Both the position numbers and the translations under genes were made by a program. The notes under the pieces were generated by a model. It made no database searches, had not been told where the DNA came from, and worked only from the letters and a program-made list of their open reading frames with translations. Shown piece by piece: positions 1 through 64,000 of a stretch of 64,000 nt of DNA. The first letter of the stretch is position 1; the number at the start of each line of letters is the position of its first letter. This DNA comes from Clavaria fumosa (Eukaryota > Basidiomycota > Agaricomycetes > Agaricales > Clavariaceae), in NCBI GenBank assembly GCA_951802425.1, contig OX637804.1, positions 1,674,001-1,738,000 on the forward strand, in the 5' to 3' direction.

Positions 1-3000
1 GACTGCCGATCGAGAATAAAGCATTGCAGGAACTCGGGGTGAGTCTGGTGCAATCATATTCTAAATCATAGACGCGAGAGTCGACCTCTACGTACCCCAT
101 ACTTGCATCAGTGGGTGTGTCATTCCGACATTGATGTATTTCCGAGCACTCCTCTTGGCCTGATCATGTCTTGCGTCTTGTTCGCGCGCTGACGAGCTTC
201 CGATCAGAAAGACATAACCTCCTTGACGCCATCGGCCATCCGTTCTGCGGCACGCGCTACCGCGCTCCGCGAGATACAAACACAACGCGATGAGTTCATG
301 CAGCTGGGAATCATGGCAGACTGGAGCAGCGAGCGGGGTACCTATCGTACACTAGGTTCGCTCTCGCCCCGGTTTCCCTCCGCACCTCATGGCCAAATCG
401 CGCAGACCACCAGTACGAGATGCGACAACTACGCGTCTTCCAGCGGATGCTTGAGAACGGCACGCATCTCTTTCCCCCCCTTGGAGTCGCCCCTGATTTC
501 GGATGGCCTCCGTTCGGGTCTTTTCAGGTCTCATCTACAACGCGCACCGTCCCGTGTCCTACTCGCCATCCTCGCGCTCTGCACTCGCCGAGGCGGAGCT
601 TGAGTATTCTGACACGCATGTGTCAACTTCCGTCTACGTCGCGTTCGCCCTGGCACCAGCCGACGCAACTCCCCCACCAATAGCGGCGCTACTGGGTGCG
701 GGGGCACGGGTAGAGCTCTTGGTTTGGACAACGACGCCCTGGACGCTCAGCGCCAACATGGTATTTCTCATTTCTCTCTTTCGTTCTCTACCCTTCGCGC
801 TGATGCTTTGGAAATAACGGCAGGGAATTGCAGTGCATCCCGAGTTGACTTATGCCGCTCTGCGATTGACTTCGGCTGCTCACACCGTGATCGTCGCGCG
901 TGATCGTGTATATGCACTTGCTGATATCCTTGGGCCAACGGAGGACCTGGGCGACATACGAGGTACCGTGCGGAATCTCATGTTGGCTCTCTGATATTCA
1001 ATATGCAGAAAACAGGCTCCGACCTCGTTGGGCTCGCCTATCGGCCCCTCTTCGGCGACGCGACGGGTCGACGGGCCGAATACAACGTTATCCCAGGTTC
1101 CCACGTGGATGCAACGTCTGGGACTGGCCTCGTGCATTGTGCCCCAGCTCACGGCGTGGAAGACTACAACGCCTTCCGTGCGCTTGGGCTCCTTCCCCGC
1201 TCGGCTGAGATGTTATGCCACGTCGATGCGGCGGGCAAGTTCACCTCCGACATCGCTGACATTGTTGGGGATGAGGTAGCCAAACGTCTGGTGGGGCTTG
1301 CGGTGCTTTCCGAAGGAGGGAAAGAGACGGTGGATGTCCTGCGGCAGCTAACGGGCGAGCATGGAGAAGGCAGGCTACTCAATGAGGACATGGTTATGCA
1401 CCGCTATCCTTACGACTGGAAGACAGGAAAGCCTATTATCGTGCTGTTGGCATTCTTGTCCTTCTCTCTATTTGCTACATGCTCATGCCTGTCCCCCTGT
1501 CCAGAGCCACCGAACAATGGTTTGCGAACCTAGATGCGATCAAAAGCGAGGCCCTCGGTGCTCTGGAGAACGTGCGGTTCTATCCCGCCATGTGTGAGCA
1601 TCCGCCAATCAACGCCTTTGTGGCTCTCTTTCCCGACACTGAGATGAGAATTCTTCCTCATGCCTCGCAGCTCGCACCCGCCTCACCTCGCACGTTTCAA
1701 ACCGCTCTGAGTGGTGCATTTCGCGGCAGCGTGTCTGGGGGGTGCCCATCCCGTCGCTCCATAACGACGCCTCCGGTCGCATCGTGCTCGATCCCCGGTC
1801 GTTGGAGCACATCCTTGGCGTCCTGGACAGGAAGGGCGTGGAGTGGTGGTGGGATGGCCCCGTGGCGGATTTTGTCCATCCCGACTTGCGCGACGCGGGG
1901 CCGTGGCGCAAGGGCACGGATACGATGGACGTATGGTTCGACAGCGGGAGCAGCTGGAGCATGCTCATTGGTGACGGCGGGCTTGGCTCCCCCGTCCCGA
2001 CTGACGTCGAGAGGACGTTCCTCGCTGATGTATGCGTGGAAGGGTCGGATCAACACCGAGGGTGGTTTCAGAGCCTGCTGTTGACTGCGATCGGCGCCTC
2101 GCATGCGGCAGGGAATGGGGGCAGTGGGAAGAGTCCATATGGGGCACTCATCACGCATGCGATGGTGCTGGACGAGAAGGGCAGGAAGATGAGCAAGAGC
2201 CTGGGCAACATCATTAGTCCCATGTCTATCGTGAATGCCGTTCCGGTAAGCTGACCATCATTGAGAACTATCTAAACTGAAACCTGAAATACGCCAGGGG
2301 GGTAATCAATCTGCGTATGGTGCTGATGTCCTTCGGCTGTGGGCTGCAACTGTAGAGTACGGTAGGGATATGAATATCGGACCCAAGGTGCTGGCTGGCT
2401 GCATGGAGGTGCTGAGGAGGATCCGAAACTGCGCCAGATTCATCCTTGGTAACCTAGATGTCGGTGGGGACTGGGTCAGAGTCCAGAGATCGGAATTGGG
2501 TTTGGTGAGTCCTCTGTTATCGCTGTCTCGGAGGCCTATTTATGCCCTTTGGCTGCATTCTAGGCTGACAAGTACTTCATGCACGAACTGTGGAAACTGG
2601 AGGGCGTGGCGAGGGAAGGTTACGCGACGTACAATTTCTCCAAAGGTGTGCTTTACCGTATCATTTCTCCTTGTTATTTGCTTACCAGTTTTGATGGCTT
2701 CAGTTACCAATGCGCTCGCGAATTTTGCTAATTTGCTCTCGTCCCTCTACTTCGACATCACGAAAGATTGTTTGTACGCCGACTTGAAGCACAGCAAAAG
2801 CCGCAGAAGTGTGTTGACGGTGCTCGAACAGGTGAGCGGCAGTCTGTTGCACCCTTTCCCGTTTGTTTATTTGCACAATTGTTCTACGCACAGGTGTTGA
2901 AGACCATGACGAGTGTAATGGCACCTGTTTTGCCACACCTTGCAGAGGAGATCCATTACCATCTAAATGGATGTGCAGGTGACAAGGGCTCTGGCACTTC

Positions 3001-3682
3001 AGTATTCGCAAACCAATGGGACTTCTTGGTTAGTACATGTGGCTTGTATTACCGTCTCCGTTGCTTATTGTCGACTGGACCGCAGAGCTCGGAGTGGAAT
3101 GATTGTCAAGCGGAAGATGAAATGCATAAGCTTCTTCATACGCGGGGAGTGGTGCTGTCTTTGCTAGAGAAAGCCAGGATGCAAAAGCACGTCCAATGTT
3201 CATTCTGCATCCTGGGTCCGCTCATCATATGACAGGGACTTGAGGAGCTCCTTAGAAGCGGAGGTCGACATTATTATTCCTGGCGATATGTCATGGGATA
3301 ATGCGTTCGTTGAGCTTCTCTTACGAGAGGGTACGTCGGCTCCTCTTGCGTTCGATATGTACGTGTCTTAGATCCCTTGCAGAAGAACTGTTGAAAACTC
3401 TCTTCATTGTTTCAGATGCCTCGGTGATTGACGAAGGATCTTTGGGTGTGACGTCCCCAACATGGTTATACGTGGACCGGTTGTCGATACCGGGTGATGA
3501 TCAGCGAATCGCTCTCAATCACAGAAGTTCTGACGAAAGAGATCATCATAGGTTCTGACGAGGATCTAGGAATACGTATCCGCCCAGCGGGGCGTCTCAA
3601 GTGTCCTCGATGTTGGACATTCACCCGCAGCGACAGAGAAGCACTATGTAGAAGATGTGCTGAAGTCCGGTGCGTTGCATAG
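1..3682 (+). CDS. ISM1: Isoleucyl-tRNA synthetase, mitochondrial type (5' end outside window)
   Basis: Class I aminoacyl-tRNA synthetase charging tRNA-Ile, judged mitochondrial from its bacterial-like layout. The first visible exon (1-38) encodes GLPIENKALQELG, the stretch that follows the HIGH motif, so the N-terminus lies upstream. An exon from about 208 begins KDITSLTPSAIRSAAR. Later landmarks are WTTTPWTLSANM (near 720-760, editing domain), GTGLVHCAPAHGVEDYN (about 1120-1170), DVWFDSGSSWSM (about 1930-1960), GSDQHRGWFQS (about 2045-2075) and the catalytic KMSKSLGN loop (about 2185-2210). The anticodon-binding region follows. The protein ends with a zinc-ribbon CPRCWTF..CRRC (3600-3665), a C-terminal element found in bacterial and mitochondrial IleRS. 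The stop is at 3680-3682. At least eight introns interrupt it. The assignment is secure; exact splice sites between the landmarks were only partly traced. Confidence 0.93.
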
Positions 3683-4005
3683 ACGGTGCCATCCGAAATC
3701 CCAGGCTGATAAGCCGCGATTCCAACCCAGACTTTGATGAACAGTTTGAGTAAACCTTCTCTGAGCGTTAGGGGCAGACAATTGTGCGACAAGGATCATC
3801 GGTTTCCGCGTTGAGCGCCAGTGATTGATTGCTGTGAAGAGGGAACTGCCGCTTCCCCATGGGCATAGGCAATGTCAACCGCATGCCGTTGTTATCATAT
3901 TACCAATTGTGTACTGAGCTCTGGCATGTTTTCAGAAGCAAACCGTGCATGGCAGACTTGCCGTGCTGCGGATTAGTGCTGATTTCCATATGGTGACCTG
4001 GCCTA
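3683..4005. other. Convergent intergenic spacer
   Basis: Spacer between the stop of the IleRS gene and the stop of the DJ-1 gene, which face each other. It should hold both 3' UTRs. I see no coding region, RNA gene or repeat in it. Confidence 0.5.
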
Positions 4006-4948
4006 TCAGAACAGTGTTCCCTGTGGGAAGACCATTGGCTGACGGACTTCTGCCCTTTTTGCGGCCCCACAGAGAAGTTCCACAATGGTGAGTGCGAACG
4101 CGAACGCAGTCCCTGACGCAGGGCAAAACTTTCAGTACCATGCGAGGCAGTAGTCAGTGCTCTGATGCATCACCTGGGCCACGGCTGGGAACATTCGACA
4201 CGTCTGCAATTCATGATCATGCTCGGGAAGTTGGGATGAGATGCATACCTTGTGACGAGCTTCCCAGACACGACGACTGGTTCCTCCGAGTATTCGAAAT
4301 CTGGTGGGCCACGATTCAACTCTGAGTCAGGAAGCGTCTCCCACTTATATATCGCGCACCAACCCTTGTCGAGTCGAGACTTCACGCTCGGATGAGATGT
4401 CAGAGGCTGTCTGGGCAGCTTAGAGGTGAGAGCTGTAAGGGTGCCTGGCGGTGACGTTTTGAGTACGAATCTCAGAACTCTCAAGTTCGTCGTTACCGGC
4501 ACAGATCATGCCCACGAGCTTGTCGTGTGCAATGTATTCACGTACGAGCCTCTGTACGTGCACGGACTGAGAAATGGTTTCCGCGCCCCGCACGCCTCCA
4601 GGGATAAGCAATGCGTCGAATGTATCCTAGTAACACATCATGTACAGATGTCTTTGAGCTGAGCAAGTGTTGCGAATCGAGCGCATAACTCACGGGCCCG
4701 CAGTCATCTGGGGAAAAGTGAGTGTCGGGCACGATCTTGACGCCTCGCGAGCAGACTGCGTAGTTTGCACCCTCGGAGCCTGGGCTCTGTATCAAGGCAG
4801 AAGTACAGGCGATGCCTCCTCGAACAAGCGTGTCATACGGGATGGTACTGAATGTACGGATCAGCATACAATATGTAAGTTGTAACAAGTTGACACACAA
4901 TTCCATCTCTTCCGTTCCATCTGCAATGAGAACGAGTGCCGATGGCAT
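4006..4948 (-). CDS. DJ-1/PfpI family protein
   Basis: DJ-1/Park7-type protein of the class I glutamine amidotransferase-like fold; family members act as glyoxalase/deglycase-like or redox-sensing proteins. Reading from ATG at 4948, six exons can be joined in frame. Exon 1 (4899-4948) gives MPSALVLIADGTEEME and joins exon 2 (4694-4847) to make EMEFTIPYDTLVRGG. Exon 3 begins at 4626 with DTFDALLIPGG and ends at the nucleophile elbow GMICAG, where Cys is the expected active-site residue. The following exons give SHPSVKSRLDK, DFEYSEEPVVVSGKLVTSRGPG and TAFAFALTIVELLCG. The stop is at 4006-4008. Every junction restores the family consensus, so the gene appears intact. Its exon 1-2 region is duplicated near 12.6-13.0 kb. 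The physiological role cannot be read from sequence. Confidence 0.9.
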
Positions 4949-5034
4949 TTTCAAGGTGGAAAGGCTATTGGTGGTGTCAAAATTGTAGTGATTAGCGCGG
5001 TGTGGTCAAAAGATAGAATCGTCTCAGAACGCGG
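4677..5034. repeat. Segmental duplication, copy A (DJ-1 5' region)
   Basis: This stretch covers the start of DJ-1 intron 2, exon 2, intron 1, exon 1 and about 85 bp of upstream sequence. It recurs in the same orientation at 12632-12989. By eye I count roughly 15-18 mismatches over about 358 bp and no large indel, so the copies are about 95% identical. Similarity stops abruptly on both sides. Confidence 0.9.
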
Positions 5035-5444
5035 TAAAGCACCTATCAACGAATGACAATTGACATGCCCCCCGCATTTCCCTCTCTTTTGTCACCACTC
5101 TCACAGTCGCTGGCTCGCCCTATCGAAATCCCAACTTCTACGTCGCTGCAATGCTGTCTGGGCCCGGGCACTGCTTCCGCATTGGAGGCACTACTGAGCT
5201 CCTCCTCCGAGGTATCCCTCCAGATATTGTAAAAACACAAAATCTTGGGTTGCAGCAGAGAACACCAAACAGTGCTCTGTCATGCAGAATATTTTGAAAT
5301 CACTTTTTTTTGGCAGGCGTTGCCGCGTCACAACGTGCTGCCAAACGGGCTCTAATACATCGATTCAAGGACTGGGGGGAAAACGAAATTAAAAAAGCGG
5401 ATAACATGAGATCGTACTAAGTCGCCAGCTACCAGATAACGCAG
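5035..5444. other. Intergenic, DJ-1 upstream region
   Basis: Lies between the DJ-1 start and the stop of the leftward GTPase gene. It should contain the DJ-1 promoter beyond the duplicated part and the GTPase 3' UTR. No convincing gene is seen; a 65-codon open frame here has no recognisable features. Confidence 0.4.
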
Positions 5445-7727
5445 TTAACGGGCTTCGCAGGATGAATCCTGGCCCGCCCTGGCCTCTGCCACAAAGACCT
5501 CCGATGGCTTGAATCGATGGCTCCGGATGAGCCTCTCAACCTTTTTTATCACTTCTCCGGGCTCCAGAAAGGCCTTCGCTCGCGTCGCAAAGGAATGTAT
5601 CTCTTCATGCACTTTCTGTAGCGAATGCTGTTCATTGAGCTTGTATGCCTTCAACGCGAGGTGGAAGAGCCTTTGGGTCACGGGAGACGCACACCCGGAT
5701 ATCTGTCTGCGCGCCTGCATGAGGAGGAAAAGGCTCTGCATCACAATGGTGAGATCGACAATGTAGCCCATCATGCCCCGCAGAACATTCGGTCTATCAG
5801 CGGACACATGCTTGTTAATCTGTCTAGACCGCAAGCTATAAATATGAACATACGTCACTTTGAGAGCTTTGTATACCCATGCTGCGAAAACGATGCCGGC
5901 AGCAATGGGAAGTGCGAAAGGAGCGGCGGGAGGGATGAAGCCTGGCAATCACGTGTCATTGAATCTGCTCAACAAGCACAACCTACTCATAGCGCACCAG
6001 ATATAAGAGCCGCGGTGAGGGTAACTGCACCGGAAGACCTGGTCAAACCTGAGCATGGGCACCAAAAATTTCATGAATAAACGTCATACACATTCCATGT
6101 TGTTCCACTATCTTCTCCCAAAAGATCCTCCTGAAGCGTTGACAGCTCAATGGCCGCAGAGCTAAGAACCTGTATAGGAATTCGGCAGAGTTTGAGGCAC
6201 GTCTACAATACGTATGCACCTTGTCAGGATCGTAAAGACCCCAAACCCTGAGGGCGCATGAGACAGTGAAAAGATGCAAAAAAATGCAAAAGACAGCACA
6301 AACTCCACGATATCCCGGTGAACCACTCTGAGCCACCTTGCCAACGATCTTCCAGGTAAACTCGTCGACAAGCCTTGCCAATATCCTCGATGCACGATTG
6401 ACACAGAGCCGGAGACAAGTATTGAGTAAGACTTACTTCGCTTGCCAATCCTTCAGAGATGTCAGCACAATCACCAGGGACATCATGATTGATGTAACGG
6501 ACTTAATCACAGCATCAATCTTCACGTCGACGCTCTGCTGCTGAGTGATCGCCCAAACGAGTCCAACTGATTGATCGATGCACGCCTGCGTCTTCTTTAC
6601 TAACTCGTCGAGTGTATCAGTAAAACCGGGTCCCACTGCGATCAATATAATCACATTCAGTCGTACGCTTGGGACCAAATACTGGTAGCATGCAGACCTG
6701 ACACCGCCACCCACGGAACGTCCAATGTCTTCTCAAAAGGCTTGATCATCTCGTTTCGGAGCTTATCGTCTGCGAGACGGAGGAGGGACACGTCGATGGG
6801 GGATTCTTTGACTCCAATGGTCGGGCCTAGGTCATGGTAGATGTTGTCGTCGGGACTGTCGACATCGTTATCGATATCGTCGTCGATATCGCCGTACAAG
6901 TCGTTGTTGGCTGCCAGCGTGACACTTTTCGGTAGGATGCTTGTCACCAGCAGATCATACTTGGTGAATACCGCAACAATTGGAACTGGAGGGTATGTGT
7001 TATATTGGGGTAAATTAGGCATGTATTTGAACATGAATTCACTGCCGCGATTCTTGAGCTGGAGAATTTTCTCCTCGCCCACTTCGAGTAGACTTCCGCC
7101 ATATGTGGGAACCTCAATGCAAAGCCTAATCAAGTACCATCAATATACAAATGCCTAAGAGAAGATCTATCGTACCAGATTGCGTGAAGTCTGTCTTTGA
7201 GGTCGGGCTTCTTGCTACGCTCCTCGATGAATGTCTGGACAGTCTCGAAGTTACCGGCATCTGCATGAGAGAATCCTTGCGAGTCGTGCAGAATGAGGCG
7301 GGGATTCTGCTGTGAGGTGATCTCCCGCTCGATATCTGACTCGCCAGCTTTGCGACCGTGCTCCACGACCTGTAACTCAAAGGTTAAGGGAATGTGGACA
7401 TTGATATTGAGCACAGGTTGTTGCATTTCACCGTCTCATGAATCCCAAAGACCGCATTGATCAGATTAGATTTGCCGACGCCGCTCTAGAAAACGTTCAC
7501 TGTGAGTCGAACAGAGGCAAAATCGATCGTCAGATTGGGATGATACATACCCTCCCGAGGACCAGGATGCGGAACCTAAAAATACGTGAGCGAGCTACAG
7601 CGATATGCAGACGATGTGGACTCGCGAACCTGGGACAAGTCTGAAGAATCTTGTCGACGGTTGACTTGAGCTCGTCCTCGAAGCTCAAGTCACTCAGCTG
7701 CTGTTCCTCTAACGGAATGGACGACAT
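5445..7727 (-). CDS. P-loop GTPase with C-terminal membrane region (GTPase A)
   Basis: Member of a fungal group of G-domain proteins of unknown role. ATG at 7727 starts MSSIPLEEQQLSD. The G1 loop is assembled across an intron: FRILVLGR joins SGVGKSNLINAVFGI, giving GRSGVGKS. G3 is HDSQGF (about 7280) and G4 is FTKYD (about 6955), a usual variant of NKxD. An acidic insert follows (about 6830-6900, D/N-rich). The last large exon (about 5445-5945) has a hydrophobic segment PFALPIAAGIVFAAWVYKAL and then a helical region containing GYIVDLTIVMQSLFLLM, ending at a stop at 5445-5447. Exons between about 5950 and 6450 are less certain. It is head-to-head with, and paralogous to, the next gene. Membrane attachment is inferred from the hydrophobic segment. 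Confidence 0.8.
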
Positions 7728-7917
7728 CGAAAGGAAGACAAGAGGGTGCGCGTGACAAACCCCACACGGCTTGACTGGCCCGCTTCATCTCCGCAAGCGG
7801 TGAGGAACGTGCCTGACCACGATCGCATCCTCCACACCTCTTCAGCGTTTTCCCGGCAGCCGCCCATCGCACTCATCAACACCAGCCCTCCTCCTCTGCT
7901 CTGTAGATTTCATCTCT
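7728..7917. promoter_or_regulatory. Shared divergent promoter of the two GTPase genes
   Basis: Only 190 bp separate the two start codons (7727 on - and 7918 on +), so both promoters must lie within or overlap this interval. No clear TATA box was seen. Inferred from gene orientation only. Confidence 0.5.
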
Positions 7918-10900
7918 ATGGATGTTTCACCTGAAGAGATCAAGAGATTGTGTCCCCGGTTTCGCGTCTTGATTATGGGTCGGCGAAATGCTGGAAAAAC
8001 CACCATTCTTGAGAAGATGACAGGGAGTGAGGCCGGGGTTGAGCCTGAAATTCGTGATAAGGCAGGAAACTTGGTGGTATGAGCATCCATCTCCTGCCTG
8101 TACATCGGTAATAGAGCCGATGGGCACAGGATGATCCGGCACAGCTCAAGGCAGGGGTAGAGGTATGCCGGCGATGCACTGATGATAGCCTACACTTGCC
8201 ATATCGTTGATCAAACCTTAGCGTGGGATGAGCAACATTGAGTACGAAATAACGTACCCGAACAACCCACTTTTTGTCTTTCACGATTCTCGGGGAATCG
8301 AAGCTGGAGCAGAAACAGATGAAGCTAGCGAGCTTCGTATCGGGTACATTCGGGCTTTCATTGATGATCGGGCGCAGCGGGTACGGGTCAAGGATCAGCT
8401 CCATGCAATCTGGTACGAATTGGTGCAACCCGTACAGTCCTAAGGTGAAGGGTCTAATCAACACATAGGTTCTGCATGCCTATGGATAATGTAAGGGTAC
8501 CCAGTGATTCATTCGAGCTCGCCTTTTTCGAGAAGGGGACCGGTAGTGGTGAGTGGGATTTTGCACCGACTCAGATGGAAATTGTTGTCGTTATTAACTT
8601 AAGGTAGTCCCAGTGATTGCCGTGTTAACCAAGTACGAAGCTCTGATTGACAGGGTAAGAAGCATAGGAAGACCGGAGCCGGACAAAGCTGTCAAGGCAT
8701 ATTTGCGCAAGAACATTCTTGGTCCTATCAAGAAGGCTGCACATCCGCCTGCAGCCTATGTGCAAACACATCGTGAGTGCCTTTGAATCGGTGTTTTTTC
8801 TTGCTGTTTCTAAAACGAAACGTGTACAATGACATCGTTCAGACAAGGGTGTCGGTTGCGAGCTGCTAACCGAAAAGACGTACGGAACAATCAAGAACGA
8901 TACCCTTGCCACCTTTTTTGCAATGGCGCAGCAGAATTCACAGAAAGTGTCATGTGAAGAAGTATTCCGACGAGTGCTGTTCGTGCATCATATTGGTTAA
9001 TTAGTCATCATCTAACCGTTCAATTTCAAATTGCAGAAGACAATCCTTTATATCGAGACTCAAGGAGGCCAAGAAGAACATGTCCTCAACTCAACTTGTA
9101 GTGAGCGTATTGGAATTGTTACCATTTTGGAGCCATGTCAGTAGTAGGCACTGCTAAGTCTCATCATCACACTCATGGATTGTGTTTCAGCCTGTGAGTT
9201 GCTGTCCGTGCTCGTCGCTCCCATCGCATCTCACTCATGTCACCTTCATCTGTGCCTTGCTTTCAGTTTGTGAGTTGCTGTCCATGCTCATTGCTCCTAT
9301 CGCATCTTGCTCATGTTGCCTTCATTTGCGCTTCGCTTTCAGGACGTGAGTTGCTGTCCATGCTCGTCACTCCCATCGCATCTCGCTCACATCACCTTCA
9401 TCCGCGCCTCGCTTTCAGTATGTGAGTTGCTGTCCGTGCTCATTGCTCCCATCACATCTTGCTCACATCACCTTCATCCGCGCCTCGCTTTCAGTATGTG
9501 AGTTGCTGTCCATGCTCGTTACTCCCATCGCATCTCGCTCATGTCACCTTCATCTGTGCCTCGCTTTCAGTATGTGAGTTGCTGTCCATGCTCGTTACTC
9601 CCATCGCATCTCGCTCATGTCACCTTCATCTGTGCCTCGCTTTCAGTTCGTGAGTTGCTGTCCATGCTCGTCACTCCCATCGCATCTCGCTCACGTCGCC
9701 TTCATCCGCGCCTCCTTTCAGAATGTGAGTTGCTGTCTGTGCTCGTCGCTCCCATCGCATCTCGCTCATGTCACCTTCATCCGCGCCTCGCTTTCAGTAT
9801 GTGAGTTGCTGTCCATGCTCGTTACTCCCATCGCATCTCGCTCATGTCACCTTCATCTGTGCCTCGCTTTCAGTTTGTGAGTTGCTGTCCATGCTCATTG
9901 CTCCTATCGCATCTTGCTCATGTTGCCTTCATTTGCGCTTCGCTTTCAGGACGTGAGTTGCTGTCCATGCTCGTCACTCCCATCGCATCTCGCTCACGTT
10001 GCCTTCATCCGCGCCTCCTTTCAGAATGTGAGTTGCTGTCTGTGCTCGTCGCTCCCATCGCATCTCGCTCACGTCGCCTTCATCCGCGCCTCCTTTCAGA
10101 ATGTGAGTTGCTGTCTGTGCTCGTCGCTCCCATCGCATCTCGCTCACGTCACCTTCATCCGCGCCTCGCTTTCAGTATGTGAGTTGCTGTCCATGCTTGT
10201 CACTCCCATCACATCTTGCTCATGTCACCTTCATCTGTGCCTCGCTTTCAGTTCGTGAGTTGCTGTCCATGCTCGTCGCTCCCATCGCATCTCGCTCATG
10301 TCGCCTTCATCTGTGCCTCGCTTTCAGTATGTGAGTTGCTGTCCATGCTCGTCGCTCCCATCGCGTCTCGCTCACGTTGCCTTCATCTGCGCCTCGCTTT
10401 CAGGATGTGAGTTGCTGTCCATGCTCGCCGCTCCCATCGCATCTCGCTCATGTCGCCTTCATCTGCGCTTCGCTTTCAGGACGTGAGTTGCTGTCCGTGC
10501 TTGTCGCTCCCATTGCATCTTGCTCACATCACCTTCATCCGCGCCTCGCTTTCAGTATGTGAGTTGCTGTCCGTGCTCATTGCTCCCATCACATCTTGCT
10601 CACATCGCCTTCATCCGCACCTCGCTTTCAGTCTGTGAGTTGCTGTCTGTGCTTGTTGCTCCCATTGCATCTCGCTCACATCACCTTCATCCGTGCCTCA
10701 CTTTCAGTTGGTGAGTTGCTGTCTGTGCTCATTGCTCCCATTGCATCTCGCTCATGTTGCCTTCATCTGTGCCTCGCTTTCAGTATGTGAGTTGCTGTCC
10801 ATGCTCGTTGCTCCCATCGCATCTTGCTCACGTCGCCTTCATCCGTGCCTCGCTTTCAGTCTGTGAGTTGCTGTCTGTGCTTGTTGCTCCCATTGCATCT

Positions 10901-12431
10901 CGCTCACATCACCTTCATCCGTGCCTCACTTTCAGCCGGTGAGTTACTGTCTGTGCTCGTCGCTCCCATCGCGTCTCGCTCATGTTGCCTTCATCTGTGC
11001 CTCGCTTTCAGGACGTGAGTTGCTGTCTGTGCTTGTCGCTCCCATTGCATCTTGCTCACATTGCCTTCATCTGTGCCTCGCTTTCAGTTCGTGAGTTGCT
11101 GTCCATGCTCGTTGCTCCCATTGCATCTTGCTCACATTGCCTTCATCTGTGCCTCGCTTTCAGGACGTGAGTTGCTGTCTGTGCTTGTCGCTCCCATTGC
11201 ATCTTGCTCACATCGCCTTCATCTGTGCCTCGCTTTCAGTTCGTGAGTTGCTGTCCATGCTCGTTGCTCCCATTGCATCTTGCTCACATTGCCTTCATCC
11301 ACGCCTCGCTTTCAGGACGTGAGTTGCTGTCTGTGCTTGTCGCTCCCATTGCATCTTGCTCACATCGCCTTCATCTGTGCCTCGCTTTCAGTTGGTGAGT
11401 TGCTGTCCATGCTCGTTGCTCCCATTGCATCTTGCTCACGTTGCCTTCATCCACGCCTCGCTTTCAGTACGTGAGTTGCTGTCCGTGCGCTCGTCGCTCC
11501 CATTGCATCTCACTCATGTCGCCTTCATCCGCGCCTCCTTTCAGAACGTGAGTTGCTATCTGTGCTCGTCAGTCCAATTTCGTCTCACTTATGTTGCCTT
11601 GAACCTCCCTTCACTGCAGGATGTGAGCTTTCGCCCCTGTTCATCACTCTGTTCTTTCTTTTGCTTTGGCCTTCATCTATTTCCTGATCTTCACTCAGGC
11701 AGCTAGAGCTAGCATATCTGAAATTGCACCTGCAATTACTCGTTGGGTGTGTGACCTCCAGATTTCCTTGACTTTGAGCCTGAATACCCTTGATCACCGC
11801 TTCCTCACAGTTGGATTTTGGTCCTATGCGCATCCTTGATCTGAAAATTCGTGTACAGTTTGTTACCCGTAAGTTCCGCACTGACCTCTGCCGCCTTAGT
11901 AATGCTATTGTTACGCTTAGTTGCCTGCCTCTTGGGATGCTGGACATCCCACAAGTCAAAGAAGCCCTGGGAATACGTAACCCAGGCCATCAGGAAGGTG
12001 GATATTATGGAAGATCTAAGGGTACACATTGTCGACAGCGTGCAAACTGCTCTCCAGCAGTATGATATCAACTCCAAGGAGCTCTACGAGAGTCTTGTAC
12101 AGCTTGTGCTGCGAAGTGCCAATACTCTTGGCCCAGGTGCTCTTAACAGCCTCCGTTTGATATTTTTGCTAATCATGCTTATAGACGAGGCAGGGGAAGC
12201 CCAGCCTTCTTGAAGGCCATTATATACAGGACTCCTGTAAATCGGTGCGGGTTAGATGAAGGTCAGGATCTGGAATTTGCAAACCAATATGCCAATGTCA
12301 TGCGAAAACTCTGCGAAACTGATCCTAATTTAAAAGATTCCTTATTCAACTGTAGTAAGCAAATGAGCACCCGCAAGTGGATAAACCAACAGAGGAGAGA
12401 CTCCGTTCACTCTGTGCAGATCAAGATGTAA
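7918..12431 (+). CDS. P-loop GTPase interrupted by a giant intron array (GTPase B)
   Basis: Paralogue of GTPase A. ATG at 7918 starts MDVSPEEIKRLCPRFRVLIMG followed by the G1 loop GRRNAGKTT. G3 is HDSRGI (about 8285). G4 reads VLTKYE (about 8620), with Glu where Asp normally contacts guanine. The G domain continues through TEKTYGTIKNDTLATFF and MAQQNSQKVSCEE (about 8870-8960). A small exon near 9037-9100 is followed by the array of intron-like units (9101-11698). Coding resumes with an exon from 11699, then one with GPMRILDLKIRVQFVT (about 11815-11870) joining LACLLGCWTSHKSKK (about 11920), similar in place and character to the C-terminal region of GTPase A. The stop is at 12429-12431. Without the array the protein would be roughly 500 residues. 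Family membership is firm; the exon structure around the array is a model. Confidence 0.72.
9101..11698 (+). repeat. Tandem array of complete intron-like units separated by 3-nt spacers
   Basis: The core array (9194-11619) has 32 head-to-tail units, nearly all with a 76-bp period (75 at four places, 77 once). Each unit begins GTGAGT, has CTCAC or CTCAT as a good branch site about 25-30 nt before its end, and ends in a pyrimidine tract and TTTCAG. Between each CAG and the next GTGAG lie exactly three bases. With the flanking introns (9101-9190 and 11623-11698) there are 34 potential introns and 33 triplets, the first at 9191-9193 and the last at 11620-11622. Triplet counts: TAT 8, GAC 6, TTC 4, AAT 3, two each of TTT, TCT, TTG and GAT, one each of CCT, CCG, TAC and AAC. 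Splice-site bases are essentially invariant while the triplets are the most variable part. The 32nd unit (11548-11619) is diverged in its second half. Confidence 0.97.
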
Positions 12432-12631
12432 GGTAACCGCGGGAATGTGTTGCCTTGGTGGGAGGGTTGATTACTCAAATGACAGCCGGCAAGATGGTCG
12501 GTGTGACATTAAAAATATGCAGGTACAGAGGGAGAGAGCAAGAATGAGGAACTCAAAAAAGGAAATAGAGGGACTCGCCTCGCTGCTTCCTTTGGCTCCC
12601 CTTTGACGGACATTAAGCGAGTTCGGCTAAA

Positions 12632-12904
12632 ATCGAGTGCATAGCTCACGGGCCCGCTGTTATCTGGGGAAAAGTGAGTGTCGGGCACGATCTTGACGCC
12701 TCGCGAGCAGACTGCGTAATTTGCACCCTCGGAGCCTGGGCTCTGTATCAAGGCAGAAGTGCAGGCGATGCCTCCTCGAACAAGCGTGTCATACGAGATG
12801 GTACTGAATGTACGGATCAGCATACAATATGTAAGTTGTAACAAGTTGATACACAATTCCATCTCTTCCGTTCCATCTGCAATGAGAACGAGTGCCGATG
12901 GCAT
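12632..12904 (-). pseudogene. Truncated DJ-1 copy (exons 1-2 only)
   Basis: ATG at 12904 reads MPSALVLIADGTEEME and the intron 1 splice sites are kept, so exon 2 is still readable as far as TLVRGG, SPGSEGANYAVCSRGVKIV and DTHFSPD. The intron 2 donor is kept as GTGAGC, but unrelated sequence follows. Exons encoding the LLIPGG strand, the active-site Cys (GMICAG) and the C-terminal helices are absent. It cannot make a working DJ-1 fold. It may still be transcribed, because it carries about 85 bp of the original upstream region. Confidence 0.85.
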
Positions 12905-12989
12905 TATCAAGGTGGAAAGGCGATTAGTGGTGTCAAAATTGTAGTGATTGGCACGGTGTGGTCAAAGGATGGAATCGTCTCAGAACGCG
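12632..12989. repeat. Segmental duplication, copy B
   Basis: Second copy of the DJ-1 5' region, in the same orientation as copy A at 4677-5034. Similarity begins inside the equivalent of DJ-1 intron 2 and ends upstream of the start codon, about 15 bp before the ENP2 stop codon. The two copies bracket the GTPase gene pair. Confidence 0.9.
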
Positions 12990-13002
12990 TGCCAATACAG
13001 CG

Positions 13003-15635
13003 CTACTGACTGATACGCCTGAACACATTTTTGCTCCCGCTTCTGACGCCTTTCCTCCGCTCAGTCCGCCCTCGCCGCATGCTCTCCTCTTTCACTTTAG
13101 CAAGGGCCTCCTCCCGGGGGCCTTTCTCCATCCCGGCTCCGAACGTCTCTACCCCTTTCCTCTTGCCTGGGTACTTTCCGCTCTTTTGTCCGTTGGTGTT
13201 CTTTTGCCGTGCCGAAGGCACCCAACTTGTCTCCATACCACCGCCACGATGTGTGCTTCGCGTCAAATCGAAACTGCGACGTCCTCCCTCTTTCTCGCTC
13301 CGCTGACGGAGCTGTCCAAGCGTAACATTCTCGTCAATCGGCGCTTGATCAGGTTGAACTTGCATGCTCGCTGGTACAAAGTCAAGGTTTGCCAGGCGGT
13401 TCCGCCCGGGTTTGCGCGAATGCACATCGTACACGCGTTCATTCTGCTGTACTCGCCCACCGCGTAGGTCGCGATGGTCGTCGGAATCTGGCAGAACGAA
13501 GGTGTGAGATTCCCGCTCGAAACATATGAGGGAGAATAGGAACAACCAGAATCGCTGCCGCCGCTCTCATAATCCTCACTTCCATCACTTTCGCTCCCGC
13601 TGCCCTTCTCGCTGAGCCCGTCCGACGAAGGCTTGTCACTCTCGTCCTCTTCCTCCTCAACTGCAGTCCTCGGGCGATCCCGTCCACTCTGCCTCTGAGC
13701 GACCGTCGAGGGATTCAGCAGGGCGAACTCCCTGCTCTCTTCATCAACCTCAAAATCGGGGTGCTCAAACAGCTTCTTGAAGCGGGGGTCAGTAAGGAGC
13801 GAGGCCTTTTCTTTCTTAGCCACCGCCGCCCCTTCCTCCCCTTCGCTCTCGCGCATCGCTCCCTCACCGTCGGCGGCGGTAGCCTTCGCAGCCCGCTTTG
13901 CGTCCCTCCGCGCCCCTTTCTTGCGCTCGCGCTCTTCGTCTCGCTGGATCTTCTCAGCAAGCCCCTTGTTCACCTTGACGCCAGCATCTTTCCGCGCGCG
14001 GATCCTGCCCTCTGCGAGCTTGTCCATCTTCTCACGGATCACCTTTTCGCGGTGCTCCGCGTACGCGAACGGATTGACGATAGCCCGTGCGGTCTCATAC
14101 AGCTGCAGCTTCATGAAATAGCCGTGCATGTATGGCTTGAGCATTGGTGTGCCAACGAGGTGATCCAAGCCGAGCCTAGCGTAGCGTCCGTCAGTATAAG
14201 GGGGAAAAGTGGAGAGCGAGGCAGACTGACGTTTGCAGCTCGTTCCGCTCCACGAATTTGTAATCTTCGTACACTGTCCTGGTGACCGAGCCCTCCATTT
14301 CCTCAGTGATGTTCTCGAGGAAACGCGCCCACTTGGGAGCAGGCCCCAATCGAGGAATGTAGTAAGCCGACATCTGGATCCCTTCGTTGGCTATCATGAG
14401 CAGCCCGCTGCCGGGGACGTGATGTACATGATTCAGGTCTGATGCCGGAGTCATGGACGCAAAATTCGTCGACGGCTTTCCAGAACAGAATATCATTCAG
14501 GGGACGTCCCGGGGTATAGCATGCGGAAAGACTAACCGAGTTACGCTCCCAGATTTTGATCACCTTCTTGTCGGCACTGAGCACCATGCCGTCACCAGCC
14601 ATGGTGCTCCCGCCCTCTATCCACATTACGTTCTTAAGCGGTAAGCCGTAACCTTGATCTTTCGTCGCGAACGAGCGCGTGGTGCGCACGTCGTATAGCA
14701 GTGTGTGACCCGTAGAGGTCCCGACGGCGTACGAGAGCCCGTCCGAGCGAGACGCCAGTGCAGTGACCGACAACGCCGCCGAAGACGAGGAAGACGGGCC
14801 GCCACCGCGCCGCGGGAGCCGCAGCACACCGACACACGAGCGCGAGCGCGGATCCCAGAACTGCACCGTCCCGTTCCCCTCGACACCAAACGCGAACAGC
14901 TGGTGCGCGGGGTTCACATCTATGGCATTCACCCCAGCGATGGTGTCCCCGCCTGCACTGTCGGCGTCGTTATCGCCGCCGCCGCTCCGCAGGACAAGGG
15001 GACTGAGGAACTGGCCCTGGCTGAGGTTAAGACGGTATACCTCATTGCCGGCGCCTGCAAAAAGCGCGTCGCAAGAGGGGAAGTGATACGCCAGGGTGCG
15101 CCCGAAACGCGGGATCCGCGTGCGGTAGTGGAAGCCGCTCTGGGTATGCAGCTCGATCGTGCGGTCGTTTTGGAGGTGTATAGACTTTGTCCAGTCATCC
15201 GAAAGGATCTATGATTTTTCCAATTAAAAAATTCAGTTGGTCATTCACAAGGAGAAGGGACCGAGTCTCAGTTCCGCTGCGTTGGGGCTGAAAGAATAGA
15301 AAGGACTCACGTACAAAAAAATCCACGTTCTCCGCGTCAGTGTGTCTCTCAAACTTGAGAGCCAGGTCGTCCAGATCCCAGACCCTCATCTGCGGTTTGT
15401 ATGTGCCGGTGGCGATTGCATGGTGTCCGTCGCGCGTGGTCCTAACGCGGTAGCTCGCCTCCGGAAACTCGAATTCCTGTACGAGCTCGATGGTGCCCTC
15501 TACCTGTTCTCGCACGGCCCGCTTGCCCCGCTTCGCTGCGCGCTTCCGGGTGAGCCAGTCGGGGAGGGATGAGGACGAGCCGGTCGCAGCGCCGTTCACG
15601 GTGTAGATTTTGACATGTGCCGTCGGGTCAGTCAT
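13003..15635 (-). CDS. ENP2: Ribosome biogenesis protein ENP2/NOL10
   Basis: Nucleolar WD-repeat protein needed for 40S (SSU processome) biogenesis. ATG at 15635 starts MTDPTAHVKIYTVNG, followed by LPDWLTRKRAAKRGKR and EFPEASYRVRTTRDG, GTYKPQMRVWDLDDLALKFERHTDAENVDF in the N-terminal propeller, all close to the yeast protein. Further landmarks are FWDPRSRSCVG (about 14835), IKDQGYGLP-like sequence (about 14650), HHVPGSGLLMIANEG and YYIPRLGPAPKWARF (about 14350-14430), and HLVGTPMLKPYMHGYFMK (about 14110-14160). The charged C-terminal half has DPRFKKLFEHPDFEVDEESREF and a Ser/Asp/Glu-rich stretch. A 60-nt intron near 13500-13560 joins SGSDS to DSDDHRDLRGG. The end is GSKNVFRRISQ with stop at 13003-13005. 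A possible upstream in-frame TTG is not used; the ATG fits the family. Confidence 0.93.
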
Positions 15636-16018
15636 GCTGACCCCCTGCTTAGCTGCAAATCTCAAGCTTGCCTACAGAGACCAGGTCTTCAACAAGGGCC
15701 GTTGTAGCGATTCACTCGAAGGCCAGCAAGGAAAAAGACCAAAAAAGCGTTATTTGTACTTGTGTGTTGTGTGCTCGCGGGCGAGGACGATATTGACGAG
15801 GACGGTGGTGACGAGGAACAGACTCTTTGCAGGCTAGCAAAAAGGTTGGCGTGGTCGCACTACATCGCGCCAATATAGAAAAAATAGATTACAGCCAAAA
15901 ACATACAATTCGGCTGATCTACACAAGGATGAGTCCCTATGTAGAAATGTAGCGCCTCCACACCTGTGTGCACCGTCGCGCTGCTTCGTAAAAACATCTG
16001 ACTGATAATTATGCAAAC
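15636..16018. other. Intergenic: ENP2 upstream and ERV29 3' region
   Basis: Both flanking genes read leftwards. The interval should contain the ENP2 promoter and the ERV29 3' UTR. No gene or repeat is seen. Confidence 0.5.
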
Positions 16019-17304
16019 CTAGAATGACTTTTTCTTCTCGTCCACCGAAAGGCCTCCTATGCAAGAGGGATGGCAGTTGAGTGGCTTTCTGCAGTAACTG
16101 ACGTTGAGATGACTGACCGGGTCCCATATTCACAAGGAGGATAAGACCGCCGACAATAGCTAAAAGAAAATGAGTGAGCTGTGTAAATGTGGAAGAGCCA
16201 AAAGGTACAGACAGAGGGTTTGGAAGAAATCGTATCTGCGGATCCAATGAGGTCAGTAAACTTAGTAGAAGAAAGGGCAAACGTACTTGAGGAAATCCCG
16301 TTGAGGGTGCGCAGAGTTGATACTCCACCAGTTGTTTGCGAAGACGTTGAAGATGCTGAGGATAATGACAAGGAACACGGCGGACCATTTCGCCTTGAAG
16401 CCAATGGCAACCATGACGCAGGCGGCTAGTCCGAAAACGGACACGAAGACGCGTGCAATGCTCCACGAGCCTTGTAAAATAAAGCCGAAAAACAGGAAGA
16501 TGAGAAGAACGCGACCGGCAAGGAGGAAACTGACAGGGCATCGTTCGATACGCGTTAGAGCGCGTGAAACGACAAACCAGGGAAGGGGAGGGTACTGACT
16601 ATTTTTTGCGATCCGTTTCGCTGATCGTCGGGATACCTGCAAAGAGCTTCCTTCGGCTCATCATGGTCTCGCTGAACACCATCACAAGCCCGCCAATGAC
16701 GCTCAGATTGCGAAGGAAGAACGTGAGGTCGAAGATGAGTCCGTATCCGAATCCTTGGACGATGACAACCCCAAGAAGACCCCCGACAGCGAACTCGGTG
16801 TAACGTTTCAGAATGACGGCGAGAGAACCTCCCAGCATCGTCTTTGAAAGTCAAAACAGTAAGGTTGTAACTCGGTGGCGCGAAGGACAAAAGTTGAACC
16901 ACGTACAACCACATTCAAAAGAAGGAAGAAGTGAGACAACCCCCAAAGAAAATGTCTATGTCTGCCATATAAAGTCGTCAACCAATGTGAGGGAAAGTGG
17001 TACAACTAGAGAAGACGAACTGTTGGAGGTACCAGAGCTGGTCACTCCATTGAGTCATGATCCTCAATGAGTCTTCAAGGAATGTTACAACGATTAAAAA
17101 CCGCCCAATTGCAGGTAGATGGGGTTTGAGCGGCTGAGAATATATCTCGATGTTGTCCTCGACTTGCTTGCTGAACGCGCGAAGCTTTTCTAGGGGGTCG
17201 TCTGGGTTTGCGGGTCGGTACCCAGTGGAGGCCCGTGAGTTAGAAAGCCCGTGAGGGTCTGCATTGATGGAGGAGGGTCGGGCTATAGAAATACGTGATG
17301 ACAT
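16019..17304 (-). CDS. ERV29: COPII cargo receptor ERV29/SURF4
   Basis: Multi-spanning ER-Golgi cargo receptor that packages soluble cargo into COPII vesicles. ATG at 17304 starts MSSRISIARPSS. An exon then encodes DPLEKLRAFSKQVEDNIE and PHLPAIGRFLIVVTFLEDSLR followed by MTQWSDQLWYLQ, a hallmark of the family. Membrane segments follow, with GLIFDLTFFLRNLSVIGG (about 16720) and AGRVLLIFLFFGFIL (about 16500). Further landmarks are WWSINSAHPQRDFLKY (about 16300) and VVGGLILLVNMGPGQ (about 16130). The C-terminus reads VDEKKKSF, and KKSF fits the KKxx dilysine ER-retrieval signal. The stop is at 16019-16021. About five introns. It is divergent from MutY, with only 154 bp between start codons. Confidence 0.92.
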
Positions 17305-17458
17305 GGGTCGCGAGCGTCGGGTACAGCGATGGACTGAGAATAACGAACGATGAGGTCAAGGACGATGGCGTCGACCACGTCTGCGTGAGAATTTTCACGC
17401 TGGCTGATTGGAAATCCCAAATAAGGAAATTCTTAGATTTCCCCTTTCAAAAACAAAC
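17305..17458. promoter_or_regulatory. Divergent promoter of ERV29 and MutY
   Basis: The start codons at 17304 (-) and 17459 (+) leave 154 bp for both promoters and 5' leaders. No TATA box is evident. Inferred from orientation. Confidence 0.5.
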
Positions 17459-19564
17459 ATGGCAAGAAAGCGCCGTGCAGCGCCGTGCGACGATGGCGAC
17501 GATGGCGATGATGACGACGACGACGAGCTATATAAACCGCGAAAATCCTCGCGCAAGACCCGAGTTACGAAGGGAAAAGTTGCGGATGAAAATTCCGAAC
17601 CTCCTGCGACGTGTTCTCATTCTAAATCCTTGCACACGATAAACTCTGCCGCTTCCTTGCGCGAAGCCCTCCTTGTGTGGTACTCTCAGGTCCACGCGCG
17701 CCGTGGAATGCCTTGGCGCAAGCCTTATAATCCATCACTTGACGCGGATGGACGCGCACAGCGGGCATACGAGGTTCCATTCGTCTTCGCCCTCGTTTGT
17801 TCTTCACCAAGACCCACCTTGTGGCTCTCGTAGGTTTGGGTGTCTGAAGTGATGCTGCAGCAGACCCAAGTTTCCACAGTCATTCCGTACTATGATCGGT
17901 GGATGAGAAAGTATATTGCAGCTCTTCGTCTTTCCCGACCTGTTGTCTAAACTTGCAATTCCCAGATTCCCTACAATTAGAGATCTGGTACGCCCTTTGC
18001 TATCGTGCAAGCGATTTCGACGTGACGGAACGCACCGCAATGATGGTAGGCATCTGCAGACATAGAAGAAGTCAATAGCCTGTGGAAAGGCCTCGGCTAC
18101 TACTCTCGAGCCGCGCGGCTCCTGAAAGGCGCGAGGAAAGTCGTCGAAGAGTTTGGTGGCCGCTTGCCCACCACTGCGAAAGAACTTCAGCTCCACGTAC
18201 CCGGAATTGGGAGGTACAGCTCCGGCGCCATCGCGTCTATCAGCTACAACGAGTGTGTCCCAGTGGTAAGTGAAGCCACCCCAATCCTAATTTTTCTGGT
18301 GTCTGAAGCCACTTCCTTTTCTCTTTTGATGAGGCAGCTGGACGGGAATGTACATCGACTGCTCAGCCGCATCCTTGCGTTACACGCACCCCCAAAAGCT
18401 AAGGCCACGCTTGACATCCTGTGGCAGGGCGCGACTGAGATCGTGCGAAGCTCGGACCGCCCGGGTGAAATCAACCAGGCAATGATTGAGCTCGGAAGTA
18501 CGGTATGCAAGGTCCGCAATCCTGACTGCGGTGAATGTCCGCTGCAGCCTCATTGCCGGGCCTATCAGATGCACCACGAAGAGGTGATCTCCTTGTCCCT
18601 TTTTCTTGTCCCTTTTTTTCTTATCCCTTTTTTTCTTATCCCTTTTTTCTTTTCTTATCCCTTCTTTCTTGTCCGTTTTTTCCTTATCCCTTTCCTGTTT
18701 TCCTTCGCCACATGCTGACAACAGACAGAGCCATCATCCCTTCGCAGAACCAGATATAGAGGATGTTTGCATGCTGTGCGAACCTGTCCTCATCCCACAT
18801 GTCACAGCGTATCCCATGCGGGCCGTGCGCAAGAAAGTACGAGAGGAGACGGATGCCGTACTAGTCGTAGAGTGGCGAAAGTCTGATTGCCGTTGGTTCC
18901 TACTCGTCCGACGACCTGAAGGAGGTAAGACAAGTTCAGATATTCGCTGATTCCCAGTAATTTTAATGCTCACACATAAATTACGATAGGTCTTTTGGCT
19001 GGATTGTACGAGTTCCCCACGGTGCCTAACGTATCATCCACAATGTTAACGGCTGAATTGGCCGAGAAAACGCATGCGCTTCTGTGCGGGCTGCTGGCGC
19101 AGCCGATACCACCATACGGGTCTGTTCCCAGGAACGACGCCGCGCGCGTGGACTCGGGCTCCCCGACCGTCTTTGTCACAGGGTCTGACGAGTGTGGAGA
19201 CGTGTTACACGTCTTCTCCCATGTCAGAAAGCATTACCGGATTCGATGGGTGGTCCTCGAGGGCGGAGGAGCGGAACCTCCGCATGTGGCTGCGGTTCCT
19301 CTTGCTGCCGGCATGTCGAGCACGAAAAAGTTTGGAGATCCTCCTCAAGATATGGAATTCCCCCAGGCTGGAAGAACACGTGTCGAAAAAAGACCGACGC
19401 CTGCAATGTGGGTACGGCTAGATAAAGTCAGCGAGGCCAAGTAAGTTCTTACGTCAACTTTACTTTATCTGCATTATGAACCATACTTTTATTGACCCTC
19501 CCCCAGCGTTGGGACTGGGATGCTTAAAGTATGGGGTCAAGCGAGAGCACGCTGGACAGGATAA
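17459..19564 (+). CDS. MYH1: Adenine DNA glycosylase MutY
   Basis: Base-excision repair enzyme removing A opposite 8-oxoguanine. ATG at 17459 starts [14 protein letters not shown], a basic/acidic N-terminal extension that may carry a nuclear signal. The catalytic domain has [19 protein letters not shown], then after an intron [20 protein letters not shown] (Glu in EVMLQQT). Next come [14 protein letters not shown], the helix-hairpin-helix [15 protein letters not shown] and [12 protein letters not shown] with the catalytic Asp. Four Fe-S ligands are present as C-x6-C-x2-C-x5-C in [17 protein letters not shown] (about 18508-18560). After a pyrimidine-rich intron the NUDIX-like 8-oxoG recognition domain follows ([13 protein letters not shown], about 19000). 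A last intron joins SEAN to [18 protein letters not shown] and a stop at 19562-19564. All key residues are intact. Confidence 0.94.
18592..18703 (+). repeat. Pyrimidine-only repeat in a MutY intron
   Basis: On the + strand this is almost pure C/T, built from repeats of TTTTTTCTTATCCC and TTTTTTCTTGTCCC (12-15 bp). It lies in the intron between the Fe-S cluster exon and the C-terminal domain and lengthens that intron to about 140 nt, compared with about 55 nt for its neighbours. Confidence 0.85.
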
Positions 19565-21434
19565 GGATATATTGCCGTCCGGTCCCTTCAGACTTTGCCC
19601 GACTATCGTTACCGCTATTCTGGTTTACTCTATCTTGGCTATGCTCGTCTCTCACTTCGGGTCGATGACAATTGAAGACCGGCCTGAACCTTTTTTGCCC
19701 CGCTGATAGGCGTACAACAAGGTGTGTTGCGGGATGCACGCGTGCTGTAGAGGATCACGCGGGTGCTGATCATGACATGGAGCATGTCTCGTTCCCCGCT
19801 GTCTCGTTCCCCGCTCACGATCTTACCGCCGCCGGTTTTGAGAGGCGTGGTTGAATAAGCGACGTCTTGTATGCTGTCAATTGTGTCAGAGTCACATTGC
19901 ACCCCATATGGTGATGCACACGAACGATACCGAACTTCGGTCTGACGATGCGAACATATTTTTCTTTTCGGTCGTGAAACCCACCATCAATCGTTATACT
20001 GATGCAGTCGATCATGATATCTCAAGTCACGTGGCGGGCTCAAACCGTCAATCAGATTCTCTGAGGTTCTGGTTGCAAAAGAAAATCTGAGCATTTATAT
20101 TGTGCAATGTATCTATGGCAAAGACGAGGTTGTACCTAAAGAACTAGTTGAGTGAGTTCTCGCTGGCTATTTGGTGGCGGAAGGACGGTCGAGACGTTGG
20201 TGAATGTTTCCGCCAAGGTGGGGATTTTTTGATAGACATGGCGGGGTGAAGCTTGCTACGTGTTAGAGAGGGGTCAAACGCGACCGAGGGGGCGAGAAGG
20301 TAAGGATGCGAGTTAAGGTAGGGGGGGATGTGACGTGGGTGAGGCCTGCTATATGTCGGAGTGGGGCAAGCGCAATCGAGTGGTCGAAAGCAAGGTCTGG
20401 TTGAACTGGAGGCACTGGCTTTGAAATATTCCTTCTCGTGCCTGGTCTGATGGGCTGTTACATTGGAGGAGCTGAAGTGGAGGTTACCCCCTCGAGAGCG
20501 TTTAGCATGCCGGACCTTGGCGCGGAACATAGGTTTAGCCCAGGTGAGGCACGGACCGGAGCTTGTGCTCGGGCCTAATTTAGGCAGTGATAGTCCAAGA
20601 TGAACCGTTGAGCTAGTCTAGAGATTGTGGCGCGGGGCGTCATGGAGAAGTTCCGTGAAGAGGGGTTTTAGCACAGAGTCCATTGCTCTCGGATAAGGTG
20701 AAGTTTTTTGGGGGGTGAGTCATGAGTCGGTGAGGGTATAGATGCCGAAGGAGACAGGGTATTGATCGGAGGCAAAATGTCGTTCTGAGCAAACACAGAA
20801 GAGACGATTCTGAGTGGCAGACCGACAGCTTGTTTATCGTGGCTGGGAGGTCGTCGAGCGAGTGTTGCTGATTCTAATTTGTAGTGCGCTGGCTAGAGTC
20901 AGTTCTCGTAGGTGGGGGGATTGCCTCGGAAACAGACTACATAGCGAATGGGCCCCTCAGAATGCTGGGGGCAAGTCGCAGTGATTTAGTGTCAGCGAGG
21001 ACGAGTCTGGTTATAGTGCCGTTACTGGCCGCAACCGACCGATTTGTGTCGGTGGGCCGAAGGGCGTCCTGCACCTTTGTGGTTTTAGAATGCTTCCTGG
21101 GTGTACACGGTTAGATAGGTCTCTGATCGCTGCTAGTATTTCGCCGTTCGGGTGCATGTGTATCAGCGCGATGCCAAGTGTCGATAGCGCCCTCTACATC
21201 GGTCAAGTGTTGGCCTTCTTGACTTGACGAGGTACTCGGAGGGCGTCGAGGTTGTCTCGTAACAGAAGGGGGGCCACTTCGGTTGGAGGATAGCTTCAGA
21301 TTTCTGGGAGCTGTGGCAGGTGATGGTTCAGTGGCAAACGTGACCAGCGAGACGTGAGATTCGGCCCCTACTCCCGCCTATCCGCTCGCATACCTCCCTG
21401 CATTGCCGCCGACCACTACGCTCCTGGCGCTCGC
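19565..21434. other. Gene-free stretch, 1.9 kb
   Basis: No supportable gene. From about 20140 to 21380 the + strand is strongly purine/G-rich, with many GGGG and GGTGAGG motifs and short open frames only. This composition differs from the flanking genes and resembles the sense-complement of the retrotransposon remnant near 37.5-38.2 kb, but I could not match any protein domain. It may be a decayed repeat. The last ~60 bp are the DNAJC11 leader. Confidence 0.4.
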
Positions 21435-24146
21435 ATGAACGGGTATTTGGCGCCGCACAGCGAATTAGACGAGAAGGAATTTCTTTAGTACATTTAACTT
21501 CGTTTTCTACTTGTCTGGTTTCGCCTTACCCTTCGCGCTTTAGCTCAGTCCTCAACCTCCCCACGAGCGCATCTGACCAAGAGATTCGAGAGCGGTATAG
21601 GAGCTTGTCTATTCTCTTTCACCCCGACAAACAACATGGAGATGAGAGCTCAAAAGCCACTGCCGAGAAGAGATTCTTAGAGATACAGAAAGCTTACGAA
21701 GGTGCGAGCTTTGCGTTACTCGAACATTGCACGGTTCTAAAAATCTTTCCATCAGTCCTGTCTGATCCTTTTCTTCGGTTCGTCACCTTCCGTGCTTGAG
21801 GGACAGTCACACTCACCCTCACACTTCTAGCGAAGTATATAACACACTTGGTATGGATCTCAAACACGTTCGGCGACGAGTATACTCATTATTGCTCCGT
21901 CAGGCAATGAAGGACTGAAGGAACAATGGCCGGATGCTCTTCGCGAAAAGCCTCCAGACGAGGTAATGAGTCCCTCTTTGTGTGAACGCCTGTTTCGTTG
22001 CGTTGATTTTCTTGTTGAAGCTGCGCAACATCCTGCTTTGCAAAAAAAGAGAATCAGAAGAGCAAAAGGCCGAGGACGAGCGCCGTTCATGGGTCAAATC
22101 GACTTGTTTTCTCAATGCGTCGTCCCTGTTTGTCGAACGCGAGGACCTCTGGGATGCCCCGTTATACCGGCGCGTTTGGCAGAGGTTGCGAGGCATCCAA
22201 CTATTGCACAACAGCTTGGGCCATGATATCACGGTCAGTCTCACAGGCTTTTATGTCTCTTTCTCATATCTCGGACTAATCTCGCTGATGTTAAAGCATA
22301 CACTCAACGATAAGACGCGTTTGCGCTTGTCCACCCGGCTCAGCACTTCTAGGGATCCACGCACCGGTACTCTTATCGGCAAAAGTAACATGTTTGGCAT
22401 CATCCAACATCAGTTTACTCCCCATTGGATGCTTATGGTAAGCTCCCGTCTGCCCATTGCACGATGCTCCAAACACGAACGAGTCCCTGACAATACAGGC
22501 AACGACCTCCGTATTGCGCCCGGGCAGTGCAACTGTAAAAACGACTTACCGAAACGATGAGACGCAATGCACGGTTCAAACGCACCTCTCCGCCAAGGCA
22601 TTGCGTGCATTCCCCCCATCTATGACTATCTCACTATCTCAACGACTATATCGCCGGTCGCCGAAGGAAGCTTCGTTGACTGTCACAACTGGTTCTAACC
22701 CATCCCTGATCCTGTCTCTTGTTTCGCCTTCAATGTTCGATTTCAATCTGGATGCGTACAGTACATCCTCAGACCACACGAGGTTAAATGAGCCAAAGCC
22801 GGTCTCCTATTCAGGGTTTGGAGTTGGGACGTTTTACACATCTTACAGCTTGATTCTCGCCGGAATAAGTACAGGATTGAAAGCCGAGTGGGGTCTTATC
22901 TTCTCGGAACTTGCAGTTCAGGTCAAACTCGCCCTGGAGTACGGTCTTCTCACTGGACTCGGGGGCGCAGCGACAGCCTCATGGACACATGGGAAATCGG
23001 AAGTCGCAACGAGCGTTGGTCTAAATCAACTCGGGGTTATTCTCAGATTAGAGTTCGTCATTTGGGTTTCCTTTTTTCCCCTTTCTCCCATGGTGTTCAA
23101 CCCTCCAACTCAACCTGACGGACTCTTTTCTCTTCGACGTGTGACAGCGTGTCGTACGTGGGACAGCGGATGTCGATCCCGATAACTCTCTCCCAGGAAT
23201 TCGATATGGGGCTGGCCTTGTGCACGGCTGTCGTGCCGTCAACCGCATTTGTGCTGTGTTACCATTATATCCTCAGACCGCGCCGCCGCGCGCAACGATT
23301 AGCGTAAGTTGTTCACATCCGCATTCGCTGTTCTGTCCGGCATGTTCCAGTGGCGCAAGCCGTTATCGGTGCTCGTGCTGACCTCTTTGTTCCTTTCTTT
23401 CACATGGGGACGAATTGTGACAAATACCAAGTCACTTGCAAGCGACACGGAAGACTATGGAAGATGAGAAATCACACGTACGGCGGGAGTTGGAAGAAAC
23501 GACGAGCCTCCTCAAGGAGGTCGCACGGAAGCACACGCAAATTGAAAGCTCCAAAGGAGGTGCGAAAAGCGTCGTTATCATGCTATCTCGATGTTATTTT
23601 TAACCTTGACTTAGGCCTCGTTGTCCTCGAAGCTAAATACGGAGCCGCAGATCAGGACGAAAATGCTCGTGAGCTGATCATTGATGTCACGGTCCCACTT
23701 CAAGCGCTCGTGCACCACAGCCAAGTGAATATTCCTGGACATCGAACAAAGGTGGGTACTTGTTCATTTGTTACCAGATGTATCGCATCTTTCACCACCT
23801 TCACTTGTTCCGGTTTCTCATTCCCCATCCTTGTATACATGAACTGATTCGGGCGTCTGATGTCGGCGCCACGCTGATCATCCACGCTGTTTTGACAGTC
23901 TGGCATACAAGGCTTCTATGATCCTGCCCCTGGATGTGCGAAGGTGCTTATGGTCCGGTACAGCTTCCGTGGGCGCGCCCATTACGCGGAAATCCCCGAC
24001 TATATGCCCGTTGTGCTGCCGCTAGCAGGTACGATGCTGTCCCCTTTCTAGTGATTTATGATAGTCTCATTGTTGATGTCTTTGTCTGTCTCCTTTCCTC
24101 TCTTTGTGTTCCGTGCCTTGATTCCCCAGATCATCTCGTTGAGTGA
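21435..24146 (+). CDS. DnaJ-domain protein, DNAJC11-like (DUF3395)
   Basis: Orthologue-type match to DNAJC11, a mitochondrial J-protein linked to the MICOS/outer-membrane bridging complex. ATG at 21435 gives MNGYLAPHSELDEKEFL. A short intron joins Y (TA+C) to SVLNLPTSASDQEIRERYRS, then FHPDKQ with the HPD motif that stimulates Hsp70. The J domain ends in EKRFLEIQKAYE. The middle part is rich in beta structure (SSLFVEREDLWDAPLYRRVW, STSRDPRTGTLIGKSNMFGI, SYSLILAGISTGLKAEWG). The C-terminal DUF3395 has GLVVLEAKYGAADQDE, ELIIDVTVPLQALVHHSQ, VNIPGHRTK followed by GFYDPAPGCAK (about 23905) and RYSFRGRAHYAEIPDYMPVV, ending LVE with stop at 24144-24146. About eleven introns. The J domain and C-terminal domain are both complete. 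Confidence 0.9.
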
Positions 24147-26054
24147 CGCTTCGTTTGCGTCGCCACCGAGACTCCCAAGTTGACCGGAAGTGATGGTGAA
24201 CACGCGGTCTCTCTGTTCATACTGAACAGACATCAGGTTTCTAAAGAGGGACAGCGGTGGAGGGGAGAGAACTCCTATCTTCTCCAGTCACATTATGATC
24301 CTTCTTGCTTCCTGTGCCTTTTTGGATGTTGAACCTGGCTACGGCGTGATTTTCCCGAGCTCTCTCAGGCTGTTGTGCGGGGTGCGCATGCGTGAGTGAG
24401 TGCTAAAGTCAAAAGACCCTGAAGACATGCCGCCCCCTTGGCCCAATTGCCAAGGTTGGAGTGAGGGATGGGGGGTCATGGGTTCACGAAATGACGAGCC
24501 TGAGTTGTTCTATTACAAGCATGGTTCGGAATCCGCTCTGGTAAAAGAATTGTGACAAAGAATCTATTTGAGGGTGGCACCGCCTACAGTCAAGTAAAGG
24601 CGATGCGGCGATCCCTCGGATTCCTTGAGCGCACGTCTCAGCTAAGTAGCTCGACCCCATTTGGTTGTTACTTTGCTGGTGAATACTCAGTATTTACGCA
24701 ACCAGTTTTTTCGTGCCATTATCAGCTCAGGCGTGGCGTGTGGGATGCGCAGTCGTAACTGTAGCGACTGGATCGGCCAGGGGAAGCAAGCACCGAGTGC
24801 TCATACGAGATGGATTCCGAGCGCGTGGTTGCAGTGCCTGTCCTACTCCCAATTGGGAGCTCAACTCAGCCGCGGCGTGACGGCGAGGAGAAGGCCCAGT
24901 TTACATCAGATCAGAAAAGACTTTGTTTTGAAGGAAGGAAAGCGGTGATGGTAATATGAGCATCCCTGGCGGCTGTCTGCTTTTGGGCTCGCCGATTTAC
25001 GGGTAACATCCCCCGCCTTCCTGGGGTCGGAAGGTGCGGACCACATACCGAGCTGCGGTGGCGACTCAGCTGAAAGTCATATCGACCGATAGCCGCCTTG
25101 TTAGCGTTCCCGACACCCGCTCCTTGCAAAAGAGAAATGGGGATATTGCACGTGCTACCTCTGTGTAATCATTCGAGCGACGGTCACGGTTTTCATCAGG
25201 AAAGTAGCGCAAAATCGGGTGTGTGCACGCGGTTGTGATGCCACCATCGTGATCCGTCTTCCGTTGTTTCTTCCGGTCATGATCTGGAGAAAAGGGAGCC
25301 CTCAATGCTGGAGAGAAGAAATGATGACATGCCGTGCTTCTAGCTGTAGGCATCGCTACTGAGATCGCCATTGTCGCCGAAGACTGCAGAGACAAAAGCA
25401 AAGTGATTCCGTTGGCATGGTATGCATTCATCGTACGTGTTACGCTCATTTGTTAGACCGAGGACTCGAGAGCAACATTTGAGGGAGAGACCCGGGATTT
25501 GCTCGATTTTTGATTGATGTTGCACTGGATCGCACCGCATCCAGGCTTTGTTGCATCTTCAGCAACACAAAGAGCGTCAGACAACACAGCTCTCTCCAGA
25601 GTAATTGAGGACACGCGGCTGCTGCAATTGATCGGTATCCAAGAAAGGAAATGTTGTCTGATATTTTTGAACGCCGTGAAATTGCGGTATCGGAAGGAAA
25701 CTCTAAAAAGGAAATTACATAAAATTACAAAGGAATGACATCCGATCTGAGATTTGATGATCGACATCAAATATGTAAATAAACGTACACATACCACGAT
25801 CCGATCGTTTTTCATAGAACCTTGAGCGGGCGAGGAAAAAGACAAAGAAGAGAGAAAAAAGAACAAAGATTTCACCATTTTCGACAACTTTGGGGGTCAT
25901 TTCACGAGCAATAACCCATTTGTGGCGGTAACTTGAAAGCTAGAAAACTTTTAAGTTGCCTATCCCTTAGAAAACCGGGTATATATAACCTCTAACTTAC
26001 CACAAGCTGCTTTCACTTAACGCTCCACAAGCATCGTGCTCGCCGCTCATTACA
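24147..26054. other. Gene-poor spacer, 1.9 kb
   Basis: No gene could be supported. On the minus strand near 25450-25880 there is a short frame starting MVKSLFFFLSSLSFSS that looks like a signal peptide, with possible introns and a Cys-containing tail, but no homology or consistent exon model. The right end contains the WOPR gene promoter. Confidence 0.4.
25980..25988 (+). promoter_or_regulatory. TATA box upstream of the WOPR gene
   Basis: TATATATAA lies 67 bp before the ATG at 26055, a plausible TATA position for a fungal gene with a short leader. The sequence between is CT-rich, as often near fungal transcription starts. Confidence 0.55.
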
Positions 26055-27975
26055 ATGCAATACCCGACCTTGCAGGGTGTCAGAATCTTGAGCACCTCCG
26101 ATGCTCATCACATCTTTTACGCCGTCCTTTGCGGTCGTCTTCAGCCGGTCATCCGTCGTCTAGACGGAGAGGAGCGCCGGCATATCCAGTCGGGGAATGT
26201 CTATGTCTGGGAGGAACGGGCGTCCACATCTGAAACTGCTGGTCTCGGAATGGAAAGGTGGTAAGTCTAGCACAACACTTTTGCCTCTCCGAAACAGCCT
26301 CGCCGACTAAATAATCTCCTCAGGACAGACGGCATGCGATGGGGTCCCAGTAGGGTACGGGAAGACTTTCTTTTCTATTTGCAAAAGGAACCAGAGGACG
26401 ATGACGCGACGCTCCACAGTCCCTGGGATTATCCAAGGTATCGCCTCCCCACTCAATCCCATTGGGTTTACTTGAGGCTTAGCTTGTCTCAGTAGAGTTT
26501 GCGAACACGATTCTTTGTTACAACCGATTCGTTGTCGCCCAACTCCGGAGGGTCAACGCTTGGTTAAGCAAACATACAGCGTCAACGTCACTCTTGGGAA
26601 TGACGCTGCCCCGAAGAAGTGGCACCTTAGTAAGACTATCTCTCCTTCCCACATATGCCTCTCGTTAACTCATCCACAATCTCTAGCCGCCTACTACAAC
26701 TCCGCGTTAGTAGAATCCTTGAAAAAGATTGAGGACTTCCCCGATATCTGCAGCGTAGAGGTACCTGAGGGCTATTTCAGGAGCACCCGCGCACCCAAAG
26801 CCAGGCGCGAGGTGCGGGATCCCACTGCGACGGCCTCAAATCCACCTCGTCCCTCTGGGACTTCCCGCAGCCGTGACCTTGGCCCGCAGGTACTTACCAA
26901 CGGTGTTAGCCCATCTCTACGTCATAACGACCCTTCTCCGGCGTGGTCGTCAGCGTCTCCGTCTTCTCTATCGTCTTCACCTCAGAGCTGTCGATCCCCA
27001 AAAGCTTCTTTTTCCTTCTCCCACCCAACGCCCTACCATGCGGGCCACGGCCTCTCCTCCCATCGACACATGCTCCAGCAGCAACGTGAACAGACACTGC
27101 ACCGCCAGCAAAAACAGCACACCACCGACCCAAGCTCCGGCTTGAAAAAGACCCAGACGATGCGTTTGCCTCCCATCGTGGTCCACGGCGATTCCGCCGC
27201 GGCGCCTGAGTCGCGTTGCGTTTTGCGCTTGCCTTTATCTGCATCAGCAGCAGCCGGACGCGTCACCAACGCGGTCGGGCTTGTGCATAAGGCAGTGGAG
27301 CGCACGCGCAGCAACAGCGACAGCAGCACGAGTAGCACCCATAGCCCCAGCACCATCGACATGGATAGCGACAGCAGCTGTGGCAGCAATACCAGCGCCC
27401 TTCCGTCGCCCTCTCTCATGCACCGCCTCTCTGGGACGCCCCGCTGGCGTACATCCTCGATGACGTCGTGGTCTTCCATGGGCGGGACTGGGACGGGACT
27501 AGGACAGACCCAGAGGCACTCAGAAAGGCGGTTGGATCGCCCACGCTGTGTCCCCCGTAGCGTCTACCGCCGCCGCCTGCAGCATGACGATGATGGCGAC
27601 GAGGGCGATGAGGACTGCGACGAGGACGATGAAGGAGACAACCATGGTGGTTGCAGGCTGCCACCGCTCGAAGGCGCGAAACCCTGGCGGCGGCGCGACC
27701 CGGTGGATGAGCAGCTGCTCAAGCTATTCTCCATGGGGGACGTGTTTGCTGATGGGGGTGTTCCGACGACGACAGCGGCATTAGGCACCACTTCTGCGAT
27801 TCAGAGAGATGACAGCGGCAACGCCAGCACCTGGAAGAAGGATTCGAGGGCGGACGCCCCATCCCCGTCGTCCACGCGTGCATCCTTCCCGCTTTCGCCG
27901 GTTTGCTCTGCTTCCTCAAAGTCGTTTGTGTCCAGCCAACCAGCACAGCGTGCACTCACTCGCCCATCTCGTTGA
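26055..27975 (+). CDS. Gti1/Pac2 (WOPR) family transcription regulator
   Basis: WOPR-domain DNA-binding regulator, related to Wor1/Ryp1/Sge1 and Gti1/Pac2, which control development and morphological switching in fungi. ATG at 26055 gives MQYPTLQGVRILSTSDAHHI. The WOPRa box has RRLDGEERRHIQSGNVYVW. A splice at 26260/26324 joins GMERW to TDGMRWGPSRVREDFLFY, the signature of the fold. Exon 3 (from 26496) gives CRPTPEGQRLVKQTYSVNV, and a further intron after KKWHL joins TAYYNS (WOPRb). The remainder (about 26770-27975) is a long low-complexity tail rich in Ser, Pro and Arg with an acidic run (about 27580-27650: D/E repeats), typical of the variable C-terminus. Four exons, about 560 residues, stop at 27973-27975. 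Confidence 0.93.
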
Positions 27976-30197
27976 ACTGGACACAATGGCGTTAAATTGC
28001 TCTACTCCCCTTTTTCGCTCCCCACACTATATTTGATGGCTATCTATTTTTTGCATTCTTATTTCCCCTGAGCGAGTCTCTCAGGTGGCTGGAATTCCCT
28101 AGGCATCCCTGATCGTGGTAACTTGTTTTCTTGGACTCATATTTGTTGTGCGGCTCTCGAATACCCCTCCCGGACTTTTCTCCCTGGTTGCTTTCCTTTC
28201 AAAAAGGAGGTAGAAATGCCTCGTCATTTCTTCGGATACCCTCTTCTCTTCGAATACCCTGTTTTCCTCTGATGTTTAACTGGCCCGAGCCACTTATTTA
28301 ATACGTGATGCAACCATGGACTACGTACCATTCACCGCGTATAACTGTATTTGAGCTTTCCTCACTTAAACATCCCAGACCTCTCACATGCCCCACTTTT
28401 CTCCGTCCTCGGATCGTCATTATTCATTGGAGCATTGCTTTGCTTCCGCCTCGTAACTTATTGTAGCCGGGCCGTTGGGGCTAATGTTATCTATCTATCT
28501 ATTCTTTGAAGCTTTGGCGTGCGAACGGTGAAGCTCGTTCGGCATTACATCGGTTTGTTTCAAACAATTTTTGGGATGGAGCGCCCAATCGCATCAACCT
28601 TCGATACGCCGGGTGGATGTATATCGTACATAGTCAACTCCTCAGCATTCCTCGGCCAGCTTTATTTACCAGAGTATTCCTTTAGGAGCGCGACGTCCTA
28701 CCCCATGCCTGTGGACTGGGCGCAGGGGCCCTGGTCCTAATCATCAATGATCAGAGGAACAACCTGTGTCGTGCGCACACCATCAAGAAAGAAAAAAAAA
28801 ACTGCCAGGCGCTCGTCCTCGTCCTCGTCCTCGTCCTCGTCTTTTCTTTCCTTCGTTCCTTTCCCATCTTTGGTTACCGACGGGTACCCACATGCAACAC
28901 CCTTCCTGTTGTTGCGTGGTGTTGATCAAAAGCCAACCGATGGGATGGACCTACATTCGTACAAGGAAAACCCTCCCCGTTGCGTTCCGCTCTGATCATT
29001 AAGAACCAGTGCGACTAACCTTTTTTGGGCCCTGGTCCTAATCATCAATGATCAGAGGAACAACCTGTGCCGTGCGCACACCATCAAGAAAGAAAGAAAA
29101 AAACTGCCAGGCGCTCGTCCTCGTCCTCGTCTTTTCTTTCCTTCGTTCCTTTCCCATCTTTGGTTACCGACGGGTACCCACATGCAACACCCTTCTTGTT
29201 GTTGCGTGGTGTTGATCAAAAGCCAAGCGATGGGATGGACCTACATTCGTACAAGGAAATCCCTCCCCGTTGCGTTCCGCTCTGATCATTGAGAACCAGT
29301 GGGACTAACCTTTTTTGGGTGTGGTAGTGCCAATTTGGAATTGAAGCACAGGATTGGCTGCGCCTTTGTCCTTCCATCTTTCGTGGTAGTCGGGGTTCGA
29401 AGATGCTATGCAGTGGCGGGTAGGTTATAAGGGGTCAAATTGCAACCCATTGCAAGTGGGTGGCGGGATGCGCGAAATGATGTTGCGGTAGAGAGGGTGC
29501 GCCGAGTACGGTGCATGATGTGTATGCCAAGGAAGAGTGGATCTATCCGCAGGAGCAAGTGTGTTGTCTACCATGGTGGTGGCCAGACGGGGTTCATGTC
29601 GACAGACGTTTGAAAAAAAAAATAACCATCGCCGCCGCTACCGGAATGGAATGACAATCACGGCTGCAAAATTCAAACTGGTCAGCGTATCCCCCAGCTT
29701 CAGGGAGTGAACCGAATGAAAAAGGAAAGCGAGAAGCTTCTCCAAAGACTTTAAGACATGGAATCTGGGGATTGGGCGCTGGCGACGCATTGTGCTATTA
29801 AGCAATCAAGCTCGCTTGCCGTTCAGGTGGGGAACTTTCTACCATTTTGACAGCACTTGGCTGCCCTGCCAATGGAACTGTCTCACAGAAGCAGAGCTGC
29901 CTTCTCATTGCAATTGGTATCACAAAGATTGCAGTGGCAAGGTGGTATAGGAGGAGGAGGTGCAATCTGTATGAGTGGGCCGCGCCATGCACCCTATGAC
30001 ATGTTTCTGCCCTCTGTGGATATCCTATTTCAGTCTCGTTTATTGTATTCCTACTTGTAGTCAGGAGTACCACTCAGCTGTCTTCCTGACCATGACACTG
30101 AGCAGAAATTTTTGAACAAGGTGTAATCCCAGTCAAGGGTGGGAAAGGGTTAGATAAGCTGACAATGAGTGCTGTCTGCCTAAATGTGATCATGTGA
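27976..30197. other. Intergenic, 2.2 kb, with tandem duplication
   Basis: No gene supported. It holds the WOPR 3' UTR region, a 301-bp tandem duplication (listed separately), an A-run near 29610, and AT/GC-mixed sequence up to the RMD1 start. Short open frames across the duplication are repeats of one another and lack start context or domains. Confidence 0.45.
28726..29319. repeat. 301-bp tandem direct duplication
   Basis: Copy 1 (28726-29026) and copy 2 (29027-29319) both start GGGCCCTGGTCCTAATC and end CTAACCTTTTTT. They differ by a handful of substitutions and by the length of a (CTCGTC)n tract, which is longer in copy 1. The copies abut with no spacer. Confidence 0.9.
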
Positions 30198-32454
30198 ATG
30201 AAGGCCCATGGCTCGCTTCTCGACGCAGCTTTTAAGGTTATGCCTTCCAGCAGCGCTGACCCAAGCCACAGAGCGAACAGGACGACGAAGGTAGCGGGCA
30301 AGCTTAAGGTATTGCCCGAGCAGCCGCCCCCTGGTTCTTCTGTGTCTGCGCCATCCACAGCTAAGTTCACGAAAGACACCGAGCCCCCCGACGCGTTAGT
30401 AGAGGACGCCAGCGGCACTTTTGGCGATGGTGATGACGAGGAGGAGGAAACTGACGACGATACTGAAAGCGGCAACGGGGGCGCTGACAGCGAGGATGAA
30501 GACGAGCAAGAGGACGGTGGTCAGGTTGGCATCTTCCTCAACTAGTGTATTTCTTGACATTTCTAATCCGACTTTTCATTGCTGCTCAGGTCTACAACCA
30601 ATTGGCAATGATTCCGCACGGTGCCGCGAGAAGGCATGCTCTGAGACTAACCAAGAAGAAGGCAAAGTTGCTGCCTAGAGTAACTGCATACGCCACAGCA
30701 AGGTGATTTTTCGTTTACTTTCCCCACCTAGCTTTCATTCATGTCTTAAATCTAATCCCTTCTTTCCTCGCGCCTAAAGCGCGTACCGTCTACCAGATGT
30801 TATGAAGTTCTTCAACGCTCGCCGGAGCGCATACCACACAGACCCCGTCCTCATCGACGACGTTATCTACACGCCGTACCTCTATGACCCGCCAGTTCCC
30901 GCCAATACTTCGCCCCATCTCCATCCTTATTCTCACACGTCGTCTCCTGGTAAATACCGGCAGCGCTCGCGCGTGTCTCTAGAGCAGCCGCCTCCCGCGC
31001 CCCAGGACGAAGAGGAAGCCCATTCACACTCGAGGACGGGCGACCTTCTCGGAGTTCCGGAGCTACATACACACGGCTCCGCCGACCCTGCAAGCGGCCC
31101 CTCCGCAGGACCAGGACGGGGCAACTGGAAGGGCAAGCCTAGACATGCAGCGCCGATGACCGCGGAGATCTTCATCTTTCGGTACGGGACGGTTGTCATT
31201 TGGGGGATGGACGAAGCGCAGGAGAAGCGCTTTTTGACTTCCATGTGAGCGGCTTTGTTGAAGAGTCAATATATACCTGATCTATGGCTCACCTCATCGA
31301 CTTCTGGACAGAAAGCGATTCGAGTTGGAAAGGCTAGGTACGTTATCTCCTGTCATCAATTTTTATGCAGCCGTGCTGGGCCAACACGATTCTATACAGC
31401 GCCAGAAGACGTAGAGATGGAGGACCTGAATTTTTACTACGCTAATTACAGTCGGTCCGTGATTATATTTATCCCAGATATTCTGCCTGCCGACTGACTC
31501 AAAAGGATATATAATGACGTGATCACCCTCCGTAAAGGTTCCGGATACATGTGAGCGTCTCAATTGTGTTTACTCTTGCATGAAAATGGACAGGTGGTGG
31601 GTACTGACGATTCTCCCAAGGACAAAACTCTCGCTCTCCTACGCCCTCTCCCAATCCGTCAAAATTTCGCTCTTTGAAGACCTCATTTCCACCACCATCG
31701 AGGATACCAAAGGCATACCTGAGATAATCAGCGAGACGGGCAAAATTGGCATGCCACACAAAGGTAAAGCGTACACACTTACACTCTTCTTACACTTCTT
31801 TTTGCTTCTTCTGCTTCTTAAGATGACTGACCAACTTGCAATAAAGAGATCATGAAGAAGATCGGGGAGCTTTTTCTGCTTAGAACGAACCTTAATTCCG
31901 TGGGCAGCGTTGTTGACTCGCCGGTACTTGCACTCGTTTTCGTCCGCCAGATCTCCTCCCCTTCTCTTACTCTGCATGTCCATCCCAGGAAGTCTTTTGG
32001 GTGGGTGCCTTAACCCTTTTGTTAACTTGTGGCTGTTCTTAATCTAGTCTTCTTAACGCTTCAATAGAGCTACCCAGACCTGCAGCCGCTCTACGATGCG
32101 GCGAGGAGCTATCTAGAGATACCGCAACGCATCAATCTTCTGAATACCCGTGTTGAGGTGAGGTCTCCTCTTGTGGGACCATTTCCCTCAACAAAGTTTT
32201 TCGCCTTATCCCCATCCGAATAGGTTCTGCAAGACATGCTTCAGTTGCTCAAAGAGTCTGTGTCCAGCCGACACGCAGAACGTCTTGAGCAGATTGTGAT
32301 CGTTCTCATCGCTATTGAGATTGGTAAGCATCCGGTTCTCTGACCTGTGTTTCCCAAAGTCCGCACAGTGGAACAAAAGGCTGACGGGCTATGCTTCATG
32401 GGTCGTGACTCAGTTTTAGGCATCATTACAATCTTGGTGGATCTCTTTGCATGA
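30198..32454 (+). CDS. DUF155 protein, RMD1/RMD8 (Sif2/Sif3) type
   Basis: Fungal DUF155 membrane protein related to yeast Rmd1/Rmd8, RMND1-like in fold. The start at 30198 (MKAHGSLLDA) opens a low-complexity region with an acidic run (about 30430-30510). A splice joins EDGGQ to VYNQLAMIPHGAARRHALRLTKKK, then SAYRLPDVMKFFNARR (about 30780-30830). The DUF155 core follows: DDVIYTPYLY, EIFIFRYGTVVIWGMDEAQEKRFL (about 31165-31240), LAPEDVEMEDLNFYYA and GSGYMTKLSLSYALSQSVKISLFED. Then come LINLLNTRVEVL-type sequence and a single C-terminal membrane helix, IVIVLIAIEIVLGIITILVDLF, ending at a stop at 32452-32454. This single-helix C-terminal anchor is usual for the family. About eight introns. Confidence 0.9.
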
Positions 32455-32562
32455 AAGGTCACGCGGTCACGGTTCATCTCCATGGTGATGTCTCTTGAAT
32501 CGGAAGGACGCAAATGATTACATGCTGGACTTCAATAATGATATTACAAATATATTCATTAA

Positions 32563-35500
32563 TTATACTACGTCTGTCCTCTCTTTCATATCTCGCTCCT
32601 TTGTCTCGCGCTCTTTCGCCTTTGAAGACCCACCGGCATTGCTAGACTTGGCACCACCCGCCGCCGCACCCTTCTCCTTCGTCTGTCTGAAGCACAAAAA
32701 CTCAACGCCCGTCGCGCGCCTCGTTTCCGCCAGGGTCTTCTTCACGCCGTCCAAGTTAACCTGCAGATTCTCATCTCCGGGGCGGCGTGAGTACGCCTGC
32801 GAGATTTTGTTGTACACATCCGAGAGCATCTTGGACGCGGAGTTCGTAACGTAGCGCGAGACGGTCTGATGCATGAACTCGATCTCGAGTGTCGCCTGTC
32901 AAAGGAACGGCGGAAATCATGTCATTCAGCTGTTTTGGCTGCTGTCGCCCACGTCTGTTGCTGAACGCACCCGGAGCATCCCGCCCATCCCGAACTTCTT
33001 CACCGTGCGGAATCCGCGGAGCGCATCCTCTGCAAAGGCCTCCACGAGCGTGCACAGCGTCCGCTGTAGTAGCGTTTCGGCGGTCGCGCTGACCTGCGCA
33101 TGGATGCCAACGAGATATATCAACGTCTCGAACACATATGGTCGTATTTCTGGCCAGCGAGAGACTGTAGTCAGGCACGTATCAGAAAGGAGGAGCCTGG
33201 TCCTCACCTGTGGGCTGGGGCATCTCATACCAGTCAATGTCGGGATCCAGGATGCCTGAACGAATGACGGACAGGAGGGCATCGGTTTTTGGGACGATGT
33301 ACGCCGCGAAAAGTTGTTGATCGAGACTTTGGGTTGCCTTCGTCAGGCTCTGAAACAGGACGAGACGTTAGGGCTTCCGGGGGCTCCCGAGTTCAACAAG
33401 TGCTGGTCGTACAGATCGTTCCTCATCCATATTGACGTTGAACGCGACCTCTACTTGATTGAGCATGTTAGGTATTGAGACTTGCGTTAGATATCCAAGA
33501 TTTGATAGAACGAGCAACAGGCGTGTGTCCTTTGAGGAGTCAGTCAGCGCAAGCACTTGAGGGGGGTACACAGGAAAACATACAGGATCGGTCAGGTCCA
33601 GTAATTCCAACCGGTTCGTTCCGGACGGGTCTGCGGCGAGTCTCCTCTTTTCGTCTTGCGCATCTCCCTCTCCGAGCTTCGCCACAACGATCTGCGAGTC
33701 CTTGGAGACGAGTCGCACGAGGCCATCCAGGAACGCGTATACGGCATCCAGGAACGCTCTAGAGATCTTTGCCCTGAATGGAGGCGACACAACGCCCGCC
33801 TTCGTCTGTTTCGCTAGCGACGACGACGTTGACGACGAGGGATCGAGTCCACCAGCAAGCTTGTACGCAGACGTCGTGGCGTAGCGTTGGAAGGTCTCGA
33901 ACAACGCTGGATAGAGTGTCGTCGACGGATCAGAAGGATTTGCAACCCAGTTCTCCAGGCGATGAAATGTGTGTGCATCTGTTGATACGGGGTCGATGAC
34001 ACGTCGAGGACCTAGCAACGTCATCGACTGGACTCACCTCGTAACCAGGATACAATCAGAACATCTACAAACCTCCACTTGGTGTTGTCCAAAAGGCCCT
34101 TCAATCCAGTTGCCGCCTCGTTTGAGACATCCAATCCGTTTAAATCATTCACTGTGTCCTGTACTTCGATCAATATTTTGATCAAATAGTGGGATGTCGT
34201 GAACACGTTCGAATGCTGAGGAAGCAACGGTGACGGAACATAAGTATATTTTGACGAAAGCACCACTGCCATATCGGAGAGCGTGAAAAACTCTGAAAGG
34301 AGAGAAATATATAATTTGATGACATCAAGGGCCATAGAGCGGACTTGCGTCGCCGAACGGCGGCTGCCGCTTGCAGAGATTCGCTACAGCGGGGAAGGGG
34401 AAAGTAGAAGAAGCTGAGATAGTGATTAAACTGAGACAGTGTCACGCACCCGCTTGAACTTCCCATCCAAAAAACTCTTTGCAATCCTCCAGAAGTTCGG
34501 CAGATGCGTCAGCATCGCCTCTGAGACATTTTTGACCATCTCGACTATCGCAGCCCAGACTTCGTGTCCACCCCCTTGCGCTGGCGTCTCTGCTTAGAAA
34601 AAGAAAAATATTTGGACTAGAGGATGTAAAGAGTACCGATCACACTCTCGCCACCTGTCTTTCCATCAATCGCAGCTAAGCAAGCCTGTATTTGAGCCGT
34701 CAAGAGTGCATTTGAGGATTCGGCGTCCATAGGGTCAGGCGTAACCTGACTTCGTATCGCTAGGAGTGCAATAGTATGTAAGTCCTACGTTCACACAAGC
34801 ACGAAATGTCCTGTCGTCCTCGACAGAAGCCAGAAATATCGACTTTCACCTTTGACGTTCGCTACGGCAGCCTGGTACCCAGCGTTCATAAGTGACAAAA
34901 TATGCTTGTGGTGTGCGTCGAAATAAGTCCACGCTGGATCCTCTGTGGGGTTCAATTCAAGAAGGATCCTGTTGTAAAAACACCGCAGCATTAACAAGGC
35001 AGAAGAGCATGAGAGAAGAACAGGCAAGACTAACTCAATCGTCTTTTCCTGTTCCTCCACGCTCCTGCCTGGGTCCTTCAGCTTAGCGAGCAGGGTGTGC
35101 TTCATCTCATTCATGGCCTTCTCCACGCTTGCCCAGACTTTGTCCAGGATCCGCTTCTGCTGCGCTTCAGCCTCCTTGATGTTCGCCGCGTTTGAAGTTG
35201 GTAGAGGGAGGAGCTGTCCAGACCGAGTCTCGAGCTGTAATTTACCCTTCTTATAGTCGCGTAACGCGACGTCGTATCTGCCCTGCATGACGTATAAAAC
35301 GGCATAACGTGCATGAGGGGTGTTAAATCCTTGCCCAACAGAAACGGCAAGGTAACAAAACTGACGGCTTCAATGCTTTCGACCAAAATGCTGGGCAAGT
35401 TGAAGAAGAACTTAGATCGCTCGAATACACCGAGGGTTGTGCGCAGCTTAGACGCCTTGGAGGCGTTCTCGAGAACAGGAAGAAAGACCTGGTTCGCCTT

Positions 35501-36249
35501 CTGCGCGCTGACTAGTGGAGAAGAGGATGAAGTCAACAGTTTGTGGGAGGACCGGGGAGCACTCCCGCCCTCAAAACACAACAGAGGCAAACGGGAGGCA
35601 ACATATGATGACCGCACCCTTGAGACGCTCGCGAATCGGCTTGGAACCCATCTCGTTTGCAGGTGCCAGTAAGCCTTCCTTCATCTCGGGATACAATGCT
35701 AACGAAAAATAATAATTGAGCCTTCTCAAACAGCAGCCCGTTTGCAGCGAGATTATGGACAACCTTACCATCTGTAGATGCCTTGACTGCGACGAAGCGG
35801 TCGAAATTCTCCTCCACGAGAACGCGGATCGCCTCGGAGCGCGAGTCGAGTGCCGCGCGGAGGTTGACGATGCCAGACGTCAGGTCTTGGTACGTCGCGT
35901 TTGGGTGCACAACGGAGAGGAAGGCCTTGGGGTCAAACGACTTGGACGAGATCAACACCGACGCCTCTACGGGTTGTGAGGTAGTTTATGGTTATCACAG
36001 GCGGGTCAGGCGCGGAAAGATGAAAAAGGCACAGGCACACGCACTGGTGTCCAAGTCCATCGCTCTGAGGTTCAGAGTTGCGCCTAGACCAAGCGGGTCG
36101 CCCTCGGCATCGGCACTAGGAGGTCCTGTGATAGCGCCCGCGAGTGAGTCCTCGTGGTCGTTTTCTTCCCATCTGGTTGGATTGAATGAGGATAACTGGT
36201 AGGCTTTCAATAGGGTGACATCGTCCGGGCTAAGATCCAGTCTGCCCAT
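32563..36249 (-). CDS. SEC5: Exocyst complex component SEC5
   Basis: Subunit of the exocyst, which tethers secretory vesicles to the plasma membrane. ATG at 36249 starts MGRLDLSPDDVTLLKAYQLSSFNP. After an intron comes SFDPKAFLSVVHPNATYQDLTSGI and RAALDSRSEAIRVLVEENFDRFVAVKASTD (about 35780-35930), the highly conserved N-terminal block of fungal Sec5. The long helical body follows (PEYSRY-like and NPTEDPAWTYFDAHHKHIL near 34950, PVCFPVYPPQVLALTDSS near 33570). The C-terminal helical region has FMHQTVSRYVTNSASKMLSDVY (about 32820-32880) and ends in a charged low-complexity tail, stop at 32563-32565. It has many short introns (ten or more). Identification rests mainly on the N-terminal block; the family is about 1,000 residues and this gene fits that size. 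Confidence 0.88.
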
Positions 36250-36434
36250 CGCACAGGAATATCGTCACGAGCAACGAGTTGGGGGTGGAATTATTTACCC
36301 GTGTTAGGATTAGACGGTCCTGCCAAACTTACCACCAAACTTGTTGCCAGGACAAATGTAGCTGTCGCGATGGAAAAATACGCGACTCGAATGAAACTGC
36401 ACAAAGACAGCACAGCTTCAGAATTTTTCATGGT

Positions 36435-37401
36435 TTATGTATTCAGACCACCGACCACCTCGTACACATTATCTCCCTCGCCCTCAAGTCTCCTCCCCAA
36501 TCTCTCGCTCCAGAACTCCATCACAGTCCGCCATTCCTCCTTGGTCCTCGGCATCGCCTCCTCCACCTCTCCGACAAGGCACACGTCGCGCACGTCCATG
36601 TAGCCCTTCCTGTAGTCTGTCACGCGCGTCTTCGCAGCAGCCACAGCCGCCACGGACGCCGCGCGGCGATAAAATACAAGCACGGGCGTCGGACACCGCG
36701 CAGACAACGTCGGATACGAGAGTAACGGCCCGCAGACGGCCACGATGGAGCCCAACGCCTGCTGTGATTGCGCGGGAGAAGTGAGCGCTGAAGATGAGTC
36801 GGCGACTACCACACTGCTACCGCTGCCACTGCCGCTGGCGCCCTTCTCTCGTGCCGCCATCACACCCCTCCACCACCGCAACCCAAACTCGCCAACAACA
36901 GTGCCTCCTTGTGCGAATCCACATAAGTGGATCCTTTCCGGCCTCCAGAGACATTCTTCAACCATGCGTTTAATGACGGTGTGCAGGAGCTCCAGTGCAG
37001 GTGTGGGGTCCGGTCTGCTCAAGAGTTCACCAAGAGGGTCAAACGATGCGTACCACTGGAACCCAGGTTCGTCAAGGAACGGAACCCTGCCGTAATTGAC
37101 GTTCGTAAATTATTAATAAGTCAGTGGAAGAAAATTACTGTTGTGGCGCACATAACGCCAACAAAGCCGTCTGAGGGAGATTCAGCCTCCGGCCTAGCTT
37201 CGCGAATGGCGCGTGGGTGTCGCCCAGGCCGTGTAAGAGCACGAGCAGGTTCTCGTCTATCCCATCCGGACTCGGGAGGTAGTAAAACTCTGTAGGGATT
37301 GAAGACATCCGCGGGCGGGGCTTAACCCTGGGCGACCTCGCGCTGGTCGATGTGACTTGGATGTCTAGCGGTGCAGAGGTGCCATTGCCGTCGATGAGCA
37401 T
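36435..37401 (-). CDS. Alpha/beta hydrolase, phospholipase/carboxylesterase type, with altered nucleophile
   Basis: Small hydrolase of the acyl-protein-thioesterase-like family. The main homology begins MSSIPTEFYYLPSPDG (ATG 37308), then LLVLLHGLGDTHAPFAKLGRRL. A splice joins CAPQQ to RVPFLDEPGFQWYASFDP. The nucleophile elbow is LCGFAQGGTVVGEFGLRWW (about 36890): Ala replaces the Ser of the usual GFSQGG. A later VLVFYRR strand and DVCLVGEVEEAMPRTKEEWR follow, and the stop is at 36435-36437. An upstream in-frame ATG at 37401 would add 31 residues (MLIDGNGTSAPLD...). It sits only about 30 bp from the poly(A) of the retrotransposon remnant, so the native promoter may have been displaced. Loss of Ser suggests the protein is either not a serine esterase or uses another mechanism. 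Confidence 0.8.
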
Positions 37402-37432
37402 GGTTACAGGCTTACAGTCATGTGATCCGTGC

Positions 37433-38274
37433 TTTTTTTTTTTTTTTTTTTTTTTTGAATCAGCATTTGTATCCCGCAACATGTAGCTAAGACAAAGACG
37501 CGGTTGTACGTGAAGTACGTAAAGAGATAAGGTAAAAGGGTTGGGTGGGGTTGGGAGGTGTATTGGGAGAGTGGGTGGTTTGACTCTCTTTGGTCTAGTG
37601 TGGGTCGGGTGGCTCTGCTGGGTAGGAGGCGGAGTCCGATAGGTCGAGGCCAGGAAGTTCTGGCAGTGTTGGTGGTTCGTATGGTTTTCCGGTTGCTGTG
37701 AAGGCTCCGGAGAGGTGTAAAAATTTAGCGATGGCAAGAAGGCCTTTCGTGCCGCTTAGTAGAATCGGCGGCGAGTGATCGTGATGTACTGCGGATAGTA
37801 CGTGTCGGTGCGCGTCGTACGTGCGGCAATTGTGAAAGATATGGTCTCAAAATCGTGTAGGTGGCGTGAGGGGGATGGTGTCCCCGCATGAGCATTCGGG
37901 CTCGTGAGGTATTTTCATTCGTTCGTAGTACGGTAGGTTGTAGCCGTGCATTGTTCGTACTTGGGTGAGTCGTCCGAAGATCTCAGGTTGGTCTTCTAAT
38001 TGGAGGAAGACTTTTCCTGGTTTTGTATTGGGGGGTTCGAGAGCATTGGCTTCCCCGAATGCTCCTGTGAATGGAGATTTTTTGATTAGTTTCCGCCATT
38101 TATAGAGTACGAGTCGGGATCGCTTCTCTGCATGGTATGAAAGGGAGTTGGGGAGGATCCCGCCTGGTTTTTTGCGGCCTTCGCGCGCTAGTTTGTCCGC
38201 TCTTTCGTTTATTTCGAGTCCTTTGTGGCCTGGTATCCATTGGCCGCCAATGGATACCAGGCCACAAAGGACTC
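37433..38274 (-). mobile_element. 5'-truncated non-LTR retrotransposon (LINE) remnant with RNase H
   Basis: Minus-strand fragment ending in a 24-nt poly(A), seen as T at 37433-37456. Reading leftward from 38244 it encodes GQWIPGHKGLEINERADKLAR, a typical RNase H1 C-terminal part with His and Asp motifs. Then come KWRKLIKKSPFTGAFGEAN and RTMHGYNLPYYERMKIP, and a zinc-knuckle-like CSCG...HIFHNCRTYDAHR segment as in LINE-type polyproteins. One in-frame TGA (just before DHIFHNC, about 37850) interrupts it. The reverse transcriptase is absent, so the insertion is 5'-truncated and dead. Its 5' end carries a short inverted duplication (38216-38274). It sits between two minus-strand genes and in the same orientation. 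Confidence 0.88.
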
Positions 38275-38598
38275 AGTGGGTGCTGCATTCGAACTGCTCA
38301 TCATCGGATGGGGGTGTGCTCCCGCCCGGACCAGTATGTGGAACAGCGTCGAGTGCGAAGACTTGGATTGGCTCGCGTTCCTATATGTGAAAAAAGTGTC
38401 TTCAGCTTCGGGGAACGAGAACACATTTCTGGTCATTACTTCGATATTGAACATGGTCTCTTCAAATTCATCTTCTGCCCAACTGTCCTCTATCTGTACG
38501 TTGTTAACCACCCTGTAGTCGCAGCAACAGAATGGGCAATATTCAAAGCCATGCTCCGCGCAGAACGCGAAGTCGTTAACAACGATGATTTCAGACAT
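38209..38598 (-). CDS. Small Cys/His-rich protein of unknown function, C-terminus replaced by LINE sequence
   Basis: ATG at 38598 starts MSEIIVVNDFAFCAEHGFEY followed by CPFCCCDYRVVNN. The spacing C-x2-H-x4-C-x2-C-x-C suggests a small metal-binding knuckle; similar short Cys/His-rich proteins are widespread in agaricomycetes but I cannot assign a function. The middle is acidic (EDSWAEDEFEE). Host-derived coding sequence runs to about 38275. The last ~21 codons (after SSNAAPTE) lie in the inverted and direct LINE sequence, ending at a TAA at 38209-38211. The original C-terminus was therefore probably lost or separated. It may be a broken gene or a chimeric one; an intron near the junction cannot be excluded. 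Confidence 0.5.
   Translation of the reverse strand: MSEIIVVNDFAFCAEHGFEYCPFCCCDYRVVNNVQIEDSWAEDEFEETMFNIEVMTRNVFSFPEAEDTFFTYRNASQSKSSHSTLFHILVRAGAHPHPMMSSSNAAPTESFVAWYPLAANGYQATKDSK
38216..38274. repeat. Perfect inverted repeat at the LINE 5' end
   Basis: Arms 38216-38244 and 38246-38274 (29 nt each) are exact reverse complements around a single C at 38245. The left arm is retrotransposon coding sequence (HKG region of RNase H), so the right arm is an inverted copy of it. This looks like the 5' inversion left by abortive twin priming or a fold-back during insertion. Confidence 0.95.
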
Positions 38599-38640
38599 GA
38601 TGAGAGTGAATAATGGCAAGAGAGCAATGACCAGCGGGGG

Positions 38641-39495
38641 TCAAAGCGACACGAATTTCTGACATACTCGAAACACAATTGGTACAACAGACGACAACAA
38701 CACAAACACATTCTGCTGGCTTTCCTGCTGGCTTTCGTTGAGAGCAGCCCACCTCATTTCGCCTAGCAGCGAATGAATTTCCAGAGCTGGCTCGGCCTTC
38801 CCGACCTGGGAGTAACCTTTACCTGCACAAATGTGAATTACTTCCTCTTTGGGAAACGAGGGTAGCATGAGAAGGTACAACACTAACTTGAGCGCCCGGC
38901 CCATCCACCTCCAAGAACAAGTGGGGATCAGACTCCAAGCGAATGTGGCTAAAATATTAACTTATAAGCATGTTCATCGGGATTCCGAATATTTCTGAGT
39001 CTTAACTAGACGAGGCCATATTCTGTGGGAACACGGTCAACGATGAAGTAGGTAGGCGGAACGTTATTGACGAATCCCATATTTTCCTGATGCAGGAAGT
39101 ACGACGTGAGAATCGTCCAAAAGGAGGGAGAAAAAAAAAAGGGAAGTAAAGCCCAATCCTTACCGAGATGATGAAACTACCTTGGCCTGGGCTATACTTG
39201 CCGCCCGTGAGGTGGATGATCCACGCGTTCCTCCCGTCAACAAGTCTTATTTCAAACTAAAAATGCGGCCAGGCCGAATAAAGAAAAATCTCAAATCGTC
39301 TTATAGAGCAGAGCGAACCTTCTGATTGGGCTTCCCCTTCGGCTCACCGTAGACTGGGAGGCCATGGTTAACTGCGTGCTCCGCTGCAGTGAGCACAACT
39401 TGGCAGTCTTCGGGAGAGTTGGGTGGCGGTTGCATCGAGCAGATATAGTAGGTGCCTCCTGAGTACTTCGCGGCTTCAACCAGGGAACCTTCCAT
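38641..39495 (-). CDS. Hypothetical protein with C-terminal hydrophobic segment
   Basis: Unrecognised gene. ATG at 39495 starts MEGSLVEAAKYSGGTYYIC. Exons with good splice sites give FEIRLVDGRNAWIIHLTGGK and YSPGQGSFIIS (about 39160-39250), ENMGFVNNVPPTYFIVDRV and PTEYGLV (about 39010-39090), then SHIRLESDPHLFLEVDGPGA (about 38890-38945). The last exon has HICAGKGYSQVGKAEPALEI and a hydrophobic stretch NVFVLLSSVVPIVFRV about ten residues from the end, with the stop at 38641-38643. The alternation of beta-strand-like segments would suit a beta-trefoil or similar fold, but this is a guess. The C-terminal hydrophobic stretch could be a tail anchor. Only 42 bp separate its stop from the start of the next leftward gene. 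Confidence 0.55.
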
Positions 39496-40566
39496 TGTTT
39501 GGCGTCTTCAAATGTTCAAGGAAAGGGTCGTGCTAGTAGGGATCCTGCTGGACTTGGGGTGGTTGATTTAACGCCTTCATGAAGGAGACATGCTTTCTTA
39601 TACGGAAAACGAGGGGGGGTTGCTAATAGGGTTGGACACCAGACGCCGAGGTCAGCAGGTGAAAGGTAAGAGCTGAGAAGCCTACTCACGTTCGTGCGGC
39701 CATCAGTCGCGTTCACAGAAAAGGTAGCGTTCATCCTCTTGACATACCTTATCTTCTCTCATGTTAGGCTCATACCTGGGAGGACTCATCCTAGCTTACC
39801 ATTGAACTGGGTGCGGTGAGCTTCTTCTCAGTGTCCCATTTGCACCCCACGGACGTCCCCACCCGGGCATCGGCGGGGACTCGCATGAACGAGCGTATAC
39901 AGATTGGTCCCCAGTTCGCCTCCAGAATAGTAAGGTAAGGGATAAGACACGCCTTGCTTCCGTGTATGGGGTTTCGTCCATGGGTGGCTGCGTGATACAG
40001 GTGTGGTCATTCATTTGGGGTGTGACCCTTCTGATGCATGCGCTGGTAAGAGGTTTGGTTTCATGGAGAAGTGGCGTACGCTGTTCAACGATGCTCGGCG
40101 CGTGACTTGCGATGATTAACGGACAAGGTTATGATTGAGCTTATTGTAAGGGCTTGCTTGCTGCCATCACGCGGAGATGAAAGGCGATAAAGTCATTTCT
40201 CCTATCACCATACTGCTACCTTATGGTGTGCAGGCAGGAACGTATTTCGCCTGTTCAAGGGGGTCAAACGACTTGCAGCCCCAAAATCTGGGATCAGGAA
40301 TGGAACCCAACCTCGCAAGTTGATTCTATGAAGACTTACTGTAACAGGAGCAGCGAAATGATGAAACGCACGGGTTGACACACCAAACGATGGCATAAGT
40401 GGAGGGTATTCCCTCCCCTTCTCTTCGAACTTTCTTTCAACGATTCCGAGGGCAGCAAGCCACTAGAGGGATGGTGAAATTTATTGGTAAGTGAAAAGCT
40501 GTCTAATGTTCGCTGACGGTTCTGTCGAGACTAAAGCAATATCCACTTTACACGCCCGTGCTCATC
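39496..40566. other. Intergenic, 1.1 kb
   Basis: Divergent interval between the hypothetical gene ending its 5' end at 39495 and the rightward gene starting at 40567. No gene or repeat is recognised; short minus-strand frames here lack domains and start context. Confidence 0.4.
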
Positions 40567-41446
40567 ATGCCCACCTCCATTCTGCACGCACTCATTCCGC
40601 GCAACGTTACTAACGTAGCGCAATCGGCGGTTGGCTTACCCAAGACGCTGGTTGGATGTTGTTGCCGGTCGAAACACGTTCGCTCCGCCGTCGGCATCAT
40701 CATCAACCAAAAGGAGAAAGCACGATCAGCAGTGGCTCACAGGACGGGCGAACCCAAGTATAACCTCGAGATTGAAAACGTGTGGGTGTCATTTGCGCTG
40801 TCGGCCCTTCTGATGTTATATTTTGAAAAGAGTCTGCCGGGAGACTGACTTCATTTTTTTTTCTCTCCCCCCTCTGCTGCTGCATTCCTGGGACTTGCCC
40901 TTCGATTTAGTTCTTTGAGTATTCACGATCACGTCGCGTTCTGTGTTTACGAGGTGGATAGGGAATGGACTCCACTCATAACGTTTACAATGAGGGCAGA
41001 TGCGATTTTAGGGAGGAGGAAGCTCAATGACAGTGAGTTACCTCGTTCGAATGCCATGATATGCGTTCATCGAATGATCTTTTTTTTTTTTTTTTTCTAA
41101 CTCACGCATTGAAATCTCTCTCTGTGCAGACAGCCCTGTTACATTGACCGACAAAGATTCAGACATTAAATTGACTGTCAAATTTGACGCAGACCCGAAG
41201 AAACACGATGCAAGGGTTGACCGCCTTTTAAGAAGAACGCAAGCGGCGATGGATTGGGTTCATCGGTGGATGATTCAAGCGATGACGATTAATCTGGAAG
41301 AAATGGGATTCGAAGTGAAAGATTTAGACCCCACAATGGCACGTATGGTCATGATTCAGGAGTTGACAGAGGCACACAACGCACTCGCCCGCGTCTGTGG
41401 AGAGGGCAAGTACCTTCGTGTCAAATATTACTATGTTCCATCATGA
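40567..41446 (+). CDS. Hypothetical small protein, C2-like region
   Basis: Function not recognised. From ATG at 40567 (MPTSILHALIPRNVTN) the frame runs through QKEKARSAVAHRTGE to PKYNLEIEN. A GTGGGT donor and ATTTAG acceptor join NV to SLSIHDHVAFCVYEVDREW and TPLITFTMRADAILGRRKLND. A second intron, which contains a long T run near 41081-41098, joins NSPVTLTDKDSDIKLTVKFD. The order of short beta strands (LEIENVSLSIHDHVAFCVYEVD ... KLTVKFD) resembles a divergent C2-type beta sandwich. A helical tail follows (RVDRLLRRTQAAMDWVHRWM ... ALARVCGEGKYLRVKYYYVPS), and the stop is at 41444-41446. Both splice junctions preserve a sensible frame, so the gene is probably real. The ends are less certain. 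Confidence 0.6.
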
Positions 41447-41586
41447 TACTACAAATACCACGACGATATGAACCCGCTAATAAAAATTGGTATTGAAATT
41501 TGTGATTGAAATTTGTGCCGAGTCATTGGACAAAGCTGACTCGACCATCGATAACAGCGACGACGACGACAACAGCGACAACGACG

Positions 41587-44500
41587 ATGGAGACCAAGGA
41601 CAGACTGACTCGTGTGGTAGCTCGCCTGCAGAACGTACCAACCATCTCTTTGCCCACAGACTATCCCAGACCCTCTGTTCCCCATAAGCTAGTCGAGGCT
41701 GTACATCTGGCGAACCTCACCGACGATACGGCAAAGGCTCTCCTCAAGCTCGCCTTGTACACAGAAGACTCGTTGCAGCCACCATTCGACCCTCCCTCTG
41801 CTTTCCATCTCCTCCTCGCCGCCTTCGTCGTCTTGCTCCATCGATACACCGCAGACACTGACATATTAGTCGCGTCCTCTTCGGCGTCGGCCCCTCACCC
41901 TTTGCTCCTCCGTCTCTCTGTTGACCCAATTGACCCATTTTGGGCCGTCGTCCGTCGCGTTCAGCAAGTAGAACTTCAGGCGGAGGCCGATGCCCTCCCC
42001 TTCACCGTCATTGCCCGCGCCCTCCCCACTAGCCGCGCGACTACATCAGACCATCATGTCCCGCCCCTCTTCCGTGTCAGGTTCTTCGACGACACGGACG
42101 ACCGGAAAAACGACAGCGAGGGTGACCATTTCATCCGCTCCACAAGCCTTAACTCCGACCTCACCGTCTTCGTCACCCGCGCCCCTCTCGCTTCCGCACG
42201 CGCCCCACTCGCCCCCCGTATCGCGCTCCGTCTTCTTTACAACGCGCTTCTCTTCAACCCAGCACGGATGGAGGCCATCGTTGATCAGCTTGGCGTCCTT
42301 CTCCGCGCTGTCGGCGCTGATCCCCTCGCCCCCGTTGGCGCCGTGTCCCTTCTTAGCCACGCTCAGAGCGCGCGGCTCCCCGATCCCACCGCCGACCTCA
42401 ACTGGTGCGGATGGAATGGCGCTATCACCGCCGTCTTCTCGCGTAACGCTCGCAAGTGGCCCCACCGTCCCTGTGTCATCCAGACCTACTCCAACCCCCC
42501 GACGGTGACGGCCCCATCGCTCTCCCTTGGTCAGGAGCGTGTCACGTATTCATATCGCATGATTCTCCGCGCCTCCAATTTCCTCGCTCGCCATCTCTTG
42601 CGCGCCGGCGTGCAGAGAGAGGAGGTTGTCATGGTCTATGCTTATAGAAGTGTCGAGCTCGTTGTGGCAGTCATGGCTATCCTCAAAGTGGGAGCTACCT
42701 TTTCGGTCATTGGTTTGTGTTTTTCTTCACTTTTCTTCTCCAATTCGTCTTATCTCTGCTCTCCGCTCTCAGATCCTGCTTATCCTGCTGCTCGTCAAAC
42801 GATCTATCTACAGGTTGCGCGTCCGCGCGGCCTTGTGGTGTTGAAAGGCGCGGGTAAGATCGCGCCCACTGTGCGCGACTTCCTGGAGCGCAAGCTATCC
42901 ATCCGCGTCGAAGTGCCCGCTCTTGAGCTCCGTCGTTCGGACGGGCGCCTCTTCGGCGGTTCTCTGGACGGGGGTGCCTCGGACATGTTGCGGCCACATC
43001 TCAACAACAGTAGTGGAGAAAATCAAGACGACGATGACAACGAGGATGAGGATCCAGACGTGCCGCTGGGCCCAGACAGTGTCGGGACACTGTCTTTCAC
43101 GAGCGGGAGTACGGGCGTGCCCAAAGGCGTCAAGGGCCGGCACTTCAGCCTGACGCACTTCTACCCGTGGATGGGAGAGACGTTTGCGCTGAACGCCAAT
43201 TCCAAGTTTACCATGCTGAGCGGGATCGCGCACGATCCGATCCAGCGTGACAGTGCGTGCTGGAAAAATCTAATCGTGTTTACAATACTAATGCGTTGTT
43301 CTTTTGGGGGCGGTTCATCCGCTGGCAGTCTTCACGCCGCTCTTTTTCGGCGCCGAGCTACACGTGCCAACGGCAGAGGATATCGGCACGCCCGGGAGGC
43401 TCGCTGAGTGGATGGCGGAGAGCAAGGTGACTACGACTCACCTGACGCCAGCTATGGGTCAACTGCTCTCGGCAACAACCACGCTGCCGTCAGCGATGAC
43501 AAACATGGACTCCAATGCAACGACGACGTCACAGACGGTAGCGGCGCAGGGCGGCACAACGATCTGGTCACTGCGAAGCGCCTTCTTCGTCGGGGATCTT
43601 TTGACCAAGCGCGACTGCCGCCGGCTGCAAGCCCTCGCACCGCGTGTGCGCATCGTGAACATGTATGGCACGACGGAGACGCAGCGCGCGGTGTCGTACT
43701 TCGAGGTCCCGCCCTTGCTCTCCGAGAACGAAGGCGAGGGCGACGAAGAGGACGCGGCGAGAAGCGGCGCGGGGAGTGGAAGCGGTTTCCTCGCGACACT
43801 GAAAGACGTGGTCCCCGCAGGGCGGGGGATGCGCAACGTGCAGCTCCTCGTGGTGAATCGCCTCAAGCGCGTCGTGCCATGCGCTATCGGCGAGGTCGGC
43901 GAAATCTACGTGCGCTCTGGTGGACTGGCCGAGGGCTACCTCGACCCGGATGCGACGTCAGAGAAGTTCTTGCCCAACTGGTTCGTCGACGTACAGGGCC
44001 TTCCCTATCCCACTTCTAACGGCGGTCCTCGTATCGTCGTCGATACCATCTCGCGGCCACCGGATGGAGGCCCGCCGGGCCCTGAGGCGGGCTTCTGGAA
44101 GGGACCGCGGGACCGGCTGTACCGCTCCGGGGATCTGGGACGATACTTGCCTGATGGGACAGTGGAGTGTGTCGGACGGGCAGATGACCAGGTCAAGGTG
44201 CGGGGGTTCCGGATCGAGCTGGGGGAAATCGACGTGCACCTGAGCCAGCATCCGCTCGTGCGTGAGAATGTGACCCTCGTCCGGCGCGACAAGGACGAAG
44301 AGAAAATCCTCGTCAGCTACTTTGTACCCGTCGACGGAGCTCGCTTAGATGCGCTCGCGAGCGATGTGACGGAACTGGAGGAGACAGAGGACGATCGCGA
44401 TGGTGATAGGAAGGCATCCCTTGGAAAGGACTTCCTCGTAAAGGGCATGCGCAAGTACAGGCGTCTGATCAAGGACATACGAGAGCATCTCAAGAAGAAG

Positions 44501-46538
44501 TTGCCCAGCTACAGCGTGCCTACACGTGCGACTCCAGCTTGATTCTTCCCTTCTGTCTGTCTGTGTTTGACCGAAAACCGCCTATTGCAGTGTTCGTGCC
44601 GCTCAAGCGTATGCCGCTCAATCCTAACGGTAAGATCGACAAGCCGGCGCTTCCCTTCCCAGATACGGCGCAGGCGCAGGCGGTCGCAGCCGCAGCCGCA
44701 GCGCAGCGCTCTCAGGCAGGCAAATTGACTTCAACGGAACGCGCCATGCGCGCCATATGGGCTCGCCTGCTGCCCGACGCGTTGGCCGTACCCGGACAAT
44801 CCATCCCGCTCGACGAGAGCTTTTTCGATGTCGGGGGCCACTCGATCCTCGCGACACGCCTCGCGTTCGAGATCCGCCAGCGGTTCGTCGTGGACATGCC
44901 GCTCGGCTTGGTGTACGAGCGGCCCACCATCGCTGGGCTGGCGGCGGCGGTCGACGCCATGCGGGATGCGGACCTTGGGATGGTAGCGTATGACAGAGAA
45001 AACGAGCAGGAGTCAGCCGTTACTCCTGCCGGCGCGGCGGCCACGGCGCCTACTTGCACCATTCCAGCTCCCGTTGAGTACGGTGCTGACTATGAGCGGC
45101 TAGTCACGAGTCTACGCACCTCGTACGCCGCTCCTGCACCACTAGAAGAACAGAAGAAGCTGACGGTATTCTTGACGGGAGCGACGGGCTTTCTGGGTGC
45201 GTTCATCTTGCGCGAGCTACTTGGACGTCCAGATCAGCGCGTTGGACGGGTGATCTGTCTGGTCCGGGCCCGGGGCGGAGGTGGAAGAGAGTCAGCCGCA
45301 GCGTTGATGGGCCGCCTTCGGGAGAGCACCACGGATCGCGCTGTCTGGAAGGAAGAATGGGTCTTGAATGGGCAAGTGCAGGTCGTCGGAGGCGACTTGA
45401 GGGAGGACCGCTTCGGCATTGACCGTGAGACGTTTGACAGCCTCGCTGCCGAGGTAGACGTGGTCCTTCACAACGGCGCTTTTGTGAGTTAATAAAACCA
45501 CCCCCATCCGGCAATTGAATTGATGTCTACTCCGACTAGGTCCACTGGGTGTACCCGTACGAGAGACTCCGGGCGGCGAACGTCATATCGACGCTGACGG
45601 CCATCGAGCTGGCTTCTAGAGGAAAGCCCAAGCCCGTCGTCTTCGTATCCTCGACGTCTGCAATCGATACAGAGCATTACGTGCAGTTATCGGATTTGCT
45701 CGTCAATGACGGCGAGAGCGCGTCTCGGGGAATCCCGGAGAGTGACGATCTCGAGGGTGCTAGGACTGGTCTCAAGACCGGTTACGGACAGAGCAAGTGG
45801 GTGTCCGAAAAGCTTTTGTTTGAAGCAGGCCGAAGAGGGCTTCGGGGCTACATCGTTCGCCCTGGTTATGTTGTTGGCGACTCTGAGCAAGCAGGTGAGC
45901 CGTTGACAATCACCGGGGTTGTTGTGCCGAAAATAGTCTTAACATTCTATTTCGTTGCAGTCACCAACACCGACGATTTTATTTGGCGTCTAGTTAAGGG
46001 AAGCATCCAGTTGGGTTTAGTACCCGACATTAACAACACCATCAACATGGTACCTGTGGACCACGTTGCCTTGTGCACCACTCTTGCTGCCGTATCTCTA
46101 CCACCACCGGCAAGTGCGATGACGGTCTTGCACATTACCGCAACCCCACTCCCTACGTTCAACGACATCTTTGCGGCGATGGTGCGACACGGCTATGTGG
46201 TAGAGCAACACGAGTATCTGTTTTGGCGGCGGAGGCTGGAACAACACGTGATGGCGACGCAGGACAACGCCTTGTTTCCCTTGCTACACTTTGTCCTGGA
46301 CGACCTTCCAAGGAGCACGAAGGCCCCTGAGCTGGACGACGCGAACACCGCTGCCCTCCTATCCCGGTCATCGGCATCGTCGCGTGTAACCGTAACGGAC
46401 GAGCTTCTGGGCCGTTATCTCTCCTGGCTGGTCGAGGCAGGATTCTTACCTGCCCCTTCGGTAGCGGAACCGGAGACGCCCTTGCCACGCGTTAGCTTCG
46501 GTGCGTCGATAAAGGCGGCAGGGCGTAGCGGGATGTAA
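41587..46538 (+). CDS. LYS2: L-2-aminoadipate reductase (LYS2-type)
   Basis: Large enzyme of fungal lysine biosynthesis reducing 2-aminoadipate to its semialdehyde by adenylation, thioester loading and NADPH reduction. ATG at 41587 starts [20 protein letters not shown]. The adenylation domain has [20 protein letters not shown] (about 43080-43140), a [14 protein letters not shown] core (about 43660) and [20 protein letters not shown] and [17 protein letters not shown] (about 44120-44230). The carrier domain has [19 protein letters not shown] with the phosphopantetheine Ser (about 44825). The reductase domain begins [20 protein letters not shown] (about 45165) and contains [12 protein letters not shown] as the Tyr/Lys pair (about 45780). 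Introns lie near 42710-42775, 43250-43325, 44520-44590, 45485-45540 and 45890-45960. About 1,550 residues; acidic inserts (for example around 43030) are lineage-specific loops. Activation needs a phosphopantetheinyl transferase, not present here. Confidence 0.95.
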
Positions 46539-46768
46539 ACGTAGTTGTCTCCGAAAGAAAGAGAAGAGAAGAGAGCCAAAATAGTCCCATGCAGATTTTT
46601 TGGTGCTGTATGGGTCAAAATTTATACTAGAAGGCCAGAGGTGACCAGATAGAGTACAGGTCCCAACAAGCACACTGACAAAAGGCGATTAGCCTTCTTC
46701 ATTGCCCGCAAGTTGCCTTATATACACCCGAGGATGCCTCGAACTGTCGAACCCTGCAGATCCTCTTG

Positions 46769-48478
46769 ATGTTCTCATCCCTTTACATCGCAGCGGATCA
46801 GTTGACATTGACATGGACATCCTTTTTGTCTGTCTGGTTGCCCGCCATCGTGCTATTAGTCTGCTGTCTTTGTGTGCACCAAAATGATAGGCGCCTCTCT
46901 AGCATTCCCGCGCGTGCTTTGGCGATCTCGCCTGATCGCTGGTCGTCTGCACTGATCAAACGCACTGCAGACGAACTCGCAAAGTCACCCCTCTCGTCAT
47001 TGCCCCATTTACCTCCCAAGACAGGCCGTCGCTATATCGTAGTTGGTGGGGTAAGCACTAACTCTTCACTATTTCAAGCTGAGATTTCATGACATGACCA
47101 ACTCGGAAAGGCTGGACTGCTAGGCGGGTGGATCGTGGTATACCTCCTTCTCCGAGGAGAAGATCCCCGCCGCATACGCATCATCGACATCCGACCCCCG
47201 AAGCGCCGAGATCTGACGGCAGGAACGGCTGCGCAGGTGCAATTCATCAAGGTCGACATCTCAGATGCAGGAGCCGTCGAGGCCGCCTTCAACGCGCCGT
47301 GGCCACTCTCGCACGACGAGGAACCCGCCGAGTATGCCCATGAGATCACCGTGTTCCACACAGCGGCCAACATCCGGTTCTACGAGCGCTCCCCGGACTT
47401 GCTGTACCGTTCCTCCAGGGTGAACGTCGATGGCACACGCAACGTCATCGACGCGTCGATCTCCGCCGGTGCAAACGTGCTCGTGTACACCTCATCCGCG
47501 TGCGTCGGGCTCCGAACCATCCCCCAGCTTCTCTGGCCGTGGGAGGCGCAGCCCACCCACCTCGTGCAGACGCTTGACGACTGCGACCCTCTGCTGCCCG
47601 ACTCCCACGACCACTTCTTTTCCAACTACGCAGTTTCGAAGTTTCAGGGCGAGAAGCTTGTGCGGCAGGCCAACGGAAGACCCTCGGGCGGTGGCATGTT
47701 GAAGACAGGCTGTCTTCGACCCGGTAACGGCGTGTTTGGACCTGGCGGCGACATCCTGTGTGAACGGCCCCTTGATAGCGGGCGAGCCGTGTCGTGGGGT
47801 ACCCACTTCTTATGTTCCTGCGCCTACGTTGAGAATTGCGTAGGTAAGATTACCTCGCATGCGACCCATGTTTGTCCTTGAACATTGTCACCTCCAGAGG
47901 CGCACTTCTTGTACGAACAGCGTCTCATCGAGGCGCTAAACGGAAGCCGGAACCCCGATATCAGCGGCGACCGCTTCGTCATCACCGACCCGAACCCGCC
48001 GCCCACGTACGGCGACATCCACTTCGCGCTCGGGGTGCTCGGCGGATGCGCGACGTCGCGCGTGTCGCCGACACTGATGGTCCTCCTCGCACACGCCGTC
48101 GAGCTGTGCTGCTGTCTCGCGCGGCGCTTTGGCACGGGCGATAACGGGGGTCCGGGAGACGTCAAGGCGACGGAGGAGACGCGTTTTGGACGGCTCGCGG
48201 AGGTGGTGCAGCTGCAGCCGGCGCTGTTCCGGATGACGACGGTGCATATAGCGTGTGACGACGCGCGGGCACGGCGGGCGCCAGAGGAAGGCGGGCTGGG
48301 GTACAAGGGGACGTTCACGACGCTGCAGGGCGTGTGCCAGACCGTGGCGGTGCGAGAGAGGCTCAAAGTCGGGCCCACGGGGTGCAAGAGCATTAGTGAG
48401 GGAAGGACAGCACGAGGGAAATCTAGCGAAAAGGCCGGCGGATGGTCTGAAATGGGTGAGTCAGCAAGGATCCTTTAG
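46769..48478 (+). CDS. 3-beta-hydroxysteroid dehydrogenase-like protein (extended SDR)
   Basis: NAD(P)-dependent dehydrogenase of the 3-beta-HSD/Erg26-like branch. ATG at 46769 gives MFSSLYIAADQLTL followed by a membrane-spanning segment (SVWLPAIVLLVCCLCV), so it is probably membrane-anchored in the ER. A splice (47050 to 47111) joins YIVVGG to AGLLGGWIVVYLL, restoring the GGxGxxG nucleotide-binding loop. Then come FHTAANIRFYERSPDLLY, RVNVDGTRNVIDASI, VYTSSACVG and YAVSKFQGEKLV with the catalytic Tyr-x3-Lys (about 47625). RPGNGVFGPGGDIL and, after an intron, VEAHFLYEQRLIEAL follow. The frame ends at 48476-48478, but the C-terminus is uncertain: a further exon-like block with FIPILVLGWLEGIDQAV and WDVEAKKKLLADNRVSTYDD (48486-48600) may belong to it. 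The substrate is not known; a sterol is only one possibility. Confidence 0.82.
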
Positions 48479-49077
48479 ATTTATTCCCATCCTGGTCCTC
48501 GGCTGGCTTGAGGGTATTGATCAAGCGGTTTGCGCCACTTGGGACGTAGAGGCCAAGAAGAAGCTGCTGGCCGACAACAGGGTCAGTACATATGACGATT
48601 TACTTATCCCATATGCCTATACAAGTCTGATGTGCAATTATGGGTTTGGTTTGAGGGTGAGAAACGCACCTCGCTGAAACGAACCACGGTAGAACCATGC
48701 TTGAGTTTTTGAAATAGATACGCCTTGGCTGCTACGCCGCGTGCGGCCAGCTGATTCATGTGCACAGGGGTGCGACGACGGTGTCCCTGCAATACTGTCA
48801 AGTTCATGTTGGCGACAACCAGGACCGGGGGCGCGCCATGTTCCTGGAAAGGTGGCTCGCGCCCAACAGCCAGCAGAGCCCGAGGTGCAGTCACCTTGCT
48901 ACGAAATTGGACTAGAATGAACGGACAACACTGCACAGCGGCTCAGCATTGCACTCAACAACAAGACAGCGGATACTACATACATTCCGTAATCGTAGTC
49001 CGACACAAAAAACGCTTCCATAGTACAAGCTCCAACCCGAAATACCCATGACCCATTTCGTCGCGAGCGGTTCCCGC
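48479..49077. other. Spacer between converging 3-beta-HSD-like and GST genes
   Basis: Contains the possible extra C-terminal exon of the dehydrogenase (about 48486-48600). Otherwise no supported feature was found; open frames beyond 48680 are unremarkable. Confidence 0.4.
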
Positions 49078-50447
49078 TCAAGGCAAGGCCTTTCCCTCAT
49101 TGATCGCTTTGGCTACCAGGCTCGTATTGGGACGATTGAACGCGTAGCTGCGAAAAAGCGAGAGAGAGGACGAAAGGGAGTGAGAACGACAAGAGAGGAA
49201 GAAATCGACCCCAGGACTTCTGTCGAGATAACGCACCGCTCGTAACTGTCGAGATACAGCTGCTCGGTGCTGCACGTCCTCCGGAACGCAGGGTGCCCGA
49301 GGAGCCGCCCTACCCACGCGTCGAGCCCGGCCAAGCGGGGCATCTCGAAGCCGCGGTAGTGAGCGAGCACGTTGGTCGCCCTGAAGAGCCCTAACAAGGC
49401 CAATTCGCTACTTCTGATCGAAAGGTGCTTTAGTATGACGTACAAGGACCCGCCATGACATCCACCCATCCCAGCTCGCCGCCCTCCACCCACAGCCCGA
49501 GGCACGTGGGTGGCGCGGTCCCGGGGCGGTCAGCGCGGAGCTCGCGTTCCGCGCGCGCAAGGAGGCCCACGAGCCCGCGCAGCGCGTCTGCGAACTCGGC
49601 GCCGGCGGACGCTTGGGGCGCGGGGCTCTGCGCCTGGAGGTAGCGGTAGAAGGCGGGGACGAGCGCGCGCGACACGTGGTCTGCTTGGAGACGCACGAGT
49701 GCAATGGCGTCTTTTTGGGAAAAGAAAAGAAAAAAATTGGGCGGTTTGTGCGAGAAGGTCGTTAGACGGTGGGGATGGCTCTGCATTGGTTAGATTGGTG
49801 AGGCGTACATGGCTGCGAAGGAGGAGGTAGTAAAGTGCGTTCCGGGCCGGCGAGACTGGTCGGGAGCGGACAGATGAAACGAAGGTTCACAAGTACCCGT
49901 CAAGCCGAGGTGACGAAGAACACAATGCGAACGCCACGCACCTTTCTAGGTACTCGAGGATGACCGTGCTCTCATGGAGGCTCCTGGGGGGGCTGAACAC
50001 CTGTCCATGTTCGCCGAAGAGCTGGAGGGCAGGGACGAGCCCCTTGGGAGAGACTGCGAGGAGGTCGGCGGACTTCTGGTATGGGTCGACTTCGCCTAGC
50101 AGATTGGGGGTGTGTTCGTTAGTTTAGTTGGATCATGATGGACGGCGGGGTGGCGCGTCGAGCGGGGGATGGGCGTACAGTACTGCGCGTACGGGGGTCA
50201 GGGCTTGTCAGCAGCAGCAGCAGCAGCAGCAGAACGAGGGAGGGGACAACGTCACTTTGTAGGGGATGTGGAGGTGTTCGAGGGCGACCCAGGCGCGTTG
50301 TACGAATGGACAGAAACAGCTGGCGAAGAGGGTGATATCTTGGCTTTGGGCGTGGGCGTTGACGGTGTCGAGGGCGGGGCCTGTGCATTGAGTTGCATAT
50401 TTCCTGCCAGTGTCGAGTGAAGAGGAGGGTAAGGATGAGGAGGACAT
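49078..50447 (-). CDS. Glutathione S-transferase, omega-like
   Basis: Cytosolic GST-fold protein of the omega type, likely a thiol transferase or dehydroascorbate reductase-like enzyme. ATG at 50447 starts MSSSSLPSSSLDTGRKYATQ. The thioredoxin-fold part has ITLFASCFCPFVQRAWVALE, with CPF as the catalytic Cys motif, and HIPYK before an intron that holds a (CAG)8 tract. Downstream exons give GEVDPYQKSADLLAVSPKGL, VPALQLFGEHGQVFSPPRSL and HESTVILEYLE (49940-50100), with the expected cis-Pro and the glutathione-binding E-S-x-x-I pattern. The helical C-terminal domain has AIALVRLQADHVSRALVPAF, GLLARAERELR and FRATNVLAHYRGFEMPRL (about 49340-49390), and ends ... LVAKAINEGKALP with stop at 49078-49080. 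The exact exon between HIPYK and GEVDP was not resolved. Confidence 0.85.
50209..50232. repeat. (CAG)8 microsatellite
   Basis: Eight perfect CAG repeats on the + strand, in the intron of the GST gene that separates HIPYK from the next exon. Confidence 0.95.
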
Positions 50448-50875
50448 GGTAGCCACAAAGGCTTTGCCCTGCAATGTACTTTGTACCTTACACTTTGTTT
50501 ACACATTGAAATTAGGTCACTTCCCTCATCGGTTATCTTGATACTAAACCGAATCTTCAATGGTACGATACGATTACTTCATTTTTCCTCTGTTTATAAT
50601 ACAAATTCTCGTGTGTTTCTGTACGTTGAAAAGTGTGCGGCAAAGGTAGTTATTGTAAATGTGACGAAAAAAGTCAGTCAGTCAAAAGAACAAGAAAGCA
50701 GAAGGGAGAAGTCGGATGTACGGCTCAACAAAAAGTTCACGAGCAGGGTAGGGGGGCGGGGGGGGGGTTGGGTTTATAAAAATGGCGAATATGAGCCATC
50801 TAAAATGGAATCATCAGAGAGCACCATGCCAACAGATCACAGCGCCTCGGACGGGGCGACAGGAAGGGGGCGAGT
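50448..50875. other. Intergenic: GST promoter and HMGR 3' region
   Basis: Both neighbours read leftwards. The interval includes a G-run near 50755-50770. No gene is seen. Confidence 0.5.
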
Positions 50876-53800
50876 CTAACGGGGGGGCGCAGCGCAAGCA
50901 GAAGGACACGACGAGCCAGGCCTACTAGGCGTGATGGGCGTCGGAAGCGGGAACGTCGACACCGACGCCGACGACACCGACGACGCTGACGACGAGTACG
51001 GCGTCAACGCATTCAGCCGCGCCGAGGGCAACGCCGCCGTAGGCGTCCGGTTGTGCGCCAAATGCGCACGCACGAGATGCCCCGCCGCGAGCGCCGACAT
51101 CAGCGACAGCTCCCCCGCCATGACCGCGGCAGCGACGATCCGCGCGAGCCGCTGCGCGTGCTCCCCCGGGTGCGTCGGGTGCGCGCCTCTGATCCCGAGC
51201 ATGTCGAGCACCGCTTGTTGCGGGGCGAGCACCGTGCCGCCGCCCACCGTGCCGACTTCGATGCACGGCATGGAGACGGTGATGAGCAGGTCGCGCCCGT
51301 GGTTGGTCCTGCAGGGGAGACTGATATTAAGCATCAAACCCAAGAGAATCAGACAAGGAGACGCACGGTTCCAGCAACGTCATGCATTGTGAGCTCTCCA
51401 CGTTCTGCGCGGGGTCCTGACCAGTCGCCAGGAACAGAGCAGTAACAATATTAGCCGCATGCGCGTTGCAGCCCCCGATCGACCCAGCCATAGCGCTCCC
51501 AATCAGGTTCTTTTTGACACCCAAGTTGCACAACATGGGCACGCTCGTCTTGAGCACCGAGTGGACGACGTGGCCGGGCACCACCGCCTCCGCGACGACG
51601 CTCTTGCCGCGTCCCTCCGTCCAGTTGATCGCAGCCGACTTCTTGTCCGTGCAGTAGTTGCCAGAAAGGGAGAGGATGTCCATCTCCGGGAAGTGTATCC
51701 GCATCGCCTCCAGAGCGCGCTCCGTGCCTTTGGATATCATGTTCATGCCCATCGCGTCCCCGGTCGTCGTCGCGAACCGCACGAACAGCGTCCGCCCCGC
51801 CATGGCCGTCTTGAGCCGCTGCAGCCGCGCGAAGCGGGACGTCGAGTCAAACGCCATCCGCAGCTCGTGGTACCCCGCCTCCGACTCGGTCCACCGCTTC
51901 GCCGCTGCAGCCATCACGACGGACGGGAAGTCAATGACGGGGCCTCGTGTCATGCCATCCTGCGTCACTACGGTGGTAACACCCCCGCCGGCGTTGAGCG
52001 CTTTGCAACCTCGCGAGGTGGACGCTACCAATGTGCCTTCCGCTGTAGCCATGGGAATCGGGTATAGCTCGCCGTCGATCTTGAGGGGACCAGCGATCCC
52101 GAGCGGGATGGGTATGTATCCGACGACATTCTCGCAGCACGCGCCCATGACGCGTGAGTAATCGTAATCCTTCATCGGAACTGCCGACGATTCAAGTGTC
52201 TGGGTCTTCGATGCCCGCGCTGCCGTTGATAACCAAGGATCATAAGCAAAAAAACGCGACGCGTTAAATAATAAGAAAAGCTCACATATCAAGATCCTCC
52301 GAATTTTAACAGCGCGTTCCAAGTCACCTAACACCTTCTCCAGATTGTACGCCGCAATCTTGCCCGCGTTGACGAGCGCCACGACCTCCTCGTCACTCAT
52401 CTGCGCGAGCACGGCCATGCTCGGCTTCGCCGACGGGACGACCACGTGGAGGTCGACAGGCTGCCGGCGCGGCGACCGCGGCGGCGGCCCGCTGCTCTCG
52501 TGCTGTACCTTCTGGTGGTGGGGCTGAGGCAAGGCGCTCTCGGTGCGCGTCTCCGGAACCGGGAACGAGCGCGGCTTCGTCGTAGCCGTCGGGGTGGGCG
52601 TCGTCGAGTTAGGCGACTGGTCCGCCGGAACGGCGGTGGCATCCGGGCTGACATTTTGAGGGCTTTTGGAGATGGGAGCGACTGGCAGCGCGGGGCTCAC
52701 CACCGAGCTGTTGGAAGGAGACGATGCGGGGGTGCAGTTCGTAGTGGGGATAGGAGCGGTGGCGACGGTAGGAGCGGTGGCGACGGTAGGAGCGGTGGCG
52801 ACGGTAGGCGCGGTTATAGTAGGGGCGAGCTTCTCCGCCTCGCTTTGGTCCCACCGGAACACGGCGCCACCCTTCTCCCACAGCGGGGCAGCGATACCTT
52901 TGAGGAGATACCCGTTGAGGCTCACGCTGAGCATCAGCACAAAGAAAAGCGCCATAGACAGCACAGGGTCGTCCCCGACAAGGCGTGCCCAAGTTGCCAT
53001 CACGTGCTCGAGCATCGTCATCAGCATCTCGGACCACGAGGACGACGCGAGCGCGGACGACCACGCGGAGGTGTACTGCGAGAAGGAGGACGGCGATTGC
53101 TGCGGCAACGACGAGGATGCTGACGAGGGCGATACATCGACGGCGGGAGAGGCAGAGGGAGAGGGAGACGGCGGGGGCATGATGCGGATGTACGCGGGTG
53201 GCGACACCTTGACGAGCACGTCACGATCGAAACCTTGCATCGACTGCGCCAGGGCGGTGAGCACAGGCCGGATGCCGGCGCTTGTAATGTCTACTTTACG
53301 CGCTGCCGCTGCGCTGTGGAGCGCTTGGCTGTGGTGCCGAGCGCCCGGAGCGAGCGGGGTGCACAGGTTCATGATGTGGAGTGTCAGGAAGGAGACAATC
53401 TACGGGAATTAATGAGCAGGTGTACTTGTGCGGCAATAGCCGAAGAGAAGAGGGACCCACTAAGAGAAGTTTCAAGCGGACGACGGGGTTCTCTTGTTGT
53501 TTCTGTTGTTCCGAATCCACAAGCAGGGCGCCTTTCACACCTAGCAAGGCCGTGGAAAATTTCCTGCTCGGGAAGGGCGGGCGAAGCGGCGTTTCTTGGG
53601 GGCCGGTGGGCGACATCACCGAGGCGCGGACCGACTTGATCCGCTCGACCTGTCAAAAAGCAAGCATCAGGCACCCGCACAAGCGGAATAAAAATAAACA
53701 CACCTCAACCATGACTTCGAGCACAGACACCAAGAACGTGGTCATCATGAAGCAGTCCATCATCAGTATGACCACGACGAGTGCGCACACCTCCTTGAGG

Positions 53801-55204
53801 CCGCTGACGCCGCTGTTGGCGCCGACAAGGAGTGCGCCAATCTCGAGCGCGTAGTCGCGCAAGATGGCGTTGCATACTTGGCTGAGCGCCTCGAGGAGGA
53901 TGTACGCGCCGGGCTTGAGCGGCTGGTCGGCGGCCACGGACGCGGTGACCTGCGGGTGGCTGAACACCGCGCGGGCGAGGCGCAGCGGCTTGTCGAAGCC
54001 GACGGTGCTGACGAGGAAGGGCAGCGCTTCGACAAGTACGATGGGGTCCATTGGGATGTGCAGGTGCATCGCGACGGGGAGCGAGAGCAGCAGCGCAAGG
54101 ACCGAGTTAGACACGATCGCGATGGGGAGCCAGAAGTTGGAGCCGAGCGAACGCGAGCGGAGGAATAGACGGATGAAGGTGGCGTACATTAGCGCGTAAC
54201 CAGCGCCAATCAGCAAGATGTCCGGGGTGGGAGCTTTCTGTTAAATTGCGAAAATGACGGAGATGGTTAATTATTAGGTCACAGGATCGCCGCAAGGTGC
54301 CAAAAACTGACCTTGGCCAAGTCCCAAAAGCGCACAATCATGGCACGAGCTGCGTAGGCAACCCACATGCCGCTCTTCATCTGGCCGATGGTACGTGCTT
54401 GTCGACTTTCGAATCGAAACTTGACTCCAGAGGCATCTAGGAGTGGTTTGGCTGTGGCGACAGCAGAAACGAAGTCTTCGCGTGTCCCGGGGGTGAAAGC
54501 AAGTGACAACGTCAGAGATCGGGGAGAAGATGCGATTTTGGTAAAACAAGGGGCGTGCACATCGCTAGTGTGAAGGTGAGGGGGGGCACTGGCGGGGGTC
54601 GACGGTATAACCGATGGAGTATGTCCGACCGAGCCAGAGCGATGGTGGGCTTTTACGTTGGGACGGTAGCAGACCCAAGGGAATTTGTAGCCTGAAGTGG
54701 CGGGAAACGTGTGTGTGAGATGATCGGTAAAGTTGTGCACCGATTGCAACAGCCAGTCTGTATCAAGAGTGGCACTCTCGTGGACATCCTTTATATGCAT
54801 AAGAGAGTGCTTATTATTATTATTTTCAGCCGATGCTTATAAAAACATGCACTCACGTCTTTGGGCCTAGGAACTGAGTCGAGGGAGAACAAGAATTGTT
54901 GTAACTCGACCGAACTGGCCGGTGTGGCGGCTGCATCGTACCAGGCGCTCTCTCTAACGCCGACCCACTCACCGTCCCTGAGCAAGGCATGTGCTGGCCT
55001 GAGGGTCGATGGCACGGTGGGAGCGAAGAAAGAGGAATGCTTGATAGCGGAGAGGACATGGAAATAGGCAAGGGTACCGACGACGGAGACGAGAACGATG
55101 GTCTCGATGGGTGAATAAGCAGCGAGGGTGGCAAGTGGCCTCAATACAGCCCTGACGGGCTTGAGGAACGTGCGGGTTCGATTTGAGGCACCCGTGGAGG
55201 GCAT
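50876..55204 (-). CDS. HMG1: 3-hydroxy-3-methylglutaryl-CoA reductase
   Basis: Rate-limiting enzyme of the mevalonate pathway, in the ER membrane. ATG at 55204 starts [19 protein letters not shown], followed by the first membrane helix ([18 protein letters not shown]). A sterol-sensing-domain-like region (about 53700-54250) has [35 protein letters not shown] and [18 protein letters not shown] Ser/Pro-rich linker (about 52600-53200) follows. The catalytic domain has [20 protein letters not shown] (about 52110), [19 protein letters not shown] with the catalytic Glu, [16 protein letters not shown] with the Asp, [13 protein letters not shown], and [18 protein letters not shown]. After an intron it continues [16 protein letters not shown] and [17 protein letters not shown] with the His. 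The stop is at 50876-50878. It is intact. The C-terminal Ser-rich tail (about 60 residues) is longer than usual. Confidence 0.96.
52753..52806. repeat. 18-bp minisatellite in the HMGR linker
   Basis: Three perfect copies of an 18-bp unit (+ strand GGAGCGGTGGCGACGGTA) with degenerate flanking copies. In the protein it gives repeated APTVAT hexapeptides in the linker between membrane and catalytic domains, so copy number changes keep the frame. Confidence 0.92.
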
Positions 55205-57049
55205 AGCGTCGGGAGGGTTTGAGTTGGACCTCCAACGACTGCGGAAGGTATGTTTGCTAGTGGTCGACGTGCACCACGATGAGGAGCAAGTAACGGGATG
55301 AGCCAACGAGGAGGAGGGAGGGAGGAAGAGAGGGGGGAAGGGGAATTGGGGAATTGGGTGGGGGAATGAGATTATTTATTGAGATAATTATAATTAAATA
55401 TTGTATGAGATGGAAAAGAAGAAGAGTGGCGCGACAAGTTCAAAAAAGGAAATAAAATGGTACGATTCTTATTTGTAATTGCTTGGTTGCCATAGAAGTA
55501 TATCACGTGGTTTAAACTGGGGTTAAAACAAACAATAAAAGGAAGGCTATGGTGAATCGAGTCAGAAGGGAGGGGAAGAGGAAAGGGAAGAGAGGTGTAT
55601 CCCAATGGAATACGATATCTACCATATGGCTATGGCTATATCGGTATTCGATGGTACTCCAATTGGCCCATTAGGGGTGATAGTAACCCTTTTTATTGAT
55701 GATCTTAACCTGAACCTGATTGCCGTGATATTGATATAGTCATAGTCTAGCTCTTCAATTTATAGCATCAATGGCGGTTCTAACGGTCCCTTGACTCACG
55801 AGTACTGTACAACCGGGCGGGTCCACACAGTCCGAAGCATCTAATATTGTGATGCTACTCGTTTCTCCACACAGGAGACAAGATCTCTGATACGTGGTAC
55901 AGCCATGGTTTGTGTGCTCCCGTAGCAGGGCACCATCTGATGAGCATCTTCAACATTTTCTTCTGCGCCCAACACCAACCGATCAGCCCGTGCAGAAGAA
56001 AAAAAGCTCGGCGCTGATGCCCATATGCACCTTCGGAAGAACTATTCGTCAAGTTTACATTCAATCAAAAAGGTCCCATCTAACGCTCACCATAAAAAAC
56101 AACGTGTGTCGTTACACCATACGCGTGTCATCCCTGTCGCGACCTTTGCCGACGGGCCCACTGGGCACGAGCGGCTCGCAACGCATCAAACTATTCATGA
56201 TGAAGGCAGATGGGTGACGTTGACACACTCTCGCGAAACCTCGAGTGGCCGTATATCCACATGATCAGTCGCAGTCGCGGGCCTAGTGTATTGGTGAATG
56301 GATCTTGGGTCCGGCTAGCGGATCAGGCGGACTGGGGATCGTCTTAGACGCTATGTTGTCTAAGTTGGCCCATGATCTATATGACTAGGCCCGAACAGGG
56401 AGGGACATAGACGTCATCATTTCTTCGCGTGTGCGCTTATAAGAAGCCTCGCTAGAATGATAGTCCCTAGCACACCACCGTGTTGTCAGAACGTACCCCA
56501 TGCGCATAGCAAGGCCAGAGATAGAAGCGCCAAGGAGCTCGACCGATTGGGGGTACATGGCCAGCCATATCGTCGACAGAGCAAATGGAAAGTTCCCCAT
56601 AGACTAGTCCAGTCGTCCAATGCGAACCGCCGCCTGAACCGGAGGCCAAGGCTAGGTCCCCAAAGAAGGAAAAGAAAACAAAGTCGTTTAGATGCGCGGA
56701 GAGAGAAAAGCAACAGTCTAGCGGCCCCCGGACTCTTAGACACATGACACGCTCTTATTAGAGTCTTGATAATCGCTCGCACGTCCGTAGGCGCAACGCC
56801 ACAGCAATGTAGCACGCGGAGAAAACAGCGGAGAATCGTCGCTACCGGTTGTCGTTAGCAGTGTTCAGCGAAAAGCTCCATATACTCCAAAGCTCCAAAT
56901 CCAAACGCAAGCGGGCATGCGGCGGCGTCAATTCCCGAGTCGTCGTGTGAAATAAATTTGTCAGCAACTGTACAGCTGACTCACGCCACGGCTTTGTTGT
57001 GATCGAAATATAGCCCGTGCTGGACGCTAGCTAGGACGACGACGCCGCC
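55205..57049. other. Intergenic, 1.8 kb
   Basis: Divergent interval between HMG-CoA reductase and eL42. The first ~300 bp should hold the HMGR promoter. The stretch 55370-55760 is AT-rich, and the part adjoining 57050 holds the eL42 promoter. No coding region could be supported. Confidence 0.45.
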
Positions 57050-57795
<746 letters not shown>

Positions 57796-58035
57796 ACGGA
57801 TTCACAGAACGCATGTTGTCATTCCTGCACGGCCATCATTACTGCTCTCCTTTTACGTCTACTTAGTTCCCCCCATATGGGTTTTGTGCCATCGCTAGCA
57901 ACGCAACTTTTGGTACTATATGCCTTTGGAATGTGTCCCTGTATCAGGAGAAGGAAACCACTGCCAAATCTCGATCCGAAGCCTGGCCCCACAAGCATCT
58001 CATAAATCCGAGAGGGTAAAGAGGAGGGCGAACGG

Positions 58036-61000
58036 TCAAAAGGCCCCCAATCCTACTTCATCAACCTCACCTTCAATCTCCGGCGAGATGGTGTTGTGGT
58101 GGACGGCAAGCTGCGTAGGTAACTTGAAGACAGTGGACAGCGGGAATCTTGCATTAAGCCCGGCGCGCAGCTCGTCTACCCGGGACGACTCTATCTCTTT
58201 CAGGGTCGCAACAGCTGTTCCGGCCGTCTTTTGAAACCATAAAAAAAAGCGTTAAACTAACTGAGAGAGAGATTGGCTGGGGATCTCCCTTACGTGAAGA
58301 GTGAGCTGGACGTCTGGATTGAGGATGCCAAACAGGGTTGCCTCGATCTGTTCTACGGAATCATCGAGGAAGAACGAGGCTTGGGCAGCACCCAAAATCG
58401 CAGCCCCACAGGTCGAATGTGCTTGGAGAAATTGATTATTGTATGTGTCGAGTGACACCCCGGCGGGAAATACGGCAGAAAACCAGTCGGTCAGGATGGG
58501 CCCGACTGGGCTCGGCGGGGTTTCCGGAAGCGAAGAAACTAATGAAAAATAATAATAAATTAAATAACAATGGACGTGAATGAGCATAGAAGTAATGACT
58601 TGCCAACTGTATGGAAATGAATAGCCCTGACATGCAGAGCAGGGTGATCGGGTTTCAATGAACGAATGTGGTTGAGGGCCTTGATAGCCTGGAGAAATTT
58701 TTCTGAAAATGCGTGAGGGGTGAGATCTCTGCACACATGCAAACAGATTATTAAAGAAGTAAGGTGAATCACTTCTTCGTACAGCCACGTCATACATCAT
58801 AAGCCAGACATCCATACCGTCCTTGATCTGGAGCGTGTTGAAAGGGCGGAGGAGCTTGGCGGCTTGTTCCAGCGGATCGGAAACAGAGAGCAGCTTCGAG
58901 CCGTCGGGATCGTCGTCCTTCGCCGGGGCTGGTTCGAGGCCCTTGTCCTCAGACGCGTTGGGAGCAGCTTCGATAAACGTCGGTAAGAACGGTAAAAAAG
59001 CCGATATGGAACGAAGCAAAGGAAACGTTACGTTTTCGGTCATCTTGACCTTGGCCTTTCGCGGCAGCCTTTTTCGCCTTCTTTCTCGCTTTTTTCGCAG
59101 CATCGCCGACTGCGCCTGCAACATACGACAATTCAGAACAAGCTGGTGACCCCAAGCGGAAAGAGGCTGGGGTTGTTACTTGGGGATGACGGTGCCGACG
59201 CCAGAACAGGCTGGTAACCAAGCAGGGAGGCTGGTGTTATACTTGAGGATGACGTTGCCGACGCGTGTGGGTCGTCGTCGTCCCCTCCACGTAATTGGAA
59301 CAGCGCTACGTAGATCTGTGTCGTGTGAACAGTGGGCTTATGCAACTCGGGCCTACGTGCAGATTAATGAACAGACCTTCGCCGCGCCTACCGCTGCGGC
59401 TACGTAGTCACGATGGTTGCGCAGTTGGTCTTCCCAAGACAGGAGGCTGCAAACGAAACAGGTGTCAAATTCGGCCGTGGCCCTGGAAATGACGAAGGCG
59501 TACTTGAGGTACGGGTTGATGTTGAAAGTGCGTATAGAATAGCTGTGGAAGTCGAATTGATCGTCCTCGATCTCGTCAAAGATCTCAACCGCACGTCAGA
59601 TCGTATGGCTCAGAAAATGGTGCATTCGATCCCTCACATACCTTTTGAACCGCGTGGTATCGCTTCAGCGCTAAGCCAAGCCTGCGCGCTCGAAAATGGG
59701 CATCCCCTTCTTCCCTAAAATAAAGTAGGCATTGCATTGTCTCAAGATCAGCACCTGGACTTATTCCCGCCTTCACGTTAAATTAACAAAGACGATCTAT
59801 TGTGAAGCAAAATAGAACGTGCCCTAGTAAATAGCCCGAGCACTTGATTCGCCTCTTCTACGAGTCCCGCTCTAAAGCGATACTTCGCACACTTGGTGTT
59901 GAGATACCGATCTTGGCCATCTAGCAACCTGGCTTCCTCCAGACATTTCGCGGCGCCTAAGGGATCACCGGCTCGCTTGAGAATGCGGGCCCCGCAGGTA
60001 TAGAGTTCCGGAAGCGTGGGTGTATGTTTCAACGCGACAGATAGGATGGACAGCGCATGTGTCAGTTTATTGAGGAAAGTATAGTGCTGAGCCAGGAAGT
60101 ACAACGCCCAAAGGTATGTCGTCGGATCCTCGGTTGGTTCGTTCAACACCGCCGACGCTGCTGGATCGATAATATCCGGATTTGGCGATATTCTGAGAGG
60201 GGCGCCTGAGACAAGTGTATCCCTGATTCGCTCCATAATGGTTTCTATGCTTTCCTGTTTATGCGGATCCGCGTATAGGCTCTTGACATCGGAGAATAGT
60301 GACGAAATGCCCTTTCGGAGGCCTAAGATCAAATACTCTTCCGCTAACCGTGTGAACTGGTCACCTAAAAACAAAGGTCTACGAGCTGGTGGAAGAAGAG
60401 AATACAACCCCCACCAATGGCAAGGTCGAGGGCTAATCGAAGTGGCGTGCTACTCCGCGGTATTTCAACGCGAAGTCGTTCGAGGATCTTGAGAGCTTGT
60501 GGTCGAGTTTCGTCGGTGATGATATCTGTGACCAGCCTGAAAGTCAGATGCTGCCACTGTGTCGATTTCGGCCTTCCCACCGAAGTCGAAACCTTGAGCG
60601 GCTAGATAACCGCGGTAATACTCAAGACAGTCTGGATTTCGCTCAATCAATACCCGCCAAGCGTCCTCGGCTTCTTTTGATTCCATCTTTGATAGGATCC
60701 GTGCTAAATAGATTGGTGAGGACTTGCTTTATAGTAAGAAATAATAAAGTTCATGCCTCGGGCTTCAAGAGTAACTGTACGATCCATGATGACTCCATTT
60801 TTGGAGTTTGAGTCCAATAAATTGAGCGCTTCAGATAGTTCACCCAGCTCTTCCAGTATATGGACATGATACAGAATTGTTTGCGCATGCTCGACATCGT
60901 AACCTTTCACTCCCTAATGCATGTCTGCAGAATTAGATGTGAGACAAAAAGGAGGAGAAATAATACCTTCAAGATGTCTCTATAATGATTCATGATTTGG

Positions 61001-61621
61001 TTCGCGTCGGACAGATTTCCGGACAGGTGATATGCAACGGCCAGCGCGAGCCAGTGTTGTCGAATATTTGGGCGAGTCCTTAGCAGCGTAAGGCGCGTTT
61101 CTACGAGACCGTCAAAGGCGCGCAGTTGCGTCTGCAAATGCGCCGTGTCGCGGAGAATATTGATGTTTTCCTTGAGGCGAGTTACTACTGAAGGTTGCGC
61201 AAAGATGAAATGGGACATGCCTTGTCAAATTTCAGCGCTTGCGTGTAGGACTTCAGGGCCTCCTCATACTTCTTCTCACCCTTCTGGATGAGGCCGAAAA
61301 CATGCCAACAAATGTGGGATGTGAGGTCAAGGCGAATTCCTTTCTTGACGAGTTCCATGCCTTCCTCACGTTTTCCCATGTGCGTTAGGAGGAGGCCCTT
61401 CATGCATAGAGTTTCTAGGAGCCATATATGATGTTTCGATGACACAAGAACGTAGACTGCGTCGTACCGCCATGCTCTGGAACTTTTTTGAGGATCTGAT
61501 CAGCCGTTTTAAGGGCTTTTTTGAGCTGCTTCGTCTCGTATAGCGTAAGGAGTTCTCTGAAGAGAGTGGCCTCCTTTGATGCAAGCACTCTTTTAGCAGG
61601 AATACTGCTTGGGGGCGACAT
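58036..61621 (-). CDS. NAT1: NatA N-terminal acetyltransferase auxiliary subunit NAA15
   Basis: TPR scaffold that anchors the NatA catalytic subunit to ribosomes for co-translational N-terminal acetylation. ATG at 61621 starts [20 protein letters not shown], then [20 protein letters not shown] and [12 protein letters not shown]. After an intron, [20 protein letters not shown] and the TPR run [20 protein letters not shown] (about 61220-61420) match the family closely. More TPR helices follow ([20 protein letters not shown] near 61030; [20 protein letters not shown] near 60860; [20 protein letters not shown] near 60340; [20 protein letters not shown] near 60080). [20 protein letters not shown] lies near 59690, and a Lys-rich segment [18 protein letters not shown] (about 59050-59100). 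The C-terminus ends [12 protein letters not shown] with stop at 58036-58038. Twelve or so introns. It shares a 136-bp promoter with PDS5. Confidence 0.92.
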
Positions 61622-61757
61622 GGAAGCAAGAGGGCGCGACGGCGGCTACGGTAAAGCAATTGCGCGTTCAAAGATTGGTGTCGCCACATCCGGCCCGCAT
61701 ACCACATTTGGCTGATCCATCCAAACAACGCGGCCTCGCGTCTGTCATCAAGCAGCC
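61622..61757. promoter_or_regulatory. Shared bidirectional promoter of NAA15 and PDS5
   Basis: The start codons at 61621 (-) and 61758 (+) are only 136 bp apart, so both genes must be driven from this short interval or from within each other's 5' ends. No TATA motif is evident. Confidence 0.55.
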
Positions 61758-64000
61758 ATGGTCGCCCAGACGCGCACCGCTGGTCACAACACCCAAAAGA
61801 AACTCAAATTCAACGAGAAACTAGTCAACAAAGGTCTCTCCACCGATGCTCTGCTCAAGAAACTCAAGGTGCTCCACACAGAGCTAGCGGAGATGGATCA
61901 AGAGCTTGTTGACGTGAATTCGCTTGGTTCTGCTCGCAAGGAACTCGTTAGCACGTCAATACTCCTTCACAAAGACAGGGGCGTCAAAGCTTTGGCCGCT
62001 TGCTGCTTGGCCGACATTCTCAGACTCTACGCACCAGATGCGCCCTACACTCAGAACGAGCTTCGCGACATCTTCTCTTTTTTCTTCCGGCAGCTTGTTG
62101 CAGGTTTCACAGGCCCGGACGCTTCTTACTATGACGAATACTTCCATTTGCTTGAATCACTGTCTACCGTTAAGAGCGTCGTCCTCGTGTGCGATCTTCC
62201 CAACGCCGATGAACTTATGGTCGGCGTCTTTCGAGATTGTTTTGCGCTCGTAAGACGGTCCCTTGCCAAGAAAGTTGAGATGTTTTTGGCAGATATCCTT
62301 GTGGCCTTGATAGACGAGTGTCAGAGCCTTCCAGGTGATGTCCTGGAGACACTGATGACACAATTCACGGACAAAAACGCAGTGCGTCTTTCGATATCCG
62401 TTCGAGGAACTCGTCGTGTCTGATACCCAGGAAGAGGATGGATCAACCATCGTTTCGATTAGCCGTGCAGGTTTGCAATGCTACTGCGGATAAACTCCAA
62501 CGTCACGTCTGCCAGTATTTCACTGATATCATCGTGTCCCATTCGGAGGAGGAATACGAGGACATTCGCACAGCACATGAACTCATCAGGCAGCTTCATC
62601 GTTTTTGTCCCGCACTCCTACACAGCGTCCTTCCGCAGCTCGAAGAAGAGCTTCGTGCGGAAGACGTCCAGCTGCGACAAATTGTCACTCAGGTCCTCGG
62701 GGAGATGCTCGCAGACAAGGGAGGAGGGGACCTTGTTAAGAAATATCCATCCACATGGAATCTATGGCTCCACAGGAAGAATGACAAATCGCCCGTCATT
62801 CGAATCAAATTTGTGGAAGCTACCAGAGGACTACTGGCGGGTCTAGTGGATCAGAGAGAACTCATCGAAGGTGCGACCCAACCGAACTACGGCTTGACAA
62901 CCTGACGATGGTTACAGATGCTCTCAGTACGAAGTTGCTTGATCCTGATGAGAAGGTCAGGGCCGCCGTGTGCAGAGTCTATTCTCAGATAGACTATGAA
63001 ACAGCCCTCCACCATGTGTCGGAAAGCCAATTACGTGCTTTAGCAGGTCGCGGCGTGGATAAAAAGGTTTTGCTGAACCACTCCACGCAGGTGGCAACAG
63101 GTGTTAATATCTCTTTTGGTAGCACCATGTGCGTGTGGAAGCGTTGAACAGTCTGGGTCATCTTTACAGCTTAGCATATCCTGAAATGCAAGTCTTTTTA
63201 TCTACATATCGCAGTCGCAACGCTAATATGACTCACAGCGAGAATAATGACGCTGCTGCCATAAAACAATTCTCATGGATACCAAGTGAGTTGCTGCACA
63301 TGGCGACTGTCGGCCTCGAAGTGAAGTGCGGCGATTGTGTACCGCATTCTCTTGCAAGATCTGACTATTTCTGTAGGCTTGAGATCGAACGAATACTTGG
63401 GGAATTTGTGTTCCCATTTCCTTCGGTTTCCACGGGCACCCCTGACGAAATAGCGTGGACGGATCGACTTCTGAACATTATGAGATATCTAGATGATGCA
63501 GCTTCAAAGTCACTTCTCAGCATGCTAGGCCTCAAAGTCACGTTAGTAGCAACCTCCTGTACTTGGCTTATCGTACTTTCATTTGTTTTTCCCTACAGTC
63601 GACCGTCAATCTACGAACATTTTATCCAATGCTGTGTCCAGAATAATGTCTGCTCAATTCCTTCCACTTTGCGAATGTATTTAATCGTAATACTATCGCA
63701 GGGTGGAATCATCGACGAGAACGAGGAAATAATCACACGCAAACTTACATCTGTAATCCAACATTTAGCAGGTACGTTTAAGATCTATGCAGCTCACGAA
63801 CGCATTTGTGAGTCGCACGTGCAGGAACGTTTCCAGATCCCCAGAAGGCCTCAGAAGATCTCCGCACATTTGCGAAACTGAACGAAGGCAGACTGTATAA
63901 GCTGGCCAAAACGTGCATGGATACGCAATCTGATCTGAAGAGCGTAGTCAAAGCCACTGTGGGTTATTCTGTCCCGTCCTGTACCCTGCCTTGCAGAATA
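61758..64000 (+). CDS. PDS5: Sister chromatid cohesion factor PDS5 (3' end outside window)
   Basis: HEAT-repeat regulator of cohesin that maintains cohesion and modulates loop size and acetylation. ATG at 61758 starts MVAQTRTAGHNTQKKLKFNE, followed by LSTDALLKKLKVLHTELAEM and VKALAACCLADILRLYAPDA and PYTQNELRDIFSFFFRQL, all close to fungal Pds5. A splice near 62377-62430 that uses a GAAG acceptor joins DKNA to RMDQPSFRLAVQVCNATADK, then LQRHVCQYFTDII, the most conserved block of the family. Further exons give KSPVIRIKFVEATRGLLAGL, DPDEKVRAAVCRVYSQIDYE and RVEALNSLGHLYSLAYPEM (to 63180). The gene continues through 63880 and past the window edge; about two thirds of a typical ~1,200-residue protein is visible. 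Confidence 0.92.

What the first reader, a model, noticed from the sequence alone, without database searches (positions are those of the whole stretch)
9101..11698. A tandem array of about 32 self-sufficient introns separated by single triplets
Seen directly: each ~76-bp unit carries its own GTGAGT donor, CTCAC/CTCAT branch site, pyrimidine tract and TTTCAG acceptor, and successive units are spaced by exactly 3 nt. With the flanking introns there are 34 potential introns. Splice-site bases are nearly invariant across units while the triplets are the most variable part (12 different triplets in 33 positions). Neutral tandem repeats would let splice sites drift, so either selection or very recent homogenisation keeps them. 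If units are removed one by one, the gene has 33 consecutive 3-nt exons, which I do not know from any described gene. If removed as one ~2.6-kb block, the cell must ignore dozens of perfect decoy sites.
Basis: partly seen in the sequence, partly recalled or inferred. Interest (0 to 1): 0.95.

Follow-up and report, generated by a model that had tools for sequence, protein, structure and literature searches.

The report
Mushroom gene with one-codon exons
A mushroom GTPase gene appears to contain 33 exons of one codon each, separated by near-identical introns, and comparison with relatives suggests that they are joined into a fast-changing stretch of protein, a design otherwise reported from a truffle gene family.

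Summary
The array is real: 32 head-to-tail introns (72-74 nt, GT...AG) between 33 triplets, window 9191-11622, inside a small GTPase gene of an agaricomycete.

Splice-site invariance is not evidence of selection: non-CpG body columns are nearly as invariant. The informative signal is the reverse: triplets differ by transversions that the bodies lack.

Two paralogues on another contig have the same layout with a much-changed unit, 33 and 32 triplets. Two more arrays, with a unit of no detectable similarity, lie on C2; the one examined leads into coiled-coil exons. None of 98 GTPase triplets is a stop. Ten transcript-like relatives carry 20 or more variable residues at the same place.

Best reading: introns are removed one by one and the triplets are translated. 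No RNA of this strain was available. Codon-sized microexons are already reported for Tuber melanosporum NLR genes, so this is a new variant of a known kind in other gene families and another phylum.

The parts
7918..8978 (+). G-domain part of the gene: exons 7918-8076, 8130-8162, 8222-8412, 8469-8548, 8614-8772, 8843-8978 (P-loop GRRNAGKTT; HDSRG and TKYE by eye)
   Evidence: Spliced model translates without internal stop and aligns with P0003, 191 of 330 columns identical; passes the Pfam cut-off for MMR_HSR1, 25.4 vs 21.9 bits
9037..9136 (+). Last ordinary exon before the array, ends ...ELLPFWSH, phase 0
   Evidence: Aligns with ...KFLPFWNL of P0003
9137..9190 (+). First intron of the chain, 54 nt, GTCAGT...CAG, not like the unit (by eye)
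9191..11622 (+). 33 three-nucleotide exons (first 9191-9193, last 11620-11622) and the 32 introns between them; phase-0 reading PFDYYYFNYFDNNYFYDDYSLYSPDFDFDLYND
9194..11544 (+). 31 closely alike introns of the tandem unit with the triplets between them
11548..11619 (+). Diverged 3' edge intron of the array; keeps GTGAGT, CAG and the 3-nt spacing
11623..11698 (+). Last intron, 76 nt, GTGAGC...CAG
11699..12213 (+). C-terminal exons 11699-11746, 11811-11868, 11921-12136, 12185-12213 (AARASISEIAPAITRW... ; TGA at 12211-12213)
   Evidence: In frame with the triplets; LACLLGCWTSHKSKKPW aligns with FICVLGCWTSKESREPW of P0002; stop read

Best explanation
The array is a chain of single-codon exons inside a GTPase gene. 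Each 72-74-nt unit is an ordinary short intron, removed by itself, and the 33 triplets are joined and translated in phase 0 into a variable tract of about 33 residues between the G domain and the C-terminal helices. The chain grew by tandem duplication of 'intron plus codon': any gain, loss or skip of whole units leaves the reading frame intact, so length and sequence can change freely. The codons then diversified much faster than the introns around them, most simply by diversifying selection on the residues. Shown: anatomy, phase, recurrence in paralogues and in a second gene family, excess variation in triplets. Inferred: splicing and translation in this strain, selection as the cause, and any role of the tract in recognition or at membranes.
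For: (1) The layout recurs. Two paralogues on C6 (L023, L024) have 33 and 32 triplets between the WFPHTW motif and the C-terminal exons. Their unit is much changed from the window's (74% global identity; 1 of 1000 shuffles that keep the splice signals reaches this, so distant common origin is possible). The C2 unit shows no detectable similarity to either. The introns after the first micro-exons in L023 (after RE, TGG, GAA) are not more alike each other than shuffles are, yet those exons too are 6, 3 and 3 nt.
(2) Phase. Flanking exons are phase 0 on both sides; the model has 43 GT-AG introns and one open frame of 435 aa, 402 without the tract.
(3) Stops. 0 of 98 triplets; shuffling each triplet position gives 5.6 expected, P(0)=0.0009 for all copies (not independent), 2.5 and P=0.04 for distinct triplets. 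In the C6 arrays CpG at triplet positions 1-2 is seen as CG 4, CA 5, TG 0 (TG would give TGA) against 131 TG: 122 CA in the bodies, Fisher p=0.028 (28 of 32 and 25 of 31 introns).
(4) Triplets are hypervariable. Mean transversion diversity, triplet vs body: 0.375 vs 0.000 (window), 0.466 vs 0.022 (L023), 0.450 vs 0.030 (L024); no 3-column body window reaches the triplet value in any of the three. In L023 six introns identical over 73 nt are followed by four different triplets.
(5) Transcript-like relatives. Of the 28 proteins from short-contig sources (27 JGI, 1 lgn) among those listed by the three protein searches, 20 reach the PFW/FPH motif: 10 then carry 20 or more residues of variable sequence (P0003, P0006, P0008, P0081, P0084, P0086, P0136, P0181, P0202, P0206), 6 have at most 10 residues and then a V-S or V-C run as if reading into an intron, 4 are unclear. 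P0129 (ANFEYD), P0136 (TNAEYD) and P0123 (VQWNYS) match the order of the L024 exons CGGAAG|TGG|GAA|TAT|GAT = RK-W-E-Y-D.
(6) The larger C2 array: its listed triplets (rich in A, Q, E, R) fit the coiled-coil composition of the ordinary phase-0 exons that follow.
Against: No RNA of this strain was available. That the JGI contigs are cDNA is inferred from uninterrupted ORFs across positions that are introns here; neither their DNA nor their genomic loci were seen, and for P0081, P0084 and P0086 the limits of the tract are unclear. Frame +1 of the strung triplets also has no stop (0 of 95; frame +2 has 10 of 95), so absence of stops does not by itself fix the frame. In the C2 arrays 0 of 83 listed triplets is a stop, but shuffles expect few (P(0) 0.51 and 0.23). 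Gene models from sequenced genomes (P0189, P0216, P0222) lack the tract, which true skipping would also produce. Two of the five family loci found (L025 and the window's minus-strand neighbour) have no tandem array. Some chain introns have weak donors: GTGTGT at L023 3248 and 3480 and L024 4444, GTTTGT at L024 4144, GTGGGT at L024 5216. For C2 the 3-nt spacing was part of the search pattern, and several pairs of units in the gaps were not read.
Confidence: 0.77

Rival explanations
1. The array is a minisatellite inside one 2.56-kb intron (9137-11698) that is removed as a block or through internal junctions; the triplets never reach mRNA.
For: Removal as a block also keeps the frame. Several gene models of relatives have no tract: P0189, P0216, P0222.
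Against: Triplets, not bodies, carry the transversions in three arrays; the layout recurs with much-changed or dissimilar units; transcript-like relatives carry a tract there. The nine ordinary introns of this gene outside the chain are 48-70 nt.
Confidence: 0.12
2. Micro-exons are spliced and translated, but the tract is neutral filler: the unit is frame-neutral and costs little, so chains ratchet up by duplication without a function.
For: Frame neutrality follows from the anatomy; residues differ widely between paralogues (PFDYYY..., WEYSSK..., WEYDSS...).
Against: Neutral triplets should vary no more than neutral intron bodies; in transversions they vary about 21 and 15 times more in L023 and L024, and bodies have none in the window. 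Chain length is alike in the three GTPase genes (33, 33, 32 triplets), though two of them are close paralogues.
Confidence: 0.25
3. Triplet diversity is original sequence and the introns are what was copied: intron-precise homogenisation (for example through reverse splicing or intron cDNA) overwrites GT...AG bodies and leaves codons alone.
For: Identical bodies sit between different triplets (L023: of 20 identical-body pairs 3 share the left and 3 the right triplet).
Against: In the window identical bodies share the left triplet in 6 of 6 pairs (right in 1 of 6), as expected if codon and following intron are duplicated together as DNA. No enzyme for such copying is identified.
Confidence: 0.1
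4. The units are introner-like mobile introns that happen to have inserted in tandem.
For: Near-identical introns with complete splice signals.
Against: The units are confined to their loci: window unit 23 matches, all in the array, control 0; C6 unit 61 matches, 55 in the two C6 arrays and 6 elsewhere at 2 mismatches, control 2.
Confidence: 0.03

Closest known systems
Codon-sized microexons of Tuber melanosporum NACHT-ANK (nank) NLR genes (Iotti et al. 2012; seen only through passages of PMC4986451, PMC3689799 and PMC10197012)
   Same: Fungal nucleotide-binding protein family with tens of 3-bp exons, proposed as a diversification device
   Different: Ascomycete NACHT-ANK genes versus basidiomycete G-domain and coiled-coil genes; here the introns are near-identical tandem copies (whether that holds in Tuber I could not see); alternative splicing was not testable here
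WD/TPR/ANK repeats of fungal NLRs such as HET-D (PMC4986451, passages)
   Same: Near-identical tandem units with a few hypervariable codons under diversifying selection
   Different: There the repeat itself is translated; here the repeat is an intron and one codon per unit would be
SNHG14 tandem introns with SNORD116/SNORD115 (PMC11608373, abstract)
   Same: 29 and 48 consecutive tandem introns in one gene
   Different: Those introns yield snoRNAs; no Rfam match up to E=1 and no unusual fold in three units here
Introner-like elements (PMC9860276, passages; PMC4457414, search listing)
   Same: Families of near-identical introns
   Different: Introners are spread over many genes; these units are confined to their loci
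Stwintrons (PMC5639578, one passage)
   Same: Close-packed fungal introns; the passage mentions two exons of 3 nt in duplicated lipS genes of Dactylellina
   Different: No intron here interrupts a splice signal of another; each is complete

Membership tests
Codon-sized microexon genes (Tuber nank type) | Tens of exons of 3 nt in one gene | tested here: met
   33 consecutive 3-nt intervals between complete introns, phase 0; their use as exons is inferred
Codon-sized microexon genes (Tuber nank type) | NACHT-ANK (NLR) protein | tested here: not met
   Window protein: MMR_HSR1 above cut-off, no NACHT or ANK up to E=0.1; same for five homologues, one of which has a weak sub-threshold nSTAND_NTPase5 hit, E=0.079. 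Works like it, not filed as a member
Codon-sized microexon genes (Tuber nank type) | Alternative splicing of the microexons | not testable with these tools
   No RNA data for this strain
Introner-like elements | Dispersed copies in many genes | tested here: not met
Introner-like elements | Target-site duplications or terminal inverted repeats | not tested
   No dispersed insertions to compare; by PMC9860276 (passages) not all families have them
Stwintrons | One intron interrupts a splice element of another | tested here: not met
   All 32 introns have complete donor and acceptor and lie 3 nt apart
Recursive splicing with zero-length exons (definition recalled) | Acceptor directly abuts a donor (AG/GT) | tested here: not met
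   3 nt between AG and GT at all 33 junctions
Neutral minisatellite | Variation spread evenly over the unit | tested here: not met
   Transversions concentrated in the triplet in three arrays
Microexon (30 nt or less, present in mature mRNA) | Inclusion in mRNA | tested here: inconclusive
   Only homologous transcript-like proteins, no RNA of this strain

The most novel reading that the evidence does not exclude
One-codon exons are a codon-by-codon diversity generator used repeatedly in agaricomycete genomes: recombination between near-identical introns adds, drops and shuffles single codons, any donor can be joined to any later acceptor in frame, and the products are families of hypervariable, partly helical tracts in membrane-type GTPases and coiled-coil proteins that serve non-self recognition. 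It evolved separately from, and parallels, the truffle NLR case.
Probability: 0.3. Interest if true: 0.92.

Novelty: new variant of a known kind. Interest (0 to 1): 0.84.

Why it matters
If the chain is spliced as inferred, a spliceosome here joins more than thirty consecutive 3-nt exons, where neighbouring acceptor and donor can hardly be bound at once; that makes intron definition and the order of splicing directly testable. Evolution of protein sequence one codon per exon, with introns as the recombination substrate, would be a second route to hypervariable regions like those of fungal NLRs. Published gene models of relatives seem to miss or misread the region, so the design may be commoner than annotated.

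Tried and rejected
Led nowhere: Pfam on four single ORFs near the array (0 families each). GTAAGT chains: only repeats on C3 and isolated places. Rfam scan of 8900-11900: 0 matches up to E=1. RNA folding of three units: z 0.10 to 0.39. Foldseek with the P0202 model: weak likeness to dynamin-like, IRG and EngB GTPases (largest TM by query length among rows shown 0.32), so no function is claimed from it. Of the papers found for microexon plus Agaricomycetes, two only name a read-mapping option and the third, PMC4986451, led to the Tuber precedent; one search gave nothing on fungi that bears on this. Iotti 2012 is not held.

Rejected or corrected: my notebook statement that arrays occur only at C11 and C6 was wrong; searches show two on C2. 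The first intron 9101-9190 was dropped after the homologues showed the LPFW motif. I first called the C6 and window units unrelated; one search shows a similarity that 1 of 1000 signal-keeping shuffles reaches, so I now say 'much changed'; confidence was lowered from 0.78 to 0.77 for that. The left-right asymmetry of triplets around identical bodies in the window (6/6 vs 1/6) stays unexplained.

Rows left out: one search used 30 of 32, 29 of 32 and 26 of 31 introns; one search used 31 of 32, 28 of 32 and 25 of 31 for the CpG counts; one search used the triplets that the patterns listed (52 and 31), not the whole C2 arrays. Protein searches listed the best 120 of 228, all 53 and the best 120 of 1165.
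Full report
What is there. The window carries, at 9191-11622 on the + strand, 33 triplets separated by 32 introns of 72-74 nt; each of the 32 has GTGAGT at its 5' end, CAG at its 3' end and a CTNAY motif 28-29 nt before the end. One 54-nt intron precedes the chain (9137-9190) and one of 76 nt follows it (11623-11698). The first 22 nt of the unit match 23 places in the 48.8-Mb, 17-contig genome at up to 2 mismatches, all inside this array.

The gene. The exons on both sides belong to a small G-domain protein family of Agaricomycetes; named relatives include Russula, Gymnopus, Mycena, Stereum, Lactifluus and Suillus. The model 7918-12213 has 43 GT-AG introns and an open frame of 435 residues, 402 without the triplets; P0003 aligns with 191 of 330 columns identical, and the protein passes the Pfam cut-off for MMR_HSR1 (25.4 vs 21.9 bits). 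Both flanking exons are in phase 0, so the triplets read as whole codons: PFDYYYFNYFDNNYFYDDYSLYSPDFDFDLYND.

Selection at splice sites? Not shown. Bodies vary almost only at CpG-derived dinucleotides. Non-CpG body columns have a mean pairwise diversity of 0.010, and none of the 73 body columns has a transversion (30 of 32 introns). The donor and acceptor contain no CpG, so their invariance needs no selection; the copies are young apart from CpG decay.

Triplets are different. In the same alignment the three triplet columns have a mean transversion diversity of 0.375. The two C6 arrays give 0.466 against 0.022 and 0.450 against 0.030, and in none of the three arrays does a 3-column window of the body reach the triplet value (29 of 32 and 26 of 31 introns). 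In L023 one 73-nt body occurs six times without a difference, followed by CGA, TCT, TTT, TTT, CGA, GAA. An evenly mutating repeat should not do this. Diversifying selection on translated codons is the simplest cause; a copying process that renews introns but spares codons is less likely.

The layout recurs. Protein searches of the genome (which give lower bounds) found five family loci. Two on C6, 94.3% alike without a gap over 1,552 bp upstream of their arrays, carry arrays of another unit with 33 and 32 triplets. The C6 unit is 74% identical to the window unit in a global alignment, a value that 1 of 1000 shuffles keeping the splice signals reaches, so the two may share a distant origin. Both C6 chains begin with a 6-nt exon (CGGGAG in L023, CGGAAG in L024) and single codons TGG, GAA, TAT, in L024 also GAT. 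The three introns between these in L023 are no more alike each other than shuffles are, so the 3-nt spacing there is not the register of one tandem repeat. In L024 intron lengths run from 61 to 77 nt while every spacer in the chain is 3 nt. The other two family loci, L025 and the window's minus-strand neighbour, show no tandem array.

A second gene family. Patterns with donors GTATGT and GTACGT uncovered two more arrays on C2, minus strand, period 71; that unit is no more like the other two than shuffles are. The larger follows an ATG with single codons GCA, GAG, ATA, ATT, AAT, TGG, TTG, GAA between introns (L086, read by eye; whether ATG is itself a 3-nt exon or ends a longer first exon is open) and runs into ordinary phase-0 exons VKQDLQIEEKRKGLEQKL, AEYERDMQKLKGEHEKLK, AKYAQDMEQLKGEHEKLK, a coiled coil by composition. 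Its 52 listed triplets are rich in A, Q, E and R; 31 are listed for the smaller array, whose flanks I did not see; none of the 83 is a stop, but shuffles expect few (P(0) 0.51 and 0.23). A pattern for TAA, TAG, TGA or TGG triplets in one acceptor-donor context had no exact match. The 3-nt spacing was part of these patterns, and several stretches of two units were not matched.

Stops. In the three GTPase arrays 0 of 98 triplets is a stop, where column shuffles expect 5.6 (P=0.0009, copies not independent) or 2.5 for distinct triplets (P=0.04). Against this, frame +1 of the strung triplets is also free of stops (0 of 95), and frame +2 has 10 of 95. In the C6 arrays CpG at triplet positions 1-2 is seen as CG 4, CA 5, TG 0, while bodies show 131 TG to 122 CA (Fisher p=0.028); TG would give TGA.

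Relatives that look like RNA. The protein searches list relatives from short contigs (JGI, one lgn), many with ORFs that run uninterrupted through the G domain, which has introns here; I take them for transcripts (inference). Of 28 such proteins 20 reach the motif before the tract. Ten then carry 20 or more residues of variable sequence, such as P0202 (IYRSREGELHSLLYHLEYHHREEEEYHHHHHYLEYEEYL), P0206 (ARYYYDDVRDLDVLDLLRDLDVLLLLKREKLDR) and P0136 (TNAEYDLDPRPPDRLHRPRRDPRPLRRDPLL). Six have at most 10 residues and then a V-S or V-C run like a read-through intron; four are unclear; eight do not reach the motif. P0129, P0136 and P0123 have ANFEYD, TNAEYD and VQWNYS where L024 has RK-W-E-Y-D. Genome-derived models such as P0189, P0216 and P0222 lack the tract, and P0015 holds a repeated peptide that looks like translated intron. 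In Russula emetica P0046 the model reads PFWNL-I-VSCYLC...ALTQ-Y-VTCHLC, as if one codon sat between two unspliced introns.

How it would work. Short fungal introns are thought to be recognised as introns, not across exons (general knowledge). If each is removed in order, every next donor adjoins a long ligated exon, so 3-nt exons need not be impossible. Any skipped set of whole units keeps the frame. AlphaFold models the tract of P0202 as mostly helical with low to moderate confidence (residues 301-350, block pLDDT 49-73). The model is weakly like dynamin-like, IRG and EngB GTPases. A role in recognition or at membranes is a guess.

What is known. [quoted passage not shown] I saw passages of these three papers, not the original. 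[quoted passage not shown] In the listings of my ten literature searches I saw no report of such arrays in basidiomycetes or in G-domain or coiled-coil genes; most subscription journals are missing from that library. Hence: new variant of a known kind.

Noticed in passing
G000:C2:3649185-3654113 and C2:3792570-3796427 (minus strand); L086, L087: Two further tandem intron/one-codon arrays with a third 68+3-nt unit; the larger begins directly after a start codon and runs into coiled-coil exons, so it does not look like a GTPase gene.
   Followed up: partly
L023 3170-5586 and L024 4066-6413 (C6): Tandem paralogues 94% alike and gap-free over 1,552 bp upstream, but with arrays rebuilt in unit order, triplets and intron lengths; L024 has one extra 65-nt intron plus GAT that L023 lacks.
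   Followed up: partly
window 9194-11544: In all 6 pairs of identical intron bodies the triplet to the left is the same, but the triplet to the right in only 1 of 6.
   Followed up: no
window 4675-5033 and 12631-12989: 359-bp direct duplication, 95.8% identical, inside two similar minus-strand ORFs with MPSALVLIADGTEE (DJ-1/PfpI-like by recall; Pfam gave 0 families for the raw ORFs), on either side of the two GTPase genes.
   Followed up: no
window 5445-7760, minus strand: Divergent neighbour of the array gene, another G-domain family member, without a TRF array.
   Followed up: no
P0015, P0046, P0002, P0014, P0122: Gene models of Russula, Gymnopus and Stereum relatives contain repeated or intron-like peptide at the array position, so public annotation of this family is probably wrong there.
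   Followed up: no
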